From the NCBI RefSeq assembly GCF_900142985.1, contig NZ_LT670849.1, positions 6,898,501-6,962,500 of the forward strand: a stretch of 64,000 nucleotides of DNA, written 5' to 3'. Of the stretch, positions 1 to 64,000 are shown in pieces. How positions within the stretch are numbered: position 1 is the stretch's first letter; each line of letters opens with the position of its first letter. Under the pieces are notes generated by a model that was not told the DNA's origin, ran no database searches, and saw only the letters and a program-made list of their open reading frames with translations. The DNA comes from Bradyrhizobium erythrophlei (GTDB taxonomy: Bacteria > Pseudomonadota > Alphaproteobacteria > Rhizobiales > Xanthobacteraceae). Both the position numbers and the translations under genes were made by a program.

Positions 1-1
1 T

Positions 2-805
2 ATAGCGGGAGACTACGGCGAGACCGTTCCCATCGAGACTTTTCTCGATCAGGGCAAATCGCGGACCGGTGGCCAGGCGACGCCGGATCTTGCTATCTTA
101 CCTGGCGTGCGGATGCTTCGAACATCCGAGCCGGAGAAAAATTCGAAATTGGCAGAGGCGACGATTAAACTCGTCACAGGTGGCGAACCGATCCAGGCGC
201 GGCATCTCAACCGCGATTTTTTTAAGTTCTATCCTCAGTTCAAATTGACGATTTCGGGAAATCACCGACCGAGAATTTCCGGCGCTGATGAAGGCATATG
301 GCGCCGGTTTCGCCTGGTGCCCTTCGAAGTGTCGATCAAAAAGGAAGAACGCGATCTGCAGCTTGCGGAAAAGCTGCGGGCCGAGGCGTCCGGCATCCTG
401 AATAGATTGCTCGATGGACTAAGACACTGGTGCGACAACGGATTGGTCGAGCCAGAAGCGGTGACGGCGGCAACTGACGAATATCGCTCCATCTCAGATC
501 CACTCAGCCGCTTCTTATCAACGTGCGTTGAAAAGAGCCCGGGCGAGCGCGTCCAATCGAGCATGTTGTACGCGGTGTTCGAAGCCTGGTGCAAGTCCTC
601 TGGCGAGACGGTGTGGAAGCAGAAGGGCTTCTCCATGGCGATGGACGAGCGCGGCTTTAAGCGCATGCACTCAGACGGTGTCTGGTTTCTCGACATAAAG
701 CTGGTTCGTTACGTTCACGATTTCGTCGATGTGGACGGACGGCCCGTTACGCCGGTTGAAGACGGCAATAAGGAGGGCCCTAACGGTGCCAACGTCGAAT
801 TCTAA
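2..805 (+). CDS. P4-family primase/helicase, C-terminal part (5' end outside window)
   Basis: The reading frame is already open at base 2 and reads continuously into AGDYGETVPIETF, so the gene begins upstream of the window; the first ATG (107) is internal. The stretch around LPGVRMLRTSEPEK, the VTGGEPI motif, SGNHRPRI and the arginine-finger-like EGIWRRFRLVPF are typical of the superfamily 3 ATPase of P4-type primase/helicases used by phages, satellites and plasmids for replication start. The last ~90 residues (from about DPLSRFL) match the usual C-terminal winged-helix-like tail. What is seen is the ATPase C-terminal half; the primase half is inferred. The gene is followed by about 390 bp of repeat-rich non-coding DNA. 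Confidence 0.88.
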   Translation: MAGDYGETVPIETFLDQGKSRTGGQATPDLAILPGVRMLRTSEPEKNSKLAEATIKLVTGGEPIQARHLNRDFFKFYPQFKLTISGNHRPRISGADEGIWRRFRLVPFEVSIKKEERDLQLAEKLRAEASGILNRLLDGLRHWCDNGLVEPEAVTAATDEYRSISDPLSRFLSTCVEKSPGERVQSSMLYAVFEAWCKSSGETVWKQKGFSMAMDERGFKRMHSDGVWFLDIKLVRYVHDFVDVDGRPVTPVEDGNKEGPNGANVEF

Positions 806-939
806 TTTTTCCCCTCGGTGCAGACCTCGCAACGCTGCAATCGGATGCCGCCAACAATGCAACTCGGAAGGGTTATCGGAAGGATTTCGGAGAGATGACC
901 CAGTTACGAAGTCCTTGAGCAGTCGGCGTTTTCCAGCAT

Positions 940-1051
940 TCGGAAGGATCGGAAGGATTTTTCGATCATTCTTCCTCGATAGTGCGTGCGCGCGTGTGTG
1001 CGCGCGCGCGCGTATAGCGAGATGTCAGATTAATCCTTCCGATCCTTCCGA
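940..1051. repeat. 20-bp inverted repeat flanking an alternating GC/GT tract
   Basis: Bases 940-959 (two tandem GGAAGGAT-type units) are perfectly reverse-complementary to 1032-1051. The 72-bp loop contains an alternating purine-pyrimidine run at 982-1014 made of GT and GC steps, a sequence type that can form Z-DNA. More single copies of the same octamer occur at 876-885 (forward) and around 1120-1160 (reverse: CCTTCCGA-like units). The gap 806-1192 holds no convincing gene; an open frame there (729-1196) mostly translates these repeats. Location right behind a replication protein makes an iteron-like origin or a termination/packaging site plausible, but that is inference. Confidence 0.75.
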
Positions 1052-1192
1052 TTTTTATCGTCCATACAAAAAAACAAATTTGTACCAGCGGCTTACTAGT
1101 GGGTGGTCCAAAACTGAACCCTTCCGAAATCCTTCCAAACCCTTCCGACAACCCTTCCGGGTTGCATTGGTTGAAATGAACGGGAGGGCTCG

Positions 1193-1816
1193 TTGATCAA
1201 CATTCGAGCCTTTCAAATCGAGCGTGAGCGATTACGGCGGTTTTGTTTTCGGCAAACGAGGGCCGTCGTTGTTATTCGCGACATTGCTGGCGGATTGGAA
1301 GACCCTCGAAGCAATCCCGTCATGCTCATCGCTGAGTGGTTGCTGATTTCGCTAACTGTAAATGCGGTGCGCTTCGCAGACCCGGACGACTGTTGCGATG
1401 ACTTAGTGCCTTCGGTTTTTGCAGTACCTCGGGCGCCGATAACTAAGCGGGACGTTGCCGCTGCGCTTGATGTCCACCAAGGTCATATGCCCTTCATTGT
1501 CGACTACCGCGTTGGTGAGGTCATGTGGCCGCTGCTTTCTACGCATCCAACCGCCGAAACGCTTCGCCAGATCAAGATTTGGGATCGCGGAATGCGCCAG
1601 CGGCGGCGCATCGGAGGCGTTGTTACTTGCGACGCCGCCGCTAACAGCATCGCCATCCTTTGCGATGGAAGTCGCGTGCTCCGCCGCAGCGGTGGCGAGA
1701 CATTTGATCTTGCGGGTCGTTTCTGGCGGGAAGCTAACAACGAGATTGCGTCTCAGCGATGCATGTCGCGGGAGGCATGGCGGCGAAAAGAGTTTCAGAC
1801 CGATGGGAATGCATGA
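1193..1816 (+). CDS. Hypothetical phage-region protein, 207 aa
   Basis: I do not recognise the family. The TTG start is chosen because GGGAGG lies five bases upstream (1182-1187). The product has a hydrophobic patch near residues 43-56 (MLIAEWLLISLTV), a middle part with TKRDVAAALDVHQGH that could be a helix-turn-helix-like segment, and an Arg-rich C-terminal half (RQRRRIGG). No signal peptide or catalytic motif is evident. It lies alone between the repeat region and the tail Z-like gene, in the same direction. Coding is supported by length, the good ribosome binding site and ordinary protein composition; function is unknown. Confidence 0.55.
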   Translation: MINIRAFQIERERLRRFCFRQTRAVVVIRDIAGGLEDPRSNPVMLIAEWLLISLTVNAVRFADPDDCCDDLVPSVFAVPRAPITKRDVAAALDVHQGHMPFIVDYRVGEVMWPLLSTHPTAETLRQIKIWDRGMRQRRRIGGVVTCDAAANSIAILCDGSRVLRRSGGETFDLAGRFWREANNEIASQRCMSREAWRRKEFQTDGNA

Positions 1817-1858
1817 TCGCACCTCGCATCACTTCACTAACAACGGCAAGGAAATACG

Positions 1859-2452
1859 ATGATTGAATTCGACATGAGCGTCTTCGAGCGCAAGGCCAAG
1901 GAACTTCGGGATCAAATTGATCAAGTGCCCTATGCACTCGCGGATGCGATGAACAAGGCCGTGGCGAACACGCGAAACGTTCTTGTGCAGGACACCTGGC
2001 CAAGCCACGTCACACAGCGAAACGCTGGCTTCATCGGCCGAGCACTTCGGCGTGGAAGCAAAGCCACCCCACGTAATCTTCAAGTCGAGATCTATGATTC
2101 ACTCGGCCGTGCGCACCTGAAGCTGCATGACGCCGGCGGCGAGAAGAGAGCACGCGGCAAGTTCGCGATCCCGGTGCCAGGAGTGATCAAGCGCACATCA
2201 AAAGGCGTCTCGAAGAACAAGCGGCCTTCGGTGATCATTGCGAATACGCCCAAGCGGGCGCTGCGTATCACCGACAGGGGCATCTTCGTCGGCAAGGGCG
2301 GAAGGCTCCAGATGTTGTACGCATTCCGGGCCAGGACCGCCCAGCCTGCTGACGTGCCGTTTCACGATGTCTTTCGCGAGACGATGACCGTTGAGCTTCG
2401 CACATCGTTCGCCGCCGCAGTCGAGCGGGCTCTAAAGCCTCGGCCGAAATGA
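1859..2452 (+). CDS. Phage minor tail protein Z-like
   Basis: The 197-residue basic protein starts with a long helical region (SVFERKAKELRDQIDQVPYALADAMNKAV) and ends with a segment QPADVPFHDVFRETM followed by a helical, basic tail. The overall plan resembles lambda GpZ/prophage minor tail protein Z: N-terminal helix with ALADAMNKA, an Arg/Lys-rich middle, and a late segment corresponding to 'YPIDVVKIPM...LTTAF'. These proteins act at tail completion or head-tail connection. The match is by pattern, not by alignment score, and an HK97 gp10-like neck protein is an alternative. The gene stands 42 bp after the previous one and is followed by 163 bp of non-coding DNA. Confidence 0.6.
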   Translation: MIEFDMSVFERKAKELRDQIDQVPYALADAMNKAVANTRNVLVQDTWPSHVTQRNAGFIGRALRRGSKATPRNLQVEIYDSLGRAHLKLHDAGGEKRARGKFAIPVPGVIKRTSKGVSKNKRPSVIIANTPKRALRITDRGIFVGKGGRLQMLYAFRARTAQPADVPFHDVFRETMTVELRTSFAAAVERALKPRPK

Positions 2453-2615
2453 AAGTTCATGGGTCCTTCCTAGGCACCCCCCATACACGGGTCCCGCGCA
2501 AGCGCGTCCCTTCAGCAGTCAGAGCGGTTTTCCTGTGACTAAAATTCAATTTCTGTAGTCAAGCCAAAACACTGTCGGAACTGTTCGATATGCACCAAAC
2601 GCGGGGCTCACAAAA

Positions 2616-3329
2616 ATGAGCGATGACGGTATCTCGAAAGTCGCTTTCGCCGACGCGGTTGGCGTTTCACCGGGCCGCGTGTCGCAGTGGATTGCCGATG
2701 GCAAAATTCATGGCGACGCTCTGGTTGGAACTGGACGGAAGGCAAGAATTCGGGGAGCCATTGCTGTCGAGCAGTTGAAAATGAAGCTCGACTTGGATCA
2801 TCGCGTGCGCTCCAGCACCAAAGCCCAGCTCGAGGGGATATCCTTCGCGTCGCCTACTGCAGTGCTAGCTCCCGCCGTTGCGCCCCGCCCTGCCGTCAGT
2901 GATATCGAGCAGCAGATCCAGGCCGAGCGCCTGGAGGGCTTTCGCCGGGACAATCGGCGCAAAGCCGAGGAGGAGGCCGCGCGCAGCGGCCGCTATGTTC
3001 TCGCGGTCGATGCATCGAAATGGTTTGGAAAAATCGGCGCTATGCTCATCAACCTTTTCGAGGGTTGGTTGGGGCAGTTGGCATCGAAACTGTCCGCCGA
3101 ATTCGGACTACCGCAGCGTGATGTGCTTCACGTTCTGCGGAGCGAATTCCGGCTATTTCGAGCCAGCGCAGCAGCCGGCATGCGTCGAGAGGCACAGCAG
3201 CTGCCTATCCTGGTCGAGGACGATCCGAATGACGGACGGGCAGCAACCTCGGATGGAGCATCGCCGATCGTCGACGTGGATGCGGATGAAAAGGAGGTCG
3301 ATAATGACGTCGCCGAAATTTCTGGATGA
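2616..3329 (+). CDS. Nu1-like small terminase / DNA-packaging protein
   Basis: The 237-residue product begins with a helix-turn-helix (KVAFADAVGVSPGRVSQWIADGKI, residues ~7-31) used for DNA recognition, then a linker, then a charged helix (DIEQQIQAERLEGFRRDNRRKAEE) and a helical region ending with VLHVLRSEFRLFRASAAAG. This order matches small terminase subunits of the Nu1 type, which bind the packaging site and hand DNA to the large terminase. No large terminase gene lies nearby, which is odd for an intact phage. The C-terminus is acidic. The next gene starts inside its last codons (3304), so the four genes 2616-4318 look translationally coupled. Confidence 0.6.
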   Translation: MSDDGISKVAFADAVGVSPGRVSQWIADGKIHGDALVGTGRKARIRGAIAVEQLKMKLDLDHRVRSSTKAQLEGISFASPTAVLAPAVAPRPAVSDIEQQIQAERLEGFRRDNRRKAEEEAARSGRYVLAVDASKWFGKIGAMLINLFEGWLGQLASKLSAEFGLPQRDVLHVLRSEFRLFRASAAAGMRREAQQLPILVEDDPNDGRAATSDGASPIVDVDADEKEVDNDVAEISG

Positions 3330-3534
3330 ACTGGAAACGTTTGTCGATCTGATCTCACCGGCATGGGCCGCTGCGATCGTCGCCGCATGGGCCGAGCTCG
3401 GTCGCCCACTTACGCCGGAAGAGGCCGAGGACCTCCTTCACAGGGTCCTTCACGACAAGGCCGGAGATGCGTTTCGCGAGATGTACGGCGCCAACGTTAT
3501 CGCAGCGGTTTTTGACGGGAAAAAACCTTCATGA
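3304..3534 (+). CDS. Small phage protein, 76 aa (C-terminal paralogue of next gene)
   Basis: The ATG at 3304 has an excellent ribosome binding site (AAGGAGG at about 3291-3297), which decides the start and shows that this small frame is real although it lies inside the end of the preceding gene. The protein is acidic and helical. Its end, FREMYGANVIAAVFDGKKPS, closely parallels the end of the next product, AREVWGATIGELIDGRKPQ, so the two are probable tandem paralogues. No known family is recognised. It overlaps the next gene by four bases (ATGA). Confidence 0.7.
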   Translation: MTSPKFLDELETFVDLISPAWAAAIVAAWAELGRPLTPEEAEDLLHRVLHDKAGDAFREMYGANVIAAVFDGKKPS

Positions 3535-3869
3535 GCAAGCGCCGCAAAGTGCCCAGCGCCGCCGTTAACGACGATGCGTCTACGCAGTTCGAGGAGCTCG
3601 TCGCGCAGCTGGCGACGCTGCAGTCCATATCGAACGACGACTTTCCGACTGACGAACAGATGGATCGATTTTTCGGGCTGATCGTGCCGGTCCAGCAAGC
3701 TGCTCTCGAATTGGAGCAATCCAAGGCGAAGGCGGCCGGTCTATCTTTAAGCCAGGCTGAATTCCGGGCTCTGTCTATCAAGGTCTTCGTCGGTGCGGCG
3801 GGAAATGCAGCACGGGAGGTGTGGGGCGCTACTATCGGCGAACTCATTGACGGGCGCAAACCGCAATGA
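3531..3869 (+). CDS. Small phage protein, 112 aa
   Basis: The start overlaps the stop of the previous gene by four bases. The protein has a basic N-terminus (MSKRRKVPS), a helical acidic middle (FEELVAQLATLQ, ELEQSKAKAAG) and the C-terminal REVWGATIGELIDGRKPQ motif shared with the upstream 76-residue protein. There is no signal peptide and no recognised enzyme motif. Coupled translation with its relative suggests that the pair form a complex, which is inference. It overlaps the following gene by four bases as well. Confidence 0.65.
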   Translation: MSKRRKVPSAAVNDDASTQFEELVAQLATLQSISNDDFPTDEQMDRFFGLIVPVQQAALELEQSKAKAAGLSLSQAEFRALSIKVFVGAAGNAAREVWGATIGELIDGRKPQ

Positions 3870-4318
3870 ACAAAAACGGCGAACCAGCGCTCGCCGAGTT
3901 CGAAGGATTTGTGCCCGCGATCCCCTGTGCGGAGGGGCGCGAGCGGGAGGCGTCGCATGACGCGATCGAGCATACTGCTGTCGTCGATGGCCTCGAGCAA
4001 CTAGCGCAGCTCCGCCAAGAGTTTGATCACTACCGGGTGCGCACCGATGAGGCACTCGCCGAGTTGCTCGCCACGGTCATCGAGATCCGCGGCGACCTGG
4101 TTGAGATGCGTAGGCGAGCTTCTCGAGCTGCTGGATCAACGAAACTGCCGGCGGGATGGGTCACTCTGAAGCAGGCTGCTTATGATACTGGCTACCACCG
4201 GGAACGGATTCGTCAGTGGGCCGTCGAGGGATTGATCAAGGCGAAGCGGGACGGAGGAAGCTGGAGAGTAAGCCTAGAGAGCGTGATCGCCCAGGCCAAG
4301 AAGTCGTCTGCGCCGTAA
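3866..4318 (+). CDS. Coiled-coil / helix-turn-helix small regulator, 150 aa
   Basis: An N-terminal acidic segment is followed by a predicted coiled coil (LEQLAQLRQEFDHYRVRTDE and LAELLATVIEIRGDLVEMRR, residues ~37-82). A C-terminal helix-turn-helix reads WVTLKQAAYDTGYHRERI followed by QWAVEGLIKAKRDGG, the excisionase/MerR-like pattern 'W..EGLIKA...G..WRV'. The layout suggests an oligomeric DNA-binding protein, either a packaging or regulatory factor. It ends the tightly overlapping cluster 2616-4318. Family assignment beyond 'HTH' is not possible from the sequence alone. Confidence 0.65.
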   Translation: MNKNGEPALAEFEGFVPAIPCAEGREREASHDAIEHTAVVDGLEQLAQLRQEFDHYRVRTDEALAELLATVIEIRGDLVEMRRRASRAAGSTKLPAGWVTLKQAAYDTGYHRERIRQWAVEGLIKAKRDGGSWRVSLESVIAQAKKSSAP

Positions 4319-4397
4319 AAAATTCGATTTGGAAATTTGGAGCCCCTCCAAACGTTGCAGTCGGTTTAGTCTGTGACATCGATCGAGGGATTTCCCT

Positions 4398-4895
4398 ATG
4401 GCAGACCTCCGCAAACATTACCGGACATTGATGGCCGACAAGACCCGTAGAAGCACAATTAACGGCCTCAGCGATTCTGAATATAGAAATCTGATATTTG
4501 GCACGCCGCCCAGCTGGCGAACTCTCTCGAAAAATGTGAAACCCGCGGGCGGGCGGAATATGAAACCCGCAGTTCGCAAATCAGCCCCGCCGCCTGGCCG
4601 CGTTTCCCCCCGCAAGCTTTCTTCGAATGATGCTGCTGCAATCGCTAGAGCGGCTGCTGCCGCCCGCGAGGCCCCGACGCTGGAGGATCATCAATCAGCT
4701 GCCGCTGCCGCAATCATCGCGGCGGGCGACATGGCGCGCGCCGGCGGTCCGAAGCGCAAGGCTCCATCAGGCGAAGCAGCCGCAATACTCGCAGCGGCCG
4801 CCATGCGCGACACTGGCGGGCCGAAGCGTCCGGCTCCATCAGGCACCGCTGCAGCAATCATCGCCGCCGGCAAGAAGCGCCGCGGCGAGGCATAA
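4398..4895 (+). CDS. Alanine-rich repeat protein, 165 aa, unknown
   Basis: The N-terminal third is ordinary (MADLRKHYRTLMADKTRRST). From residue ~75 the protein is made of imperfect repeats: AAAAAIIAAGDM, GGPKRKAPSGEAAAILAAA, GGPKRPAPSGTAAAIIAAG. At least two units of about 24 residues share the GGPKR-APSG-AAAI core. At DNA level they appear as near-repeats at about 4740-4870. Such Ala/Lys-rich repeats occur in DNA-associated or structural phage proteins, but no function can be assigned. It precedes the tail hub gene by 30 bp. Confidence 0.55.
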   Translation: MADLRKHYRTLMADKTRRSTINGLSDSEYRNLIFGTPPSWRTLSKNVKPAGGRNMKPAVRKSAPPPGRVSPRKLSSNDAAAIARAAAAAREAPTLEDHQSAAAAAIIAAGDMARAGGPKRKAPSGEAAAILAAAAMRDTGGPKRPAPSGTAAAIIAAGKKRRGEA

Positions 4896-4924
4896 CGAAC
4901 CCTCAATTCCGAGTTTGGCGGATC

Positions 4925-6058
4925 ATGAGCAACGCATCCGAGATCGCAATCCTCAAGGTCGCCGGCAAGCAATACACCGGCTGGACATCGGTGATGCTGC
5001 GGAGGATGTACGGCGGCGCGTGCTCGGACTTCGAGTTCACTGCAACCGAGCAGATGGATACGGGTTCGAAAGATTTTTCAAACTGGAAGATAAATCCAGG
5101 CGACAGCTGCACCATCACGCTCGCGGGAATTCTCGCCTTTACCGGTTTCGTGTTTGTCCGGCAGGGATCATTCAATGCAGGACAGCACGGTCTATTGATC
5201 CAGGGCCGCAGCGTAACAGCGGATGCCGTCGATTCCTCCGCTCCGGTCAACGGCGGACAATACAAGGGCTATACGTTTCAGGCGCTGGCTTCTGCGCTGT
5301 GCAAACAGGCGGGCGTCAATCTCGTCATCAACGGAACCTCGAGCGACCTGTCGCGGCCCTTTCCGCAGTTTTCAGTGTCGTGGGGCGAAACGGTGTTTCA
5401 GGCCGTCGAGCGGCTCGCGCGATCGCGGGGGCTTCACATCACTGACGACGCCAAGGGAAATTTTGTCGCCGAGATCTTCGATCCAAAGAGCGCCGGCCAA
5501 GGCCAGTTGATCGAAGGTGGCAATCTTTTAGAAGCGCGCGCCACGATCGACGGTTCGAAGTCGTATCACATCAACAATATCGCGTCGCAGCGTCCAGGCA
5601 ACGACCAGACTAACGGCGAAGCTTGCCGCGACAATTCGGCGACCTTGACCAATCCGGCGGTGCGCTCGACGCGGCGTCTGATGATCTTAATGGAAGAACC
5701 GGGCGCGGCGGTGGACTGCGTCACCCGGGCCAACCATGAGACCGCCTATAACGCGACCGACCTGGTCGACGCCCATTGCGTGGTCCAGGGCTGGCAATCC
5801 GCGCCGGGAACGTTGTGGGATGTCGGCAAGAACTATTCAGTGAAAAGCCCGATGCTCAATCTCGACCGCAGCTTGAGTTCGCGCCAGGTGGTCTATCGGC
5901 AGTCGGCAGAGGGATCGCGCACCGAGATTGACCTTTGCACGCCGGAGAGCCTGGCCTTCTCGTCGACACCGATCGGCGGCTCGGTTGTGCAGGGCGAGCC
6001 GGCTTTTGCAGCCGATACGCCGATCCAAGGCGCTACGCCTGATGCGCCCGATAACTAA
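4925..6058 (+). CDS. Mu gp44-like baseplate hub / tail protein
   Basis: The 377-residue product shows the N-terminal pattern of Mu gp44 family hub proteins: LKVAGKQYTGWTSVMLRRMYGGACSDFEF with a beta-rich start, INPGDSCTITLAG, FTGFVFVRQGSF, then the domain border GRSVTADAVDSSA. The next part (LASALCKQAGVN, GETVFQAVERLARSRGL, NLLEARATIDGS) matches the second and third hub domains that form the trimeric spike base. Such proteins belong to contractile tails. The last ~30 residues (PIGGSVVQGEPAFAADTPIQ) look like a flexible tail. No other baseplate gene is seen, so the tail module is incomplete. Confidence 0.8.
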   Translation: MSNASEIAILKVAGKQYTGWTSVMLRRMYGGACSDFEFTATEQMDTGSKDFSNWKINPGDSCTITLAGILAFTGFVFVRQGSFNAGQHGLLIQGRSVTADAVDSSAPVNGGQYKGYTFQALASALCKQAGVNLVINGTSSDLSRPFPQFSVSWGETVFQAVERLARSRGLHITDDAKGNFVAEIFDPKSAGQGQLIEGGNLLEARATIDGSKSYHINNIASQRPGNDQTNGEACRDNSATLTNPAVRSTRRLMILMEEPGAAVDCVTRANHETAYNATDLVDAHCVVQGWQSAPGTLWDVGKNYSVKSPMLNLDRSLSSRQVVYRQSAEGSRTEIDLCTPESLAFSSTPIGGSVVQGEPAFAADTPIQGATPDAPDN

Positions 6059-6092
6059 TCCCGCACCTCGAAAATTTGAAAAGGAGATCTCA

Positions 6093-6752
6093 GTGAAAAT
6101 GAATCTTGCCGAACTCGAAGCTCTCGTGGTTGAGCAAGGGCGCCGACTTGCGCTCGCGGAATCCGACATCACCGCGCTGAAAGCGAACCAAGGCTTCAGA
6201 AAAGTAACGCCGCTCGCGGCAAGTGTGGCCGCCGAGCCGGAAGGTGCGCGGATAACTCTTTCGATCGAGCGCGCCAAGATCGCGCTACCAAATGAAGATG
6301 AATTGCGAAAACTGCTCGACGTCGTATTTGGCACTTATCCAACGCTGCGCCCCTGGACACATGGGTCTAGCTACGCTTTTCAAGACGAACAGAATTTCAC
6401 CAGGCAGTTTTCTGCGGCGTTCGGCTACGTGTCGAGCCAGGGCCGCGCCGACGAGATCGATATGAAGCACTCGGTTTCCTGGTGGGCTGATCAAGCCAGC
6501 GATTGGCTTCGCCATCGCGGCGATCGCACAGATATCGGCGGCGCGGCCTTTCTGGCTGCATGCGTTGCCGCCGGCGACGTTGCCTTCCAACGTAGCGATC
6601 AGTTTGGGAACGTCTGGGCGGTTGGCCTGGCCAGCTGGGAAGGGCGGAAGGCCACAGAGGCATGGCGCAACGTTTTGTGCGGTGAGCTCCGTAGACCCGT
6701 CCCGGGCATTCACAAGGCTCCGGAACGCAGCAGCTTGAGCGTGCGACGTTAG
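6093..6752 (+). CDS. Hypothetical phage-region protein, 219 aa
   Basis: The GTG at 6093 is preferred because AAGGAG lies six bases upstream (6081-6086); an in-frame ATG follows at 6099. The product opens with a short heptad-like helix (LAELEALVVEQGRRLALAES) typical of oligomerising phage structural proteins, then a globular region with several tryptophans (VSWWADQASDWLRHRGD, VWAVGLASWEG). I do not recognise the family. It directly follows the tail hub gene and precedes two exported proteins, so a role in the virion distal tail is possible but unproven. Confidence 0.6.
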   Translation: MKMNLAELEALVVEQGRRLALAESDITALKANQGFRKVTPLAASVAAEPEGARITLSIERAKIALPNEDELRKLLDVVFGTYPTLRPWTHGSSYAFQDEQNFTRQFSAAFGYVSSQGRADEIDMKHSVSWWADQASDWLRHRGDRTDIGGAAFLAACVAAGDVAFQRSDQFGNVWAVGLASWEGRKATEAWRNVLCGELRRPVPGIHKAPERSSLSVRR

Positions 6753-6804
6753 GTGGTCTGTCGGTTGATGCGCGCATCAGCGGCATCGGGAAGGACAAAA
6801 CGAG

Positions 6805-7185
6805 ATGAGAATGAATTTGAAATTGCTGGCCGCGTGGGTCGTCGCAACGATCGTCAGCAGCGCGATCGGCGCGTCGGCCGAGCAGCCGAGATCCGCTCGC
6901 ATCGTGACCTCGAGCGAGGACCTGCAGATCACGAAAGCCGATCATACCATCGGCCTCAAGCGCGAGGTGAACCCGCACAAAACGGTTCTGACGTTGCCGC
7001 CCGACGCCGAGCCGGATCAGGAATTCATCATCGACGATCTGGTGGGCAATTTCAGAACCATTTCGGTGACGGTCCGTGCGCCGGGTGGGCACATGATCCT
7101 GAACCGTAGGACATTGTGGGTCCTCGATAGCAACCACGTCGCATTTCGCTATTTCGGCGAAAAACTCTGGAGTGTTGAGCCGTGA
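6805..7185 (+). CDS. Small exported protein in prophage, 126 aa
   Basis: Residues 1-25 (MRMNLKLLAAWVVATIVSSAIGASA) form a clear Sec signal peptide with probable cleavage after ASA. The mature part is beta-rich (ARIVTSSEDLQITKADHTIGL, ISVTVRAPGGHMIL) and ends with a WSVEP tail. No catalytic motif is seen. It overlaps the next gene, which also has an N-terminal signal/anchor and a tail-collar domain, by four bases. The pair is thus probably co-translated and exported together, which is unusual for virion components. Confidence 0.65.
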   Translation: MRMNLKLLAAWVVATIVSSAIGASAEQPRSARIVTSSEDLQITKADHTIGLKREVNPHKTVLTLPPDAEPDQEFIIDDLVGNFRTISVTVRAPGGHMILNRRTLWVLDSNHVAFRYFGEKLWSVEP

Positions 7186-8126
7186 TCAAACGAATACTAG
7201 CGCCGACGATCGCCGCGCTTCTTGCCGCCCTGGTCGTCTATTGCTTCGTTCCACCGCCGCGCCCCTCGGCCGCTCAGTTCGCCGATCAAGGCACATGGGC
7301 TGGCACCGCCGGCGGCACGTCGAACGCCGTGGTGCTCAACCTGGCCAATGTCGGTTCACTGAATGACATCGTCGGCGTTCAAATCAGCTTCAATCCGGCG
7401 GCAAACAATACCGGACCGGTGACGATCGCGATCACGAACGTCCTGGGCAACACTACGGCGACGGCGCTTCAGCGGCCATCGTCGATCGGCCTGGTCGGAC
7501 TCTCGCTCAACGAGTTGTGGGCGGGTGAGACCACGTCGGTGAAATACAACGGTTCGGTCTTCGTGCTTTCGAGCAACGTCGATAGCAGAGGAGTCGGCGA
7601 CACGGTTGAGACCCGGAACTCGACTGCGCCGCGCGGGACCTTGCTCGAGGATGGGTCGTGCTATTCGCAGACGACTTTTGCCGCGCTCTTCAGCGTAATC
7701 GGCACTACGTACAACGCCGGAGCTCCTGTCGCATGCTCAGGAGGTCAATTCGCTGTCCCAGACAGCCGGGGCTCCTTGTTTGCGGCTCTGGACAACCAGG
7801 GCGCCAACGGGGCCGCCAACCGCCTTACAAGCGCAGGCAGTGGGTGTTCGGCCACGAGCGTCGCATTCAGGTGCGGTTCCGAGAAGTACGTGATGGTGAG
7901 AAGCGACCTTCCAAACACGTCTGTCAGCGTGGCGATCACGCAGACCGGCGCGGCCAATGGTTCGTCCTCGGGCGCGGTGGGTGTGGGCACAGGCGCCACC
8001 ATCGGTATGTGCTGCGCGACACCCATCAGCGCCACGGGCGCATTTAACCTGAATAACAACGTGACACAAACCGCTCAGCCGAATGTTCCGCCTGTGCTGG
8101 GTGGCATCAGAGCAATCAAATACTGA
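7182..8126 (+). CDS. Tail-collar domain protein with N-terminal signal/anchor
   Basis: Residues 1-32 (MIKRILAPTIAALLAALVVYCFV) are a hydrophobic signal or anchor. The middle has repeated Asn/Thr-rich beta segments (NPAANNTGPVTIAITNVLGN). Residues ~150-205 fit the phage tail-collar domain: TAPRGTLLEDGSCYSQTTFAALFSVIG... GGQFAVPDSRGS. The C-terminus (NVPPVLGGIRAIKY) also matches the usual end of collar-domain fibres (PP...L...I.Y). Tail-collar domains form fibre tips; here an export signal suggests a surface-displayed protein rather than a normal fibre. It is coupled to the previous exported protein. Confidence 0.75.
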   Translation: MIKRILAPTIAALLAALVVYCFVPPPRPSAAQFADQGTWAGTAGGTSNAVVLNLANVGSLNDIVGVQISFNPAANNTGPVTIAITNVLGNTTATALQRPSSIGLVGLSLNELWAGETTSVKYNGSVFVLSSNVDSRGVGDTVETRNSTAPRGTLLEDGSCYSQTTFAALFSVIGTTYNAGAPVACSGGQFAVPDSRGSLFAALDNQGANGAANRLTSAGSGCSATSVAFRCGSEKYVMVRSDLPNTSVSVAITQTGAANGSSSGAVGVGTGATIGMCCATPISATGAFNLNNNVTQTAQPNVPPVLGGIRAIKY

Positions 8127-8473
8127 GGCCCTGAATTCCCGGTGTGCGTGGGACCGGGGGCATGCAAGTCGGCAAGTGCATGGATAAACTAACACCGACA
8201 GTTCGCGGACCTAATCTCTCCTTTCCGGGTCGCGGCGGGCACGGGCTGTTGCTCCGTCAGCCCGGGATTTCAGCGGCGGCGCCGGCGCGCGTCAAGTATG
8301 CGCCGGCGTCAATTGCCTCGTCGCCGCGGATGTACCGGCGGGCGGGCAATTATGTATGGGCGCGAATGCTACAAGGGGCTTTAAGATACAGTTTCCGTCC
8401 CCATTTTCGGGCAATGGGCCATTGACTCAACTGGAACTTGCCACCTGAATACCTCTCTTCATATGGAGGGATC
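8127..8473. other. Non-coding stretch with GC-rich hairpins
   Basis: No convincing gene is seen in these ~350 bases. The clearest structure is a perfect 7-bp stem at 8242-8248/8258-8264 (CGGGCTG and CAGCCCG around a 9-base loop), without a T tract. A second GC-rich pair (GCGCCGGCG / CGCCGGCG) lies around 8280-8310. A Rho-dependent end of the tail gene transcript or a small RNA are possible; neither is proven. Confidence 0.4.
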
Positions 8474-8671
8474 ATGGCAGACGACAAAGGGAAGAAACCA
8501 CCGCCACCGCCACCGCCACCGCCACCGCCGTCGAAGCAACAGGAACCGCGCCATAGGCACGAAGGCGGGATGGCGGAGGATTCGAAAAGGCACAGGACGA
8601 ACGACGGATGGACAGAGAAAAACAAAACGACGGACTGGGACAAACCGAGGCCGCCGCCCAAGAAGGACTAA
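8474..8671 (+). CDS. Small proline-rich, charged protein, 65 aa
   Basis: The ATG at 8474 has GGAGGG three bases upstream. Residues 9-19 are a run of eleven prolines encoded by a CCGCCA microsatellite at about 8500-8530; the rest is highly charged (RHRHEGGMAEDSKRHRTNDGW, with C-terminal PRPPPKKD). The protein is likely disordered. The last 64 bases overlap the start of the following membrane-protein gene in another frame. Function unknown; the shine-dalgarno and start context make expression plausible. Confidence 0.5.
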   Translation: MADDKGKKPPPPPPPPPPPSKQQEPRHRHEGGMAEDSKRHRTNDGWTEKNKTTDWDKPRPPPKKD

Positions 8672-9216
8672 AGTGGGATTTTTACGATCTCGACTTTAGT
8701 GTCCAGAAATCTCGGAGATACCATGAAAAGCTTGCCGCTTTTTATGGTGTCTGGCGGGACTGGATCAAGATTGTCTCGGTGATCGCCGGTAGCAGTGTAT
8801 TTCTACTTTTGTTGGCAAGCGCAACGCATTTTGCGGAGGTTTTCGCTGCGTTCGTCGCTCTCTGGGCCATCTTAGATTATGTGATCAAACCGGCAGAAAA
8901 AGCCGACGATCATTCGGAACTAGGTCAAAAATTTACAGACCTGGCGATCAGAATAGCGCGGTCGCCCCGAACGGCAGAGACTCTAGGGGAGCTTTCGGCA
9001 ACCCGGATGGAAATCGAAAAGTCTGAGCCGCCATGCAAAAGGCTAGTCGATTTGCAGGCGCGAAATGATGAGTGCCGTGCTCGTGATTTTCCACCGGAAG
9101 ACCTTGTTCCACTCAACAGGTTACAAAGATGGTTCGGTTATTTTGCGACATTCGGAATGCCGCGAATAGAAGCATGGAAGGCGGAGCGCCAGAGACAAGT
9201 CCGCGCCGCATCCTAA
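8608..9216 (+). CDS. Two-helix membrane protein, SLATT-like, 202 aa
   Basis: The protein has a soluble N-terminal ~45 residues, then two adjacent membrane helices (IVSVIAGSSVFLLLLASATHFAEVFAAFVALWAILDYVI, residues ~50-88), then a long cytoplasmic helical region (DDHSELGQKFTDLAIRIARS, LGELSATRMEIEKSEPP). This plan, with DY/KPAEKA right after the second helix and a helical tail, resembles SLATT-type 2TM proteins that act as effectors in some nucleotide-signal defence systems. The resemblance is structural and weak. No nucleotide-sensing partner (SMODS, SLOG) is nearby. Start at 8608 lies inside the proline-rich gene. Confidence 0.6.
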   Translation: MDREKQNDGLGQTEAAAQEGLKWDFYDLDFSVQKSRRYHEKLAAFYGVWRDWIKIVSVIAGSSVFLLLLASATHFAEVFAAFVALWAILDYVIKPAEKADDHSELGQKFTDLAIRIARSPRTAETLGELSATRMEIEKSEPPCKRLVDLQARNDECRARDFPPEDLVPLNRLQRWFGYFATFGMPRIEAWKAERQRQVRAAS

Positions 9217-9388
9217 TCCTTGCTCTGCGGCCGGTCACATCACGGCATTACCGTGTCGTAGATGAAGCCCCAGGTAAATCCCGCCGATGATGGCCATGGC
9301 ATAGATCAGAATCGTGAGAGTGATCGCCCGTACCAGGTCGAACGCATGAAGGGATTCCCTTCTATTCGAAAAAGCGTATGATTCTCTG

Positions 9389-10015
9389 ATGGCCCAGAAT
9401 CGATCTCACGCCGTGATGGCTCAACGAACCGAAGCTCAGGATAGTCGAGACGATTTTCCCACACCGCCTTGGGCGACCCGCGCTCTTTGTGAGCACATCC
9501 TCTCCAAAATCGAGCTTTCCTCCCAGACCTGCCTGGAGCCGGCATGCGGGCGCGGCTACATGGCAACGCCGCTAACGGAATATTTTGCCAACGTCGAAGC
9601 CGCGGATGCCTACCATTACGGTTTCGCGCCAGTCCGTGATTTTCTCAGTTACCCGTACGAGACAGGATCCCACGACTGGGTCATCACGAACCCGCCGTTT
9701 CGCTTGGCGGAAGAGTTTGTTTTACGGGCGTTGATAGTTGCCAGGCGAGGCGTGGCGATCCTCGCCCGTACGGTTTTTTTAGAAAGTTCTGGACGGCACG
9801 AGGCTATTTTTTCACGCACACCGCCGATGGCATTTGCTCAATTTGTCGAGCGCGTCCCGATGGTAAAGGGAAGGCTTGATCGAAAAGCATCAACCGCGAC
9901 AGGGTATGCTTGGCTAGTCTGGGACAAGCGATATGTCGGACCACCGCTTCTCAAATGGGTACCTCCCTGCCGAAAGGCCCTTGAGCGCCAAAGCGACTAT
10001 TCAGAGCGGTTGTAG
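9389..10015 (+). CDS. Phage-type SAM-dependent DNA methyltransferase
   Basis: The 208-residue protein has the phage methyltransferase opening DDFPTPPWATRAL, a SAM-binding motif I (CLEPACGRGYMA, residues ~49-60) and the catalytic motif IV VITNPPF (~residue 103). NPPF is typical of amino-methyltransferases acting on adenine N6. A separate target-recognition domain is missing, as in many small phage enzymes that counter host restriction. An ATG at 9416 is an alternative start. Its last 19 bases overlap tail-to-tail with the leftward gene ending at 9997. Confidence 0.8.
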   Translation: MAQNRSHAVMAQRTEAQDSRDDFPTPPWATRALCEHILSKIELSSQTCLEPACGRGYMATPLTEYFANVEAADAYHYGFAPVRDFLSYPYETGSHDWVITNPPFRLAEEFVLRALIVARRGVAILARTVFLESSGRHEAIFSRTPPMAFAQFVERVPMVKGRLDRKASTATGYAWLVWDKRYVGPPLLKWVPPCRKALERQSDYSERL

Positions 10016-10311
10016 CGTTCAAGGCCGGCTTCGAGCTGCTTGATGGCATCTTGCGTGTTATCCGCCTTCAGAGCAGCAAGCGCTTTTTCGACGAATGCAT
10101 GAAGGAAGCGTCCTTTGACGCCTGGTGGACCTTTTGGCGGAAGCTCTGAAGCGTGAGCAGCTTCCGTTGTGCCGTACTTTCCCTGCGAAGCTTCAACGAT
10201 GCGGGCCTGATTTTCGCCGAACCACGCGGCGACATCATGCTGGTTGTCACCTCTCGCTAGCATTCCAATGGCAATCTTGGCGTCGTGAACAGTCATCGCC
10301 ATGACATTCAA
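9997..10311 (-). CDS. Hypothetical protein, 104 aa
   Basis: This is the last gene of a leftward three-gene cluster. The first half reads as a helix-turn-helix-like segment (HDAKIAIGMLARGDNQHDVAAWFGENQARI), comparable to resolvase-type tails that sense a DNA site. The second half is helical with an alternating hydrophobic pattern (FLHAFVEKALAALKADNTQDAIKQLEAGLERY). No enzyme motif is seen. It overlaps the upstream gene by four bases. Confidence 0.55.
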   Translation of the reverse strand: MNVMAMTVHDAKIAIGMLARGDNQHDVAAWFGENQARIVEASQGKYGTTEAAHASELPPKGPPGVKGRFLHAFVEKALAALKADNTQDAIKQLEAGLERYNRSE

Positions 10312-10682
10312 TCTCCAACAAATTTTGGTTTACACACATTATCCAACCCCAACCGCAGCGCGAGATCAATGGGGCGGAGCCGCGCGAAAACCGCCCATGA
10401 GGGCTTGGCGGCCTTCATGCAAATAGCTCCGCGCCCCGCCTGCGTGAACCGGACGAAGGTGCCGGACTCGTGCAGCACGATCCAGCCGCGCTCTACGGCG
10501 TGCTTTAGGCCGGCCAGGTACTGCGCTGGCGCGCCTTTGATCTCGAACAGGAACGGCCCGTTCATCTTCTCGATGTGAATGCGACCATCCTGAACGGCTT
10601 CGACCCCGCTGGCGATCTCGAGCAGCTTGCGCGCGGCAGTCTCGGGGTCTGATAGCGGACTGGTCTCGACGTACTTCACCAT
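10308..10682 (-). CDS. Hypothetical protein, 124 aa
   Basis: The middle gene of the leftward cluster. It has an alpha/beta composition (RKLLEIASGVEAVQDGRIHIEKMNGPFLFEIKG) and a winged-helix-like pattern GLKHAVERGWIVLHESGTFVRFTQAG at residues ~58-85, where a helix is followed by a two-strand wing. No known family name can be given. It overlaps both neighbours (by four bases downstream and seven upstream), so the three genes are translationally coupled. Confidence 0.55.
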   Translation of the reverse strand: MVKYVETSPLSDPETAARKLLEIASGVEAVQDGRIHIEKMNGPFLFEIKGAPAQYLAGLKHAVERGWIVLHESGTFVRFTQAGRGAICMKAAKPSWAVFARLRPIDLALRLGLDNVCKPKFVGD

Positions 10683-10915
10683 TTTCGGCCTTCTGCTTGT
10701 GCGGCGTAGATATGCGCACTGTGGTCGTAGCTCTCAGCGGGCGTGTGGCTGTCGAACCTTATGCCGCAGGCGCATCGCATCATCGAGCTAGGTGGGTCGA
10801 CGTCGACCGGTACGCCGGCGCGCTCGCCGATTGTGCCGACATGCACGTCGCCCCAATAGACGTGCCAGGTGACCTGGTGCGGGTTGTCTGAGCGGCGGCG
10901 GGTGAGGGCGGGCAT
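10676..10915 (-). CDS. Small hypothetical protein, apparent chimera, 79 aa
   Basis: The first half (PHQVTWHVYWGDVHVGTIGERAGVP) resembles a small protein type that I recall as common in Bradyrhizobium and relatives. The second half, from residue ~46 (RCACGIRFDSH then YDHSAHIYAA), has a Cys-x-Cys and three histidines and reads like a different small metal-binding type. The junction falls at VDVDPPSSMM. The gene starts the leftward cluster, 286 bp from the divergent rightward gene at 11202. Function unknown. Confidence 0.5.
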   Translation of the reverse strand: MPALTRRRSDNPHQVTWHVYWGDVHVGTIGERAGVPVDVDPPSSMMRCACGIRFDSHTPAESYDHSAHIYAAQAEGRKW

Positions 10916-11060
10916 GCCCCATGATTCCGCCGAATGGGCGCGGAGGGAAGCCGCTAGGGATTGCGGGCGTGAACGCCGCGCAGACTATTGCCTGAGACAA
11001 ACGCGCGAAGGCCGTCCCTGAGGGCTTGGCAACTCAGCAAATCAGTGATTCTGTTAGCGC

Positions 11061-11090
11061 CGCGACCAGGTGCTCTAACACCTGGCCGCG
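11061..11090. promoter_or_regulatory. Palindromic operator candidate
   Basis: Bases 11064-11090 contain CCAGGTG-CTCTAA-CACCTGG, a perfect 7-bp dyad, extended outward by CGCG/CGCG with one mismatch. It lies between the leftward cluster starting at 10915 and the rightward gene starting at 11202, the usual place for a repressor site controlling divergent promoters. It has no T tract, so a terminator is less likely. The rest of 10916-11201 shows no gene. Confidence 0.5.
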
Positions 11091-11201
11091 ACTTACCACC
11101 GAACAGCCATAGGCGGGCAGTCCGATGATCGATTCTGAAAATATCACAGGTATATGCGGTGTGTCCGCCTTGGCGTTTTCAACGCACAGGAAGGATACAA
11201 C

Positions 11202-11684
11202 ATGACCATCGAACGACCGACATTCTCATCGCATGAGCCGTCTACATCCCCCCAGATTGGCAGACGTGGCCTGCTATGCGGCCTCGCTGCGGTACCAGCG
11301 GCGACCGCTCTCGCCAGCGCGACGCTGCACGCGTCGCCGGCAGCTACGCCTGATCCCGTCTTCGCCGCGATCGAGGTCCACCGTACTGCGAATGCCGCAC
11401 ACCATGCCGCTATCATCAAACTCAACCGGCTCCAAAAACTCCATCGCTTTGATGGTAACTTCGAAGAAATCACCGGCAAGGCCTGCGACGACGAGAACGA
11501 GGCTTTCGAGGTTCTAATCGGCGCGCCGGCCACCACGCTTCAAGGCCTTGTTGCCAAGCTGGACTATCTACGCGCCATTGCGGATAGCGACGAAGCATGG
11601 ATGCTCGACGAGCGTGAGGGCGGCGCGCGGCTTTTGATCGACAGCATCACTGAGTCCCTCAGGAACGTGGGGGTGCTGTCATGA
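11202..11684 (+). CDS. Tat-signal protein with DPVFAAIEVHR motif, 160 aa
   Basis: The ATG at 11202 is preferred over an earlier in-frame ATG (11154) because an AGGAAGGA-type site lies just upstream. Residues 20-47 (GRRGLLCGLAAVPAATALASATLHA) look like a twin-arginine signal. Right after it comes DPVFAAIEVHRTANAAHHAA, shared with the next gene (DPIFAAIEAHRKA). The rest is helical with an acidic, conserved-looking C-terminus. I recall this motif from many hypothetical proteins of Bradyrhizobium but no function is known. It overlaps the next gene by four bases. Confidence 0.65.
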   Translation: MTIERPTFSSHEPSTSPQIGRRGLLCGLAAVPAATALASATLHASPAATPDPVFAAIEVHRTANAAHHAAIIKLNRLQKLHRFDGNFEEITGKACDDENEAFEVLIGAPATTLQGLVAKLDYLRAIADSDEAWMLDEREGGARLLIDSITESLRNVGVLS

Positions 11685-12598
11685 CTGGCAATGTCGTCCA
11701 ATTTCCTTCCGCAAAGAACCGGGCCACTCCTAAGGAACGAGCCTCGAAGTCTGCCGTTGAAGAGCGTTTCGAGGAGCCAATCGTCCGCCTTCCAATTACC
11801 CTAAGCCTCGAAAGCGCAGGCGATCCGATCTTCGCCGCGATCGAGGCTCACCGGAAGGCGTGCACTATCCACACTCAACGCGTCGAGGTCTCAGCCAACA
11901 TGACATTAGACGATCCTGGCTTTGAAAAAGCCAACGCCTCAACCGGCGAAGCCGGTGATGAGATGTTCGATCGTGCCCAACAGTTGCTCGATGTCCGACC
12001 TTCGACGCGCGCCGGCGCGGACGCATTACTCTATTACGCCAGCCGACCCGAAGAACCCAACCTAGGTGACGACTGGCGATTTCCGGATTTTGCCGAGAAC
12101 GGAAAGGCCTTCCACCTCGCGATGATGAAGCATGTTGCCTATGCTCTGTGTTCGATCGGAGCTAACGACAAAAACGTTAGTGGCGTCGACACCAAACGCC
12201 ATGCGGCACCCGACGCCGAGCTCGTCGCGCTTGGAGACAGATATGAAGCCCTTTTAGATAAGTACTATCAGCGTCGCGCGGCATGGTCGGCAAAGCCATT
12301 GCGCAGTAGCGTTGTCGTTACGAAAAAAATGGCGATGGAAATGGAGGTGCTCGATCGAGCAATAAGGTCGCTTCCCGCAACCTCCATCGAGGGCTTGCGT
12401 GCGAAGGCACTCCCGGCGTTTTACGACGTGGCACCCGTTTGTCACGAGGATACCGAGTACAATTTTGAAGACTCGTTCGCTTTCCAAAATCTTTTTCAGG
12501 CGGTGGTGAATGTGGTCGGCCTCTCCGACAAGGTGGCTTCGACAGGATACGAGATGCCGGAAAGGATCTGGCTTCAGGAAGAGGACGAAGAGGCGTAA
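11681..12598 (+). CDS. DPIFAAIEAHR-motif protein, 305 aa
   Basis: The product starts with MTGNVVQFPSAKN (a soluble start without signal peptide) and carries DPIFAAIEAHRKACTIHTQRV at residues ~47-67, paralogous to the motif in the upstream Tat protein. Two further helical regions follow (DKYYQRRAAW; MAMEMEVLDRAIRSLPATSIEGLRAKA), the latter matching TTLQGLVAKLDYLRAIAD of the neighbour, so the two proteins share at least two blocks. One is exported and one is cytoplasmic, which suggests duplication with change of location. A strong terminator follows at 12615. Confidence 0.65.
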   Translation: MTGNVVQFPSAKNRATPKERASKSAVEERFEEPIVRLPITLSLESAGDPIFAAIEAHRKACTIHTQRVEVSANMTLDDPGFEKANASTGEAGDEMFDRAQQLLDVRPSTRAGADALLYYASRPEEPNLGDDWRFPDFAENGKAFHLAMMKHVAYALCSIGANDKNVSGVDTKRHAAPDAELVALGDRYEALLDKYYQRRAAWSAKPLRSSVVVTKKMAMEMEVLDRAIRSLPATSIEGLRAKALPAFYDVAPVCHEDTEYNFEDSFAFQNLFQAVVNVVGLSDKVASTGYEMPERIWLQEEDEEA

Positions 12599-12614
12599 AA
12601 CGTCTAATTCGAAG

Positions 12615-12649
12615 CGGAGGGTGGACAAGCTGATCCGCCCTCCGTTTTT
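12615..12649 (+). terminator. Rho-independent terminator
   Basis: An 11-bp stem (12615-12625 and 12634-12644, one G-T pair) with an 8-base loop is followed by five T. It lies 17 bp after the stop of the DPIFAAIEAHR gene and closes that transcript. Confidence 0.85.
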
Positions 12650-12706
12650 ACTCGAAAGCCAACTGACGCCGTCTATTTCTTCAGTGTCACATCAGCGGGG
12701 CGGACA

Positions 12707-13069
12707 ATGCCAAAGCGCAAACGAAATCTCTCCGCGCCGCCTCCGAAGGTAGCTGCCGCACTTAAAGCCTTAAGGGATTTACATATCGGCCCGCGCCCCC
12801 TCAAATTTCAGGATCTTGCTGACGGCCTCGCAGCCAGTGGATGCACGATCAGCGATTTTCAGAAAGCAGCAATTGTCTTCGACGATTTGATGATGTGGGA
12901 GCAGGAGATATCTGATCTGTGTTGCCGGCTGCTCGCGAAGGGCGTCTCGCTTCCTGAAGGGTTCACCTACGAAGAGTTATTTAGGATTGCGATTGAATCT
13001 GGAGATCAAAGCGCTCAGCGCATGGTCGATGCAGATGTCATCAATATCTTAAAGGCCCCTTGGGCTTGA
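12707..13069 (+). CDS. Hypothetical protein, 120 aa
   Basis: Small basic N-terminus (MPKRKRNLSAPPPK), then helical and largely acidic (VFDDLMMWEQEISDLCCRLLAKGV, EELFRIAIESGDQSAQRM). No signal peptide or known motif is seen. It is the last gene of the foreign region, 190 bp before the split tRNA-Ser. Coding is supported by a single open frame without competing frames and by typical codon use; function unknown. Confidence 0.5.
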   Translation: MPKRKRNLSAPPPKVAAALKALRDLHIGPRPLKFQDLADGLAASGCTISDFQKAAIVFDDLMMWEQEISDLCCRLLAKGVSLPEGFTYEELFRIAIESGDQSAQRMVDADVINILKAPWA

Positions 13070-13256
13070 TAGTCGCCCGCATCGCCTGGCGTAGCCCGGC
13101 TGACGAATATCCCTTTTTTGGCACCGCAATTGGCACCGAACGGATTGGGATAGCCCAATATTACGGAATACAAGATAGCATCGCATCGTTCGGAAACGTC
13201 AACAAAACAAGATAGCTTAGGATGAAACAGGACGCGGCATCATGCCAAAAACTGTA

Positions 13257-13296
13257 TTTCAAGACCGGTGCCTTAAACCACTCGGCCACCCTTCCG
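13257..13296 (-). tRNA. 5' half of tRNA-Ser(UGA), interrupted; probable att site
   Basis: On the minus strand 13296-13257 reads CGGAAGGGTGGCCGAGTGG, then TTTAAGGCACCGG, then TCTTGAAA: acceptor 5' strand, D arm, and the anticodon stem and loop with anticodon TGA. Directly after the loop the sequence should continue with the ACCGG half of the anticodon stem, but it departs into unrelated DNA (TACAGTTTTTGG). The 3' half is absent here. This is the signature of site-specific integration in an anticodon loop, and it places the right border of the foreign element at about 13257. The remaining stretch 13070-13644 has no gene. Confidence 0.8.
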
Positions 13297-13644
13297 TACG
13301 ATGCGACTTCAATCACCTGACGGTTGAAAATTCAAGAACCCGTTAGAGGTTACGCGCATCTTTGGGCTCGCTTTCGGGCTGTGTTGCCATCCCGTTCCAA
13401 AGAAATCGAGCCGCAGATGATAAATGCGAGCGCCAAGGCCGAGGATGGCTCGTTCCGTCGGTTGGACCGAACGTTCGCGTTGTCGTGAACAAGCCTGCCG
13501 AGGATGCAAGCTGCGGAAGCATCGACAAAATCCGAAAAGCGGCGCCGGCTGCAATCTCACTTCGACCAACATCGAAGTGAGATGCGCAAAACCGATGTTA
13601 TGGAGATCGGGTTGGTGGGCGAACGCGAGGCGATGGAGATATTC

Positions 13645-14139
13645 ATGAAGCTTCCAGCAACAGAGACGACAGAGACCAAACCGGTCGAGGCGTTCAGCCG
13701 CAGATCGGCGATCGGAACATTCCTCGCCGTGCTGGCGGCCAGCAATTTTACGCCGTGGACGATCTCGTCATCTCAATCACAGCCGCAAGGAGCCAAGACC
13801 ATGAGCCAATACGCCGTGAATCAAAAGACGATCGGAGACGCTGTCGCGAATGGCGGAGTCCTCGTCGTCGCGCAATGGGAAGCGAAGGAAGGCCAGGCCG
13901 ACAATGTGGCCGGCATTCTCGATCGCTTTTTGCCGGAAGCCCAGCGCGATCCGGGTTCGCAACTGTTCCTGATCGGACGCAACAAGGAGAACCCGGCGCA
14001 GTTCTTGTTCTACGAGCTGTTCCGCGACGAAGCTGCCTTCAAGGCACATCAAGAAAGCAACTACTTCAAGACCTACATCGCCGGCCAGGCGCTGCCGCTG
14101 CTCGCAAAGCGCGAGCGGACGCAGTACGTCCTGCTGTAG
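13645..14139 (+). CDS. Antibiotic biosynthesis monooxygenase (ABM) domain protein, exported
   Basis: The start at 13645 gives a 164-residue protein with a twin-arginine-like leader (SRRSAIGTFLAVLAASNF). The ABM-type ferredoxin-like fold follows: VLVVAQWEAKEGQADNVAGILDRFLPEAQRDPGSQLFLIGRNKENPAQFLFYELFRDEAAFKAHQES, as in YgiN-like quinol monooxygenases, with a YELF-RDEAAFKAH core. An earlier start (13504) is possible but would bury the leader. ABM proteins oxidise quinols or anthrones or protect against reactive small molecules; the substrate is unknown. A terminator follows. Confidence 0.75.
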   Translation: MKLPATETTETKPVEAFSRRSAIGTFLAVLAASNFTPWTISSSQSQPQGAKTMSQYAVNQKTIGDAVANGGVLVVAQWEAKEGQADNVAGILDRFLPEAQRDPGSQLFLIGRNKENPAQFLFYELFRDEAAFKAHQESNYFKTYIAGQALPLLAKRERTQYVLL

Positions 14140-14160
14140 GGCCATTCTCCAGACCAGGAA

Positions 14161-14189
14161 AGCGGCGGAGATTCTCCGCCGCTTTTTTT
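14161..14189 (+). terminator. Rho-independent terminator
   Basis: A perfect 10-bp stem (14161-14170 with 14174-14183, loop ATT) is followed by a T run to 14189. It ends the ABM gene transcript and lies between convergent genes, so it may act for the beta-lactamase transcript as well. Confidence 0.85.
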
Positions 14190-14225
14190 GGATGGCTGAT
14201 AACAGACGCGGCCGCCGGAATAATC

Positions 14226-15113
14226 TCAAAGCGACGCTGCGACCAACCGCGCCACGGCGGCAAGTGTCGCATTGCGGTGGTCCGCCTCTGGTGAACCGCC
14301 GGTCAGATAGACAGAGACGAACAGCGGCGACCGGTTCGCTGACGGCCAAACGACCGCAATGTCGTTGGCCGTTCCTTTCTCACCGGAACCGGTCTTGTCT
14401 CCGACGCGCCAATCGCGGGGAAAGCCCGCCCGCAGGCGCGCATCGCCGGTCTTGTTTCCGACGAGCCACCCAACGAGGCGTTCCTTTGAGGCTGCCGTCA
14501 AAGCGTTGCCGATCACCAGCGTGCGAAGGTCGGAGAGCATGGCAAAAGGAGACGTCGTATCGCGCACATCGCCCGGCAAGGCCTCATTGAGGTCCGGCTC
14601 GTTGCGATCAAGGCGCGTCACGGTATCTCCGAGCGAACGCATATAAGCGGTCAAGCCCTCGGGTCCGCCCAGATTGGCAAGCAACAGATTGCCCGCCGTA
14701 TTGTCGCTTAGCGTGATGGCCGCCTCGCATATCTCCGCAAGCGACATTCCTTCGCCACCGGCGCGATTTTTGCTGACGGGCGAGTACACCACGACATCCT
14801 TTGCTTCAAAGCGTAAACGGCGATCGAGTCGTTCCTGACCGGCGTCGACCCGGGCGAGCAGCGCCGCGACGGCAAGCGTCTTGAAGGTGCTGCATATCGG
14901 AAAGCGCTCATCGCCGCGATAGACAGCGCTGTTTCCGTTCTGCGTGTCGGCGACCGCAACGCCCAGGCGTCCGCCGCGTTCCTTTTCGAGTTCGGCAAAA
15001 TTGCGCGACAGCTTTTCCGACCACTCCTCGCCGGCGCGGGCCGGGAGGAGCGGAAAAACACCTCCGCTTATCGTTACGCCAAGCCCACACAAAAATGCAC
15101 GACGCCCCACCAT
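14226..15113 (-). CDS. Class A beta-lactamase, Tat-exported
   Basis: All four class A landmarks are present: the active serine tetrad STFK (ICSTFKTLA), SDN (TLSDNTAGN), the omega-loop glutamate (DRNEPDLNE) and KTG (VGDKTGSGE). The enzyme hydrolyses beta-lactams in the periplasm via an acyl-serine intermediate. The leader VGRRAFLCGLGVTISGGVFPLLPARA is a twin-arginine signal. The ATG at 15113 is chosen because AAGGAG lies eight bases upstream; a second ATG at 15119 is too close to that site. The gene is divergent from an AmpR-type regulator (105 bp between the starts), so inducible expression is likely. Confidence 0.9.
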   Translation of the reverse strand: MVGRRAFLCGLGVTISGGVFPLLPARAGEEWSEKLSRNFAELEKERGGRLGVAVADTQNGNSAVYRGDERFPICSTFKTLAVAALLARVDAGQERLDRRLRFEAKDVVVYSPVSKNRAGGEGMSLAEICEAAITLSDNTAGNLLLANLGGPEGLTAYMRSLGDTVTRLDRNEPDLNEALPGDVRDTTSPFAMLSDLRTLVIGNALTAASKERLVGWLVGNKTGDARLRAGFPRDWRVGDKTGSGEKGTANDIAVVWPSANRSPLFVSVYLTGGSPEADHRNATLAAVARLVAASL

Positions 15114-15218
15114 TTTCATTTCTCCTTGCGGTTGCGGATGCGTCAATGCCGCGGGGCGATCGTGTTGACAAGCGATGAAAAATTGGGGGAGACATTAGGA
15201 AAATTTGGACCGCGACAC

Positions 15219-16118
15219 ATGATCAGATCGCATTTGCCGCTGAACGCGCTGCTCGCATTTGAAGCGTCCGCCCGTCATCTTAGCTTCACCTCCGCAGGTG
15301 TGGAGCTGCGCGTGACCCAGGCCGCGGTCAGCCATCAGGTCAAAGCCCTCGAAGAGTTGCTCGGCGTCAAGCTGTTTCGCCGGCTGCCGCGCGGGCTGGC
15401 GCTCACCGACGAAGGCCATGTCTTGCTGCCCGTGCTGAGTGAGACCTTCGACCGCATTCAAGCCACGCTCGACCAGTTCACCGGCGGAAAGTTCCGTGAA
15501 GCCGTCACGGTCGGCGCGGTCGGAATATTTGCCACGCGATGGCTGTTGCCGAGGATTCCGTCCTTCCGCAGAGCGCATCCCAACATCGATCTGCGCCTCT
15601 ACACCAACAACAACCGCGTTGATCTTGCAGGCGAGGGGCTCGACTTCGCAATCCGTTTTGGCGATGGCTCGTGGCACGGAACAGATGCGGTAGAGCTTCT
15701 TACGGCGCCACATTCGCCGGCATGCGCGCCGGAGATCGCGAAGCGGTTGCGGCAGCCTGAGGACCTGCTCGGCGAAGTGCTTCTTCGCTCCTACCGGATT
15801 GACGAATGGGAGCGCTGGTTTGCGTCGGTCGGAATCGCTTCCGGGCAGGCCCGTGGGCCCGTCTTCGATTCGTCCGGCAGCCTCGCCGAGGTCGCGATTC
15901 TGGGGCAGGGGATAGCGTTGCTGCCGATCCGAATGTTTGCGCGCGAACTGGAAAGCGGACAGCTCGTCCAGCCTTTCAGGAAAGAAATCGCCCTCGGCCG
16001 CTACTGGCTGACGAGTCTGAAATCAAAACCCCAGACGGCGGGCATGAAAGCCTTTCAGCAATGGCTCTTGCAGAGCTGCCAGGAGCCAGCACCGGGCCCA
16101 GCCGCGCCTGCGGCCTGA
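15219..16118 (+). CDS. ampR: LysR-family regulator, AmpR/GcvA-like
   Basis: The ATG at 15219 gives a 299-residue LysR protein. The N-terminal winged helix reads LPLNALLAFEASARHLSFTSAG followed by VTQAAVSHQVKALEELLGVKLFRR, the pattern of the AmpR/GcvA branch. The effector domain includes GVGIFATRWLLPR-like and LDFAIRFGDGSWHG. AmpR-type regulators sense cell-wall muropeptides and control a divergent beta-lactamase gene, exactly the arrangement here. The 105-bp intergenic region has an AAAATTTGG element near 15200 that could be part of a LysR box. The symbol is assigned by context. Confidence 0.82.
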   Translation: MIRSHLPLNALLAFEASARHLSFTSAGVELRVTQAAVSHQVKALEELLGVKLFRRLPRGLALTDEGHVLLPVLSETFDRIQATLDQFTGGKFREAVTVGAVGIFATRWLLPRIPSFRRAHPNIDLRLYTNNNRVDLAGEGLDFAIRFGDGSWHGTDAVELLTAPHSPACAPEIAKRLRQPEDLLGEVLLRSYRIDEWERWFASVGIASGQARGPVFDSSGSLAEVAILGQGIALLPIRMFARELESGQLVQPFRKEIALGRYWLTSLKSKPQTAGMKAFQQWLLQSCQEPAPGPAAPAA

Positions 16119-16317
16119 TTTTTCCTTGCCAAAATTGGAGGGCGGCACCCCTGCAAGGATTGATTTACCAACTTTGCCGCCCCCTCGCTCTCCCCATTTC
16201 CGCCGTGTTCTCACTGCGGTATATTGACCCATTGATGCGGGCCTTGAGAGGTCTGTTTCGGGGATAAGACCACCGGGCGCGCGGCAAACGCGGCTGGTGG
16301 AACGGTACTTGGGGCGA

Positions 16318-17241
16318 ATGCAGTTTAAACGGTCAGCACCGGCTCTTGGCGCGTGGCGAGGAATCGCTACGGTTTCTGCGTGCCTTGTGCTCGCCAATTG
16401 CGCCTCATCGGGCCTCTCGAGCCGGGTCGATCCCAAATACGGCGTTTCCTCCAGCCCCCGCGTCGTCGCGATGGGTGATCCCGTACCGAAGGGCGGAGGA
16501 ACCTATCGGGTCGGCAAACCCTATACCGTCGCCGGTCAGCTCTACGTCCCCGAAGAGAATGTCAATTATCGACAGGAAGGCCTTGCCTCCTGGTATGGTG
16601 ACGATTTCCACGGCCGGCAGACCGCCAACGGCGAGGTCTTCGACATGACCTCGCTCTCGGCCGCCCATCCCACGCTGCCAATGCCGTGTTACGCCCGCGT
16701 CACCAATCTGGCCAACGGCAAATCGCTGATCGTGCGCGTCAATGACCGCGGTCCCTATCACGCCAACCGGGTGATGGACGTCTCAAGCCACGCGGCGGAT
16801 CTCCTCGAATTCAAGAACAACGGCGTGGCGCGTGTGCGCGTCGAATATGTCGGCCGCGCGCCGCTCGAAGGTTCCGATGACCGCCTGCTGATGGCGACGC
16901 TGCGTACCGGCGTCCCGGCACCTGCGCCTTCGCTGGTCCAGATCGCATCGGCCCGGCCATTCGTTCCGCAATTGCCGTCGTCTTCGCGGCCGATCCGCGG
17001 CGAGGTACCAATCCCCGAAGGCCGGCCCTACAATCTCGGCAGCACGCAGCCGGACCAGGCCGCGTATGTGGAGCCGCAGACGCGTACCGCCTATATGCGC
17101 TCGCGTTCGAACGATCAGTTCCAGGATGATGCGCGCACCGCCTCCTACGACGATCGCTACGTCACGCGGCCCATCTCCGCCTATGCGCCGGTCGACCCGC
17201 AAATTCCGAGCGAAATTCTCGCCGGACACGGGCTTTACTGA
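16318..17241 (+). CDS. rlpA: RlpA septal ring lytic transglycosylase / rare lipoprotein A
   Basis: The double-psi beta-barrel core is clear: GLASWYGDDFHGRQTANGE, the aspartate in the FDMTSLSAAHPTLPMPCYARVTN segment, and VRVNDRGPYHANRVMDVS. RlpA binds and cleaves naked glycan strands at the septum. The ATG at 16318 is preferred because it puts a compact lipoprotein signal (ATVSACLVLANCASS with lipobox LANC) at the N-terminus; the frame is open from a GTG at 16297. The C-terminal third is Pro/Tyr-rich and disordered, and a SPOR domain is not evident. It precedes the D-ala carboxypeptidase gene in the same direction. Confidence 0.88.
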   Translation: MQFKRSAPALGAWRGIATVSACLVLANCASSGLSSRVDPKYGVSSSPRVVAMGDPVPKGGGTYRVGKPYTVAGQLYVPEENVNYRQEGLASWYGDDFHGRQTANGEVFDMTSLSAAHPTLPMPCYARVTNLANGKSLIVRVNDRGPYHANRVMDVSSHAADLLEFKNNGVARVRVEYVGRAPLEGSDDRLLMATLRTGVPAPAPSLVQIASARPFVPQLPSSSRPIRGEVPIPEGRPYNLGSTQPDQAAYVEPQTRTAYMRSRSNDQFQDDARTASYDDRYVTRPISAYAPVDPQIPSEILAGHGLY

Positions 17242-17449
17242 TTCCAGATTCGCACCTCACAGCAATCCGGCGCTAACCAGGCTGCTCAGGCCACCGGCCA
17301 GCGGAACCTAAGCATCGGGTTTCCGCCTTGTTCACAACATCTTATGCCGAGAGATGAAGGCGAAGCCTCAATCGTTTGAGAGAGCCGAAAGCCGTGTTGT
17401 TTGAGCGGTATCCAACTGTTAGAACGCAAGCCTTCAAGGATAGCTCTCG

Positions 17450-18706
17450 ATGGCGCTTTCGACGTCGCGGTTTCATCGGCCTTTGGCCACGCCAGGTCGC
17501 CTCTCGCGCGGCCTCGCCGTTGGCGCGCTTCTGGTGGCTTTCGCCTGGAGCGGCGTGCTGCTCGCCGCCAATAACAGCGTGCAAGGCGCCAAGAAGGAAG
17601 AGGCCGGGTTTGACGGCGACGCGCCGACCGCGATCCTGACCGAAGCTTCAAGCGGCGCGGTGCTATTTGAGAAGAATGCCGACGAACTGCGCGCGCCGTC
17701 CAGCATGATGAAGCTCGTGACCGCGGAAGTCGTCTTTCATGCCATCAAGCAGGGTGACATCAAGCTGACCGACGAATTTCGCGTCAGCGAGAACGCCTGG
17801 CGCAGGGGCGGGGCGCCGGCCGGCGGCTCGACCATGTTCGCCGCGCTCAACAGCAAGATTTCCGTCGACGATCTCCTGCACGGCGCGATCATCCAGAGTG
17901 GCAACGATGCCTGCATCGTGCTGGCGGAAGCCATGGCCGGCAACGAGCGCGCTTTTGCCGAGATCATGACCAAGCGGGCCCGCGAGCTTGGCCTCGCACG
18001 GTCGACCTTTGGCAATTCCAACGGTCTGCCGGACCCCGCCAACAAGATGACGGTGCGCGAACTGGCAACGCTCGCGCGCTACATCATCCAGACCTATCCC
18101 GAATTCTACAAGCTGTTCGGCGAGAAGGAATTCACGTGGAACAAGATCCGGCAGCCGAACCGCAATCCCTTGCTCAATTCGCTTGAAGGCGCCGATGGTC
18201 TGAAAACCGGTTTCACCAAAGAGGGCGGCTACGGCATGGTCGGGTCGGCGGTGCAGAACGGCACGCGCCTGATCGTCGCCATCAACGGGCTTGAAGACCC
18301 CGATGATCGCGCCACCGAAGCCAAGAAGATGCTGGAGTGGGGCTTCCGCAATTTCGAGGTGCGGACCGTGTTCGCGGAAAACCAGACAATCGGCTATGCG
18401 AAGGTGTTCGGTGGCGATACCCGTTCGGTTGCCTTGGCAAGCCACGAGCCCGTCAAGGTCATGGTTCAGAAGAACGGCTCCGACAAGCTGATCGCGCGCG
18501 TCGTCTATAGCGGGCCCGTGCGCGCGCCGTTCGAGGCGGGCCAAAAGGTCGGCGTGGTCAAGGTCTGGCGCGGCGCCAATGTCGCGGTGGAGACGCCGGT
18601 CTATACGGCCGACGCGGTTGGCCGGGGCTCGACGCTGCGGCGCGCCGTCGATGGCGTGGCGGAACTTGCGATCGGGTTGTTCCGCGCAGGTGCCGAGAAG
18701 TTGTGA
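17450..18706 (+). CDS. dacC: D-alanyl-D-alanine carboxypeptidase (class C PBP5/6-like)
   Basis: The serine acyl-enzyme motifs are SMMK (APSSMMKLV), SGN (IIQSGNDACIV) and KTG (DGLKTGFTKEGG), in the usual spacing of low-molecular-weight penicillin-binding proteins. The enzyme removes the terminal D-Ala of peptidoglycan stem peptides. The N-terminus has a membrane segment (GLAVGALLVAFAWSGVLLA) for export; the C-terminal domain and a short helix (VDGVAELAIGLFRAGAEKL) give peripheral membrane attachment. The stop overlaps the start of tmk, making dac the first gene of a five- to six-gene operon. Symbol is by family; dacF is equally used. Confidence 0.88.
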   Translation: MALSTSRFHRPLATPGRLSRGLAVGALLVAFAWSGVLLAANNSVQGAKKEEAGFDGDAPTAILTEASSGAVLFEKNADELRAPSSMMKLVTAEVVFHAIKQGDIKLTDEFRVSENAWRRGGAPAGGSTMFAALNSKISVDDLLHGAIIQSGNDACIVLAEAMAGNERAFAEIMTKRARELGLARSTFGNSNGLPDPANKMTVRELATLARYIIQTYPEFYKLFGEKEFTWNKIRQPNRNPLLNSLEGADGLKTGFTKEGGYGMVGSAVQNGTRLIVAINGLEDPDDRATEAKKMLEWGFRNFEVRTVFAENQTIGYAKVFGGDTRSVALASHEPVKVMVQKNGSDKLIARVVYSGPVRAPFEAGQKVGVVKVWRGANVAVETPVYTADAVGRGSTLRRAVDGVAELAIGLFRAGAEKL

Positions 18707-19401
18707 TGGCGGCGCAAGTAGCGGTCAAAGCCGCGGGTGGGCGCGGACGTTTCATCTCCTTTGAGGGAGGTGAGGGGTCGGGCAAATCCACGCAGATCAA
18801 GATTCTTGCCGAACGATTGGCCGGCGTGAAGCTGCACACGCTTGTGACCCGTGAGCCTGGCGGATCACCGGGCGCCGAAATCATCCGCCATCTGGTTCTG
18901 TCCGGGATGGGCAAGTTGCTTGGCCCCGAGGCGGAAACGCTGCTGTTCGCGGCCGCACGCGATGACCATGCGCGCACCGTTATCGAGCCCGCGCTCAAGC
19001 AGGGCACATGGGTGCTGAGCGACCGCTTTTCGGATTCGACCCGCGTCTATCAGGGAACCCTCGGAAAGGTCGCGCCCGGACTTCTCAATGCGATGCAGCG
19101 GGTGACGATTGGTGATCTGAAGCCGGACCTTACGGTGATCCTCGACGTTCCCGTCGAGATCGGTCTCAAGCGTGCTGCCGCGCGGCGCGGCAACGCTGCA
19201 GCCGACCGGTTCGAGTCGGAAGACATCACGTTTCATCAAAAGCTGCGTGACGCCTATCGGCAGATCGCGAAGGACGAACCGCAACGCTGTGTACTGATCG
19301 ACGCCAGCGAGGAGCCGGCAAAAGTTGCGGCAAACGTCTGGTCGGCCTTGCGCGACCGCTTTTTCGCTGCCAACGCAGGTAATGCGGCGGCGCCGGCATG
19401 A
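18706..19401 (+). CDS. tmk: Thymidylate kinase
   Basis: dTMP + ATP gives dTDP + ADP. The P-loop is FEGGEGSGKSTQIK, followed by the dTMP site motif VTREPGGSPGAE and the DRFSDSTRVYQG motif; EAETLLFAAARDDHA is the usual helix. The length (231 aa) is normal. The ATG at 18706 overlaps the TGA of the dac gene; a GTG one codon earlier is possible. The gene is followed by holB with a four-base overlap, the common order in alphaproteobacteria (tmk-holB). Confidence 0.95.
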   Translation: MAAQVAVKAAGGRGRFISFEGGEGSGKSTQIKILAERLAGVKLHTLVTREPGGSPGAEIIRHLVLSGMGKLLGPEAETLLFAAARDDHARTVIEPALKQGTWVLSDRFSDSTRVYQGTLGKVAPGLLNAMQRVTIGDLKPDLTVILDVPVEIGLKRAAARRGNAAADRFESEDITFHQKLRDAYRQIAKDEPQRCVLIDASEEPAKVAANVWSALRDRFFAANAGNAAAPA

Positions 19402-20435
19402 GCAGCAAGGCTGAGACTCAAATTCCGGTTTCTCGTCCCCGCGAGACCACCGATCTGTTCGGCCACCACGAAGCCGAGGCGGCGCTGTTGAATGCCTACC
19501 GCAGCGGACGCATCCCGCATGCCTGGCTGATCGGCGGCGCGCAGGGCATCGGCAAGGCCACGCTCGCCTACCGGATGGCCCGCTTCGTCCTTGCCCATCC
19601 CGATCCTCGTTCGGCGATTGTCCAGCGCGCCGACAGCCTGAACGTCGATCCATCGGATCCGGCGGCGCGCCGCATCGCGGCCGAAGCGCATGGCGGGCTT
19701 CTGGTGCTTCAGAGGACGGCCAACGACAAGGGCGTGATGCGGACTGTCATAACGGTCGACGAGACGCGCGAAACCATCGGCTTTTTCGGTTCGACAGCCG
19801 CCGCCGAAGGATGGAGGGTTTGCATCGTCGACACCGTCGACGAGCTCAATCCGAATGCCGCGAACGCGCTGCTCAAGACCCTCGAAGAACCGCCGCGCCA
19901 ATCGCTGTTTCTGTTGATCAGCCACGCACCGGGCAGGGTCCTGCCGACCATTCTGTCGCGCTGCCGGCGGCTGTCGTTGCGGCCGCTCGGGACCGCTGAC
20001 GTGATCAAGGCGGTGAGCCGGGCGACGGGGCTCGCCGGCACCGACCCTGCACTCCTCGAGGCGGCCGAGGCAGCGGAGGGAAGCGTCGCACGGGCGTTGA
20101 CGCTGCTCGGAGGCGACGCCGTCAAACTTCACAACAAGACCGCGGCGCTGCTCGCGGCCCTGCCTCGGGTCGATCCGCGCGAACTGCATGCGTTGGGCGA
20201 CGCGCTGGGCGGTAGCGACAAGGTGGCGCTCGCAACCTTCGTCGACAGCATCGACCGCTGGGTGGGCGCGCGCATGCGGACCGGCGACCCCAACGCCGAC
20301 CTGCCGCGCCTTGCACGGCTGGCGGAGGTATGGGAAAAGATCAGCCGCGCCGCGCGCGATACCGCTGAATACAATTTAGAGCGAAAACCGCTCGTATTCT
20401 CGGTATTTGGGATGCTTGCGGAAGCTACGCGATAA
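19398..20435 (+). CDS. holB: DNA polymerase III delta' subunit
   Basis: Part of the clamp-loader complex. The P-loop is GGAQGIGKATLAYR and the DEVH-like sensor part reads CIVDTVDELNPNAANALLKTLEEPP, with the arginine finger context SRCRRLSL. The sequence matches AAA+ clamp-loader subunits and has normal length (345 aa). It overlaps tmk by four bases and precedes metG by 54 bp. Confidence 0.93.
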   Translation: MSSKAETQIPVSRPRETTDLFGHHEAEAALLNAYRSGRIPHAWLIGGAQGIGKATLAYRMARFVLAHPDPRSAIVQRADSLNVDPSDPAARRIAAEAHGGLLVLQRTANDKGVMRTVITVDETRETIGFFGSTAAAEGWRVCIVDTVDELNPNAANALLKTLEEPPRQSLFLLISHAPGRVLPTILSRCRRLSLRPLGTADVIKAVSRATGLAGTDPALLEAAEAAEGSVARALTLLGGDAVKLHNKTAALLAALPRVDPRELHALGDALGGSDKVALATFVDSIDRWVGARMRTGDPNADLPRLARLAEVWEKISRAARDTAEYNLERKPLVFSVFGMLAEATR

Positions 20436-20489
20436 CAGCGGTCCCTCAAATCCCGATAGTCTTGTTTGATCCGATATAAGGAATTCGCC

Positions 20490-22361
20490 GTGGCGAAGGC
20501 TGCGAAAAAAACCGTCAAGAAAAAAGCAAAAAAGGCTCGTAAAGCGCGGGCTGGTGCGAAGCGTGCCGTAGCCAAGAAGAGCAGAAAGGCGGCCAAGAAG
20601 ACCGTCAAGAAAGCCGCAAAGAAGGCGGCGAAAAAGGCAGTCAAAAAGAGCGCGAAGAAAGCCGCCAAAAAAGCAGCCCAGAAGCCTGCCACCAACGCGC
20701 CGGCGAAGACAAAGACTCCACCCACGGGTTCGAAGAAAACGAAAGCGGCAGCCGAGCCGAAGGCGAAGGCCGGCGCAGCGGCCTCCACTCCAGCGCCAAA
20801 GGCGCCGATCGCACGAACCAAAAACTCGTTCTACATCACCACTGCCATCGCGTACCCGAATGGCGTTCCCCATATCGGCCACGCCTACGAGGCGATCGCG
20901 ACCGATGCGCTGGCGCGCTTTCAGCGGCTCGACGGCAAGGACGTGTTCTTCCTGACCGGCACCGACGAGCACGGCCTGAAGATGATCCAGACCGCGGAAG
21001 CCGAACAGCTGACGCCCATGGAGATAGCGACGCGCAACGCCCAGCGTTTCAAGGAGATGGATCAGCGGCTGAATATCTCCTTCGACCGCTTCATCCGCAC
21101 CACCGAAGAGCAGCATCATCGCTCCAGCCAGGAAATCTGGAACCGGATGGTCGCGAATGGCGACATCTATCTCGACAGCTATTCCGGCTGGTACTCGGTG
21201 CGCGACGAGGCCTACTACGCCGAAGAGGAAACCACCCTCGGCGAGGACAATGTACGCCGCGGGCCGCAGGGTTCACCGGTCGATTGGGTAGAAGAGAAGA
21301 GCTACTTCTTCCGTCTCTCGGCCTATCAGGACAAGCTGCTTAGGCTTTACGAGTCGCAGCCGGATTTCATCGGGCCGGATTCGCGCAAGAACGAAGTGGT
21401 CAGCTTCGTCAAAAGCGGATTGCGCGATTTGTCGGTCTCCCGCACGACCTTCGATTGGGGCGTCAAGGTGCCCGGCGATCCCGAGCACGTGATGTATGTC
21501 TGGGTCGATGCGCTCACCAATTACATCACCGGCGTCGGCTTTCCCGATGAAGGAGACAAGGACTGGCACTACTGGCCCGCAGACGTCCACATCATCGGCA
21601 AGGATATTATCCGCTTCCACGCGGTGTACTGGCCGGCATTCCTGATGTCGGCCGGCATTCCCGTGCAGAAGCGCGTCTATGCGCACGGCTTCCTGTTCAA
21701 TCGCGGTGAGAAAATGTCGAAGTCGGTCGGCAACGTCGTCGACCCCTTCAATCTCGCCGACCAGTACGGTGTCGATCAGACGCGTTATTTCTTCCTGCGC
21801 GAGGTGCCGTTCGGCCAGGACGGCAGCTATAACCATGAAGCCATTGTCGCGCGCATCAATGCCGATCTCGCCAACGATCTCGGCAACCTGGCGCAACGTT
21901 CGCTGTCGATGCTCGCCAAGCAGTATCAAGGCGTGCTGCCGGAGCCGGGCGAATTCACCGATAACGACAAGGCCATTCTGGCGCAGGCCGACGGCATGAT
22001 CGCTCTCGCGCGAAGCGCGATGGCGACCCAGCAGATTCATCAGGCGTTGAATGCGGTATGGGCGGTGGTGGCCGAAGCCAACCGGTATTTCGCCGGCGAA
22101 GCTCCGTGGGCACTGGCCAAGACTGATCCGAAGCGTCAGGCGACGGTGTTGTACGTGACGGCCGAGGTCGTGCGGCAGACCGCCATTCTGGCACAGCCGG
22201 CGATGCCGAAAGCCTCAAGCAAGCTGCTCGACATTCTAGGCATTCCCGATGACGTCAATTCCCGCAACTTCGTGGCGCTCGCGACAAGGATCCAGCCAGG
22301 TTCGGTGCTTCCACCGCCGGCCCCGGTATTTCCGCGTTACATCGAGCCGACGGTAGCGTGA
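20490..22361 (+). CDS. metG: Methionyl-tRNA synthetase with histone-like N-terminal extension
   Basis: The core (from residue ~112, [24 protein letters not shown]) has the HIGH-type motif (HIGH), the catalytic [14 protein letters not shown] region, [11 protein letters not shown], and KMSKS ([10 protein letters not shown]). It charges tRNA-Met. Residues 1-111 are a lysine/alanine-rich stretch (repeated KKAAKKA units, then Pro/Thr/Ala-rich linker) like a histone H1 tail or AlgP. No methionine or other start lies between this tail and the core, so it is an in-frame fusion. The GTG at 20490 is chosen because AAGGA lies seven bases upstream; a TTG at 20466 is in frame. The C-terminal tRNA-binding domain is absent. 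Confidence 0.93.
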
Positions 22362-22370
22362 GCAGGGCCA

Positions 22371-23147
22371 ATGCTCGTCGATAGCCACTGCCATCTCGAC
22401 TTTCCCGACTTTGCTGAAGATCTCGACGGCATTGTCGCACGGGCCGAGACGGCCGGCATCGGGCGGATCGTCACCATTTCAACGCGGGTGAGACGGCTCG
22501 ATGCGCTGCTTGCGATCACCGGCAAATACGCTCCTGTCTATTGCTCGGTCGGCACCCATCCGCATCAGGCCGACGAGGAAGACGGCATTCCTGCGGACGA
22601 ACTGATCGCCTTGACCAAACATCCCAAGGTCGTCGCGCTTGGCGAGGCCGGGCTGGATTATTTCTACGAGCACGGTTCGCGCGAGGCGCAGGAGCGGGGC
22701 TTTCGGACCCATATTGCCGCGGCGCGCGCCACCGGTCTTCCGCTCGTCATCCACACCCGCGAGGCGGATGAGGATTGCGAGCGAATTCTGGTCGATGAGA
22801 TGACCAAGGGAGCGTTTCGCGCGGTGCTGCATTGCTACACCGGCGGGCGAAAGCTCGCGATGAAAGCTATCGATCTCGGCCTGTCGATCTCGTTCACAGG
22901 CATCCTGACGTTCAAGAAGTCGGACGAATTGCGCGCGCTCGCCGCGGAATTGCCTGCGGATCGCATCATGGTCGAGACCGACGCGCCGTATCTCGCGCCC
23001 GGCAAATTCCGCGGCAAGCGCAATGAGCCGGCCTATGTGGTGGAGGTCGCCAAGGTGCTGGCGGAAGCCCGCGGCGTTTCGCTGGAAGAGATTTCCCGCC
23101 AGACGTCCGAGAACTTCTTCCGCCTGTTCTCCAAAGTGCCCGCATGA
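22371..23147 (+). CDS. tatD: TatD-family metal-dependent DNase/hydrolase
   Basis: TIM-barrel hydrolase of the TatD family with the metal ligands in order: DSHCHLDFP (H-x-H), GEAGLDYFY (E), VIHTREAD, AVLHCYTG and ETDAPYL (D). Length (258 aa) is normal. It starts nine bases after metG and overlaps the MBL gene by four bases, so it is in the same operon; metG-tatD-MBL is a common order in alphaproteobacteria. Confidence 0.93.
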   Translation: MLVDSHCHLDFPDFAEDLDGIVARAETAGIGRIVTISTRVRRLDALLAITGKYAPVYCSVGTHPHQADEEDGIPADELIALTKHPKVVALGEAGLDYFYEHGSREAQERGFRTHIAAARATGLPLVIHTREADEDCERILVDEMTKGAFRAVLHCYTGGRKLAMKAIDLGLSISFTGILTFKKSDELRALAAELPADRIMVETDAPYLAPGKFRGKRNEPAYVVEVAKVLAEARGVSLEEISRQTSENFFRLFSKVPA

Positions 23148-23941
23148 CGCTCACGCTCACCATTCTCGGCTGCGGATCGTCGGCCGGCGTGCCGCGGCCG
23201 GCGCTCGGCTGGGGTGCCTGCGATCCGGCAAATCCGAAAAACCGCAGACTGCGCTGTTCGCTCCTGGTCGAGCAAGCGGGCGCGGCCGGCACGACGAGGG
23301 TCCTGATCGACACGTCGCCGGATCTGCGCGAACAGTTGATCAGCACCAACGTCGACCACATCGATGCGGTGTTCCTGACCCATGAGCATGCCGATCAAAC
23401 CCACGGGATCGACGATCTGCGTTCCGTGGTGCTGCATCAGCGCCGGCGCATTCCGACCTATTTCAACATGTCCACCGCCAAGGACATCATGGCGCGGTTC
23501 TCGTACTGCTTCATAACCCCGGAAGGCAGCGAATATCCGCCGATCCTCGATCGCCATTCGATCGAGGCGGGCGAGACGCGGACGATCGAGGGAAAAGGCG
23601 GCGCCGTGGCGCTCTCGGCGTTCGACCTCGCCCACGGCAGGATTCCCGCACTCGGCTATCGGATCGGTTCAGCCGCCTATACGCCCGACGTCAGCGACAT
23701 TCCGGAAGCGAGCTGGCCGTCCCTCGAAAACCTCGACCTCTGGATTATCGATGGCTTGCGTTATGCCGGTCATCCCAGCCACTTCAGTGTCAGCGATGCG
23801 CTGTCGTGGCTGGACCGCTTCAAACCGAAGCGTGCGGTGATCACCAACATGCATTCCGACCTCGACTACGAGGTGCTGCGGCAGAGCCTGCCCAAAGGCG
23901 TCGTACCGGCTTACGATGCCATGCGGCTGCAGGTTCGCTAG
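23144..23941 (+). CDS. Metallo-beta-lactamase-fold hydrolase, PhnP-like
   Basis: The fold is shown by ILGCGSSAGVPRPALGWGACDP, SLLVEQ, LIDTSPDLREQL, FLTHEHADQTHGIDDLR, LDLWIIDGLRYAGHPSHFS and ITNMHSDLDY. PhnP-like enzymes hydrolyse cyclic ribose phosphates or phosphodiesters. The usual HxHxDH reads HEHADQ, so the last histidine is a glutamine; this is seen in some relatives and may alter metal binding. The gene is the last of the operon (ATGA overlap with tatD). Confidence 0.85.
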   Translation: MTLTLTILGCGSSAGVPRPALGWGACDPANPKNRRLRCSLLVEQAGAAGTTRVLIDTSPDLREQLISTNVDHIDAVFLTHEHADQTHGIDDLRSVVLHQRRRIPTYFNMSTAKDIMARFSYCFITPEGSEYPPILDRHSIEAGETRTIEGKGGAVALSAFDLAHGRIPALGYRIGSAAYTPDVSDIPEASWPSLENLDLWIIDGLRYAGHPSHFSVSDALSWLDRFKPKRAVITNMHSDLDYEVLRQSLPKGVVPAYDAMRLQVR

Positions 23942-23958
23942 CTGCCCAATCCCACTCT

Positions 23959-25290
23959 TCATCGCGACTCAAGAAGCGCCGGTCCGGCTATTTCCAACCT
24001 CAGCTTTCCGCGACCCGTTTTGACTAGTCGGATTGGAGCAGCCTTCTCCTCCAGCCGCCGTCGGAGCAGGAGCAGGCGAGTCTCCAGATTGTCCTTGAAA
24101 TCAGGCAATCGCAATTCGTCGGAGAGCCGCATCTCGCGATTGGTAAAGTCCGCACGTCCCTCTCGCAGATGCAGCCCGAGCAGATGCACCAGGAGCCGAC
24201 CCGAAACGCCTTTGATCAAGTATTCGCCGTCAATGAACACGCTGTCGTCAAAAAGATGGTGGATGACGCTAAATGGCCGGCCGGCCAGGGCGCCGTTGCC
24301 CTGGGACGTGACCAGCGATTGCTCGTTGGCACTGGTATTGTCGGCAAGCGCAAGGGCTGCCGCCGCGTTGCTTGCCAGGATCGAAAGAGCCATTTCGACG
24401 TCTCTCGGGAAAGCGAGACGCTCCCTGTTTTCGAGAAAAAGCACGCCGCGCAAGACGCCACCCGCGATCATAGGCAGCGCCATCTGGCTCATGGCATCCG
24501 CTATGCCTGGCAACGCGATCGTGCGCGTCTGATTTTCGTCAACCGCCGACGCGCGTATCGCGTTACCGAACCGGCGAATGCGGCTCATGTCGCTGATGCG
24601 GATAGTGCGGCGCTCGGCTGCCGCCGTTCCGATGATTGCTTCGCCGATCGCCACTTCGGAGCCGATGCCGGTCCAGGAATAGCCGCGACTACCGACGGTC
24701 ACCAGACGTTCGCCAGCGGGATATTTCAGGAGCAGCATCGAGTTGGCGCAGCCGAAGCTGTCGCGCGGTCCATCCAGCACCGCGTCGACGATTGCGTCGA
24801 TTTCGCTTGCCTCGGAGATGCGACCGTTGAGCGTCGCCGCTGCAGCGAGATAAAGGCTCGTCGCCGGCGACGAGGTTGCGACGGCCGCGCCCGGCGTCGG
24901 AATGGCCTCCGCTGACGCAACGCGGTAAATGTCCACGCCGCGCAAGCGCATCACGTCGGCCATCCCGACTTGTGCGCTGCTGGCGCGGAGCTCAGCCGCC
25001 ATCGTTTCGTACAGCGGGCCGCTGTCGAGCGAGCGCTCAAAGACCACGGACAGCCGGTATTGGCTGCCATCACGCGGATCGACCAGCATGACGGCGGCGT
25101 TGTTGTTGGCGCGGATGTTGGCGGCGGTCTTCGAGAAGAATTGGTCCGAGAGCGCTACGTGCTCGTCATCGACGAGCGCGACATGCGAGAGGTAGGAGAT
25201 GTTAGGAACGCCAACTTGCGACGCCGTCGCGATGATCGAGGGAATGACGCCCTCGAAGCAGGTGTGGAGGTCACGTAGGCGGACCGTCAT
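23959..25290 (-). CDS. PNPOx-GAF-winged-helix regulator, 443 aa
   Basis: The true start is the ATG at 25290, overlapping the stop of the upstream gene by four bases; a longer frame upstream is spurious. Three parts are visible. Residues ~1-140: a pyridoxamine-phosphate-oxidase-like FMN-barrel (PSIIATASQVGVPNISYLSH... FFSKTAANIRANNNAAVMLVDP). Residues ~165-320: a GAF domain (IDAIVDAVLDG, AIIGTAAAERRTIRI, MALPMIAGGVLRGVLFLENR). Residues ~345-443: a winged-helix DNA-binding domain (FTNREMRLSDELRLPDF, LETRLLLLRRRLEE). The design is a flavin- or ligand-sensing regulator. It is likely co-expressed with the small PNPOx protein and divergent from a flavin monooxygenase. Confidence 0.75.
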   Translation of the reverse strand: MTVRLRDLHTCFEGVIPSIIATASQVGVPNISYLSHVALVDDEHVALSDQFFSKTAANIRANNNAAVMLVDPRDGSQYRLSVVFERSLDSGPLYETMAAELRASSAQVGMADVMRLRGVDIYRVASAEAIPTPGAAVATSSPATSLYLAAAATLNGRISEASEIDAIVDAVLDGPRDSFGCANSMLLLKYPAGERLVTVGSRGYSWTGIGSEVAIGEAIIGTAAAERRTIRISDMSRIRRFGNAIRASAVDENQTRTIALPGIADAMSQMALPMIAGGVLRGVLFLENRERLAFPRDVEMALSILASNAAAALALADNTSANEQSLVTSQGNGALAGRPFSVIHHLFDDSVFIDGEYLIKGVSGRLLVHLLGLHLREGRADFTNREMRLSDELRLPDFKDNLETRLLLLRRRLEEKAAPIRLVKTGRGKLRLEIAGPALLESR

Positions 25291-25775
25291 TGAGACGGCT
25301 CGAGGATACTGCCGGCCTTCTCGCCCGGCGTCTGCACGAAAATCGCCTCGACCGCGAGGCGCAAGACCTGCGGCTCCAGGTCGATGAGCCAAGGCGCCGC
25401 GACCGCCCGATCGAGACCGAGCCCCGCGAACGTCTCGGTCATCGCCTCGATGTAGTGCTGCGCGCGCTCCCGATGGGCGAGGGAAGCGGGAATGATCGCG
25501 GCACGACCTTTCAGCTGGTACGAGACATAGTCGGCGGGCCGCGCGAAGGTGACGGCGAGACGCCCATTGCGCCCGACGTTGGCGATGGTCTGCGGCCATT
25601 GCCAGCCCGAGACAATGAGGTCGATGCGACCTGTGGCACGATCGACGACAGCGCCGGCCGCCCGGGCAACCTGCGGCAGCAGGCCATCGTCGCAGCTTCC
25701 GACGATGATCATCACCGGGCTTTCCAGGAAGGCCGCCAGCGCGGCGTCGATCGAGTTGCGGTCTGTTCCCGGCAT
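25287..25775 (-). CDS. PNPOx-like FMN-binding protein, 162 aa
   Basis: A split-barrel protein of the pyridoxamine 5'-phosphate oxidase superfamily: ESPVMIIVGSCDDGLLPQVARAAGAV, LIVSGWQWPQTIANVGRNGRLAVTFARPADYVSYQ, QLKGRAAI. Such proteins bind FMN or F420-like cofactors; catalysis is not certain. The ATG at 25775 has its own upstream region with the TTAGTAA repeats. Its stop is overlapped by the regulator gene, so they form a two-gene operon. Confidence 0.75.
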   Translation of the reverse strand: MPGTDRNSIDAALAAFLESPVMIIVGSCDDGLLPQVARAAGAVVDRATGRIDLIVSGWQWPQTIANVGRNGRLAVTFARPADYVSYQLKGRAAIIPASLAHRERAQHYIEAMTETFAGLGLDRAVAAPWLIDLEPQVLRLAVEAIFVQTPGEKAGSILEPSQ

Positions 25776-25802
25776 AAGCCTACTCTAGCGGTTGGCCATG
25801 AT

Positions 25803-25830
25803 TTAGTAAAAGCGACCATGCGCTTAGTAA
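25803..25830. promoter_or_regulatory. Direct TTAGTAA repeats between divergent genes
   Basis: TTAGTAA occurs at 25803-25809 and 25824-25830, i.e. with a 21-base period (two helix turns), in the 103-bp gap between the PNPOx operon and the monooxygenase. A TAGTAA-like half-site also occurs in the palindrome at 28518-28535. This suggests a common regulator, possibly the PNPOx-GAF protein; this is inference. Confidence 0.45.
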
Positions 25831-25878
25831 TCATTTAGGAAAGCGGCGATCCAGAGAAGCGTACAGTTCCGGCCGACC

Positions 25879-27441
25879 ATGAAGAGGACTGGCACCATGA
25901 ATGCTTCTCTCGATCCGATCCATATGCCCCAACGAACCGTCGCCGTGATCGGCGGCGGCCCGGCCGGCCTTGTCGCAGCGCGCTTCCTCAAAAAGCACGG
26001 CTTCGATCCGGTCGTTTTCGAGGCTGCAGCGGCGGTAGGCGGGCAATGGAATGCGGGCTCGCCTTCGAGCGCTGTCTGGCCGGGCATGTGCACCAATACG
26101 AGCCGCGTACTGACCGCCTTCAGCGATCTCGATCATCTTGAAGGCGCCAGTGTCTATCCGAGCCAGATCGACATGCTGGCCTACCTGCAGCAATACGCCG
26201 AGAAGGCCGGCCTTGCGCCCCATCTCCGGCTGTCGACCCGCGTCGAAGGATTGGATCAGTGTGCCGGGAAAGGCTGGATCGTCCGCTCGCGACGCGGCGA
26301 GAGCACTGTATCGGAACTCTTTCCGCGCGTCGTGGTCGCAACGGGCTGCTGCACGGCACCCGACGTACCCACAGTTGCCGGGCTGAGTGGTTTTGCCGGC
26401 CGCAGCGGCGCCATCCATAGCTCCCAATATAAAGGGGCCGAGCCCTATCGCGGGCAATCCGTGCTCGTTGCCGGCTGTTCAATCAGCGCGCTCGAAATCG
26501 CAAGCGAATTGGCGGCATCGGGCGCAAAGGTCTGCGTCGCCATGCGTCGCCAGCGCTATGTCCTGCAAAAGCTCCTTGCCGGGGTGCCGACGGATCACGT
26601 TGCTTTCACGCGTTTTGCCGCACAAGCCGGACGGGTGCTGCCGCCGGAGGCGATCGCGGCGGGAATGAAACAAATGGTGCTGCAGAACTGCGGCAGCCCT
26701 GAGCAATTTGGTGCTCCGAAGCCAGACGAAAACATCTTCGCCGCCGGCTTGACCCAGTCGCAGAATTATCTGGCATTGGTGGCGGAAGGACGAATCCGAT
26801 CACGGCCGTGGCTCGAAGCGGTCGACGGCCAAACCGTGCGCTTTGCCGACCAATCCAGCGAGGTCTTCGACGCGATCATTCTCGGCACCGGCTTCAAGCT
26901 CATGCTGCCGTTCGTCAGCGAGGCGATCGCGGCGACCCTGGGCCTCGACGGCTACCACGTCGACCTGCACGACCATACACTGCATCCCGATCTGGATGGT
27001 CTCGGTTTCATCGGCCTTTATCCACTAGTCGGCCCCTACTTCCCGGTGCTTGAATTGCAGGCGCGCTGGCTTGCTTATTTGTGGGCAGGGCTGCGGCCGA
27101 TGCCGTCCATCGAAACGATGCAAGAGGGCGTTTCGACGGCAAGAGAACGTCGAAGTGGTCCGCGTGATGTTCCCATGCACGCGCTAGCAACGCTCTTTGC
27201 CACCCATGCTGGTGTCGAGCCGCGTCCCGCGGCTTGGCCCACGCTCGAACGCGCATTGTGGTTCGGCCCGTTGTCACCGGCCTCGTTCCGTCTGACCGGC
27301 CCCGATGCCGAACCGGACGCGCCAACCCGCGCCATGATGGCGGCGCGTTCTTTCAACGCGATCATCGGGGACGCGCTCACGCCCGAGGAGACGGCGCGTG
27401 TGAAGTCCGTGACTGCAACGCCCGACGTGCGAGCCGCATGA
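25879..27441 (+). CDS. Flavin-containing monooxygenase-like oxidoreductase
   Basis: The 520-residue protein has an N-terminal FAD motif (VAVIGGGPAGLVAARFLKKHG), the VGGQWN segment typical of flavin monooxygenases, the FMO fingerprint GFAGRSGAIHSSQYK, and an NADPH-binding region with an altered second glycine motif (VLVAGCSISALEIASELA). The second-domain motif DAIILGTGFKLMLPF is also present. The reaction is presumably NADPH-dependent oxygenation of a nitrogen, sulfur or ketone substrate. Start could be 25879 or 25897 (ATG after GAAGAGGA). It is divergent from the PNPOx-GAF operon and is probably regulated by it. Confidence 0.85.
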   Translation: MKRTGTMNASLDPIHMPQRTVAVIGGGPAGLVAARFLKKHGFDPVVFEAAAAVGGQWNAGSPSSAVWPGMCTNTSRVLTAFSDLDHLEGASVYPSQIDMLAYLQQYAEKAGLAPHLRLSTRVEGLDQCAGKGWIVRSRRGESTVSELFPRVVVATGCCTAPDVPTVAGLSGFAGRSGAIHSSQYKGAEPYRGQSVLVAGCSISALEIASELAASGAKVCVAMRRQRYVLQKLLAGVPTDHVAFTRFAAQAGRVLPPEAIAAGMKQMVLQNCGSPEQFGAPKPDENIFAAGLTQSQNYLALVAEGRIRSRPWLEAVDGQTVRFADQSSEVFDAIILGTGFKLMLPFVSEAIAATLGLDGYHVDLHDHTLHPDLDGLGFIGLYPLVGPYFPVLELQARWLAYLWAGLRPMPSIETMQEGVSTARERRSGPRDVPMHALATLFATHAGVEPRPAAWPTLERALWFGPLSPASFRLTGPDAEPDAPTRAMMAARSFNAIIGDALTPEETARVKSVTATPDVRAA

Positions 27442-27507
27442 TCCAACCCGGCGCTAGGCCCTGAGTGCTGGCGACAGCTGTTGATTGCGTGCTGATGCGT
27501 CCGCGCC

Positions 27508-28497
27508 CTAGATCTTGTGCAGTTCGAGCGCGGAAGGATGGAATAGTTCTTCCGGCGCCACAAGCCGCGAGGACAATCCTTCGGCGTGATGGCGCTCCAG
27601 AAAGCGCCTGAGCACCTCGCGGTTGGGCTCCAGTCCATACGACCAGAAATCCTCGCCCATCAGACGGCGCGCCGCGCCCAATTGCTCCTCGACAAAGGGT
27701 AGCGTCACCTTGGTGGCGGAAGTGTCCGAAAGCTTGGTCAGCGCGATCGCCTTCGAGCGTTCGAACGCCTTATAGACCGCAACCGGCAGCCACGGATGCT
27801 TGTCGACCAGCGTGCGGCGAATGCCGAGCGTATGCATGATGGGGAAGAGGCGGGTCCGCCGATACCATTCGGTCGCGGTCGCCTGCGGGTCGGCGAAGAG
27901 ATAGCCGACATAGGGATGCCCGCGATCGAAACAGGAGGGGGCACGGGGCCCGATCACGGCATCGAGTTCGCCGCTCGCCAGTAGATCCGAGATGGTGGCG
28001 TCCGGTCGCGCATTCTCGACCCGGACATCGGACGGCAGATTGAGGCTGATCTTTTCGATCCTTCCGGGATGCTCGTAGCCGCCGCGCACCCAGGTGACGT
28101 CGGAGGGACGAATTCCGTAATCCTCTTCAAGAAAGAGGCGAACCCAGATGTTGGCCGTCAGTTGATATTCCGGCACGCCAATGCGGCGTCCTTTCAAATC
28201 GGCCGGGGATTTGATCCGGTCGGTGCGTACGTAGACGGAGGTATGGCGGAAGGCGCGGGACGGAAACACCGGCACGGCGACATAGGGGCTGGCGCCGGCC
28301 GCGGTCTTCACCGAATAGCTCGAAAGCGACAATTCGCAGACGTCGAAATCGGCGTGACGGAACGCGCGGAAGAATATCTCTTCCGGATCGAGCAGCATGA
28401 ACTGCGCATCCACGCTGTCGATCTGGACCAGGCCATCGACCAGGGGGCGCATCCGGTCATAGTCACCGATCGCGACGGAAAGCTGCAATTTGCTCAT
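27508..28497 (-). CDS. 4,5-dihydroxyphthalate decarboxylase-like / substrate-binding fold protein
   Basis: The ATG at 28497 fits with a GGGAG-type site upstream; an extension to 28551 lacks such support. The 329-residue sequence matches the family named after 4,5-dihydroxyphthalate decarboxylase, which has a periplasmic-binding-protein fold: SVAIGDYDRMRPLVDGLV, PEEIFFRAFRHADFDVCELS, LKGRRIGVPEYQLTANIWVRLFLEEDYG, RVENARPDATISDLLASGELDAVIGPR. No signal peptide is present, so it is cytosolic, in line with an enzyme. Substrate is unknown; the neighbouring aldolase and aromatic genes suggest an aromatic acid. Divergent from 28575. Confidence 0.8.
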   Translation of the reverse strand: MSKLQLSVAIGDYDRMRPLVDGLVQIDSVDAQFMLLDPEEIFFRAFRHADFDVCELSLSSYSVKTAAGASPYVAVPVFPSRAFRHTSVYVRTDRIKSPADLKGRRIGVPEYQLTANIWVRLFLEEDYGIRPSDVTWVRGGYEHPGRIEKISLNLPSDVRVENARPDATISDLLASGELDAVIGPRAPSCFDRGHPYVGYLFADPQATATEWYRRTRLFPIMHTLGIRRTLVDKHPWLPVAVYKAFERSKAIALTKLSDTSATKVTLPFVEEQLGAARRLMGEDFWSYGLEPNREVLRRFLERHHAEGLSSRLVAPEELFHPSALELHKI

Positions 28498-28517
28498 CAG
28501 AGGGCGCTCCCTTAATA

Positions 28518-28535
28518 TAGTTAGGAACCTTACTA
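28518..28535. promoter_or_regulatory. Imperfect palindrome between divergent genes
   Basis: TAGTTAGG-AA-CCTTACTA is an 8-bp dyad with one mismatch. It lies between the decarboxylase-like gene (start 28497) and the aldolase gene (start 28575) and is likely a shared operator. Its half-site resembles the TTAGTAA repeats at 25803. Confidence 0.5.
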
Positions 28536-28574
28536 TTTCATCCAACCCCAAGAGCTCAACAGGGAATTCCTGCT

Positions 28575-29315
28575 ATGTCCCATGCCGTAACCGAAAGCCT
28601 CACAACGACCATCCGCGAGCTGGTCGATGCCAACCATATCTTGTTCGATCAGGGCGTGGTGGATGGCTTCGGTCATGTCAGCGTACGGCATCCGGAAAGG
28701 CCCGACCGGTTTCTGCTGGCGCGGAGCATGGCGCCAGCGCTCGTCACCGAAAAGGACATCCTGGAATTCGACTTCGACGGCAATCCCGTCGTGCCCAACG
28801 GACCTGCGCCCTATCTGGAACGGTTCATTCACGGCGAAATCTACCGCAAACGGAAGGACGTGAATTCGGTCGTGCACAGCCATTCGCCCTCGGTCGTGCC
28901 GTTCAGCGTGGTCCCGACCGTCAAGTTGCGCCCGGTCTGCCATATGTGCGGTTTCCTCAGCGAAAAGGGGGCGCCGATTTTCGAAATCCGCGATTTCGCG
29001 GGCCCCGGCAGCGACCTCCTGATCACGAGCCAGAAGCTTGGCGCGGCGCTTGCCGATAGCCTCGGCAATGAGCCTGCTGTTCTGATGCGCGGCCACGGCT
29101 CGACGGTTGTCGCCGGAACGATCCGTCAGGCGGTGTTCCGCGCTGTTTACACCGAGATTGGCGCGCGGCTGCAAATGGAAGCGATGAAGCTCGGGCCGGT
29201 CACTTACCTCACGGAAGAAGAGACCGTCGGGACCACCAAGACCATCTCTACGCAGTACGACCGCTCCTGGTTCCTCTGGCTCAAGGCGGCGCGAAACAGC
29301 CCGATGTCGCAGTAA
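28575..29315 (+). CDS. Class II aldolase/adducin-family protein
   Basis: The 246-residue protein shows zinc-binding histidines HSHSP (VVHSHSPSVVPF) and RGHGSTVVAG, and the family patterns GFGHVSVRHPE and LLTSQKLGAAL-like (LLITSQKLGAALADSLG). Class II aldolases cleave or form carbon-carbon bonds of hydroxy acids or sugars, and family members also act as decarboxylases. Context with an aromatic operon hints at an aromatic hydroxy acid. The next gene (29331) runs leftward, convergent and only 16 bp away. Confidence 0.85.
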   Translation: MSHAVTESLTTTIRELVDANHILFDQGVVDGFGHVSVRHPERPDRFLLARSMAPALVTEKDILEFDFDGNPVVPNGPAPYLERFIHGEIYRKRKDVNSVVHSHSPSVVPFSVVPTVKLRPVCHMCGFLSEKGAPIFEIRDFAGPGSDLLITSQKLGAALADSLGNEPAVLMRGHGSTVVAGTIRQAVFRAVYTEIGARLQMEAMKLGPVTYLTEEETVGTTKTISTQYDRSWFLWLKAARNSPMSQ

Positions 29316-29330
29316 CTGGCAAAGCGCGCG

Positions 29331-30977
29331 TTACGACTGGATCGCCTTGGCTGAGTGGACCTGATCGCGCAGGATGAATTTCTGGATCTTGCCGGTTGAG
29401 GTCTTCGGGATCGGCCCGAACACGACCGCCTTTGGCGTCTTGAATCCGGGCATCTGCGCCCGGCAGAAGGCGATGATGTCGGCCTCGCTCGCTTGCGCAT
29501 TTTCCTTGAGCTCAATGAATGCGCAGGGCACTTCGCCCCATTTGGCGTCCGGCTTGGCGACGACGGCGGCGAACAGCACGGACGGATGCTTGTAGAGGAC
29601 ATCCTCGACCTCAACGGAGGAGACGTTCTCACCGCCGGAAATGATGATGTCCTTGGAGCGGTCCTTGATGATGACGTAGCCGTCCTCGTCGAGCACGCCG
29701 AGATCGCCGGTATGAAACCAGCCGCCGGCAAAGGCTTCACGTGTGGCCTTGTCGTTCTTGAGATAGCCCTTCATCACGATATTGCCGCGGAACATCACCT
29801 CGCCGATGGTCTCGCCGTCGCGCGGCACTTCGCGCATGGTTTCGGGATCGATGACGGTCACGGCTTCCTGGAGCGGGTAGGAGACGCCCTGCCGGCGCTT
29901 GAGCTGCGCGCGTTGATCAGCGGCGAGATCGTCCCAACCGGGTTGCTCGGCACAGAAAGAAGCCGGACCATAGGTCTCGGTCAATCCGTAGACATGGGTA
30001 AGCCTGACGCCGATGCGCTCGGCGCCCTCGAGAACGGCGACCGGAGGCGCCGCGCCCGCGATCAACCCGACCACCGGATGGGCTTCTGACTTCTTCGGCG
30101 CGTCGGGGGCATTGATCAGCGTGTTGTAGACGATCGGCGCACCGCACATATGCGTCACGCCGTGTTTCGGAATCAATCCGAAGATCTTTGCTGGATCGAC
30201 CTTGCGCAGGCACACATTGATCCCGGCCAAAGCGGCAACTGTCCACGGAAAGCACCAGCCGTTGCAATGAAACATCGGCAGCGTCCAGAGATAGACCGGG
30301 TGCGGTCCGAGATTCGCCGCGAGGATGTTGCTGACCGCGTTGAGGTACGCACCGCGATGGTGCGTCACCACCCCCTTGGGATTTCCGGTCGTGCCGGACG
30401 TATAGCTTAGCGCGATCGCGTCCCATTCATCTGCAGGCGGGCGGGGAACAAACCCTTCGTCGCCTTGCGCGAGCGCTGCCTCATATTCGATTTCGCCGAT
30501 CCGTTTGATACCGAAGGCCTCGTCATCGACGTCGATCACGAACGGCCTGGCGCCTTTCATTTGTTTCAGCGCGTCCGAAATCACACCGGCAAATTCCGGA
30601 TCGACCAGAACGATCCTGGCGCCGCCATGGTCGAGCTGAAAGGCGATGGCAGCCGCGTCAAGCCGGATATTGAGCGTATTGAGCACGGCACCTGTCATCG
30701 GCACGGCAAAATGCGCCTCGTTCATCGCCGGGATATTCGGAAGCATCGCGGCAACCGTATCGCCCGGACCGATGCCACGACCGGCGAGATACGCGGCAAA
30801 GCGGCGACAACGTGCATAGGTCTGCGACCAGGTGAAGCTGCGGCCCTCGTAGACCGTGCTGGTGTGGCTGGGATAGATCGCGGCCGTGCGCGCCAGAAAG
30901 CTCAGGGGTGTCAGCGCGACGAAATTGGCCGGCGTCTTCGCGAGGCCGATATCGTACTGGTTCTGTGGTCCTGCCAT
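29331..30977 (-). CDS. Acyl-CoA synthetase (AMP-forming), AlkK-like
   Basis: The adenylate-forming signature SYTSGTTGNPKGVVTHHRG, the middle motif YGLTETYGP, the hinge DRSKDIIISGGENVS and the C-terminal lysine region PKTSTGKIQKF are present. The enzyme activates a carboxylic acid to its CoA thioester. Length (548 aa) is typical of medium/long-chain fatty or aryl acyl-CoA ligases. It is the last gene of the leftward train and may activate the product of the upstream catabolic steps. It starts 20 bp after the TRAP gene. Confidence 0.92.
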   Translation of the reverse strand: MAGPQNQYDIGLAKTPANFVALTPLSFLARTAAIYPSHTSTVYEGRSFTWSQTYARCRRFAAYLAGRGIGPGDTVAAMLPNIPAMNEAHFAVPMTGAVLNTLNIRLDAAAIAFQLDHGGARIVLVDPEFAGVISDALKQMKGARPFVIDVDDEAFGIKRIGEIEYEAALAQGDEGFVPRPPADEWDAIALSYTSGTTGNPKGVVTHHRGAYLNAVSNILAANLGPHPVYLWTLPMFHCNGWCFPWTVAALAGINVCLRKVDPAKIFGLIPKHGVTHMCGAPIVYNTLINAPDAPKKSEAHPVVGLIAGAAPPVAVLEGAERIGVRLTHVYGLTETYGPASFCAEQPGWDDLAADQRAQLKRRQGVSYPLQEAVTVIDPETMREVPRDGETIGEVMFRGNIVMKGYLKNDKATREAFAGGWFHTGDLGVLDEDGYVIIKDRSKDIIISGGENVSSVEVEDVLYKHPSVLFAAVVAKPDAKWGEVPCAFIELKENAQASEADIIAFCRAQMPGFKTPKAVVFGPIPKTSTGKIQKFILRDQVHSAKAIQS

Positions 30978-30997
30978 CGGTCACCCCTCAAGTCCGT

Positions 30998-32878
30998 CTA
31001 AAGGAAGCCGATCGATATCCATGGAAAGATAGCAACAATTATCAGGCCTGCCATCAGCGCCAGCAAATAGCCCCAGATCGGGCGAATGCCCTCGGCAGGG
31101 TCGACGCGGCCGATGGCGCAGGCGGCGTAGTAACCGACCCCGAACGGCGGAGCGAACAACCCGATGCCCATCGCCAGAATGATGATCATGGCGTAGTGCA
31201 CCTCGTGCACGCCGACAGTCCGCGCAATCGGGAACAACAGCGGACCGAACAGCACGATGGCCGGAATGCCCTCGAGCACGCTGCCAAGCACGACAAAGGC
31301 CAGGATCGAGACTGCGATGAAGCTGGCGGAGCCGCCGGGCAGGCCGGTCATTGCGGCCGCCAGCGCCCGCGAGAAGCCGGACTGGGTCAGGCCCCAGGCC
31401 ATGCCGGTTGCGGTTCCAATGATCAGCAGGATTGCGCCGGACAAGCAGGCGGTGTCGATCAGCATCGGCATCAGCCGCCGCCAGTCGAACTGGCGATAGA
31501 TCAGAAGGCCGACCACGAAACCGTAGACGATGCCGATCGTGGAAACTTCTGTCGCGGTCGCCACGCCTTCGACAACCGCATAGCGGATGACAAACGGGAG
31601 CGCGAGGGCGGGCAGGGCGATGATGAAGGTACGAAAGATCTCCGCGCGCGTCGCCCGCCGGACATGGCTCAGGTCCTCGCCGCGATAGCGCCACCACACC
31701 AGCACCGACAGCGTGATCGCCAGCACCACGCCCGGCAGCAGGCCGCCGGTGAACAATGCCGAAATCGAAACGCCGGTCACCGAGCCGATGGTGATCAGCA
31801 CCAGGCTTGGCGGGATGGTCTCGGTTTGCGCGCCGGTCGAAGCGAGCAGGGCGACGAGATCGCCGGGGCGAGCGCCGCGCTGCTTCATTTCAGGGAATAG
31901 CACCGGCGCGACTGCGGCCATGTCGGCGGCCTTGGACCCGGAAATGCCTGAAACAAGGTACATCGCGCCAACCAGCACATAGTGCAAACCGCCGCGGACA
32001 TGGCCGAGCAGGCTCGCCAGAAACGCCACCATGGCCCGCGCCATGCCGGCCATCTCGATCAGAAGCCCGAGGAAAACGAACAGCGGTACGGCGAGCAGGA
32101 TCAGATGGCTCATGCCTTCATCCATCCGGCCGACCAGCACCATCAGCGGCGTGCGGGTGGTCAGCGCCAGATATCCGAAAATCGCCAATCCGAACGCAAA
32201 CGCGATCGGCACGCCGGCAAAGACGCAAAAGCCGACCACACCGACGAAGAAGATCACGAGGTTAAGATTGCCGAGCGGCCGCAGCCAGGGCGAGGCAAGC
32301 CAGAACAGCACCACGACGAGCGCCACCGACAACACCGCCCGGACGACGGTCCTGGCATCGCCAACCCGCAGCAAGCGCAGCAACGCAAACAGCACCATCA
32401 GGCAGATGCCGACCGGCAATGCCGCAGCACGCCAGCTATTGGAAATCTGCAACGCCGGCGTCGTGATGAAACTTTCCTCGTAGGCGTACTGATAGCTCGG
32501 AGCCACGATAAGAAGCAGGAAAGCCAGCGCCGCGCAGGTCGCGACGACATCGAGATAGGCCCTTAAAGTCGGCCCGGCGCTCGCAACCACCGCCGTCATC
32601 CGCATATGCTCGGAACGGCGAAAGGCGACGACGGCGCCCAGCATCGCCAGCCACAGGAACAGGATCGAGGCCAGTTCGTCGGACCAGATCAGCGGCTGTT
32701 GCACGACGTAACGCGCCACGACCCCGGCGAATAACACCACGATCTCGGCAACGACGAGCAAAGCGGCCGGAATCTCGACAAGCGTTCCGAGTAAACGCTC
32801 GAACGCCGCGACAGGCGCACGCCGGCGAGGGGACACCACCTCGCCGGCTACCGCCTGCGTTACCTCGGCATTGATCAT
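30998..32878 (-). CDS. TRAP transporter fused DctQ-DctM permease
   Basis: The 626-residue membrane protein has a DctQ-like four-helix N-terminal part (GTLVEIPAALLVVAEIVVLFAGVVARYV, ILFLWLAMLGAVVAFRR, SEHMR) and, from ~residue 190, the DctM large permease with helices and motifs ISGSKAADMAAVAPVLFPEMKQRG, TGAQTETIPPSLVLITIGSVTG, and LFAPPFGVGYYAACAIG. It imports organic acids using an ion gradient. The start at 32878 (MINAEV) is preferred to the ORF end. It lies 30 bp downstream of dctP. Confidence 0.93.
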   Translation of the reverse strand: MINAEVTQAVAGEVVSPRRRAPVAAFERLLGTLVEIPAALLVVAEIVVLFAGVVARYVVQQPLIWSDELASILFLWLAMLGAVVAFRRSEHMRMTAVVASAGPTLRAYLDVVATCAALAFLLLIVAPSYQYAYEESFITTPALQISNSWRAAALPVGICLMVLFALLRLLRVGDARTVVRAVLSVALVVVLFWLASPWLRPLGNLNLVIFFVGVVGFCVFAGVPIAFAFGLAIFGYLALTTRTPLMVLVGRMDEGMSHLILLAVPLFVFLGLLIEMAGMARAMVAFLASLLGHVRGGLHYVLVGAMYLVSGISGSKAADMAAVAPVLFPEMKQRGARPGDLVALLASTGAQTETIPPSLVLITIGSVTGVSISALFTGGLLPGVVLAITLSVLVWWRYRGEDLSHVRRATRAEIFRTFIIALPALALPFVIRYAVVEGVATATEVSTIGIVYGFVVGLLIYRQFDWRRLMPMLIDTACLSGAILLIIGTATGMAWGLTQSGFSRALAAAMTGLPGGSASFIAVSILAFVVLGSVLEGIPAIVLFGPLLFPIARTVGVHEVHYAMIIILAMGIGLFAPPFGVGYYAACAIGRVDPAEGIRPIWGYLLALMAGLIIVAIFPWISIGFL

Positions 32879-32908
32879 CCTAGTGCCCAACCCTCGTCTG
32901 GGCCGATA

Positions 32909-33928
32909 CTACGACAGTTTGCCGACGGATTTCTCCAGGATCGCCCACGCCTCTTCGCCGTATTTCGTCTTCCATTCGGAATAGAAACCGGCGGCACGCA
33001 GTTTCTCCCGGAACGGTGTGAGATCGGGCTGATTGAAGGTCAATCCTTTGGCCGCGAGGTCTTCCCGGACGGTCGCATTCAGCTTCTCGGTGTCGACACG
33101 GGCCTTCAGCGCCGCCGCGTTGACGTTCTTCTCGACGACCGTACGTATATCCGGCGACAAAGCTTCCAGCGCGCGGCGGTTGGCCAGGAACCAGTAGCCG
33201 TCCCACATATGGTTGGTGAGCGAGCAGAACTTCTGCACTTCGTAGAGCTTGGCGGTCGAAATCAGCGCCAGCGGGTTTTCCTGGCCCTCGACGATTTTGG
33301 TCTGAAGCGCCGAATAGACCTCGTTGAAGTTAATGGAGGCGGGCGCTGCATCGAACGCCTTGAACATCGAGGTCCACAGCGGCGATACCGGCACGCGGAT
33401 CTTGAAGCCTTTATAGTCGCCCGGCCCCGTGATCGGCTTGGTCGAAGAAGTGGTCTGGCGGAAGCCGTTGTCCCAGATCTTCTCGAACGCGATGATATTC
33501 GCCTTGGCAACTTCCTTACGCACATAGGCGCCCAAATCGCCGTCCATGGCCTTCCAGACGGTCGGATAATCCGGGAACGCGAAGCCCATGCCATTGATCG
33601 ACGCCGCCGGCACCAGCGTCGCCAGGATCAGCCCGGACATCGTGAAAAACTCGACGCCGCCGGAACGAAGCTGGCTCAAAACGTCCGTATCGGCGCCGAG
33701 CTGGTTGTTCGGGAAGATTTGCAGGTCGAACTTGCCATTGGTCTCGGTCTTGATCGCGGCCGCCATCTCCCGCGCACGGATATTGAGTGGATGGGTGTCC
33801 GGCAGGTTGTTGGCGAACTTGTAGGTGAATTCCGCTTGCTGGGCTCGCGCAACAAACGGCGCGCCCAGGCCGCTGAGCACCGCTGAAGCGGCCGTGGTCT
33901 TCAATAGCGAACGTCGTGAAAAGCCCAT
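32909..33928 (-). CDS. dctP: TRAP transporter substrate-binding protein DctP
   Basis: The start at 33928 has GGGAG nearby and gives a twin-arginine leader (SRRSLLKTTAASAVLSGLGAPFVARAQQ). The mature part has the DctP family pattern FANNLPDTHPLNIRAREMAAAI, PNNQLGADTDVLSQLRSGGVEFF, and WDNGFRQTTSSTKPITGPGDYKGFKIRVPVSP. It captures an organic acid in the periplasm and delivers it to the DctQM fusion encoded directly downstream. Ligand is unknown. The gap upstream (33929-34230, 302 bp) carries an AT-rich palindrome. Confidence 0.92.
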   Translation of the reverse strand: MGFSRRSLLKTTAASAVLSGLGAPFVARAQQAEFTYKFANNLPDTHPLNIRAREMAAAIKTETNGKFDLQIFPNNQLGADTDVLSQLRSGGVEFFTMSGLILATLVPAASINGMGFAFPDYPTVWKAMDGDLGAYVRKEVAKANIIAFEKIWDNGFRQTTSSTKPITGPGDYKGFKIRVPVSPLWTSMFKAFDAAPASINFNEVYSALQTKIVEGQENPLALISTAKLYEVQKFCSLTNHMWDGYWFLANRRALEALSPDIRTVVEKNVNAAALKARVDTEKLNATVREDLAAKGLTFNQPDLTPFREKLRAAGFYSEWKTKYGEEAWAILEKSVGKLS

Positions 33929-34158
33929 CGTATCGTCTCCCAAATCGTTTCTTATCGGCTCCGTATCGAAGCCTTCTGAATTCCTTTTTGCCTGCTTTGA
34001 CGGGAAATACCAAGCGGAGCTTCGCGCGCCATTCGCCACGGCGCGCGCGGGTGATTTGGCGAGGGTTTGACGCGGCGTCCGCAGGGTCACGATCGGTCTT
34101 CAAATCTGCTAGAAGCTGAGGATTTAGATACAAATGTCCGGAATCTCTATAGAATAAA

Positions 34159-34172
34159 ATATTCCATAATAT
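34159..34172. promoter_or_regulatory. AT-rich palindrome upstream of dctP
   Basis: ATATT-CCAT-AATAT lies in the AT-rich 302-bp gap between the hydratase gene (ends 34231) and dctP (starts 33928). It may be a GntR-type or other operator and promoter for the dctP-dctQM-acyl-CoA-synthetase transcript. Confidence 0.4.
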
Positions 34173-34230
34173 ACCTTATGCGAATCGTGGATATGTAGAC
34201 CGGGATTGGGGCGGACCGAGCAATCCACCT

Positions 34231-35037
34231 TCAGCGGCCTCGGAAACGCGGCTTGCGCCGCTCCAGAAATGCCGCCACGCCCTCCTTGTGATCTTCGGTC
34301 AGGGTTGCGAGCGCGAACTGATCGACATCCATGTGACTGGTGAGATCGTCGAGCGCATGCGTCAGGCGGTTGATGGTGAGCTTGGTCATCGCAGCCGAGA
34401 TCGGCGGCTGGCTTGCAAACTTTGTGGCGAACGCCATCGCGTCGTCGAAGGCCTGGCCGGGCTCGGTGACCTCCTCCACCAGACGCCAGGCATGGGCTTC
34501 CTCGGCCGTGATGCGCTGGTCGGCCAGGATCACGGCCTGCTTGGTGCGGGCCGGGCCCATAAGGTGCAGCAGGCGCGGGATGCTCTGCCAGCTCATGTTC
34601 ATGCCGAGACCGATCTCGGGGATGCGGATATGGGCGTTGCTGCTCATGACGCGGAAGTCGAGCGCGACGGCGAGCGCAATGCCGCCGCCGATGCAAAAAC
34701 CTTCAATCGCGGCGATGGTGATCTGGTCCAGCTCTTGCCACGCGCGGGCGAGCCGGGGCCCGAGCTTCAGGTGCCGGCGCAGGGAGCCGATGTCCATGGA
34801 CTTGCGCAGGCGGCCCTCGGGGTCCTTGAGGTCAAATCCGGCGCTGAAGGCTTTCGGACCGCCGGTTAAAACGACCACCGAAGTATCGCCATCGTCCTCG
34901 AAACTTCGCGCCGCCTGCGTCAACTGCCGCATGGCTTCAGGCGACAGCGCGTTGATGCCGTCGCCGCGGTCGAACCGCACCACGGCGATCCGGCCTTCGG
35001 GGCCGAGGCCTTTTTCGATGGTCACAAAGTTGGTCAC
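34231..35037 (-). CDS. Enoyl-CoA hydratase/isomerase family protein
   Basis: The crotonase fold is shown by SVVVLTGGPKAFSAGFDLKDPEG (oxyanion hole segment), IAAIEGFCIGGGIALAVALDFRVMS and the C-terminal DVDQFALATLTEDHKEGVAAFLERRKPRF. It is 268 aa, normal length. It acts on CoA thioesters, presumably of the catabolic acid. It lies in the leftward train between the PxpA-like gene and dctP. Confidence 0.9.
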   Translation of the reverse strand: MTNFVTIEKGLGPEGRIAVVRFDRGDGINALSPEAMRQLTQAARSFEDDGDTSVVVLTGGPKAFSAGFDLKDPEGRLRKSMDIGSLRRHLKLGPRLARAWQELDQITIAAIEGFCIGGGIALAVALDFRVMSSNAHIRIPEIGLGMNMSWQSIPRLLHLMGPARTKQAVILADQRITAEEAHAWRLVEEVTEPGQAFDDAMAFATKFASQPPISAAMTKLTINRLTHALDDLTSHMDVDQFALATLTEDHKEGVAAFLERRKPRFRGR

Positions 35038-35055
35038 ACGCCCCTCCTCTGTGCG

Positions 35056-35775
35056 TTAAGGATTAAGCTTCGAGGCCTCGCGAACGGCGCGCGCCACATC
35101 GACCGCATTCGGCGTGTCCGAGTGCACGCAGATGGAATCGGCGCGCACGGCGACATCCTTGCCGTTAATGCTTTCGGCCTTGCCTTCGGCGATGGCCCGC
35201 CGACAGCGCGCGGCGGTGCGCAAGGGGTCGACGGCGTAATGCTCGCGCGTGATGATCAGGCGGCCGTCATCGTCGTAGTCCAGATCGGCATAGAATTCGG
35301 CGATCAGCACGTGGCCACGGGCGCCATAGACCGTCTCGTGGCAGGTACCGATCATCCCCATGACCGGCACCTTGAAGACATCGGCCGCGTCGCAGATCGC
35401 GTGCGCGACCGACTCATCCCGCGCCGCCATGCCATAGAGCGAGCCATGCGGCTTGAGATGGTTCAGCGCCATGCCTTCGGCTTCGAGGAAACCTTTTAGC
35501 GCGCCCACCTGGTAGACGATGCAATTGGCGAGCTCTTCGCGCGGCATCTTCATTTCACGGCGGCCGAAGCCTTGCAGATCCGGCAGCGACGGATGCGCCC
35601 CGACCTTGACGCCATGGGCCTTGGCAAGCCTGACCGTCTTGCGCATGTGGTTGAAGTCGGAGGCATGGAAGCCGCAGGCGACATTCGCCACCGAAATCAG
35701 CGGCATCAACGCTTCGTCGTCGCCCATCCGGTAGAGGCCGAAGGCCTCTCCCATATCGCAATTGATCGTTGCCAC
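35056..35775 (-). CDS. LamB/YcsF-family protein (PxpA-like 5-oxoprolinase subunit A)
   Basis: Family patterns are INCDMGEAFGLYRMGDDEALMPLI, VANVACGFHASDFNHM, VKVGAHPSLPDLQGFGRREM, HLKPHGSLYGMAARD. PxpA works with PxpB and PxpC to cleave 5-oxoproline with ATP. Neither pxpB nor pxpC lies in the window, so this gene is an orphan copy with a probable altered role in the catabolic operon. Symbol withheld for that reason. Confidence 0.85.
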   Translation of the reverse strand: MATINCDMGEAFGLYRMGDDEALMPLISVANVACGFHASDFNHMRKTVRLAKAHGVKVGAHPSLPDLQGFGRREMKMPREELANCIVYQVGALKGFLEAEGMALNHLKPHGSLYGMAARDESVAHAICDAADVFKVPVMGMIGTCHETVYGARGHVLIAEFYADLDYDDDGRLIITREHYAVDPLRTAARCRRAIAEGKAESINGKDVAVRADSICVHSDTPNAVDVARAVREASKLNP

Positions 35776-35805
35776 GCCCTGCTCCCGGGCCTCTTGAGTT
35801 AGCCC

Positions 35806-36219
35806 TTATTTCTTCCGAAGCGCGTAAGCGCCGGGACCAAAGGCCGCGATCATGGCAAACAGGCCGATCAGCCCAAGGTTCTTGAGGAAGTTGACGGTCT
35901 GCGGGATCACCTGCGCCGGCGGTGAGGCCCAGAAATTGTGGAACATTACGCTTGCCAGAACCGTGAACACGATGAAAGCAATCGCCGCGCAACGCGTATA
36001 GATACCCAGAATGAGCGCAAGCGAACCGCCGAGTTCGATCACGATAGCACAAGCCGCCAGAACACTGCCGAAGCCACCTGCGCCACCCGGCAAGCGTCCC
36101 GCCGTTACTTCGAAGGCCAGGATTTTTCCGATCCCGCTATAGATGAACAGCGGTGCCGCCAGCAGGCGCGCGGCCAACAGCACCTTGTCCTGTAAAGCCG
36201 TGGTATCCGAACTCGACAT
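35806..36219 (-). CDS. DoxX-family membrane protein
   Basis: Four-helix DoxX family protein: LLAAPLFIYSGIGKILAFE, FGSVLAACAIVIELGGSLALILGIYTRCAAIAFIVFTVLASVMFHNFW, then a last helix (LGLIGLFAMIAAFGPGAYALRKK). The pattern of helix 1, GIGK, and HNFW is typical. DoxX proteins may take part in membrane quinone or thiosulfate reactions or in oxidative defence. Stop-to-start gaps to both neighbours are about 20-30 bp. Confidence 0.9.
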   Translation of the reverse strand: MSSSDTTALQDKVLLAARLLAAPLFIYSGIGKILAFEVTAGRLPGGAGGFGSVLAACAIVIELGGSLALILGIYTRCAAIAFIVFTVLASVMFHNFWASPPAQVIPQTVNFLKNLGLIGLFAMIAAFGPGAYALRKK

Positions 36220-36240
36220 TCTCTTCCCCCTTTGTGAGAA

Positions 36241-37593
36241 CTATTCCGCGGGCGCCACGCTCGTTTCGGTGGCCTTAGCTGGCACCGAGAGCGAGCCGAT
36301 CACGAGAGCCGCGACGACTGCCGCGCCTCCAATGGCCCAAAAGACCGCGTCCTGTCCGCCGGTCACCTGTTGCAGAAACCCGATAACCGACGGCCCCAGA
36401 ATGCCGCCGACGCGCCCTACCCCAAGCTCCATGCCGACCCCGCTGGCGCGGAAGCCGGTCTCGTAGGAATTGGCCGTGAAGTTGTTGAGGACATGCTGGG
36501 CGCCGATCACGCAGAAGCCGGCGACCGCACCGACCACAAAATTGAACGCGTGGCTGTTGACGAACACCAGAGTTCCGACAGCGATGCCGCCGATGATCCA
36601 CCACATGCCGAGCAGCCGCGGCGTCGGCGCAAATCCGCGGTCAGCCAGCATCGCGAGCGTCAGCCCGCCAATGAAGGACGTACCCTGCATCAAGGCGCCA
36701 TAACTGAAGCCCGACGCAAAGCTCTCGCCGCGCTGGATCATGACGGTCGGAATCCACCCGACCAGCCCGAAGATCGCAAACAGCGTGAGGAAGGCTGTAA
36801 CCCAGATTGTGAGCGACACACGGCGATAACGCGGCGCAAGCAGAGCTGCGATCGTATTCCTGGGCGCGGCGCGATCGGGACTATGGAACGTCGCAGTCGC
36901 GTAAACCGCACTCCGATCCGGCCGCAGCCGCACCATCAGCGCGCGCAACTCCTCGAGCCGGCCTCGGGCGGCAAGATATTTCGGGCTCTCGGGCAACACC
37001 GCGTGCACCAGCAGCGTCAACGGGATCGACAGCGCACCGACGAAATAGAGAATTTGCCAGCCATAGGTCGGCGTCAGGAAAACCCCGATCAATCCGGCAA
37101 AGACGCCCCCCAGCGACCAGCCGAACGTGACGCCCCACAGGGAGAACGCGTTGCTGACCCGCGGCGGGGCGAGTTCGTTGATGAAGGTGGTGCCAAGCGG
37201 CAGCAGCACGCCGAGACCGAGACCGGTGAGAAAGCGCAAGGTGCAGAAGCTCGCGAAACTGGTCGCAAAGATCGCCGTGAGCAGCGTCAAGACATTGACG
37301 ATCCACAAGCCCGCCAGCAGCGTGTTGCGGCGGCCATAGCGGTCGGCGATCATGCCGTGCCCCATCGCGCCGAACAGAAAGCCGATCAATCCGGAAGAGA
37401 CCAGAAATCCGGCCTGGCTCGGCAACAGTCCCCAGGGCTGTCTCACATACTGAATGACATAAGCTGGGTTGAAGGTGTCATAGCCGTCGAACAGCGTGAT
37501 CAGGGTGATGACGATGCCGAGCATCTTGTGCAGCGGCGTGACGGCAGCCCCCGCCAGTTCTTCATGGATATCGACTTCGTTTCCCGAACTCAT
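36241..37593 (-). CDS. MFS transporter, aromatic acid:H+ symporter (AAHS)-like
   Basis: Twelve-helix MFS protein of 450 aa. The N-terminal motif DGYDTFNPAYVIQYVRQPWGLLPSQAG, the loop GHGMIADRYGRRNTLL and helix motif LRFLTGLGLGVLLPLGTTFINELAPPR match the AAHS family (BenK/PcaK). It is placed immediately after the gamma-resorcylate decarboxylase gene, which suggests uptake of resorcylate or a related aromatic acid. Confidence 0.9.
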   Translation of the reverse strand: MSSGNEVDIHEELAGAAVTPLHKMLGIVITLITLFDGYDTFNPAYVIQYVRQPWGLLPSQAGFLVSSGLIGFLFGAMGHGMIADRYGRRNTLLAGLWIVNVLTLLTAIFATSFASFCTLRFLTGLGLGVLLPLGTTFINELAPPRVSNAFSLWGVTFGWSLGGVFAGLIGVFLTPTYGWQILYFVGALSIPLTLLVHAVLPESPKYLAARGRLEELRALMVRLRPDRSAVYATATFHSPDRAAPRNTIAALLAPRYRRVSLTIWVTAFLTLFAIFGLVGWIPTVMIQRGESFASGFSYGALMQGTSFIGGLTLAMLADRGFAPTPRLLGMWWIIGGIAVGTLVFVNSHAFNFVVGAVAGFCVIGAQHVLNNFTANSYETGFRASGVGMELGVGRVGGILGPSVIGFLQQVTGGQDAVFWAIGGAAVVAALVIGSLSVPAKATETSVAPAE

Positions 37594-37662
37594 GGATCGT
37601 CCCTCCCCGTGCTCCTTGTTCCCATACCGTCCCTGCTCTTCCGGCAGGTTTCCAACAGCACG

Positions 37663-38640
37663 TTATTTCAGCTTGAACAGCGCCCTCGCATTGTCGCTGC
37701 CTATCTTTTGACGGTCGATCTCCGAGATCGGCGCCGCATCGAACCAGTCGGAGGCGTGATCGATGTTCTCGAACGGCCAATCGGTCGAGAACAGGATTCG
37801 ATCCGAGCCGATTTCGAGCATGGCGTCGATCAGCGTCTGCGTGCGGAAATTCCCCGATGTCGTAATGTAGAAATTCTCACGGAAATATTCGCCGATCTGG
37901 CGCTTGGCGGGATAGTTGTTCTGCACCCGCATCCACTTGTTGTGATTGTCGATCCGCCACATCGAGTATGGCAGTCCCTCGCCCATGTGGCCGAGCACGA
38001 TATTGAGCCGCGGATACGCGTCGAACAACCCTGAACCCATCAGCCTGAGCGCGTGAACGGCCGTTTCCTGGCCGAACGCCCAGGACGGTCCCAACAGCCA
38101 GCGGTGGCCTTCATAGATCGCCGCATCCTTCGGCAGCGGATTGCGCGGGTGCAAATAGAACGGCACGTCGAGCCGCTCGACCTCGGCCCAGAACGGCCAA
38201 TAGGCCTTGATGTCGTAATAAATACCGGACGGATTGTCCGTGACCTGGCTGAAGCCATTGACCAGCGCGCCGCAAAAGCCGAGCTCCTTCACGCACCGCG
38301 TGAGCTCGCGTGTCGCAAGCTCCGGCGTCTGCATCGGCAGCGCGGCAAGGCCGGCAAAACGCGTTGGCTGGCGAGCGATCTGTTCGGCCATGAAGTCGTT
38401 CGACCGGCGCGCGATGTCGTTGGCTTTGTCGGAATCAGGGATCGCCTGCACGGCCGGCGCGTTGAGCGACAGCAGCATCATCTCGATGCCGTGCGCGTCC
38501 ATCTCGCGCAGGCGGCGCTCCTGGATGTCGAGCAACCGGCCCTTCAATTCCGGCCAGTCGGCCTCGGGAGCAAAACCGGCACTATCCTGAAGGGTTTCCG
38601 GAATCGCAAAGTGCTCTTCGAGCGCTACTTTTCCCTGCAT
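37663..38640 (-). CDS. rdc: Gamma-resorcylate (2,6-dihydroxybenzoate) decarboxylase
   Basis: The start at 38640 gives a 325-residue protein whose N-terminus MQGKVALEEHFAIPETLQ is essentially the rhizobial gamma-resorcylate decarboxylase start, including the metal ligands Glu8 and His10. Other ligand regions are also visible: YLHPRNPLP, GHMGEGLPYSMWRID and the late aspartate in FSTDWPFEN. The enzyme removes CO2 reversibly from 2,6-dihydroxybenzoate to give resorcinol. It leads a leftward train and is divergent from a MarR gene over a palindromic operator. Confidence 0.93.
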   Translation of the reverse strand: MQGKVALEEHFAIPETLQDSAGFAPEADWPELKGRLLDIQERRLREMDAHGIEMMLLSLNAPAVQAIPDSDKANDIARRSNDFMAEQIARQPTRFAGLAALPMQTPELATRELTRCVKELGFCGALVNGFSQVTDNPSGIYYDIKAYWPFWAEVERLDVPFYLHPRNPLPKDAAIYEGHRWLLGPSWAFGQETAVHALRLMGSGLFDAYPRLNIVLGHMGEGLPYSMWRIDNHNKWMRVQNNYPAKRQIGEYFRENFYITTSGNFRTQTLIDAMLEIGSDRILFSTDWPFENIDHASDWFDAAPISEIDRQKIGSDNARALFKLK

Positions 38641-38719
38641 GCCGCTTCCCCCGATTTTTATGCGTGGACGGGTCGGATGAAATATCAGCGTCCGCGGCCT
38701 GTCAACGCGAACGTTGCAA

Positions 38720-38734
38720 ATGCAAATGTTGCAT
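38720..38734. promoter_or_regulatory. MarR-type operator candidate
   Basis: ATGCAA-ATG-TTGCAT is a perfect 6-bp dyad with a 3-base centre. A second overlapping TTGCAAATGCAA half lies just upstream (38714-38725). It sits in the 143-bp gap between the decarboxylase gene and the divergent MarR gene, where MarR dimers usually bind. Confidence 0.65.
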
Positions 38735-38783
38735 TCTAAACAATTGGTGATAAGCCGGATATTCCGCTTGGCTGGAATCGCCC

Positions 38784-39332
38784 GTGTACAGGCTGTCAAC
38801 TTCGCTGCCTTATCTTCTCGCCCGCCTCGGCGTGCGCATGGGCGATCTGTTTGTCCAGGTCGTCGGCAAGGATGGATTGACGCTGCCGATGTATCGCGTG
38901 CTTGCCGCGCTCGCCGAGCAGGGACGTCCGCTCCGGCTCGGCGAACTCGCAGCGCTGACGTCGGCGGAAATGTCGACGCTGTCGCGATTGATCGCCGACA
39001 TGCATCGCGACGGCATCGTCTTTCGCGAACGGCCGCAAAACAACCAGCGAAGCCTGCAAGTGAGCCTTACGCCCCATGGCGCGGCGCTGGCCGAACGCTT
39101 CATGCCCGTCGCGGCCCATTACGAGAAGGTCGCAACGGGTGCCATGACGGCGAAGGAAGCGGCGGCGCTGAAGGCGACGCTGGCGCAGATCTACGAAAAT
39201 CTCGACCGTCTGGAGCGAGACCTCGCATCGGGGGCCATCGAGAAGTTGGTTGGTCCGGAGCCACGGCCTCGTGCGACGCGCGCGCGCGGCGAGCGCTCGC
39301 CCTCCCCGCGGCGAACCAGCACCGCATCCTGA
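38784..39332 (+). CDS. MarR-family transcriptional regulator
   Basis: The GTG at 38784 gives a 182-residue protein. The winged helix reads PMYRVLAALAEQGRPLRLGELAALTSAEMSTLSRLIADMHRDGIVFRER, then the wing NNQRSLQVSLTPHG. The last ~25 residues are basic and disordered. It is divergent from the resorcylate decarboxylase operon and probably represses it until an aromatic acid binds. Confidence 0.9.
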   Translation: MYRLSTSLPYLLARLGVRMGDLFVQVVGKDGLTLPMYRVLAALAEQGRPLRLGELAALTSAEMSTLSRLIADMHRDGIVFRERPQNNQRSLQVSLTPHGAALAERFMPVAAHYEKVATGAMTAKEAAALKATLAQIYENLDRLERDLASGAIEKLVGPEPRPRATRARGERSPSPRRTSTAS

Positions 39333-39431
39333 GACAAGCCAAAACTGGGCCATAGAATCGGCTCGTTCGCCGAATTGGATGGCCGCGGCCGGTCCTCGAC
39401 ATCAGCCTTCCATTGCGCTTATCCTTGGCCC

Positions 39432-40061
39432 ATGAGCAGCCACGACCATCACCATCACCACGACGACCATTCGGAACTGTCCGAGACGGAGCTGCGCGTG
39501 CGCGCGCTGGAGACCATCCTGACGGAAAAGGGATATGTCGAACCAGCCGCGCTCGACGCCATCGTTCAGGCCTATGAGACCAAGATTGGTCCCCACATCG
39601 GCGCGAGCGTCGTTGCGAAGGCTTGGACCGATCCCGATTTCAAGAAGGCGCTGCTTGAGGACGGATCGAAGGCTGTTCACGCGCTTGGTCATCAGGGTCG
39701 CGTCGGCGACCATCTGGTAGTCGTGCAAAATACGCCGCAGCGACACAACATGGTCGTCTGCACATTATGCTCCTGTTATCCCTGGGACATGCTCGGGCTG
39801 CCTCCGGTCTGGTACAAGGCCTCGCCCTATCGCTCGCGTGCGGTGAAAGACCCGCGCGGCGTGCTCGCCGATTTCGGCGTGAGCTTGCCGAAGGAAACCG
39901 AAATCAGGGTCTGGGACTCAACCGCCGAGACCCGATTCCTTGTCTTGCCGATGCGGCCCAAGGGCACGGAAGGCTGGAGCGAAAAGCAATTGGCCGAGCT
40001 CGTGACACGGGATTCGATGATCGGCACCGGATTTCCAAAGGCGCCGGGAGCGGCATCTTGA
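39432..40061 (+). CDS. nthA: Nitrile hydratase alpha subunit, cobalt type
   Basis: The active-site motif [11 protein letters not shown] has the threonine (CTLCSC) diagnostic of cobalt nitrile hydratases (iron enzymes have CSLCSC). The three cysteines bind the metal and two are oxidised in the mature enzyme. It hydrates nitriles to amides in complex with the beta subunit. The start at 39432 gives a His-rich N-terminus ([13 protein letters not shown]), perhaps for metal delivery. The next gene starts within its stop codon. Confidence 0.95.
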
Positions 40062-40717
40062 ACGGCGTCCACGACATGGGCGGCATGGACGGCTTCGGCA
40101 AGGTCGAGCCCGAGCCGAACGAACCGCCATTTCACGAGAAATGGGAAGGCCGCGTGCTGGCGATGGTCCGCGCGATGGGCGCTGCCGGTGCGTTCAACAT
40201 CGATACGTCCCGCTTCTATCGTGAATCCCTGCCGCCGCATGTTTATCTGGCCAGCTCCTACTATCGGAAGTGGCTGCTCGGGCTGGAGGATAATCTGGTC
40301 GACAAGGGTTATGTCACGGCATCGGAACTTTCGGCCGGCCATGCGGAAGGAACTGCAAAACCGGTCAAGAACGGCAAGTTTGGGCTTGAGAAAGTCGAAA
40401 AGAGCCTGGTGCGCGGTCACTTCGAACGGCAAGCACCCGCGCCCGCCAAATTCAGGATCGGCGATCGCGTGCGCGCCAAAAACATGCATCCCGCCACGCA
40501 TACCCGCCTCCCCCGCTACACGCGCGGCCATGTCGGCGTGATCGACCGCATTCTGGGCTGCCAGGTGTTTCCGGATTCAGCCGCCATGGAGTTGGGTGAA
40601 AATCCGCAGTGGCTCTACAACGTGGTGTTCGACAGCATCGAGTTGTGGGGGCCGGACGCCGACCCCACCGTCAAGATCTCCATTGACGCGTTTGAGCCTT
40701 ATCTGGAGCTAGCATGA
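40058..40717 (+). CDS. nthB: Nitrile hydratase beta subunit
   Basis: The TTG at 40058 overlaps the TGA of nthA (TTGA) and yields [25 protein letters not shown], the canonical beta-subunit N-terminus; the upstream frame is spurious. The end ([28 protein letters not shown]) also matches. Length 219 aa. It overlaps the accessory gene by four bases. Confidence 0.95.
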
Positions 40718-41100
40718 GGAACGCGGCCATAGTCCAAGCGACCGGCGCCCTTCCGGATTTGCCACGGGACGAAGACGGCCCGGTGTTTCGCGAGCCCTGG
40801 GAAGCGCAGGCTTTTGCGATGGCGCTCTCGCTCTACGATCGCGGCCTGTTCTCGTGGAAGGAATGGGCGGCGGCGCTTGCCGATGAAATCAAGCTCGCGC
40901 AGGCCGGAGGCGATCCCGATACCGGAACGACCTATTACCGGCATTGGCTCGCCACCTTGGAAAAAATGGTGGCTGCAAAAGGCGTGACCACGGCCGCAAC
41001 ACTGCATCGCTACCGCGATGCCTGGGATCGCGCCGCCGATCGCACGCCTCACGGCAAGCCGATTGAGCTCAAGCCGGAAGATTTTCCGCCGAACACTTGA
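40714..41100 (+). CDS. Nitrile hydratase accessory (activator) protein, NhlE/P14K-like
   Basis: The 128-residue protein has the family pattern DEDGPVFREPWEAQAFAMALSLYDRGLFSWKEWAAALADEI and YYRHWLATLEKMVAAKG, like the N-terminal half of the beta subunit. Such proteins carry cobalt and swap alpha subunits during maturation. No amidase gene follows within the window. Confidence 0.9.
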   Translation: MRNAAIVQATGALPDLPRDEDGPVFREPWEAQAFAMALSLYDRGLFSWKEWAAALADEIKLAQAGGDPDTGTTYYRHWLATLEKMVAAKGVTTAATLHRYRDAWDRAADRTPHGKPIELKPEDFPPNT

Positions 41101-41201
41101 GCCGTGAGCGCGCTATTTTAATTTAACGCGCGCAACACCTTTAAGCTGCTCCCGCAAATCGCTAGCCTGTGTTGACGCAGTCCTCTTGCAGGATTTCCCT
41201 C

Positions 41202-41450
41202 ATGAACATGCTGTTTCGCTGCGCCTCGCGCCTGATTGCCGTTAGCGTCTTCGCTCTCTCGATTCCAGCGCATGCCTCATCACCGGACATCGAGTCGACC
41301 AAGGGTTTCAAATTGGCGATGGGGCCGACGAGTGCCGCGCCGAAGAACAAAGGCCCGGCGATGACGGAATCCGGTTCTGTCGAGGTCAAGCCGCGCCACC
41401 GCGTCAAGCCTCATCACCATCGCATCAAGCATCACCGGCGGCACGACTAG
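41202..41450 (+). CDS. Small exported His-rich peptide, 82 aa
   Basis: The ATG at 41202 gives a signal peptide (CASRLIAVSVFALSIPAHA) with cleavage after AHA. The mature ~60 residues end with KPRHRVKPHHHRIKHHRRHD, a His/Arg tail that may bind metal. It lies alone between the nitrile hydratase operon and mazG; family unknown. Alternative start 41169 is unlikely. Confidence 0.6.
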   Translation: MNMLFRCASRLIAVSVFALSIPAHASSPDIESTKGFKLAMGPTSAAPKNKGPAMTESGSVEVKPRHRVKPHHHRIKHHRRHD

Positions 41451-41596
41451 CCGCAAACACCACTTCGGGAACCTGTTCCGACGGGCCGCCCGGCCCAAAG
41501 CCGGGGAAATCTGACCTGTTTGCACCGTTGTTGCTGGGATGGTCCTGCGTCTTGCGGCATAGAAGTCTCTAAGATTTCCCTGGCGCTCGGTGCAGC

Positions 41597-42448
41597 ATGA
41601 CCCCTTCCCGCGATATTTCCCGCCTGATCGAGATCATGGCGCAACTCCGCACACCCGTGACCGGCTGTCCGTGGGATCTCGAGCAGAATTTCGAGACGAT
41701 CGCGCCCTACACGGTCGAGGAGGCCTATGAAGTCGCCGACGCGATCGCGCGTCACGATCTCGAAGACCTCAGGGAAGAGCTTGGCGACCTCCTGCTTCAG
41801 GTCGTCTATCACGCGCGCATGGCCGAAGAGCAGGACGCGTTCGATTTCGGCGATGTGGTCGAGGTGATCTGCCGCAAGATGATCCGCAGGCACCCGCATG
41901 TCTTTGCCGACAAGGACGGCAACATCAAACCCGCTGGCGTCAAGAGCGCGTGGGAGCGCATCAAGGCCGAGGAGAAGGCCGAGCGCGCCGCGCGCCGTCC
42001 GGCAAACTCCGAGCCGTCCGGTTCGCTGCTGTCGAACGTCAAGGCCGGACAACCGGCGCTGACGCGCGCGATGGCGTTGCAACGCAAGGCGTCAACCGTC
42101 GGCTTTGACTGGAATGATCCCCGCGCCGTCTTGCAGAAAATTCGTGAAGAGGCCGATGAGATCGAGGCCGCGCTCGACCACGGCGACAAGGAGGAGCTTG
42201 CGGCGGAGACCGGCGATCTGATGTTCGCGCTAGTCAATCTCGCCCGTCACGTCGAAGCCGATCCCGAAGTAGCGCTACGCGGCGCCAATGCTAAGTTCGA
42301 GCGCCGCTTTGGCTATATTGAGCGCGCCTTGGCGTCAAAGGGCCGGACGCTGGAGGCCGCCTCGCTTGAGGAGATGGACGCGTTGTGGAATGAGGCGAAG
42401 AAGAAAGAGTCTTCGTCGTCCCGGCCAAGCGAGCACAGCGAGCGTTGA
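41597..42448 (+). CDS. mazG: Nucleoside triphosphate pyrophosphohydrolase
   Basis: MazG folds twice: LIEIMAQLRTPVTGCPWDLEQNFETIAPYTVEEAYEVADAI with EELGDLLLQVVYHARMAEE, and a second copy KIREEADEIEAALDHGD with EETGDLMFALVNLARH-like. It hydrolyses non-canonical (d)NTPs to monophosphates. Length 283 aa is normal; the last ~20 residues are Ser/Lys-rich. Confidence 0.93.
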   Translation: MTPSRDISRLIEIMAQLRTPVTGCPWDLEQNFETIAPYTVEEAYEVADAIARHDLEDLREELGDLLLQVVYHARMAEEQDAFDFGDVVEVICRKMIRRHPHVFADKDGNIKPAGVKSAWERIKAEEKAERAARRPANSEPSGSLLSNVKAGQPALTRAMALQRKASTVGFDWNDPRAVLQKIREEADEIEAALDHGDKEELAAETGDLMFALVNLARHVEADPEVALRGANAKFERRFGYIERALASKGRTLEAASLEEMDALWNEAKKKESSSSRPSEHSER

Positions 42449-42594
42449 GCCGGGACTCATAACCACGAAATGAAGTGATTTAGACTGCGGGAGGCCGTGG
42501 CCCTTACACAACAACAGGCATTTTCGGCTCCGCCGTCTCCTTGAACTCACAAACGACGTGCAACACCCTCGCCTTTTCCTCTAAAACCCCGCCC

Positions 42595-43951
42595 ATGCGT
42601 GCGCATATTGTCATCATCGGCGCCGGCATTTCCGGCCTGACCGCTGCCATCACCATTGGGGAAGGCGTCGACAAGCTCATGTCGGCTGGCAAGACCATCG
42701 CGCGGCCCGAGATGACGCTCCTTGACGCCGCGGACTGGATCGGCGGGCGGGCGCGCACTGTTGAGCTGTCTACGGGTGTATCGGTGGACGCCGGAGCGCA
42801 CTGGTTCCATGGCGGAGGGAGGAACCCGTTCTATAAATGGGCCTGCGCTCGGCATTACGATCTGGGGCCGATCGGCATCGATACCGCCACGCGGCGCTTC
42901 AATGTCTCGGTGGAAGGCGCAGTGGCTCCTGAGCAGCGCGAATGGGCGATGAACCGGCTTTACGAGATGTATGCGATCTGGAAGGCGCAGCATCGGGATG
43001 AAGACGTGTCGCTCCGGCAATTGGCCGACATGTCGAAGTCGCGCGTGATCGTCGCTGTGGCCGAGGAACGGGCAAACAACTGGATGGCGGTCGATAGCGC
43101 GGCCAAGGTCTCAAGCGATGAATTCTGGGGCGACGATGCGGGTTCCGGCGGCATGCAATTGCAGTACGGGATCGAAAAGCTCATCGCGGGCCATGACCAA
43201 CGAAGCCCGGTATTACAAGGCCGATATCCAGCTCCGCCGCCTCGTGCAAACGGTCAAAAAGGCCGGAAAGCACTTTGCAATCGTGACCGACAAGGACACG
43301 GTCGAAGCCGACTATGTGCTTAGCACGCTCTCGGTTGGCGTGCTGAAATCGCACGGCGTCAGATTCGACAAGAGCGCGCGCGCGCAGCTGGACCCGGTCC
43401 TGGCGGGCATGACGGCGGCGAAAATGACCAAGATCTTCGTGCCGCTGCGGCCAGAATTCTTTGCCGAACGCAATATCGCACCGGACACGTTCGTCACGAT
43501 TTACGAACAGCGTCACGCCTGGCTCCTGCACCTTCGCACCGACGGCAAGCCGCTCGTCACCATCTTTGCTTCAGGCGCGATGTCGGATCTGGTAGAGAAA
43601 TCGCACTACGCCGACATCGAAAACCAGATGCTTGATCTGCTCGATCGCGTCGGCGAACCCGATTTGACCGGTGCGCGCAACAACCTGGAAGGCCGCATCC
43701 ACATCACCGACTGGACGACCAATCCGAATTTCCTGGCCGCCTATTCGGCCATGCTGCCCGGCGTCAAACGCCGCAATCCGCTGGTGATCGGCAACCTGAT
43801 ATTCGCGGGCGAGGCGTTTGTGCAGGACCTGAAGAAAAGCCCCAGTCAAATGACCGGCGCCTGGGAGTCGGGACGTATCGCGGGCAAGAAGATTTTGACA
43901 AAGCTGGCGCTGGAGGCTCGCAGGGCGGGCAAAGTAGGATCGGGACCGTAG
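42595..43951 (+). pseudogene. Flavin amine oxidase, frameshifted
   Basis: The first part (from 42595) has the FAD motif HIVIIGAGISGLTAAITIG and the amine-oxidase pattern DWIGGRARTVELSTGVSVDAGAHWFHG and ends at YGIEKLIAG. The second part (frame +1 from about 43190) continues in the same homologue with MTNEARYYKADIQLRRL, GVLKSHGVRF and IFAGEAFVQDLKKSPSQMTGAWESGR. The break is at 43188-43190: GCGGGCC where GCGGCC would give I-A-A-M-T, so one extra G is present. If not a sequencing error, this is a recent single-base inactivation. Confidence 0.85.
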
Positions 43952-44023
43952 TCGATTGGCCCGTAGCCGACCTGACTCTTGCGGCTTTTGATGGCGTTTC
44001 GGAAGTAGAGTCGGCGGGGACGG

Positions 44024-45403
44024 CTATGGTGCGTGAGGCACCGCATCAAAGCGGTTGATCACGAGATCACGCTTGGTCTCATCGACGCGCACCGTCATCT
44101 CGTAACGTCCGTCCTGAAGGTTCTTGCCCAGAACTTCCGAGTTGCGATGCAGCCAGCTGACGCCGGCGCCATCGGCCGCATCGATCGACAGATGCAATGT
44201 CGTTCGCGTCGCGGCCAGCCGTTCTTCGATCGCCGCCAACAGACCATCGATCCCCTCCCCGGTTTCGGCCGAAACCAGAAAACACGGCCGCTCCGGTGAG
44301 CGGCGGGCAGCGATATTGACAACGTTTTCGCGTTCCTCAGGCGAGAGCCGGTCGATCTTGTTCCAGACTTCAAGAATACGCTGGCCGCCGTCGGTATTGA
44401 TCCCGAGCTGACGCAACACGGCTTCGACGTCCTGCTCCTGCGCTTCACTGTCTTCGTGCGAAATATCCCTGACGTGAAGAATGACGTCGGCCTCGAGCAC
44501 CTCTTCAAGAGTGGCGCGAAACGCGGCCACCAGCTGCGTCGGCAGGTTGGAGATGAAACCGACCGTGTCCGACAGCATCGCCTTGCCGCCATGCGGCAGG
44601 GTAAGCGCGCGCAAGGTAGGATCGAGCGTGGCGAACAGCATGTCGGCGGCCTGAACCTCGGCGCGGGTCAGCCGGTTGAACAGCGTCGATTTGCCGGCGT
44701 TCGTATAGCCGACCAGCGCGACGACGCGATAAGGCACCCGTTGCCGGCCGGCGCGATGCAGCCGCCGTGTCGCCTGAACCTTCTTGAGCTCCTGCTCAAG
44801 CCGCGTGATGCGGTCGCCGATCAAACGGCGGTCGGCCTCGATCTGGGTTTCGCCGGGGCCGCCCATGAAACCAAAGCCGCCGCGCTGACGCTCAAGGTGG
44901 GTCCACGACCGCACCAGACGGCTACGCTGGTAGTTCAGGTGCGCGAGTTCGACCTGAAGCGTACCCTCTTTCGTCTTGGCGCGACGGCCAAAGATTTCGA
45001 GGATCAGCCCGGTGCGGTCGAGGACCTTGGTGTGCCAGGCCTTCTCCAGGTTGCGTTGCTGGATCGGCGATAGCGCGCAATCCATGATCACGAGCTCGGC
45101 TTCGTGGCCGGCCACAAGACCCGTGATCTCCTCAACCTTGCCCTTGCCGAGATAGGTCGCCGGTCTGATTTGGCTGACCGGCGCGATAAGAGCTTCCGCA
45201 ACCGTGAGATCGATCGCGCGCGCAAGGCCTGCCGCCTCCTCGAGACGGGCTTCAGAACCACGGATGGCGGACGAATCCTCTCGCGCATCGGGATCACCCC
45301 GGCGCGTTCGCAGGTAAGGGCCGATGACAATCACCCGCCCGGTTTGCTTCCCCACCGCCGACCGCGGACGGTCGACTCCCCCGTCAGAATTTCGGGGTTC
45401 CAA
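44024..45403 (-). CDS. hflX: GTPase HflX
   Basis: HflX domain (AVAEALIAPVSQIRPATYLGKGK-like, ELVIMDCALSPIQQRNLEKAWHTKVLDRTGLILEIFGRRAKTKEG, ERQRGGFGFMGGPGETQIE) followed by a GTPase with G1 GYTNAGKSTLF, G3 DTVGFISNLP and G4 NKID. It acts on stalled ribosomes. Start is a TTG at 45403, 12 bp after hfq, and a GAG-type site is near. The order hfq-hflX is conserved in alphaproteobacteria. Confidence 0.93.
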   Translation of the reverse strand: MEPRNSDGGVDRPRSAVGKQTGRVIVIGPYLRTRRGDPDAREDSSAIRGSEARLEEAAGLARAIDLTVAEALIAPVSQIRPATYLGKGKVEEITGLVAGHEAELVIMDCALSPIQQRNLEKAWHTKVLDRTGLILEIFGRRAKTKEGTLQVELAHLNYQRSRLVRSWTHLERQRGGFGFMGGPGETQIEADRRLIGDRITRLEQELKKVQATRRLHRAGRQRVPYRVVALVGYTNAGKSTLFNRLTRAEVQAADMLFATLDPTLRALTLPHGGKAMLSDTVGFISNLPTQLVAAFRATLEEVLEADVILHVRDISHEDSEAQEQDVEAVLRQLGINTDGGQRILEVWNKIDRLSPEERENVVNIAARRSPERPCFLVSAETGEGIDGLLAAIEERLAATRTTLHLSIDAADGAGVSWLHRNSEVLGKNLQDGRYEMTVRVDETKRDLVINRFDAVPHAP

Positions 45404-45414
45404 TCAGCTCACTC

Positions 45415-45663
45415 TCAAGCCGGTGCATCCTCGCCGCCTTCGAACAACTGGATCGGGGCTCCCGGCATGATGGTCGAGATCGCATGCTTGTAGACAAGCT
45501 GCGAATGACCGTCGCGACGCAGCAGCAGGCAGAAATTGTCGAACCAGGTCACAATTCCTTGCAGCTTTACCCCGTTGACCAGAAAAATCGTCAGTGGCGT
45601 TTTGGTTTTTCTAACGTGATTGAGGAAGGTGTCTTGTAGATTTTGTGCGCGGTCTGCCGCCAT
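45415..45663 (-). CDS. hfq: RNA chaperone Hfq
   Basis: Start at 45663 gives an 82-residue protein with Sm1 ([31 protein letters not shown]) and Sm2 ([13 protein letters not shown]) motifs. Hfq forms a hexamer and pairs small RNAs with mRNA. Short acidic C-terminus (EGGEDAPA). Directly upstream of hflX. Region 45664-45907 has no other gene and likely holds the hfq promoter. Confidence 0.95.
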
Positions 45664-45907
45664 TGTTTTTATCCCGCAAGTCTCGGTGCTTCTTGTTATT
45701 GAACCGCAGGCCACTTTCTGTCGAAGCAGTCCTTTCGGCTACCGGCTCTCTTGAGATCCCCCTCGGGAGAGCACGATCGTGTGATTAGAAGGCAGGCTTG
45801 GTTATTAGGCAAGCAGCTTCACGCGGAAGTGGCGTCAAAGAGGGAGCAATTCTCCATAAGACCGTGAAAAGAGACCGAAATTCCCGGCCCCTTCCCGGCT
45901 GTTCCGT

Positions 45908-47275
45908 TCAACCGACGCCGAGCGCCTTCAACTTTCGATGCAGGGCCGACCGCTCCATGCCGACGAATTCCGCTGTGCGGGAGATATTGCCGGAGAAACG
46001 GCTGATCTGAGCCATCAGGTAGTCGCGTTCAAAGACCTCCCGCGCCTCGCGCAGCGGCAGACCCATGATGTGTTCGCCGTTGTTGCTGGTCGGCATGGCC
46101 GGCACCATCGAGCCCACGTCCTGCGGCAGCATATCGGCGGTGATGATGACTTCCGGCCCGCCGCCGGCCAGAATCATCACCCGCTCCACATTGTTGCGGA
46201 GCTGGCGGACGTTTCCGGGCCAGACATGCGACTGCAGGACCGCCATCGCGTCCTGGCCGATCTGCCGCTTCGGCAGGCCGGTCGCGGCCGATATCTGGTC
46301 CATGAAGTAGTCGATCAATTCCGGGATATCCTCGCGCCGCTCCGACAGCGGCGGAACGCGGATCGGCACCACCGACAGGCGGTGATACAGGTCTTCGCGG
46401 AAGCGTCCGGCCGCGATTTCTTCCTCGAGATTGCGAGCGGTCGAGGAAATGATGCGGACATCGACGCTCACCTTGGCCGTGCCGCCCTGGCGCTGGAAGG
46501 TCTGCTCGACCAGGACGCGCAAAATCTTGTTCTGGGTCTCGCGCGGCATGTCGCCGATTTCGTCGACAAACAACGTGCCGCCATGGGCCTCTTCGAGCGC
46601 GCCGGTCTTGCGGGCGTGCTCGCCGTTGGGCTCGACGCCGAACAGCTCGATTTCCATGCGCTCCGGCGTAATCGCCGCGGCGTTGATCACCACGAACGGG
46701 CCTTCGGCGCGGCTCGACATGTTGTGCAGTGTACGCGCGGCCAGTTCCTTGCCCGCGCCCGAGGGACCCACGATCAGGATACGGCTGTTGGCCTTGGCGG
46801 CCCGGTCGATGGTCTGCCGCAACTGGTTCATGCAGGCCGAGCGGCCGGTCATGACGCTCGCCGTCGGCGCCAGTTGCTTGAGCTCCTTCACCTCGCGCTT
46901 CAGGCGCGAGGTTTCCAGCGCCCGCGTGGCGACCAGAATCAGCCGATCGGACTTGAACGGCTTCTCGATGAAATCGTAAGCGCCGCGCTTGATGGCGGCG
47001 ACCGCGGTTTCGATGTTGCCGTGGCCCGAAATCATCACGACCGGAAGATCGGCATGGTCGCGCTTGACCTGTTCAAGCAGTTGCAACCCGTCGAGCTTGC
47101 TGCCTTGCAACCAGATGTCGAGGAACACCAGGTTAGGCCTGCGGTTGGCGATTTCGGCCAGCGCAGAATCGCTGTCGCGCGCCGTGCGCGTCGTGAATCC
47201 CTCGTCGTCAAGAATCCCGGCGACAAGTTCACGAATGTCGGCTTCGTCATCGACAATCAAAATATCACTTGCCAT
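45908..47275 (-). CDS. ntrX: Nitrogen regulation response regulator NtrX
   Basis: Receiver domain at residues 1-120 (ILIVDDEADIRELVAGIL, LDIWLQGSKLDGLQLL; active-site D in FLDIWL), AAA+ sigma-54 activator (GPSGAGKELAARTLHNMS, GTLFVDEIGDMPRE, ESDM-like) and a Fis-type HTH (SRFSGNISRTAEFVGMERSALHRKLKALG). It replies to NtrY. Length 455 aa. Immediately downstream of ntrY. Confidence 0.95.
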   Translation of the reverse strand: MASDILIVDDEADIRELVAGILDDEGFTTRTARDSDSALAEIANRRPNLVFLDIWLQGSKLDGLQLLEQVKRDHADLPVVMISGHGNIETAVAAIKRGAYDFIEKPFKSDRLILVATRALETSRLKREVKELKQLAPTASVMTGRSACMNQLRQTIDRAAKANSRILIVGPSGAGKELAARTLHNMSSRAEGPFVVINAAAITPERMEIELFGVEPNGEHARKTGALEEAHGGTLFVDEIGDMPRETQNKILRVLVEQTFQRQGGTAKVSVDVRIISSTARNLEEEIAAGRFREDLYHRLSVVPIRVPPLSERREDIPELIDYFMDQISAATGLPKRQIGQDAMAVLQSHVWPGNVRQLRNNVERVMILAGGGPEVIITADMLPQDVGSMVPAMPTSNNGEHIMGLPLREAREVFERDYLMAQISRFSGNISRTAEFVGMERSALHRKLKALGVG

Positions 47276-47292
47276 AGGATACGCCCGTCTTC

Positions 47293-49686
47293 TCAGTTGC
47301 CTGTCGCGGCTTCGATTTTGGTCTGCTCATTAGTCGTTTCTTGTTGTCCGCTGGTTTCTTCGGCCGGTGACTTTGTTTCGGCCGTAGGTTGAACGATCTC
47401 AGACGTCGGCGCCTGACCAGATATCGCGAATCGTAGCCGCATCCAGGCCCCTCGTGCACCCGGCCGCATTTCCGATGCATCGTGGAGCTCGATCCGGCCG
47501 CCATGGTCCTGCAAGACCCGGCCGACGATCGCAAGGCCAAGGCCGGTGCCCTTCTCGCGCGTGGTCACGTAGGGTTCAAGCAGGCGCGCGCGGGCCACCT
47601 TCGGCAGGCCGACGCCATTATCGACGACATCGATCACGATGTCGTCGTTTTCGCGCGCCGCGATGACGTCAATACGACCGCGCCCCAATTCTTCCGGCGG
47701 CACGGCCTCGATCGCCTCGGTCGCGTTCTTGATGATGTTCGTCAGCGCCTGCGAAATCAGCCGGCGGTCGAACTTCGCTTGCAGCGGCTCCTGCTTGATC
47801 TCGGCCTCGATATCGACGTCGGGATGGCCAACCCGCATCAGGAATACCGCCTGACGCACGGTGTCGGCGACATCTTCGCCCTCGATCACCGGTTTTGGCA
47901 TCCGCGCAAAGCGCGAGAACTCGTCGACCATCCGCCTGATGTCGTCGACCTGCCGCACGATCGTATCCGTACACTGCTCGAACACGGCCTTGTCTTCGAC
48001 GATCGATTTGCCGAATTTGCGGCGGATGCGCTCGGCCGACAACTGAATTGGCGTCAGCGGGTTCTTGATTTCATGCGCGATCCTGCGGGCGACGTCGGCC
48101 CAGGCTGAGGTTCGCTGCGCCGAAACCAGCTCGGTAATGTCATCGAGCGTGATGATATAGCTGTCGCGCGTCTGGCTGGTCTGTTCCGCGGTGACGCGCA
48201 CCGACAGGTTTCGCTCATGGCCGTCGCGGTTGATCGTGATCTGGCCCTGCACCAGCCGCTGGGTGCTCTCGCGCGCCGTCTTCATCATCTCGTCGAGTTC
48301 CGGCAACACGTCGGAGAGCGGGTGATCCAGCGTTTCGGATTCGGCGTGTCCGATCAGTTTTTCCGCCGAGCGATTGAGGATGCCAACGCTTCCCGATGCA
48401 TCCACACCGATGATTCCGGCGCTCGCCGACGACAACACCGCTTCGATAAATCGCCGCCGGCTGTCGATCAGTTCGCTCGCATTGACGAGTTCGTCGCGCT
48501 GGGTGCGCAGCTCCTGCGTCATCTTGTTGAAGGTTTCGCCGAGTTGCGCGAGGTCGCCTTCCGAACGCTTCACCGGCACCTGGACATGCAGATCGCCGGT
48601 CGAGACCATGTGCGCGGCGCCCATCAGCCGGCGGATCGGGGTGACCAGCGAGTTGGCGAAATTGAGCCCCAGCAGGATCGAGGCCATCAGGATGGTCAGC
48701 GCGATGACGGCGAAGATCAGCGCAAAATTAACCTGAACGCCGAGCCGGCGCGCCTCGATCTCGGCATATTCGGCGACGCTCGCCTCGGTCTGCTTCAACT
48801 GGTCGACGACGTGAGGATCGAGCTGCCGTGCGACGTAAAGGAACGTATCCTGAAAGGCGCGCAGCCGGATCAAGGCAGCGACATTGTTCTCTTCGGGCAG
48901 AACCGCAATTTCCGGCTCGGTTTCATTGACGTTACTGAGGAAGTCCGACGGCGGCGCGGCGAACGCCAGCTGGATGCCGGTCTCGGCGCTTTCCAGGATG
49001 TGGCGGTCCTTGTCGATCAGCATTGCGCCGGGAAGATTGCGGGAGGCGGCGCTTGCGGTGAGAAATTCACGGAAGGACTGACGGTCCTGGTCGTAGAGCG
49101 GTCGCGCACGGCCGATATCTGCTGCCATTCCCAGAATGTCGCCGCGAATGAGCTGGGCGTGCTCTTGCATATAGGCGCGTGCGATGATCAGCGAGTTCTG
49201 GATCACCTCCCGCGTCGGACCCGAGAACAGCCGATCGAGGCCACGTTCGATCGTCAGGTTGGCGACGACCGCCACGAGGACCGCCGGCAGCACCGCCATG
49301 ATCGAGAACAGGCTGACGATCTGAACATGAAGCCTGGCGGCGGCGCGGCCGCGGCGCCGGGCCTGCATCACCTGCCAGACTTCGCGGGCGATGATACCGA
49401 GCAGCACCAGGATCGTGGCGCCGTTCATCAACATGAAGGATACTGCGACCTCACGGGTCGGCTCGATCCGCGTCAGGCCGGTCAGCACCACAAAGGTCAG
49501 GAAAGCCGATACCAGCGCCAGCCCGATCGCAATCGGGGCAAGCAGCCTTAGAATGGACCGTCCCTTGGGCTCAACGAGAGACGGATCGAACTGGGCGGCC
49601 GAGGTGTCCACGCTGGTTATACCGGCAAACGATGAAATGAAGGCTTCAGCATCCGCACGTTGCGGACTGATGCATTCATACCACAA
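47293..49686 (-). CDS. ntrY: Sensor histidine kinase NtrY
   Basis: 797-residue form: N-terminal helices (LLAPIAIGLALVSAFLTFVVL, MLMNGATILVLLGIIAREVW), a long periplasmic part, HAMP, PAS (SAGIIGVDASGSVGILNRSAEKLIGH), then H-box ([24 protein letters not shown]) and ATPase (VVDNGVGLP, EKGTGLGLAIVGRVLQDHGG). NtrY senses nitrogen or redox state. The ORF starts with TTG at 49686; GTG at 49611 (DTSAAQFDPS) is a better N-terminus but neither has a strong ribosome site. Confidence 0.93.
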   Translation of the reverse strand: MWYECISPQRADAEAFISSFAGITSVDTSAAQFDPSLVEPKGRSILRLLAPIAIGLALVSAFLTFVVLTGLTRIEPTREVAVSFMLMNGATILVLLGIIAREVWQVMQARRRGRAAARLHVQIVSLFSIMAVLPAVLVAVVANLTIERGLDRLFSGPTREVIQNSLIIARAYMQEHAQLIRGDILGMAADIGRARPLYDQDRQSFREFLTASAASRNLPGAMLIDKDRHILESAETGIQLAFAAPPSDFLSNVNETEPEIAVLPEENNVAALIRLRAFQDTFLYVARQLDPHVVDQLKQTEASVAEYAEIEARRLGVQVNFALIFAVIALTILMASILLGLNFANSLVTPIRRLMGAAHMVSTGDLHVQVPVKRSEGDLAQLGETFNKMTQELRTQRDELVNASELIDSRRRFIEAVLSSASAGIIGVDASGSVGILNRSAEKLIGHAESETLDHPLSDVLPELDEMMKTARESTQRLVQGQITINRDGHERNLSVRVTAEQTSQTRDSYIITLDDITELVSAQRTSAWADVARRIAHEIKNPLTPIQLSAERIRRKFGKSIVEDKAVFEQCTDTIVRQVDDIRRMVDEFSRFARMPKPVIEGEDVADTVRQAVFLMRVGHPDVDIEAEIKQEPLQAKFDRRLISQALTNIIKNATEAIEAVPPEELGRGRIDVIAARENDDIVIDVVDNGVGLPKVARARLLEPYVTTREKGTGLGLAIVGRVLQDHGGRIELHDASEMRPGARGAWMRLRFAISGQAPTSEIVQPTAETKSPAEETSGQQETTNEQTKIEAATGN

Positions 49687-49778
49687 TGTTGCCGAATTGC
49701 GACAATTCCGCGGCGCATACCATGCCGCGTTCAGCCAATCCCCTGAGAAATCGCGCGGTTAGACCGGCTTTCGGCGGC

Positions 49779-51221
49779 TCAATTGCCCGTCCGATAGACC
49801 TGAATGTCCAGATCACGGATTTTCTTCCGCAGCGTATTGCGATTGAGCCCGAGAAGGTCGGCCGCCCGGATTTGGTTACCTCGGGTCGCCGCAAGCGCGG
49901 CCGTGAGTAGCGGGACCTCGATTTCCTTGAGGATGCGGTGATAGAGGCCCGGCGGCGGTACGCCGTTCGGAAAGCCCGAGAAGTGCGACGACAGATAGGC
50001 CTCGACCGCGCCGCCGAGATTGTCGACGCCCTGGTGCATCGTGCCGCCAGAGGTGACGGCCGGCGGCGCTAGCTCGCCGTCAATCACCGACGCCGTGATG
50101 ACGTCCTGCGGGTAAAGGGCGGCAAGCCGGCGGGCGAGGTTTTCAAGTTCGCGGACATTGCCGGGCCAGCGATGCTGCTTCATCCGCTCCAGCGCCAAAG
50201 CGTCCAGCTTCTTGGGCGGCAAACCGTCCTTCTCGGCCAGCGAAAAGAAATGGCGGATCAGGTCGGGCAGATCCTCGATTCGCTCCCGCAGCGGCGGAAG
50301 CCGCAGTGGCACCACGTTCAGGCGGAAGAACAGATCTTCACGGAACAGGCCCTGCTGAATCAGGATGCGCAAATCCTTGTTGCTGGCAGCAACGATGCGC
50401 ACGTCGGTCTTGATCGGCGTACGGCCACCGACGGTGGTGTATTCGCCCTGCTGAAGCACGCGCAACAGCCGCGTTTGCGCTTCCATCGGCATGTCGCCGA
50501 TTTCGTCGAGAAATAACGTGCCGCCTTCGGCCTGCTCGAACCGGCCCGAGGCGCGGGTGTTGGCGCCCGTGAACGCACCGCGCTCGTGACCGAACAACTC
50601 CGACTCGATCAGGTCGCGCGGGATCGCCGCCATGTTGACGGCCACGAACGGTCCATTACGCCGCTTGCCGTAATCGTGCAGCGCGCGTGCGACGAGCTCC
50701 TTGCCGGTACCGGACTCGCCCGAAATCATCACGGTCAAATCCGTCTGCATCAGCCGCGCCAGCACGCGATAAATTTCCTGCATCGCGGGCGAACGGCCGA
50801 CCAGCGGGATCGAATCGAACTCGGAATCGTCAGGCGCGCTCGCCACCCGCTCCTTCGGCTCCGCGAGTGCACGGCCGACGATCCCGATCAATTCCTTCAA
50901 GTCGAACGGTTTCGGCAGATATTCATAGGCTCCGCGTTCGGAAGCGCGGATCGCCGTCATGAACGTGTTCTGGGCGCTCATTACGATGACGGGAAGGTTC
51001 GGCCGCATCTTCTTGATCCGCGGCAGAAGATCGAACGCGTTCTCGTCCGGCATCACAACGTCGGTGATGACGAGATCGCCCTCGCCCTGGCTCACCCAGC
51101 GCCACAGCGTCGCAGCGTTTCCGGTCAGCCGCACCTCGTATCCGGCGCGCGACAGGGCCTGATTGAGCACGGTGCGGATGGCGGTATCGTCATCGGCAAC
51201 GAGAATACTACCTGCGGGCAT
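49779..51221 (-). CDS. ntrC: Nitrogen regulation response regulator NtrC
   Basis: Receiver ([23 protein letters not shown] in [17 protein letters not shown]), AAA+ ([47 protein letters not shown], with GAFTGA) and HTH ([22 protein letters not shown]). Activates sigma-54 promoters under low nitrogen. Preceded by ntrB with a 14-bp gap. Confidence 0.96.
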
Positions 51222-51235
51222 CGTTCTTCCTCATC

Positions 51236-52384
51236 TCAAGTCCCGGCAACGTTATCGCGATCATTTTGATCAAGCTTCTTGGCTGGATTGAACATCGGCA
51301 GCAGCACGCGGAAAGTCGTCTTTCTCGGTTGCGACTCGCACTCGATGATTCCGCCGTGGTCGCCGACGATCTTGGCGACCAGCGCCAGACCAAGCCCGCT
51401 GCCGGTCGGCTTGGTCGTGACAAAGGGATCAAACAGATTCGGCATCAGATCTTCCGGCACGCCGGGGCCGTTGTCGCGAACGCAGAATTCAAGCGGCAAC
51501 GATACACGCGACTTCTTCCCCGGCACCGAAAGCCGCACGCCGGGACGGAATGCGGTGGTGAGCTGAATTTCCGCCTCATGGCCGAGATCGGCGGTGGCTT
51601 CGGCCGCGTTCTTCACAAGGTTGAGGAAGACCTGGATCAGTTGATCCTGATTGGCGAGCACCGGCGGCAACGACGGGTCGTAATCCTCGACAAAGCGGAC
51701 GTTACGCGCAAAGCCGGATTGCGCGAGCCGTTTGACGTGATCGAGCACGGAATGGATGTTGACCGGGCCACGCGCCACGGGCCGGTCATCGCCAAACACT
51801 TCCATGCGATCGACCAGCGTGACAATGCGGTCGGCCTCATCGCAGATCAACCGCGTCAGTGTCCGGTCTTCCGGCGACGCCGCCTGCTCGAGCAATTGCG
51901 CCGCGCCGCGAATTCCCGACAGCGGATTCTTGATCTCGTGCGCCAGCATGGCGGCCAACGCGATCACCGAGCGGGCGGCGCTGCGGTGGGTGAGCTGCCG
52001 GTCCATCTTGTCGGCAATACTTCGCTCCTGGAGCATCACGACGATGTGGCCGGGCCGCTCGCTGACCGGGGCTACGTGAAGATCGACCTGGCGGTCGCCG
52101 CCCATGCGCGGCGTGCCGAGGTCGACCTTGTATTCATTGACGGGAGAACCGCTGGAGCGAACCTGGTCGATCAACGACAACAGCGGACTTCCGAACGGAA
52201 CCAGGTCCTTCAGCGAATGCCGTTGCAGGAACTGCGCGGAGATCTCGAAGAATGATTCCGCGGCCATGTTGGCGTCCGCAATCCGGCCGTCGGGTGCGAC
52301 CAGCAGCACCGGGTTTGGCAACGCGTTGAGGATGATCTCCGCGTCGGTCGGTAACGGCCTGCGATGTTCGGCAGTGGAACTCAT
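51236..52384 (-). CDS. ntrB: Nitrogen regulation sensor kinase NtrB
   Basis: Start at 52384 overlaps the dusB stop by four bases (ATGA). PAS N-terminus ([30 protein letters not shown]), H-box ([26 protein letters not shown]) and ATPase ([51 protein letters not shown]). Cytosolic, no membrane segments. Phosphorylates NtrC under PII control. Confidence 0.96.
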
Positions 52385-53415
52385 GCCGCCGTACTCCACG
52401 CAAAATCGTCGAACGCCTCGCCAAGGGAGCGGTGGACGGCGTGCGGATCCTCCGCGGTCAGGATGCGGCTACGCCAGTTCTTCAACGCCGCTGCCGGCGC
52501 GCGGCTATAGCCGGCCGCGACTTCCAGGGCGGAGCCAAGGTGTTTGCGGGCATGGCGAAGACCGATGCGCAAACCATAGTGATGGCAGATCTCGTCATAG
52601 AGCGTGCGGACATATCGCAACTGCTCCCGAAGCGGCGGCACGGCCTCGGCGACACCGCTCTGAAGCTGCCGGCCGATCTGGCCGGGCAGCCAGGGTTGGC
52701 CCTGCGCTCCCCGCCCGACCATGACCGCATCGGCGCTCGATGCTTCAAGCGCGGCAACTGCCTTGTCGAACGAGGTGATGTCGCCGTTGACGACAAGTGG
52801 AATCCGGATGGCGTCCTTGACCGCCCTCACGGCGCGCCAGTCGGCCTCGCCCTTGTAGAACTGGCATCGGGTCCGGCCGTGGACCGAGATAAGTTGTACG
52901 CCGGCAGCCTCGGCACGGCGCGCGAGCTCCGGCGCATTCAGCGACCGCTCGTCCCAGCCAAGCCGCATCTTGAGTGTGACCGGCACCTTCACCGCGCCGA
53001 CGGTCGCTTCGATCAGCCTCTCGGCGTGATCGAGATCGCGCATCAAGGCAGACCCGGATTGGCCGCCAGTCACATGACGCGCCGGACAGCCCATATTGAT
53101 GTCGATGATATCGGCGCCGGCGGCTTCGGCGATCCGAGCCCCCTCCGCCATCCACTTGGCCTCGCAGCCCGCCAGCTGGACGACGTGGGGACCGATGCCG
53201 GCCGCCTCACAGCGGAGCTGCGACATCGGCTTGCCGTTGACCAAGTCGTCGCTCGCCGTCATTTCGGACACGACGAGCCCGGCCCCAAGCTCCGCAACCA
53301 AGCGTCGAAACGGTGCATCCGTGACGCCCGACATGGGTGCCAGAACAACCCGGTTCGCGACCTCAATACCGCCTATTTTCAATGGGTTAGGACGCAAAGA
53401 GTCGGGGTTGCTCAC
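52381..53415 (-). CDS. dusB: tRNA-dihydrouridine synthase (NifR3/DusB)
   Basis: FMN-TIM-barrel: [57 protein letters not shown] (catalytic Cys in CP), [25 protein letters not shown] and [11 protein letters not shown]. It reduces uridines of tRNA to dihydrouridine. It is the first gene of the dusB-ntrBCYX cluster, the same arrangement as nifR3-ntrBC in other alphaproteobacteria. Confidence 0.95.
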
Positions 53416-53672
53416 GGATTTCTCGTTTGCTTCACGGGTGTCGTTACCCGTTGGAATCCATTCTTGCGCACAAATCTTGTGCAGTCAAGTTTCATGCCTA
53501 CACTTTAACCAGCCCAGCGAATCTTGCAAGTGCACTGCAACAAAGTATCGACTTTTTTCAAGCCACAGGAATCGCTCTGTCTTCCTGGCTAGTCAGCTTT
53601 CCGAGGTTCGTGCTCGACCTCAGCACCCATCTTTCACGAACTTCGGAAAGTCACGGGCATTAGCACCCTATT

Positions 53673-53750
53673 CCAGTGCCGCTTACCATTGGAAGTTCCC
53701 GGACAGAATTCGCCGCTTGTGATGCAGGAACTTCCAATGGGCGGCACTAG
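53673..53750. repeat. Palindromic intergenic repeat, CACTAG-type
   Basis: Left arm 53676-53699 (AGTGCCGC then CCATTGGAAGTTCC) is complementary to right arm 53727-53748 (GGAACTTCCAATGG then GCGGCACT) with a three-base bulge and a 27-base loop. It ends with CACTAG at 53745-53750. The repeat at 58938 and 59024 share the ends. It lies in the 386-bp gap between dusB and ispDF, which holds no gene. Confidence 0.75.
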
Positions 53751-53801
53751 CATGATAAGGGCTGAGCCCCATCAACTTCGATCGATAGACAGCTAAAAAC
53801 G

Positions 53802-54995
53802 ATGCCTAATCAGCCGCGGACTGCCGCCATCCTCGTTGCCGCGGGTCGCGGCCTGCGCGCCGGTGCAGGTGGCCCGAAGCAATATCGTTCGATCGGTGGA
53901 CAACCCGTCATCTACCGGGCGATGTACCCATTCTCTACCCATCCGCAAATATCTGCCGTGCAGCCGGTCGTGAATCCGGACGATGCCGGCGTGTTCGACG
54001 CAGCGGTGCGCGGTCTGCGCTACACCCCTGCCGTCAAGGGCGGCGCGACACGTCAGGCGTCGGTGCATGCGGGCCTTGAAGCGTTGGCCGCGGCGAAGCC
54101 CGACATCGTTCTTATTCATGACGCGGCGCGGCCTTTCGTTTCTGCCTCGCTGATATCGCGCGCGATCGATGCGGCGGCGGCGACCGGCGCAGCGATCCCC
54201 GCCATCCCCGTGGCCGACACGATCAAGCTGGTCGACGGCAATGGCCGCATCGAAGCCACGCCTGAGCGCGCGCGCTTGCGGATTGCCCAAACGCCTCAGT
54301 CCTTCCGCTTCGATGCGATCCTCGAGGCGCATCGGCGCGCTGCGCGAGAGGGACGCGATGATTTCACCGATGACGCCGCGCTCGCCGAATGGGTGGGATT
54401 GACGGTTGCGACCTTTGAAGGCGATGCTGCAAACATGAAACTCACCACACCGGAAGACTTCGTGCGCGAAGAAGCGCGCCTGGCAAGCCTGCTCGGCGAT
54501 GTCAGGAGCGGCACCGGCTACGACGTGCACGCCTTCGGCGATGGCGACCACCTGATGATCTGCGGCATTCGCGTGCCGCATACCCGCGGATTCCTCGCTC
54601 ATTCCGACGGCGACGTCGGCCTCCATGCTCTGGTCGACGCGATCCTGGGCGCGCTGGCCGATGGCGATATCGGCTCGCACTTCCCACCCAGCGACATGAA
54701 GTGGAAAGGCGCTGCCTCCGACAAGTTTTTGAAATACGCGGTCGAGCGCGTCACCTCGCGCGGCGGCCGCATCGCCAATCTCGAAGTCACGCTGATCTGC
54801 GAGCGGCCCAAGATTGGCCCGCTGCGCGATCAGATGCGCGCACGCATCGCCGAGATCACCGGGCTCGACATATCGCGCGTGGCCGTCAAAGCGACCACCA
54901 GTGAGCGCCTCGGCTTTACCGGCCGCGAGGAAGGCATCGCGGCGACCGCCTGCGCCACTATCCGCCTGCCGTGGGACGACAAGGGTCCGGTTTAG
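53802..54995 (+). CDS. ispDF: Bifunctional IspD/IspF (MEP pathway)
   Basis: N-terminal Isp[48 protein letters not shown] and TPEDF. C-terminal IspF (from ~residue 230): [45 protein letters not shown] with the D-x-H zinc site, and [14 protein letters not shown]. The fusion carries out the cytidylyl transfer and cyclodiphosphate formation of isoprenoid synthesis; typical of alphaproteobacteria. Confidence 0.95.
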
Positions 54996-55020
54996 CGGTC
55001 GCTGAGGGGACAGCGGGGAA

Positions 55021-55614
55021 ATGGCCAGTTCGACTAATACCCTCGCCCGCTCGCTGCTCGATCTCTGCCGCAGCCGCAAGCTGACGATCGCGACCGCCGA
55101 ATCCTGCACCGGCGGTCTCGTCGCCGGCGCGCTGACCGATATTCCCGGCTCCTCCGACGTCATCGATCGCGGCTTCGTCACCTATTCCAACGACGCCAAG
55201 CACGCGATGTTGGGCGTGGAGACGACCACACTTGCGGCCTTCGGCGCGGTCAGCAAGGAAACCGCAACCCAGATGGCGGTCGGTGCGTTGGAGCGAGCGG
55301 GCGTCGATCTCGCGGTCGCCATCACCGGCATTGCGGGCCCGGGCGGCGCGGTGCCCGGCAAGCCCGTCGGCCTCGTGCATTTTGCGGTCGCCGCGCGCGA
55401 CGGACGCATCACCACCCACGAATGCCGCTTTGGCGCCATCGGACGTGGCGCGGTGCGACAGCGCTCCGTGATCGAGGCCTTGCGGATGCTGATGGAGATG
55501 GCGCGCGGGCCCAAGGTCGCAAAGGCGAAGCGTGCGGCCGTCAGCCGGGTTCGCCCGCGTGTGACGCGCACGGCCCGCCGGCATGCGTCAAAAGGGCGAA
55601 GGCCGCGAGGCTAA
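55021..55614 (+). CDS. CinA-family nicotinamide-nucleotide amidohydrolase, basic tail
   Basis: The C-terminal CinA domain alone: TAESCTGGLVAGALTDIPGSSDVIDRGFVTYSNDAKHAMLGV, AGIAGPGGAVPGKPVGLVHFA (GIAGPGG). It hydrolyses nicotinamide mononucleotide. About 35 residues at the C-terminus are Arg/Lys-rich (AKRAAVSRVRPRVTRTARRH), longer than the usual single-domain form. It follows ispDF by 25 bp in the same direction. Confidence 0.9.
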   Translation: MASSTNTLARSLLDLCRSRKLTIATAESCTGGLVAGALTDIPGSSDVIDRGFVTYSNDAKHAMLGVETTTLAAFGAVSKETATQMAVGALERAGVDLAVAITGIAGPGGAVPGKPVGLVHFAVAARDGRITTHECRFGAIGRGAVRQRSVIEALRMLMEMARGPKVAKAKRAAVSRVRPRVTRTARRHASKGRRPRG

Positions 55615-55623
55615 CTAGCTCGA

Positions 55624-56436
55624 TCAACTCGACAGCTTTCGCAGCCAGCTATTCGAAATCAGGCGTCTCACACCCTGTCCATCCAGAACGAACTCGGGGA
55701 TTACCCGTCTGACGTCCGTATCGCGCACGAGAGCCAAAGTGACATTATCAAGAATGAGCCACTGATTATCGACGCGGACCGCCAGGACAGCATGATCTTC
55801 TTCCGGCCACCGATTCTTCCACACGACGATCTTCAGCGCCTCTTTCGGAAATCCCGCTTCGAGCAACGCAGTGTATTTGAGGATCGCGTAGTCCTCACAG
55901 TCGCCGCGCTCCGAGATAAGCGTTTCGAACGGATCACTCCAACGATCCGGAACGCCCCACTGCTTCTCGTCGCTGACTGGCCTGATCGCGAGGTCCACCG
56001 CCCTGTTGATCAAACCGACCCGCGCGCGGCTACTACGTCCCGCGCCTTCCAGACTGAGATCGATCAGCTTTTGCGCCGGAGCCGAACACGAGTGACTGAC
56101 CCGGCATTGCGCGATGGCTTCGCGATCCCTGGTTATCCTGGCTTCGACCCGTCGCCATTTTTCCGGCAGCGCACCACCAAATACCGGCTCCGTATCCAAG
56201 CCGAAGAGTTCGGCGGGTTTTCCGCCGGGGGTCGTGGAGAGATTTTCGCCAGCGGTCGCACCAACGTAATCGGCGGTCAGAACATTGGATAGCGCGGGAT
56301 CGATCAGCGGCCTGGGCCATCCGGGCATATGAAGTGCAGCGGCACATAAAACGCCGAGCGTAACGATAATTTTCCAGCGGCCGAAAATTCGATTCCCAAG
56401 GCCGCGTTTTTTTGAAGCCGTCGACACGATAATCAA
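55624..56436 (-). CDS. Transglutaminase-like cysteine peptidase (BTLCP)
   Basis: Catalytic Cys in ERGDCEDYAILKYTALLEAGF, His in EEDHAVLAVR and Asp in WLILDNVTLAL, the triad of the bacterial transglutaminase-like cysteine peptidase family (peptidase C93). N-terminal membrane segment (WKIIVTLGVLCAAALHMPGW) directs it to the periplasm. These proteins are often linked with large adhesins (LapG-like) in other bacteria; no adhesin is seen here. Convergent with cinA. Confidence 0.88.
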   Translation of the reverse strand: MIIVSTASKKRGLGNRIFGRWKIIVTLGVLCAAALHMPGWPRPLIDPALSNVLTADYVGATAGENLSTTPGGKPAELFGLDTEPVFGGALPEKWRRVEARITRDREAIAQCRVSHSCSAPAQKLIDLSLEGAGRSSRARVGLINRAVDLAIRPVSDEKQWGVPDRWSDPFETLISERGDCEDYAILKYTALLEAGFPKEALKIVVWKNRWPEEDHAVLAVRVDNQWLILDNVTLALVRDTDVRRVIPEFVLDGQGVRRLISNSWLRKLSS

Positions 56437-56439
56437 GTC

Positions 56440-56649
56440 CTATGCGCCGTTGCGATTCCGGCTACCCGACACGCAACGCCATGCCGCCAGACGCTCGGCC
56501 GGGTGCTGTTTCATCCACTCGGCAAGCTGTGGCGCACCCATCAGGCAGGACTGCATCGAGATATCGGCGAAGTCCGACGTGGTGACGGTCAACTCCTGGC
56601 AGCTAGCCGGAGAAGTCAGGCTGCAAAGCACAGCGAGGATGGTGATCAT
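56440..56649 (-). CDS. Small exported protein, 69 aa
   Basis: Signal peptide MITILAVLCSLTSPASC followed by a short mature part with two cysteines (QSCLMGAPQLAEWMKQHPAERLAAWRCVSG). I recall similar small proteins next to BTLCP genes in Bradyrhizobium, but cannot name them. It overlaps the upstream gene by four bases and lies three bases before the peptidase. Confidence 0.7.
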   Translation of the reverse strand: MITILAVLCSLTSPASCQELTVTTSDFADISMQSCLMGAPQLAEWMKQHPAERLAAWRCVSGSRNRNGA

Positions 56650-56825
56650 CGCGAGAGAGGCTCTTCAATGCGGCGGACATTGGTCACCCTCGCCGGCTGA
56701 ACCGCGGGAACCCACTGCTGCGGATTGGCCGACGGAAACACGCTTTCGTAGATCGCGCGCGCCCTTTCGATCAGACGGCTTCGCTCCTGCTCCGACCTCG
56801 ACACAAATCGAATAACTTCACCCAT
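56646..56825 (-). CDS. Small hypothetical protein, 59 aa
   Basis: Start at 56825 has AGGAG upstream; product MGEVIRFVSRSEQERSRLIERARAIYESVFPSANP is helical and charged, with no signal. It is the first gene of a three-gene operon with the exported small protein and the peptidase. Family not named. Confidence 0.7.
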   Translation of the reverse strand: MGEVIRFVSRSEQERSRLIERARAIYESVFPSANPQQWVPAVQPARVTNVRRIEEPLSR

Positions 56826-57005
56826 ATCTCGCTCCTGTCGTGGAAAAATCAACTCGCGTTTATATTATGATCGTCATTCCATTGAGCTAGTTGTGGCCTC
56901 GTTTTCGCTTGTGAAGTCCGCAAAGGAACCCGGGGAAACAAAAGCTCGTGACTGGCATCTAGACGCCGGGCACGGGCTTTGAATGCACTGCAGCGCAGAC
57001 CGGCA

Positions 57006-57214
57006 ATGCGCCGGAGGTGGGCAGCGATTGGCTGCTATGCAGCCATAGGGGTATTGGCGCCCTTGCAGACCGCGATCGCCCGAGCCCGAAGCGACCCGGC
57101 CGGCCGCTCGAATTCTCCCCTTGCGCCGACGGGCAAATCACCTTTACGACCTTGCCCGTTTCACGCCTGACCAAGAGCAACTGTGCCGAAGTAAACGGGG
57201 ACCAAGGGCGATAA
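57006..57214 (+). pseudogene. Possible disrupted exported-protein gene next to the IS
   Basis: Bases 57006-57090 give a signal peptide (MRRRWAAIGCYAAIGVLAPLQTAIARA). Its frame ends soon, whereas the next frame continues with a coherent segment CADGQITFTTLPVSRLTKSNC up to the IS border. This looks like one gene broken by a small indel. Evidence is only composition; confidence is low. Otherwise 56826-57225 has no gene. Confidence 0.35.
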
Positions 57215-57225
57215 AGTTCGCTGGA

Positions 57226-58392
<1,167 letters not shown>

Positions 58393-58592
58393 TCACGAAC
58401 GTTTGGCGTGGAATGCGGTGGACGCGTTGGTGCGCGAAGGACGAGGCGCACGAATGCGGACGGTGAAGTCGTGTGGTCCTGACGCCTCGACGCTGGCGTC
58501 AACTGGGTGACGATGCTGGCGCATGGCACCCGGGACGGGGGCAAGAAAGCCCGATCCCCGGGGAGAGCACGAAGCAACCTGTTAAAACCATC

Positions 58593-58700
58593 GCGCAGGG
58601 AAGGCCGGATGTTTCGGCGTACCTGTGGTGACTAACTCATGTGCTTTTTCACTTTGCACATGAGGCTACGGGTGCATCAGACGCCCGGCTTTCCCTGCGC
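58593..58700. repeat. Nested palindromic repeat element
   Basis: Outer arms 58593-58608 (GCGCAGGGAAGGCCGG) and 58685-58700 (CCGGCTTTCCCTGCGC) pair with one G-T mismatch; inside lies a perfect 9-bp stem at 58636-58644/58656-58664 (CTCATGTGC/GCACATGAG) with an 11-base T-rich loop. The area 58346-58937 holds no convincing gene; I recall parts of it as a multicopy intergenic sequence in Bradyrhizobium genomes, but cannot verify that here. Confidence 0.6.
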
Positions 58701-58937
58701 CCTCCTCCTTTGGAGGACGTAAGCGACGCACCAACCCGGGCGCCATTCGCGCCGCGGGAATGTGGATATGCGTCCCGAGCTGTTTGACAGGTTGATCAGA
58801 ACAGACCGCCGCGGCGTCAGGTGTCGGCGAGTGAGAACCCATCGGTTGCAATGGCCGGCTTGCGGCGTGAAACGCGATCGCCGATCGGGCGCCGGGACGC
58901 AAGGAACGAGGTCGCTCTTCTAGCCAAAATCGCGGCG

Positions 58938-59010
58938 CTAGTGTCCCGATTCCGGAGTTCGAAGCATTTTCGGAGCCACGTTTCGAACTTCGGAATCGAA
59001 AGGACACTAG
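58938..59010. repeat. Palindromic intergenic repeat, CTAGTG...CACTAG
   Basis: CTAGTGTCC then GATTCCGGAGTTCGAA (58941-58963) faces TTCGAACTTCGGAATC then GGACACTAG (58982-59010). The element begins with CTAG and ends with CACTAG, like those at 53673 and 59024. Confidence 0.75.
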
Positions 59011-59023
59011 CTAATTTATTGAT

Positions 59024-59101
59024 CTAGTGTGGCTTTGGCTCAGAAGTCCGCATGACGAACTCGCGGCAACAATGATGCGGACTTCTGAACCGCCACACTA
59101 G
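59024..59101. repeat. Palindromic intergenic repeat, overlapping the ratA stop
   Basis: CTAGTGTGGC...CAGAAGTCCGCAT (59024-59053) is complementary to ATGCGGACTTCTG...GCCACACTAG (59075-59101). The final CTAG supplies the stop codon TAG of the leftward ratA-like gene (59098-59100). Confidence 0.75.
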
Positions 59102-59556
59102 CCGCGCTTCCCGTACACGATATCCGCGCGTTTCTCGAAGGCGGCGGAGAACCGCGTGAACGCCACATCGAACATCGATCCCATCAGCATCGCAAGCATG
59201 CGGCTCTTGAATTCGTAAGTGATATAGAAGCCGACGTCGCTGGCGTCATCGCCCTTCGGCTCGAACGTCCAGCGATTTTCCAAGTTGGAAAACGGCCCGC
59301 GCAGGTATCGCACGGTGATTTTCAGGTTCGGACGATCGAGCGTCACCTCGCTCGTGAACGTTTCCTTCACAAGCTTGAACGACACGGTCATGTCAGCCAC
59401 GATGACCTCGGTGCCGTCCGCCCTCGGCGTACGCTGGCGCACCTTCAGCGCCTGGCAGAGCGGCACGAATTCCGGATAGCGTTCGACATCGGCGACAAGG
59501 TCGAACATCTCGGATGCCTTGTGCTGCACCCGGCGTTTGTTGGAGAAGCTGGGCAT
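59098..59556 (-). CDS. RatA/Coq10-family START-domain protein
   Basis: The 152-residue protein has the family pattern ASEMFDLVADVERYPEFVPLCQALKVRQR, VADMTVSFKLVKETFTSEV, FSNLENRWTFEPKG and FKSRMLAMLMGSMFDVAFTRFSAAFEKRA. Coq10 proteins bind ubiquinone; RatA is a toxin-like name in E. coli. Here it is next to lipA (4-bp gap), as usual in alphaproteobacteria. Its stop codon is within the repeat. Confidence 0.9.
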   Translation of the reverse strand: MPSFSNKRRVQHKASEMFDLVADVERYPEFVPLCQALKVRQRTPRADGTEVIVADMTVSFKLVKETFTSEVTLDRPNLKITVRYLRGPFSNLENRWTFEPKGDDASDVGFYITYEFKSRMLAMLMGSMFDVAFTRFSAAFEKRADIVYGKRG

Positions 59557-59560
59557 TGCC

Positions 59561-60520
59561 TTAGCGGATGATCGCCGCGCGCGCCGCCTGCAACCTTGCG
59601 AAATCCTCGCCGGCGTGATGCGACGAGCGCGTCAGCGGGCTCGCCGACACCATCAGGAACCCCTTGGTGTAGGCGACCTTCTCGTAGCCTGCGAATTCGT
59701 CCGGCGTGACGTAACGCATCACGGCATGATGCTTTCGTGTCGGCTGCAGATATTGACCGATGGTGAGAAAATCCACATCCGCCGAACGGAGGTCATCCAT
59801 CACCTGGAGGACTTCATGACGTTCTTCGCCGAGACCCACCATGATGCCGGACTTGGTGAAGATGGAGGGATCGACTTCCTTCACCCGTTGCAAGAGACGG
59901 ATCGAATGAAAATAACGAGCGCCCGGCCGCACGTTCAGATACCGCGACGGTACCGTTTCCAGATTGTGGTTGAACACGTCCGGCTTGGCCGCGGCCACAA
60001 CCTCGAGCGCGCCGTCCTTGCGCAGGAAGTCGGGGGTGAGGATTTCGATTGATGTCTCCGGGCAACGCGCGCGGATGGCCCGGATGGTCCGGGCAAAATG
60101 TTCGGCGCCGCCGTCGGTCAAATCGTCACGATCGACGGAGGTAACGACGACATGTTTCAAACCGAGCTTGAAGGTGGCCTCGGCCACGTATTCGGGCTCG
60201 TTGGCATCGAGCGCGCCCGGCATGCCTGTCTTGACGTTGCAGAACGCGCACGCCCGGGTGCAGGTGTCGCCCATGATCATGAAAGTGGCGTGCTTCTTGT
60301 CCCAGCACTCGCCGATATTCGGACAACCCGCCTCCTCACATACCGTAACGAGGCCGTTTTCCTTCACGATGTTGCGGGTATCGGCATAGCCGCGCGTGGT
60401 CGGGGCGCGCACGCGAATCCAGTCCGGCTTGGGCGGCGACAGCGCATCCGGGCGGTTCACCTTTTCCGGGTGACGCGGGCGCACCGGCGTGGCGGAGACG
60501 GTATCGACGATCACGACCAT
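59561..60520 (-). CDS. lipA: Lipoyl synthase
   Basis: Radical SAM enzyme: N-terminal cysteines [12 protein letters not shown] and the CxxxCxxC motif TRACAFCNV. Inserts sulfur atoms into octanoyl groups to make lipoate. 319 aa, normal. Start ATG at 60520. Operon with the ratA-like gene. Confidence 0.96.
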
Positions 60521-60615
60521 GGGGAATCCGTAAACCTTCCTAACAACCTAGCTAATCCGGTGGACTAAGAACCGCAACCGCTCGCTTTGCCGGACTTGGG
60601 GTCTTATACCCGGCC

Positions 60616-61215
60616 ATGCTCCAAAATTCCGCTAGAACCAGCCCAAAACCCGGCAAACAGCTCAAGAAAGCCTTCTTCGGCCGCAGCGTGCACGAGGTCG
60701 CGCCCGACCTGATCGGGGCGACGTTTTTGGTCGACGGCGTCGGCGGAATCATCGTGGAGGTCGAGGCCTATCACCACACCGAGCCTGCGGCGCATTCCTA
60801 CCGGGGACCGACGCCCCGCAATTCCGTGATGTTCGGGCCACCCGGCTTCACCTACGTCTACCGCTCTTACGGTATTCACTGGTGCGTCAATTTCGTCTGC
60901 GAGAAAGCAGGATCGGCGAGTGCCGTGCTGATCCGCGCCCTGGAGCCAACCCACGGGATTCCCAGGATGCGGCGGCGCCGCGGCCTTCCGGACGAACGAT
61001 CGCTGTGCTCGGGTCCCGGCAAGTTGACCGAAGCGCTCGGCATCACCCACGCCCACAACGGCCTGCCGCTGGATGCTGCTCCGATCGCGCTTTATGCGCG
61101 AACAGCCAAACCCGACGTCGTCACGGGATTGCGGATCGGCATCACCAAGGCGGTGGACCTGCCCTGGCGCTACGGGTTGAGGGACTCGAAATTCCTCTCC
61201 AGGCCATTTGCCTGA
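60616..61215 (+). CDS. mpg: DNA-3-methyladenine glycosylase (AAG/MPG family)
   Basis: The family pattern is [43 protein letters not shown] (catalytic Glu in VEVEAYH), [36 protein letters not shown] and [17 protein letters not shown]. It removes alkylated bases. 199 aa, normal. Divergent from lipA by 95 bp; convergent with the glucosidase. Confidence 0.94.
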
Positions 61216-61233
61216 CGGACCGCGTACGACGGA

Positions 61234-62712
61234 TCACACGACCGCGTTTTGCTTGATGACCTCGCGATAGAACGAGGCCGAAAGTTTTGGCGTGCGCTGC
61301 TGTGTTTCGAAGTTGACGTGATAGAGCCCGAAACGCTTATCGTATCCGTCCGACCATTCGAAATTGTCCATCAGGCTCCAGAGGAAATATCCGTTGACCG
61401 GCACGCCTTCCGAGGTCGCGCGCTGGAGCTGCGTCAGGTAATTGCGCAAGTACATAATGCGCTCGATATCGTAGACTTTGCCGTCTGCCGACGGCTGGTC
61501 CGCGGCCGACGTTCCGTTCTCGGTGATATAGATCGACTTGACGTTCCAAAGCCTGGCGACATGGCGTGGCGCCCAGTACATCGCCTCGGGCCCTATTCGC
61601 AGCCAGTTCGAATCCATGTGCGGGTAGGTCGCCGCGAACGGCAGCAGCGCGAAGGGATTGCCGTTCTCGCCCGCCACGACATATTGATTGGGCATGTACA
61701 CGTTGATCCCGACAAAATCGATCGGCGATGCAATGGCCTTGAGATCGTCTGGTGTGAATGACGGCGCATTGGCGCCGGCATAGGCCAGGAAGGCGTCGGT
61801 GTATTTTCCCTCGAGGATCGCTGTCAGATAGCCGGCGTTGAGCTCGCGGGTAGCGGTTTCGGCCGCGCGAATATTGGCCGGCGTTTCGATCGCCGGAATG
61901 CAAATTTCCATATTCTCGGCCGGGCCGACTCTGGTGCCGCTACGCCCATGCGCGCGGATGGCCTGCACCGCGAGACCGTGGCCGAGCGCGACGTGATGGC
62001 GGACTTGATTGATTTCCTTTTGAGGCAGGTTAAGGCCCGGCGCATCGATCCCCGTGCCGAAGCCGGCCTGAACGAGCCTTGCGCACTCGTTGATCGTGAA
62101 GATGTGTTTTACGCGGTCGCTGATGCGCTCGGTGACGTAGCCCGCGTAATCCGCAAATGCCTTGGCCGTGTCGCGCGACCTCCACCCATCATAACGATCC
62201 TGAATCCCCTGAGGGAGGTCCCAGTGATACAGCGTCGCAAACGGCTCAATGCCGTTCGCCAGCAATTCATCCAGCAGCCGCTGATAAAAATCGAGGCCTT
62301 TTGCGTTTGGGGTCCCGCTCCCTTCCGGAAATACACGAGGCCACGCGATCGAAAAACGGTAAGCCTTGGCGCCGAGTTCCTTGATGAGCTGAACGTCCTC
62401 CTTGTAGCGATGGTAGTGGTCGTTGGCGACGTCAGCGGTGCTGTGATCGATGATCTTGCCGGGCAGATGCGTGAACCGATCCCATATCGACGGGCCGCGA
62501 CCATCTTCGTTGACCGCCCCCTCGATCTGATAGGATGATGTCGCCGTACCCCACCGAAACCCCGTCGGGAAAGCTGCCTTGCTGTCTCGGAATAGGCGCG
62601 CGGAAGTTGTAGTCTTTTGGGCCGCCTCGGCTACTGTGGCCGACATTCCGAGAGTTGACCACGCGGCAATTTTGGCAAATCGTCGCCGAGAAAGTCCGTT
62701 GAAAAACATCAC
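61234..62712 (-). CDS. GH1 beta-glucosidase, Tat-exported
   Basis: GH1: FRWGTATSSYQIEGAVNEDGRGPSIWDRF, WDLPQGIQDRYDGW, acid/base E in FTINECARL and nucleophile E in YITENGTSA, then WSLMDNFEWSDGYDKRFGLYHV. The leader LSRRRFAKIAAWSTLGMSATVAEA is a twin-arginine signal, unusual for GH1, which is mostly cytosolic. It is divergent from the GH17-type gene, so both may act on beta-glucans. Confidence 0.93.
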   Translation of the reverse strand: MMFFNGLSRRRFAKIAAWSTLGMSATVAEAAQKTTTSARLFRDSKAAFPTGFRWGTATSSYQIEGAVNEDGRGPSIWDRFTHLPGKIIDHSTADVANDHYHRYKEDVQLIKELGAKAYRFSIAWPRVFPEGSGTPNAKGLDFYQRLLDELLANGIEPFATLYHWDLPQGIQDRYDGWRSRDTAKAFADYAGYVTERISDRVKHIFTINECARLVQAGFGTGIDAPGLNLPQKEINQVRHHVALGHGLAVQAIRAHGRSGTRVGPAENMEICIPAIETPANIRAAETATRELNAGYLTAILEGKYTDAFLAYAGANAPSFTPDDLKAIASPIDFVGINVYMPNQYVVAGENGNPFALLPFAATYPHMDSNWLRIGPEAMYWAPRHVARLWNVKSIYITENGTSAADQPSADGKVYDIERIMYLRNYLTQLQRATSEGVPVNGYFLWSLMDNFEWSDGYDKRFGLYHVNFETQQRTPKLSASFYREVIKQNAVV

Positions 62713-62830
62713 GTCACTTGTTGTTGAACGGGGCGGCCTTTATTGGTGATCCCAGTTTGCTATCACGATGTTGCTTTTCGGCCATGGGTAGCTGGACCAT
62801 AGTCGACAAGTTCCCAGGAGGATAGAACCA

Positions 62831-64000
62831 ATTGCTGTTCGCACGCCGCTGGCGCTTCTGCTGATATCGCTGACGATCATTGCCTCGGCCTGGTGGTGGC
62901 TGGCCCAGCCAGCCATGCTTGCGCGCGCGCCGATCGATTCGACAGCCAAGCTCGAATGCGTGTCCTACGCTCCGTTTCGTGACGGCCAGACTCCGCTCAA
63001 TCCGAAGCTGGAAGTCAGTGCCGAGCAGATTCGCGAAGACTTGATTCATCTTTCCGAAATATCGCGCTGCGTTCGCACCTATTCCGTCGACAACGGTCTG
63101 AACCAGGTACCTGAACTCGCGTCGGAGGTCGGGCTGAAGGTTCTTCTGGGTATCTGGATCGGCAACAACCGGATCAAGAATGCGCAACTCGTCGACACCG
63201 CGGTTGCACTTGCGGAAAAATATCCGGACACGGTCACGGCGATTGTCGTCGGCAACGAGGTGCTGTTGCACGGCGACATGAGCCCGTCCGATCTTCGCGA
63301 CCTCATACGTTCGGTCAAGGCGCGCGTCAGTGTCCCCGTGACCTATGCCGATGCCTGGGAATATTGGCTGCGCTATCGGGAAATTCAGGATGCCGTCGAC
63401 TTCGTCACGGTTCACATCCTGCCCTACTGGGACAACGTTCCGGTCCGTGCGCAGGACGCGGCGGCGGACGTGGCGACGATTCACAAGCGACTGGCGCTCG
63501 CCTTTCCCGACAAAGAGGTGATGATCGGCGAAACCGGCTGGCCGAGCATGGGACGGATGCGTGAAGGCGCCCTCCCGTCGCGTATCAATCAGGCTCGCGT
63601 GATTTCGGAAATTCTCGATGTCGCCAAACGCGACAACTTCCGCGTCAACCTGATCGAGGCGTTTGATGCATCCTGGAAGCGATACTGGGAAGGGACCGTC
63701 GGCGGCAACTGGGGCTTGTTCGCTGCCGATCACCGAACCCTGAAATACCCGCCTGGCGTTTCCATCAGCAACTACCCGCTGTGGAAGCCGCTGATGGGAA
63801 GCGGGATGATATTGGCAACCTTCGTTTTCGCGGCGGCCTGGTTCAGCCAACGGCGCAAGCCGTGGAAGCCGCGGACCTCGTCATGGATCGCCATCGGTGT
63901 TTCGGCGACAATCGCCGGAATCCTGCTGGGGATCGCCATCGACAAGATGACGTATGAGAGCTTCGGCGCCTGGGGCTGGCTCCGATGGGGTTCACTGCTC
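62831..64000 (+). CDS. GH17-type membrane glucan glycosyl hydrolase/transferase (3' end outside window)
   Basis: The reading frame is open from about 62792 and continues beyond the window. An ideal AGGAGG (62816-62821) lies nine bases before ATT at 62831; the frame then gives AVRTPLALLLISLTIIASAWWWLA, a membrane segment. There is no ATG, GTG or TTG in frame near this site, so ATT is the likely start. The catalytic glutamates of GH17 are VVGNEVLL and IGETGWPSMG. After the domain, more membrane helices follow (GMILATFVFAAAWF, IGVSATIAGILLGIAI), as in Bradyrhizobium ndv-type beta-(1,3),(1,6)-glucan proteins, where a glycosyltransferase part may follow. Confidence 0.75.
   Translation, partial: MAVRTPLALLLISLTIIASAWWWLAQPAMLARAPIDSTAKLECVSYAPFRDGQTPLNPKLEVSAEQIREDLIHLSEISRCVRTYSVDNGLNQVPELASEVGLKVLLGIWIGNNRIKNAQLVDTAVALAEKYPDTVTAIVVGNEVLLHGDMSPSDLRDLIRSVKARVSVPVTYADAWEYWLRYREIQDAVDFVTVHILPYWDNVPVRAQDAAADVATIHKRLALAFPDKEVMIGETGWPSMGRMREGALPSRINQARVISEILDVAKRDNFRVNLIEAFDASWKRYWEGTVGGNWGLFAADHRTLKYPPGVSISNYPLWKPLMGSGMILATFVFAAAWFSQRRKPWKPRTSSWIAIGVSATIAGILLGIAIDKMTYESFGAWGWLRWGSLL

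What the first reader, a model, noticed from the sequence alone, without database searches (positions are those of the whole stretch)
20490..20822. Methionyl-tRNA synthetase fused to a histone H1-like lysine/alanine tail
About 110 residues of KKAAKKA-type repeats plus a Pro/Ala/Lys linker precede the HIGH-containing MetRS core, with no start codon between tail and core, so the tail is part of the enzyme unless a frameshift exists. The core lacks the C-terminal tRNA-binding domain. A polybasic appendage could supply tRNA binding, as lysine-rich extensions do in eukaryotic synthetases, or bring the enzyme to nucleic acid. This is an inference.
Basis: partly seen in the sequence, partly recalled or inferred. 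Interest (0 to 1): 0.8.

Follow-up and report, generated by a model that had tools for sequence, protein, structure and literature searches.

The report
Methionine tRNA enzyme with lysine-rich tail
In Bradyrhizobium soil bacteria the essential enzyme that loads methionine onto its tRNA usually begins with a long, floppy, strongly positive tail resembling that of histone H1; the tail is real and appears to be kept lysine-rich by selection, and it may help the enzyme hold RNA.

Summary
metG runs from a GTG at 20490 (AAGGA seven bases upstream) to 22361. Its first 111 residues (37 Lys, net +41) precede a complete MetRS core. No in-frame ATG/GTG/TTG lies between residue 1 and residue 152, past HIGH, so the tail cannot be skipped by those starts. 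It is no assembly error: of 96 same-genus genomes read (of 265 searched) 92 carry a K-rich tail (one with a broken tail frame), 3 start cleanly at the core, 1 is cut by its contig end. In 102 tails, length and sequence vary but net charge stays near +45, Lys is preferred to Arg (0.83 against 0.35 in cores), and 25 of 25 close pairs keep more lysine than a neutral model predicts. AlphaFold2 gives the tail very low confidence. In eight Bradyrhizobium genomes a foreign-looking catalytic domain sits between resident tail and resident anticodon domain. Lacking the C-terminal tRNA-binding domain is ordinary here: eight of eight tail-less relatives tested lack it too. My best reading, untested, is a disordered RNA/tRNA tether, like lysine-rich extensions of eukaryotic synthetases; DNA, polyphosphate or protein binding, or near-neutrality, remain open. 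Eight paper searches showed no description of it.

The parts
20478..20482 (+). AAGGA, likely ribosome-binding site, 7 nt before the GTG
   Evidence: Sequence. A crude SD-like motif was found before 87 of 107 tail starts.
20490..22361 (+). metG, methionyl-tRNA synthetase, 623 residues counting the GTG start, then a stop codon; the only metG found in the genome
   Evidence: The other PF09334 matches lie in LeuS, IleS, ValS and CysS.
20490..20684 (+). Lysine/alanine-rich basic part of the tail, about residues 1-65 (KKAAKKA-type)
   Evidence: pLDDT under 50 over residues 1-108.
20685..20822 (+). Pro/Ala/Lys linker of the tail, about residues 66-111
   Evidence: low pLDDT to residue 108.
20823..21902 (+). 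MetRS catalytic part (tRNA-synt_1g); at the equivalent of 20823 a divergent cassette begins in relatives such as L158
   Evidence: PF09334 to residue 471; junction profiles, part trees.
20871..20882 (+). HIGH signature
   Evidence: Core position 17.
21711..21725 (+). KMSKS signature
   Evidence: Core position 297.
21936..22334 (+). Anticodon-binding domain PF19303; no PF01588 after it
19398..20435 (+). Upstream neighbour called holB here (DNA polymerase III delta-prime-like; name recalled, no profile run), found beside metG in the relatives compared
22371..23147 (+). Downstream neighbour called tatD here (TatD-like; name recalled, no profile run), found beside metG in most relatives compared
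   Evidence: short loci do not reach it.

Best explanation
The gene makes one protein: an ordinary bacterial MetRS with a disordered, lysine-rich N-terminal tail of about 110 residues. Shown by sequence: the tail is in one frame with the enzyme without a later start, is nearly genus-wide, fast in sequence, steady in charge and lysine content, and separable from the catalytic domain. Predicted: disorder. Inferred: it is a polycationic tether that binds RNA, mainly tRNA and perhaps ribosome-bound RNA, without sequence specificity, raising local tRNA concentration or residence time at the active site, as lysine-rich extensions are thought to do in some eukaryotic synthetases. It would improve the enzyme without being needed for catalysis.
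For: No bypass start. Tail in 92 of 96 genus genomes read. In 102 tails net charge +44.7 with sd 5.9 and K/(K+R) 0.83 against 0.35 in cores, whose own mean net charge is -14. 25 of 25 close pairs hold more lysine than the 97.5% bound of a neutral simulation; pooled pN/pS 0.42 in tails, 0.08 in cores, every pair below 1. Very low AlphaFold2 confidence over residues 1-108. Resident tail kept above a divergent catalytic domain. Five other synthetase genes of this genome (LeuS, IleS, ValS, CysS, PheT) have at most 9 Lys in any 50 residues of the parts read (four of the five reads are cut by locus ends). Precedent: the N-terminal domain of human LysRS is disordered and its lysines bind tRNA (PMC6213541, passages).
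Against: No binding or activity data. Tail-less genes serve 3 of 96 genus genomes and 88 of 99 family loci read. Of the seven other frames with 12 or more Lys in 50 in the genome sample, the four that I named by Pfam are Ku, an HhH-GPD repair protein, TfoX_N and an AhpC/TSA-family protein; the first two act on DNA, which favours DNA as much as RNA. The acidic segment near the core in 10 genus genomes is not obviously expected of a simple tRNA tether. Tail pN/pS is five times that of the core.
Confidence: 0.5

Rival explanations
1. The tail holds MetRS on the nucleoid or on DNA, as lysine repeats do for actinobacterial topoisomerase I; the enzyme would be spread along transcribing DNA or have a DNA-linked second role.
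For: KKAxKKA composition resembles the H1-like lysine repeats of TopA (PMC7398561 passages). Ku and an HhH-GPD protein in the same genome carry basic tails.
Against: All 26 proteins found with the tail alone carry MetRS domains, though that search saw only proteins of 0.55-1.75 times our length. A translation enzyme has no evident DNA substrate (general knowledge).
Confidence: 0.2
2. The tail is a charge-based switch or storage device: it binds polyphosphate or is modified on lysine to change activity or location under stress.
For: H1-like AlgP affects polyphosphate granules in Pseudomonas (PMC9239181, title and abstract start in the listing). The lysine preference over arginine would suit lysine-specific chemistry.
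Against: No direct evidence here; lysine preference also suits loose RNA binding.
Confidence: 0.1
3. The tail mediates protein-protein contact (dimer or a synthetase complex).
For: Yeast MetRS uses its N-terminal appended domain to bind Arc1p (PMC4394549 passages). The acidic segments in some species could pair with basic partners or with the tail itself.
Against: I saw no conserved residue pattern in the tails, only composition.
Confidence: 0.07
4. Near-neutral low-complexity expansion: a tolerated repeat in front of an essential frame.
For: The tail evolves fast (pooled pN/pS 0.42), varies from 76 to 223 residues, and is absent in relatives.
Against: Lysine is held above neutral expectation in 25 of 25 pairs, against a 90% G+C fourfold-site composition. 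An open frame alone is no evidence, since the essential core enforces it.
Confidence: 0.12

Closest known systems
Bacterial methionyl-tRNA synthetase (NCBIfam NF008900, TIGR00398; nearest solved chains 4dlp and 2x1l, from Brucella and Mycobacterium by recall)
   Same: Whole core, both signatures, anticodon domain.
   Different: Those chains align from our residue 105 or 113 onward; they have no such tail.
Lysine-rich N-terminal extensions of eukaryotic synthetases (human LysRS RID; yeast AspRS, seen only as a cited title)
   Same: N-terminal, disordered, polybasic, appended to a complete enzyme (PMC6213541 passages).
   Different: In LysRS the key residues named lie at positions 19-40; here there are about 110 repeat-like residues on a class I bacterial enzyme. 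RNA binding and common descent not tested here.
Lysine-repeat tails of bacterial DNA proteins (actinobacterial TopA; TopA of Caulobacter and Bordetella; HupB from a listing)
   Same: H1-like lysine repeats, GC-rich hosts (PMC7398561 passages; HupB: PMC5676037, listing).
   Different: C-terminal in TopA and on DNA proteins; here N-terminal and on a translation enzyme.
C-terminal EMAPII/Trbp-like tRNA-binding domain (PF01588)
   Same: Proposed job only: extra tRNA grip.
   Different: Absent from this protein; the single PF01588 match in the genome is in PheT.

Membership tests
Bacterial MetRS | Curated profile above cut-off | tested here: met
   NF008900 656.2 against 598; TIGR00398 517.7 against 336.
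Bacterial MetRS | HIGH and KMSKS signatures and anticodon-binding domain | tested here: met
Bacterial MetRS | Methionylation of tRNA-Met | not testable with these tools
   No assay; it is the only metG found in the genome.
MetRS with C-terminal tRNA-binding domain | PF01588 at the C terminus | tested here: not met
   No match in the protein.
Histone H1 / H1-like nucleoid proteins | Lysine/alanine-rich basic repeat composition | tested here: met
   37 Lys and 36 Ala of 111.
Histone H1 / H1-like nucleoid proteins | A named histone or H1-like domain | tested here: not met
   No Pfam family matches the tail at E 0.001.
Histone H1 / H1-like nucleoid proteins | DNA binding or nucleoid location | not testable with these tools
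   No assay.
Lysine-rich appended synthetase extensions | Terminal polybasic disordered extension on a complete synthetase | tested here: met
   disorder is predicted only.
Lysine-rich appended synthetase extensions | Extension binds tRNA | not testable with these tools
   Needs a binding assay.
Lysine-rich appended synthetase extensions | Common descent with the eukaryotic extensions | not tested
   No comparison was run; the sequence is of low complexity.

The most novel reading that the evidence does not exclude
Bradyrhizobium has evolved a MetRS whose charged, disordered N-terminal tail is a separable module, in some species a basic block plus an acidic block, that places translation's methionine supply on an RNA or nucleoid scaffold. 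Catalytic domains can be exchanged beneath it while the tail stays.
Probability: 0.3. Interest if true: 0.75.

Novelty: new variant of a known kind. Interest (0 to 1): 0.55.

Why it matters
To my knowledge, appended basic tails on synthetases are known mainly from eukaryotes. A bacterial, nearly genus-wide case with natural tailed and tail-less alleles, and with a foreign-looking catalytic domain under a native tail, would make a clean test of what polybasic tails do for a synthetase in bacteria that live in soil and nodules. For annotation it says that metG starts which include the tail should not be trimmed to the core.

Tried and rejected
Rejected: internal start (none of ATG, GTG, TTG in frame before residue 152). 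Rejected: assembly error (same anatomy in 92 of 96 genus genomes; the 120 proteins listed are 556-655 aa long against a 512-aa core). Rejected: a second, tail-less metG in the genome (other PF09334 matches are LeuS, IleS, ValS, CysS). Rejected: a free-standing tRNA-binding partner of the Trbp/CsaA kind (the only PF01588 match is PheT). Thought unlikely: simple acceleration of MetRS in the eight odd genomes, since the divergence is confined to the catalytic part and that part groups elsewhere with support 99; a long-branch artefact is not excluded, and the nearest outside catalytic parts are only 75-76% identical, so no donor is named. Not decided: whether the sporadic tails in distant genera of the family (L022/L143, one locus seen twice; L126, L129, L137, L234) are separate gains or transfers; the FastTree count of 11 changes rests on several weakly supported branches. 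The 3 tail-less Bradyrhizobium genes carry the AAAGGC-type leader and first residues like those of tail-less genera; sliding identity did not show whether that is loss, retention or recombination.

Limits. A tail was called as at least 8 Lys in some 25 residues of the in-frame extension (last 170 residues). The 96 genomes are not a random draw: 56 came with the best matches of two searches, 40 were picked by me from their lists, some for odd frame lengths; in the capped lists I saw only G134, G164, G065 and G001 with open frames under 590 aa. Seven of the 265 gave no match at E 1e-200. The 262 tree rows and 107 tails hold the window's own locus twice (L001, L120); L183 was dropped from the tail statistics because its frame has no start, and the five distant-genus tails from the means. 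L181 and L232 were left unassigned on the tree. The 25 pairs use each locus once but are not strictly independent. The neutral model takes fourfold-site frequencies as equilibrium and kappa 3 (assumed), which probably overstates lysine loss. The pN/pS of repeats depends on the alignment. AlphaFold2 also gives residues 403-415 of the core low confidence, and its five models average 58-78. The g25 loci were picked half for long and half for short frames, so 5 of 10 is no frequency. L236 has a shorter Arg/Lys-rich extension below the rule. The printout was cut (parts of L187-L202); one search counted them and printed ten of them. Paper searches listed no paper on this tail; only open-licence papers are held, and of the papers I saw listings, abstract starts or passages, never a whole text.

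Full report
What is there. The metG frame opens with GTG at 20490, preceded by AAGGA at 20478-20482, and stops at 22361. Residues 1-111 are a lysine/alanine-rich stretch followed by a Pro/Ala/Lys linker; the MetRS core begins at N112 (20823). The core passes NF008900 and TIGR00398, has PF09334 and PF19303 and no PF01588, and the nearest solved chain, 4dlp (Brucella by recall), aligns with residues 105-620. It is the only MetRS found in a 7.5-Mb one-contig genome: the other PF09334 matches lie in LeuS, IleS, ValS and CysS. After the GTG the next in-frame ATG, GTG or TTG is residue 152, beyond the HIGH motif, so an active enzyme cannot start after the tail by any of these codons.

Is it chance or artefact. 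In three stretches of the same genome, 1.26 Mb in all, 5,442 six-frame open frames of 100 aa or more were scanned; the MetRS tail has the most lysine-rich 50 residues (22), the next frame 16. In the same genus (g1) I read sequence for 96 distinct genomes out of 265 searched: 92 have a tail by the rule of 8 Lys in 25, 3 have none (G134, G164, G065) and 1 (G001) is cut by its contig end. One of the 92, G240, has a tail whose reading frame is broken. g1 is Bradyrhizobium: the named record of Bradyrhizobium sp. ARR65 (L010, contig of 92,728 bases) and G107 (L216, contig of the same length) give the same tail and core identity. All 26 proteins found with the tail alone at E 1e-5 carry MetRS domains; that search covered only proteins of 0.55-1.75 times our length and scored 7,995 candidates, and four of the 26 are the window's own protein.

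Distribution. Of 80 named loci, the nearest by the core, 11 have the tail: L009-L013, L015-L018, L020 and L022. Of 99 loci read from other genera of the family, 11 have it: L126, L129, L137, L143, L221-L225, L231 and L234; L232 runs open to the end of the stretch. The two sets overlap in organisms. Genus g25 holds both states; in g28 15 of 15 loci read have a clean start, the 16th genome giving no match. In a sample of the class (134 genomes, completeness 95 or more), 107 besides the window's own gave a match; the seven with the longest open frames after the window's were read and none holds a lysine-rich stretch by the rule, the most being 5 Lys in 25. So the tail is centred on Bradyrhizobium, with scattered cases in its family. 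On a FastTree of 262 unique cores (108 tailed, 152 not, 2 unassigned) tail state changes at least 11 times. That count depends on weakly supported branches.

Selection. In 102 tails, leaving out five from distant genera, length is 143 with sd 24 (76-223), Lys 28%, net charge +44.7 with sd 5.9 (28-66), and Lys/(Lys+Arg) 0.83; cores have 0.35 and a mean net charge of -14 over their first 500 residues. Across 25 close pairs the pooled pN/pS is 0.42 in tails and 0.08 in cores, and each pair's dN/dS is below 1. Evolving each tail neutrally to the core's dS, with stops forbidden, the real partner kept more lysine than the 97.5% bound of 60 runs in 25 of 25 pairs. The frame staying open proves little, because an essential core follows it; the lysine and charge are what argue for function. 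AlphaFold2 with a 22-sequence alignment gives residues 1-108 pLDDT under 50, while the core is mostly above 80 except residues 403-415.

The tail as a module. Eight genomes (L151-L158; L020 is a record with the same tail and a core identical to L151's) have a core only 72-74% identical to the window's, although the flanking genes are as similar as in other Bradyrhizobium. Between L158 and L173 flanks are 89-90% and the tail 90% identical in DNA, the first 1 kb of the core 58-81%, and the rest 83-96%; the drop begins at the tail/core junction. L158 with L162 and L156 with L173 look alike. In three other pairs (L020/L012, L157/L118, L155/L171) the tails themselves are only 67-76% identical and the left edge is not sharp. 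Control pairs without the odd core (L173/L162, L173/L164) show no drop in the core. In a tree of the catalytic part the eight group together (support 100) beside tail-less Mesorhizobium, Hoeflea, Nitratireductor and Hyphomicrobium loci (support 99), at 72-76% identity; in a tree of the anticodon part they fall in five places next to ordinary Bradyrhizobium-type rows, with supports of 46-84. The plainest reading is that a foreign catalytic domain was put in place under resident tails. Recombination needs homology, so a breakpoint at the first conserved core residues is expected; keeping the tail does not by itself prove usefulness. It does show that tail and catalytic domain are separable.

How it most likely works. 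A disordered chain of charge about +41 on a core of negative net charge will seek polyanions. The likeliest partner for a synthetase is tRNA, or RNA near ribosomes. Human LysRS offers the precedent: its disordered N-terminal domain binds tRNA through lysines, without specificity, and also binds DNA (PMC6213541, passages). A lysine-rich insert is believed to aid tRNA binding in yeast GlyRS1 (PMC3306390, passages). In bacteria, lysine repeats stabilise topoisomerase I on DNA and raise its processivity (PMC7398561, passages). The tail is not a substitute for a part lost here alone: eight of eight tail-less relatives scanned also lack the C-terminal domain. The functional steps are inference.

Against and open. 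Tail-less enzymes serve 3 of 96 Bradyrhizobium genomes and 88 of 99 family loci read. Seven other frames in the genome sample have 12 or more Lys in 50; the four that I named are a Ku protein, an HhH-GPD protein, a TfoX_N protein and an AhpC/TSA-family protein, so a general habit of this genome, partly DNA-directed, is possible. Ten of the 96 genomes have 8 or more acidic residues among the last 60 before the core, which I cannot explain.

Verdict. A real, nearly genus-wide polybasic tail on an essential bacterial enzyme, with evidence of selection on its lysine content; a new variant of a known kind, with untested function.

Noticed in passing
L151-L158 (G156, G160, G158, G157, G143, G190, G178, G161) and L020: The catalytic domain of MetRS (about the first 1 kb of the core) is divergent inside otherwise resident metG; its nearest kin on the part tree are tail-less Mesorhizobium, Hoeflea, Nitratireductor and Hyphomicrobium loci at 72-76% identity.
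   Followed up: yes
L190, L191, L199, L203, L204, L206-L209, L220: In these ten Bradyrhizobium loci the last 60 residues before the core hold 8 or more Asp/Glu, in most as repeated EIEVAEVE-like stretches.
   Followed up: partly
L204 (G022): The tail is a long Arg/Glu/Lys/Ala repeat (KERERKKKAA type) that looks coiled-coil-like instead of H1-like.
   Followed up: no
L183 (G240): The tail's start lies in another frame than its second half and the core; sequencing error or a real broken frame. Described only.
   Followed up: partly
Own genome 295144, 2979832, 7187611, 7205347: Lysine-rich tails on a Ku protein, an HhH-GPD protein, a TfoX_N protein and an AhpC/TSA-family protein: basic tails may be a habit of this genome.
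   Followed up: partly
window 20505-20511, 20520-20526, 20528-20534, 20667-20673: Poly-A runs in the tail (one A7, three A6G; the one at 20528 in the phase of a -1 slippery site, by recall of that motif), which could favour slippage.
   Followed up: no
5' leaders of metG in the loci: Two leader types: AAAGGAA-type was found only before tailed genes (74 of 108), AAAGGC-TTCGC-type only before tail-less genes (21 of 152); the rest fit neither pattern.
   Followed up: partly
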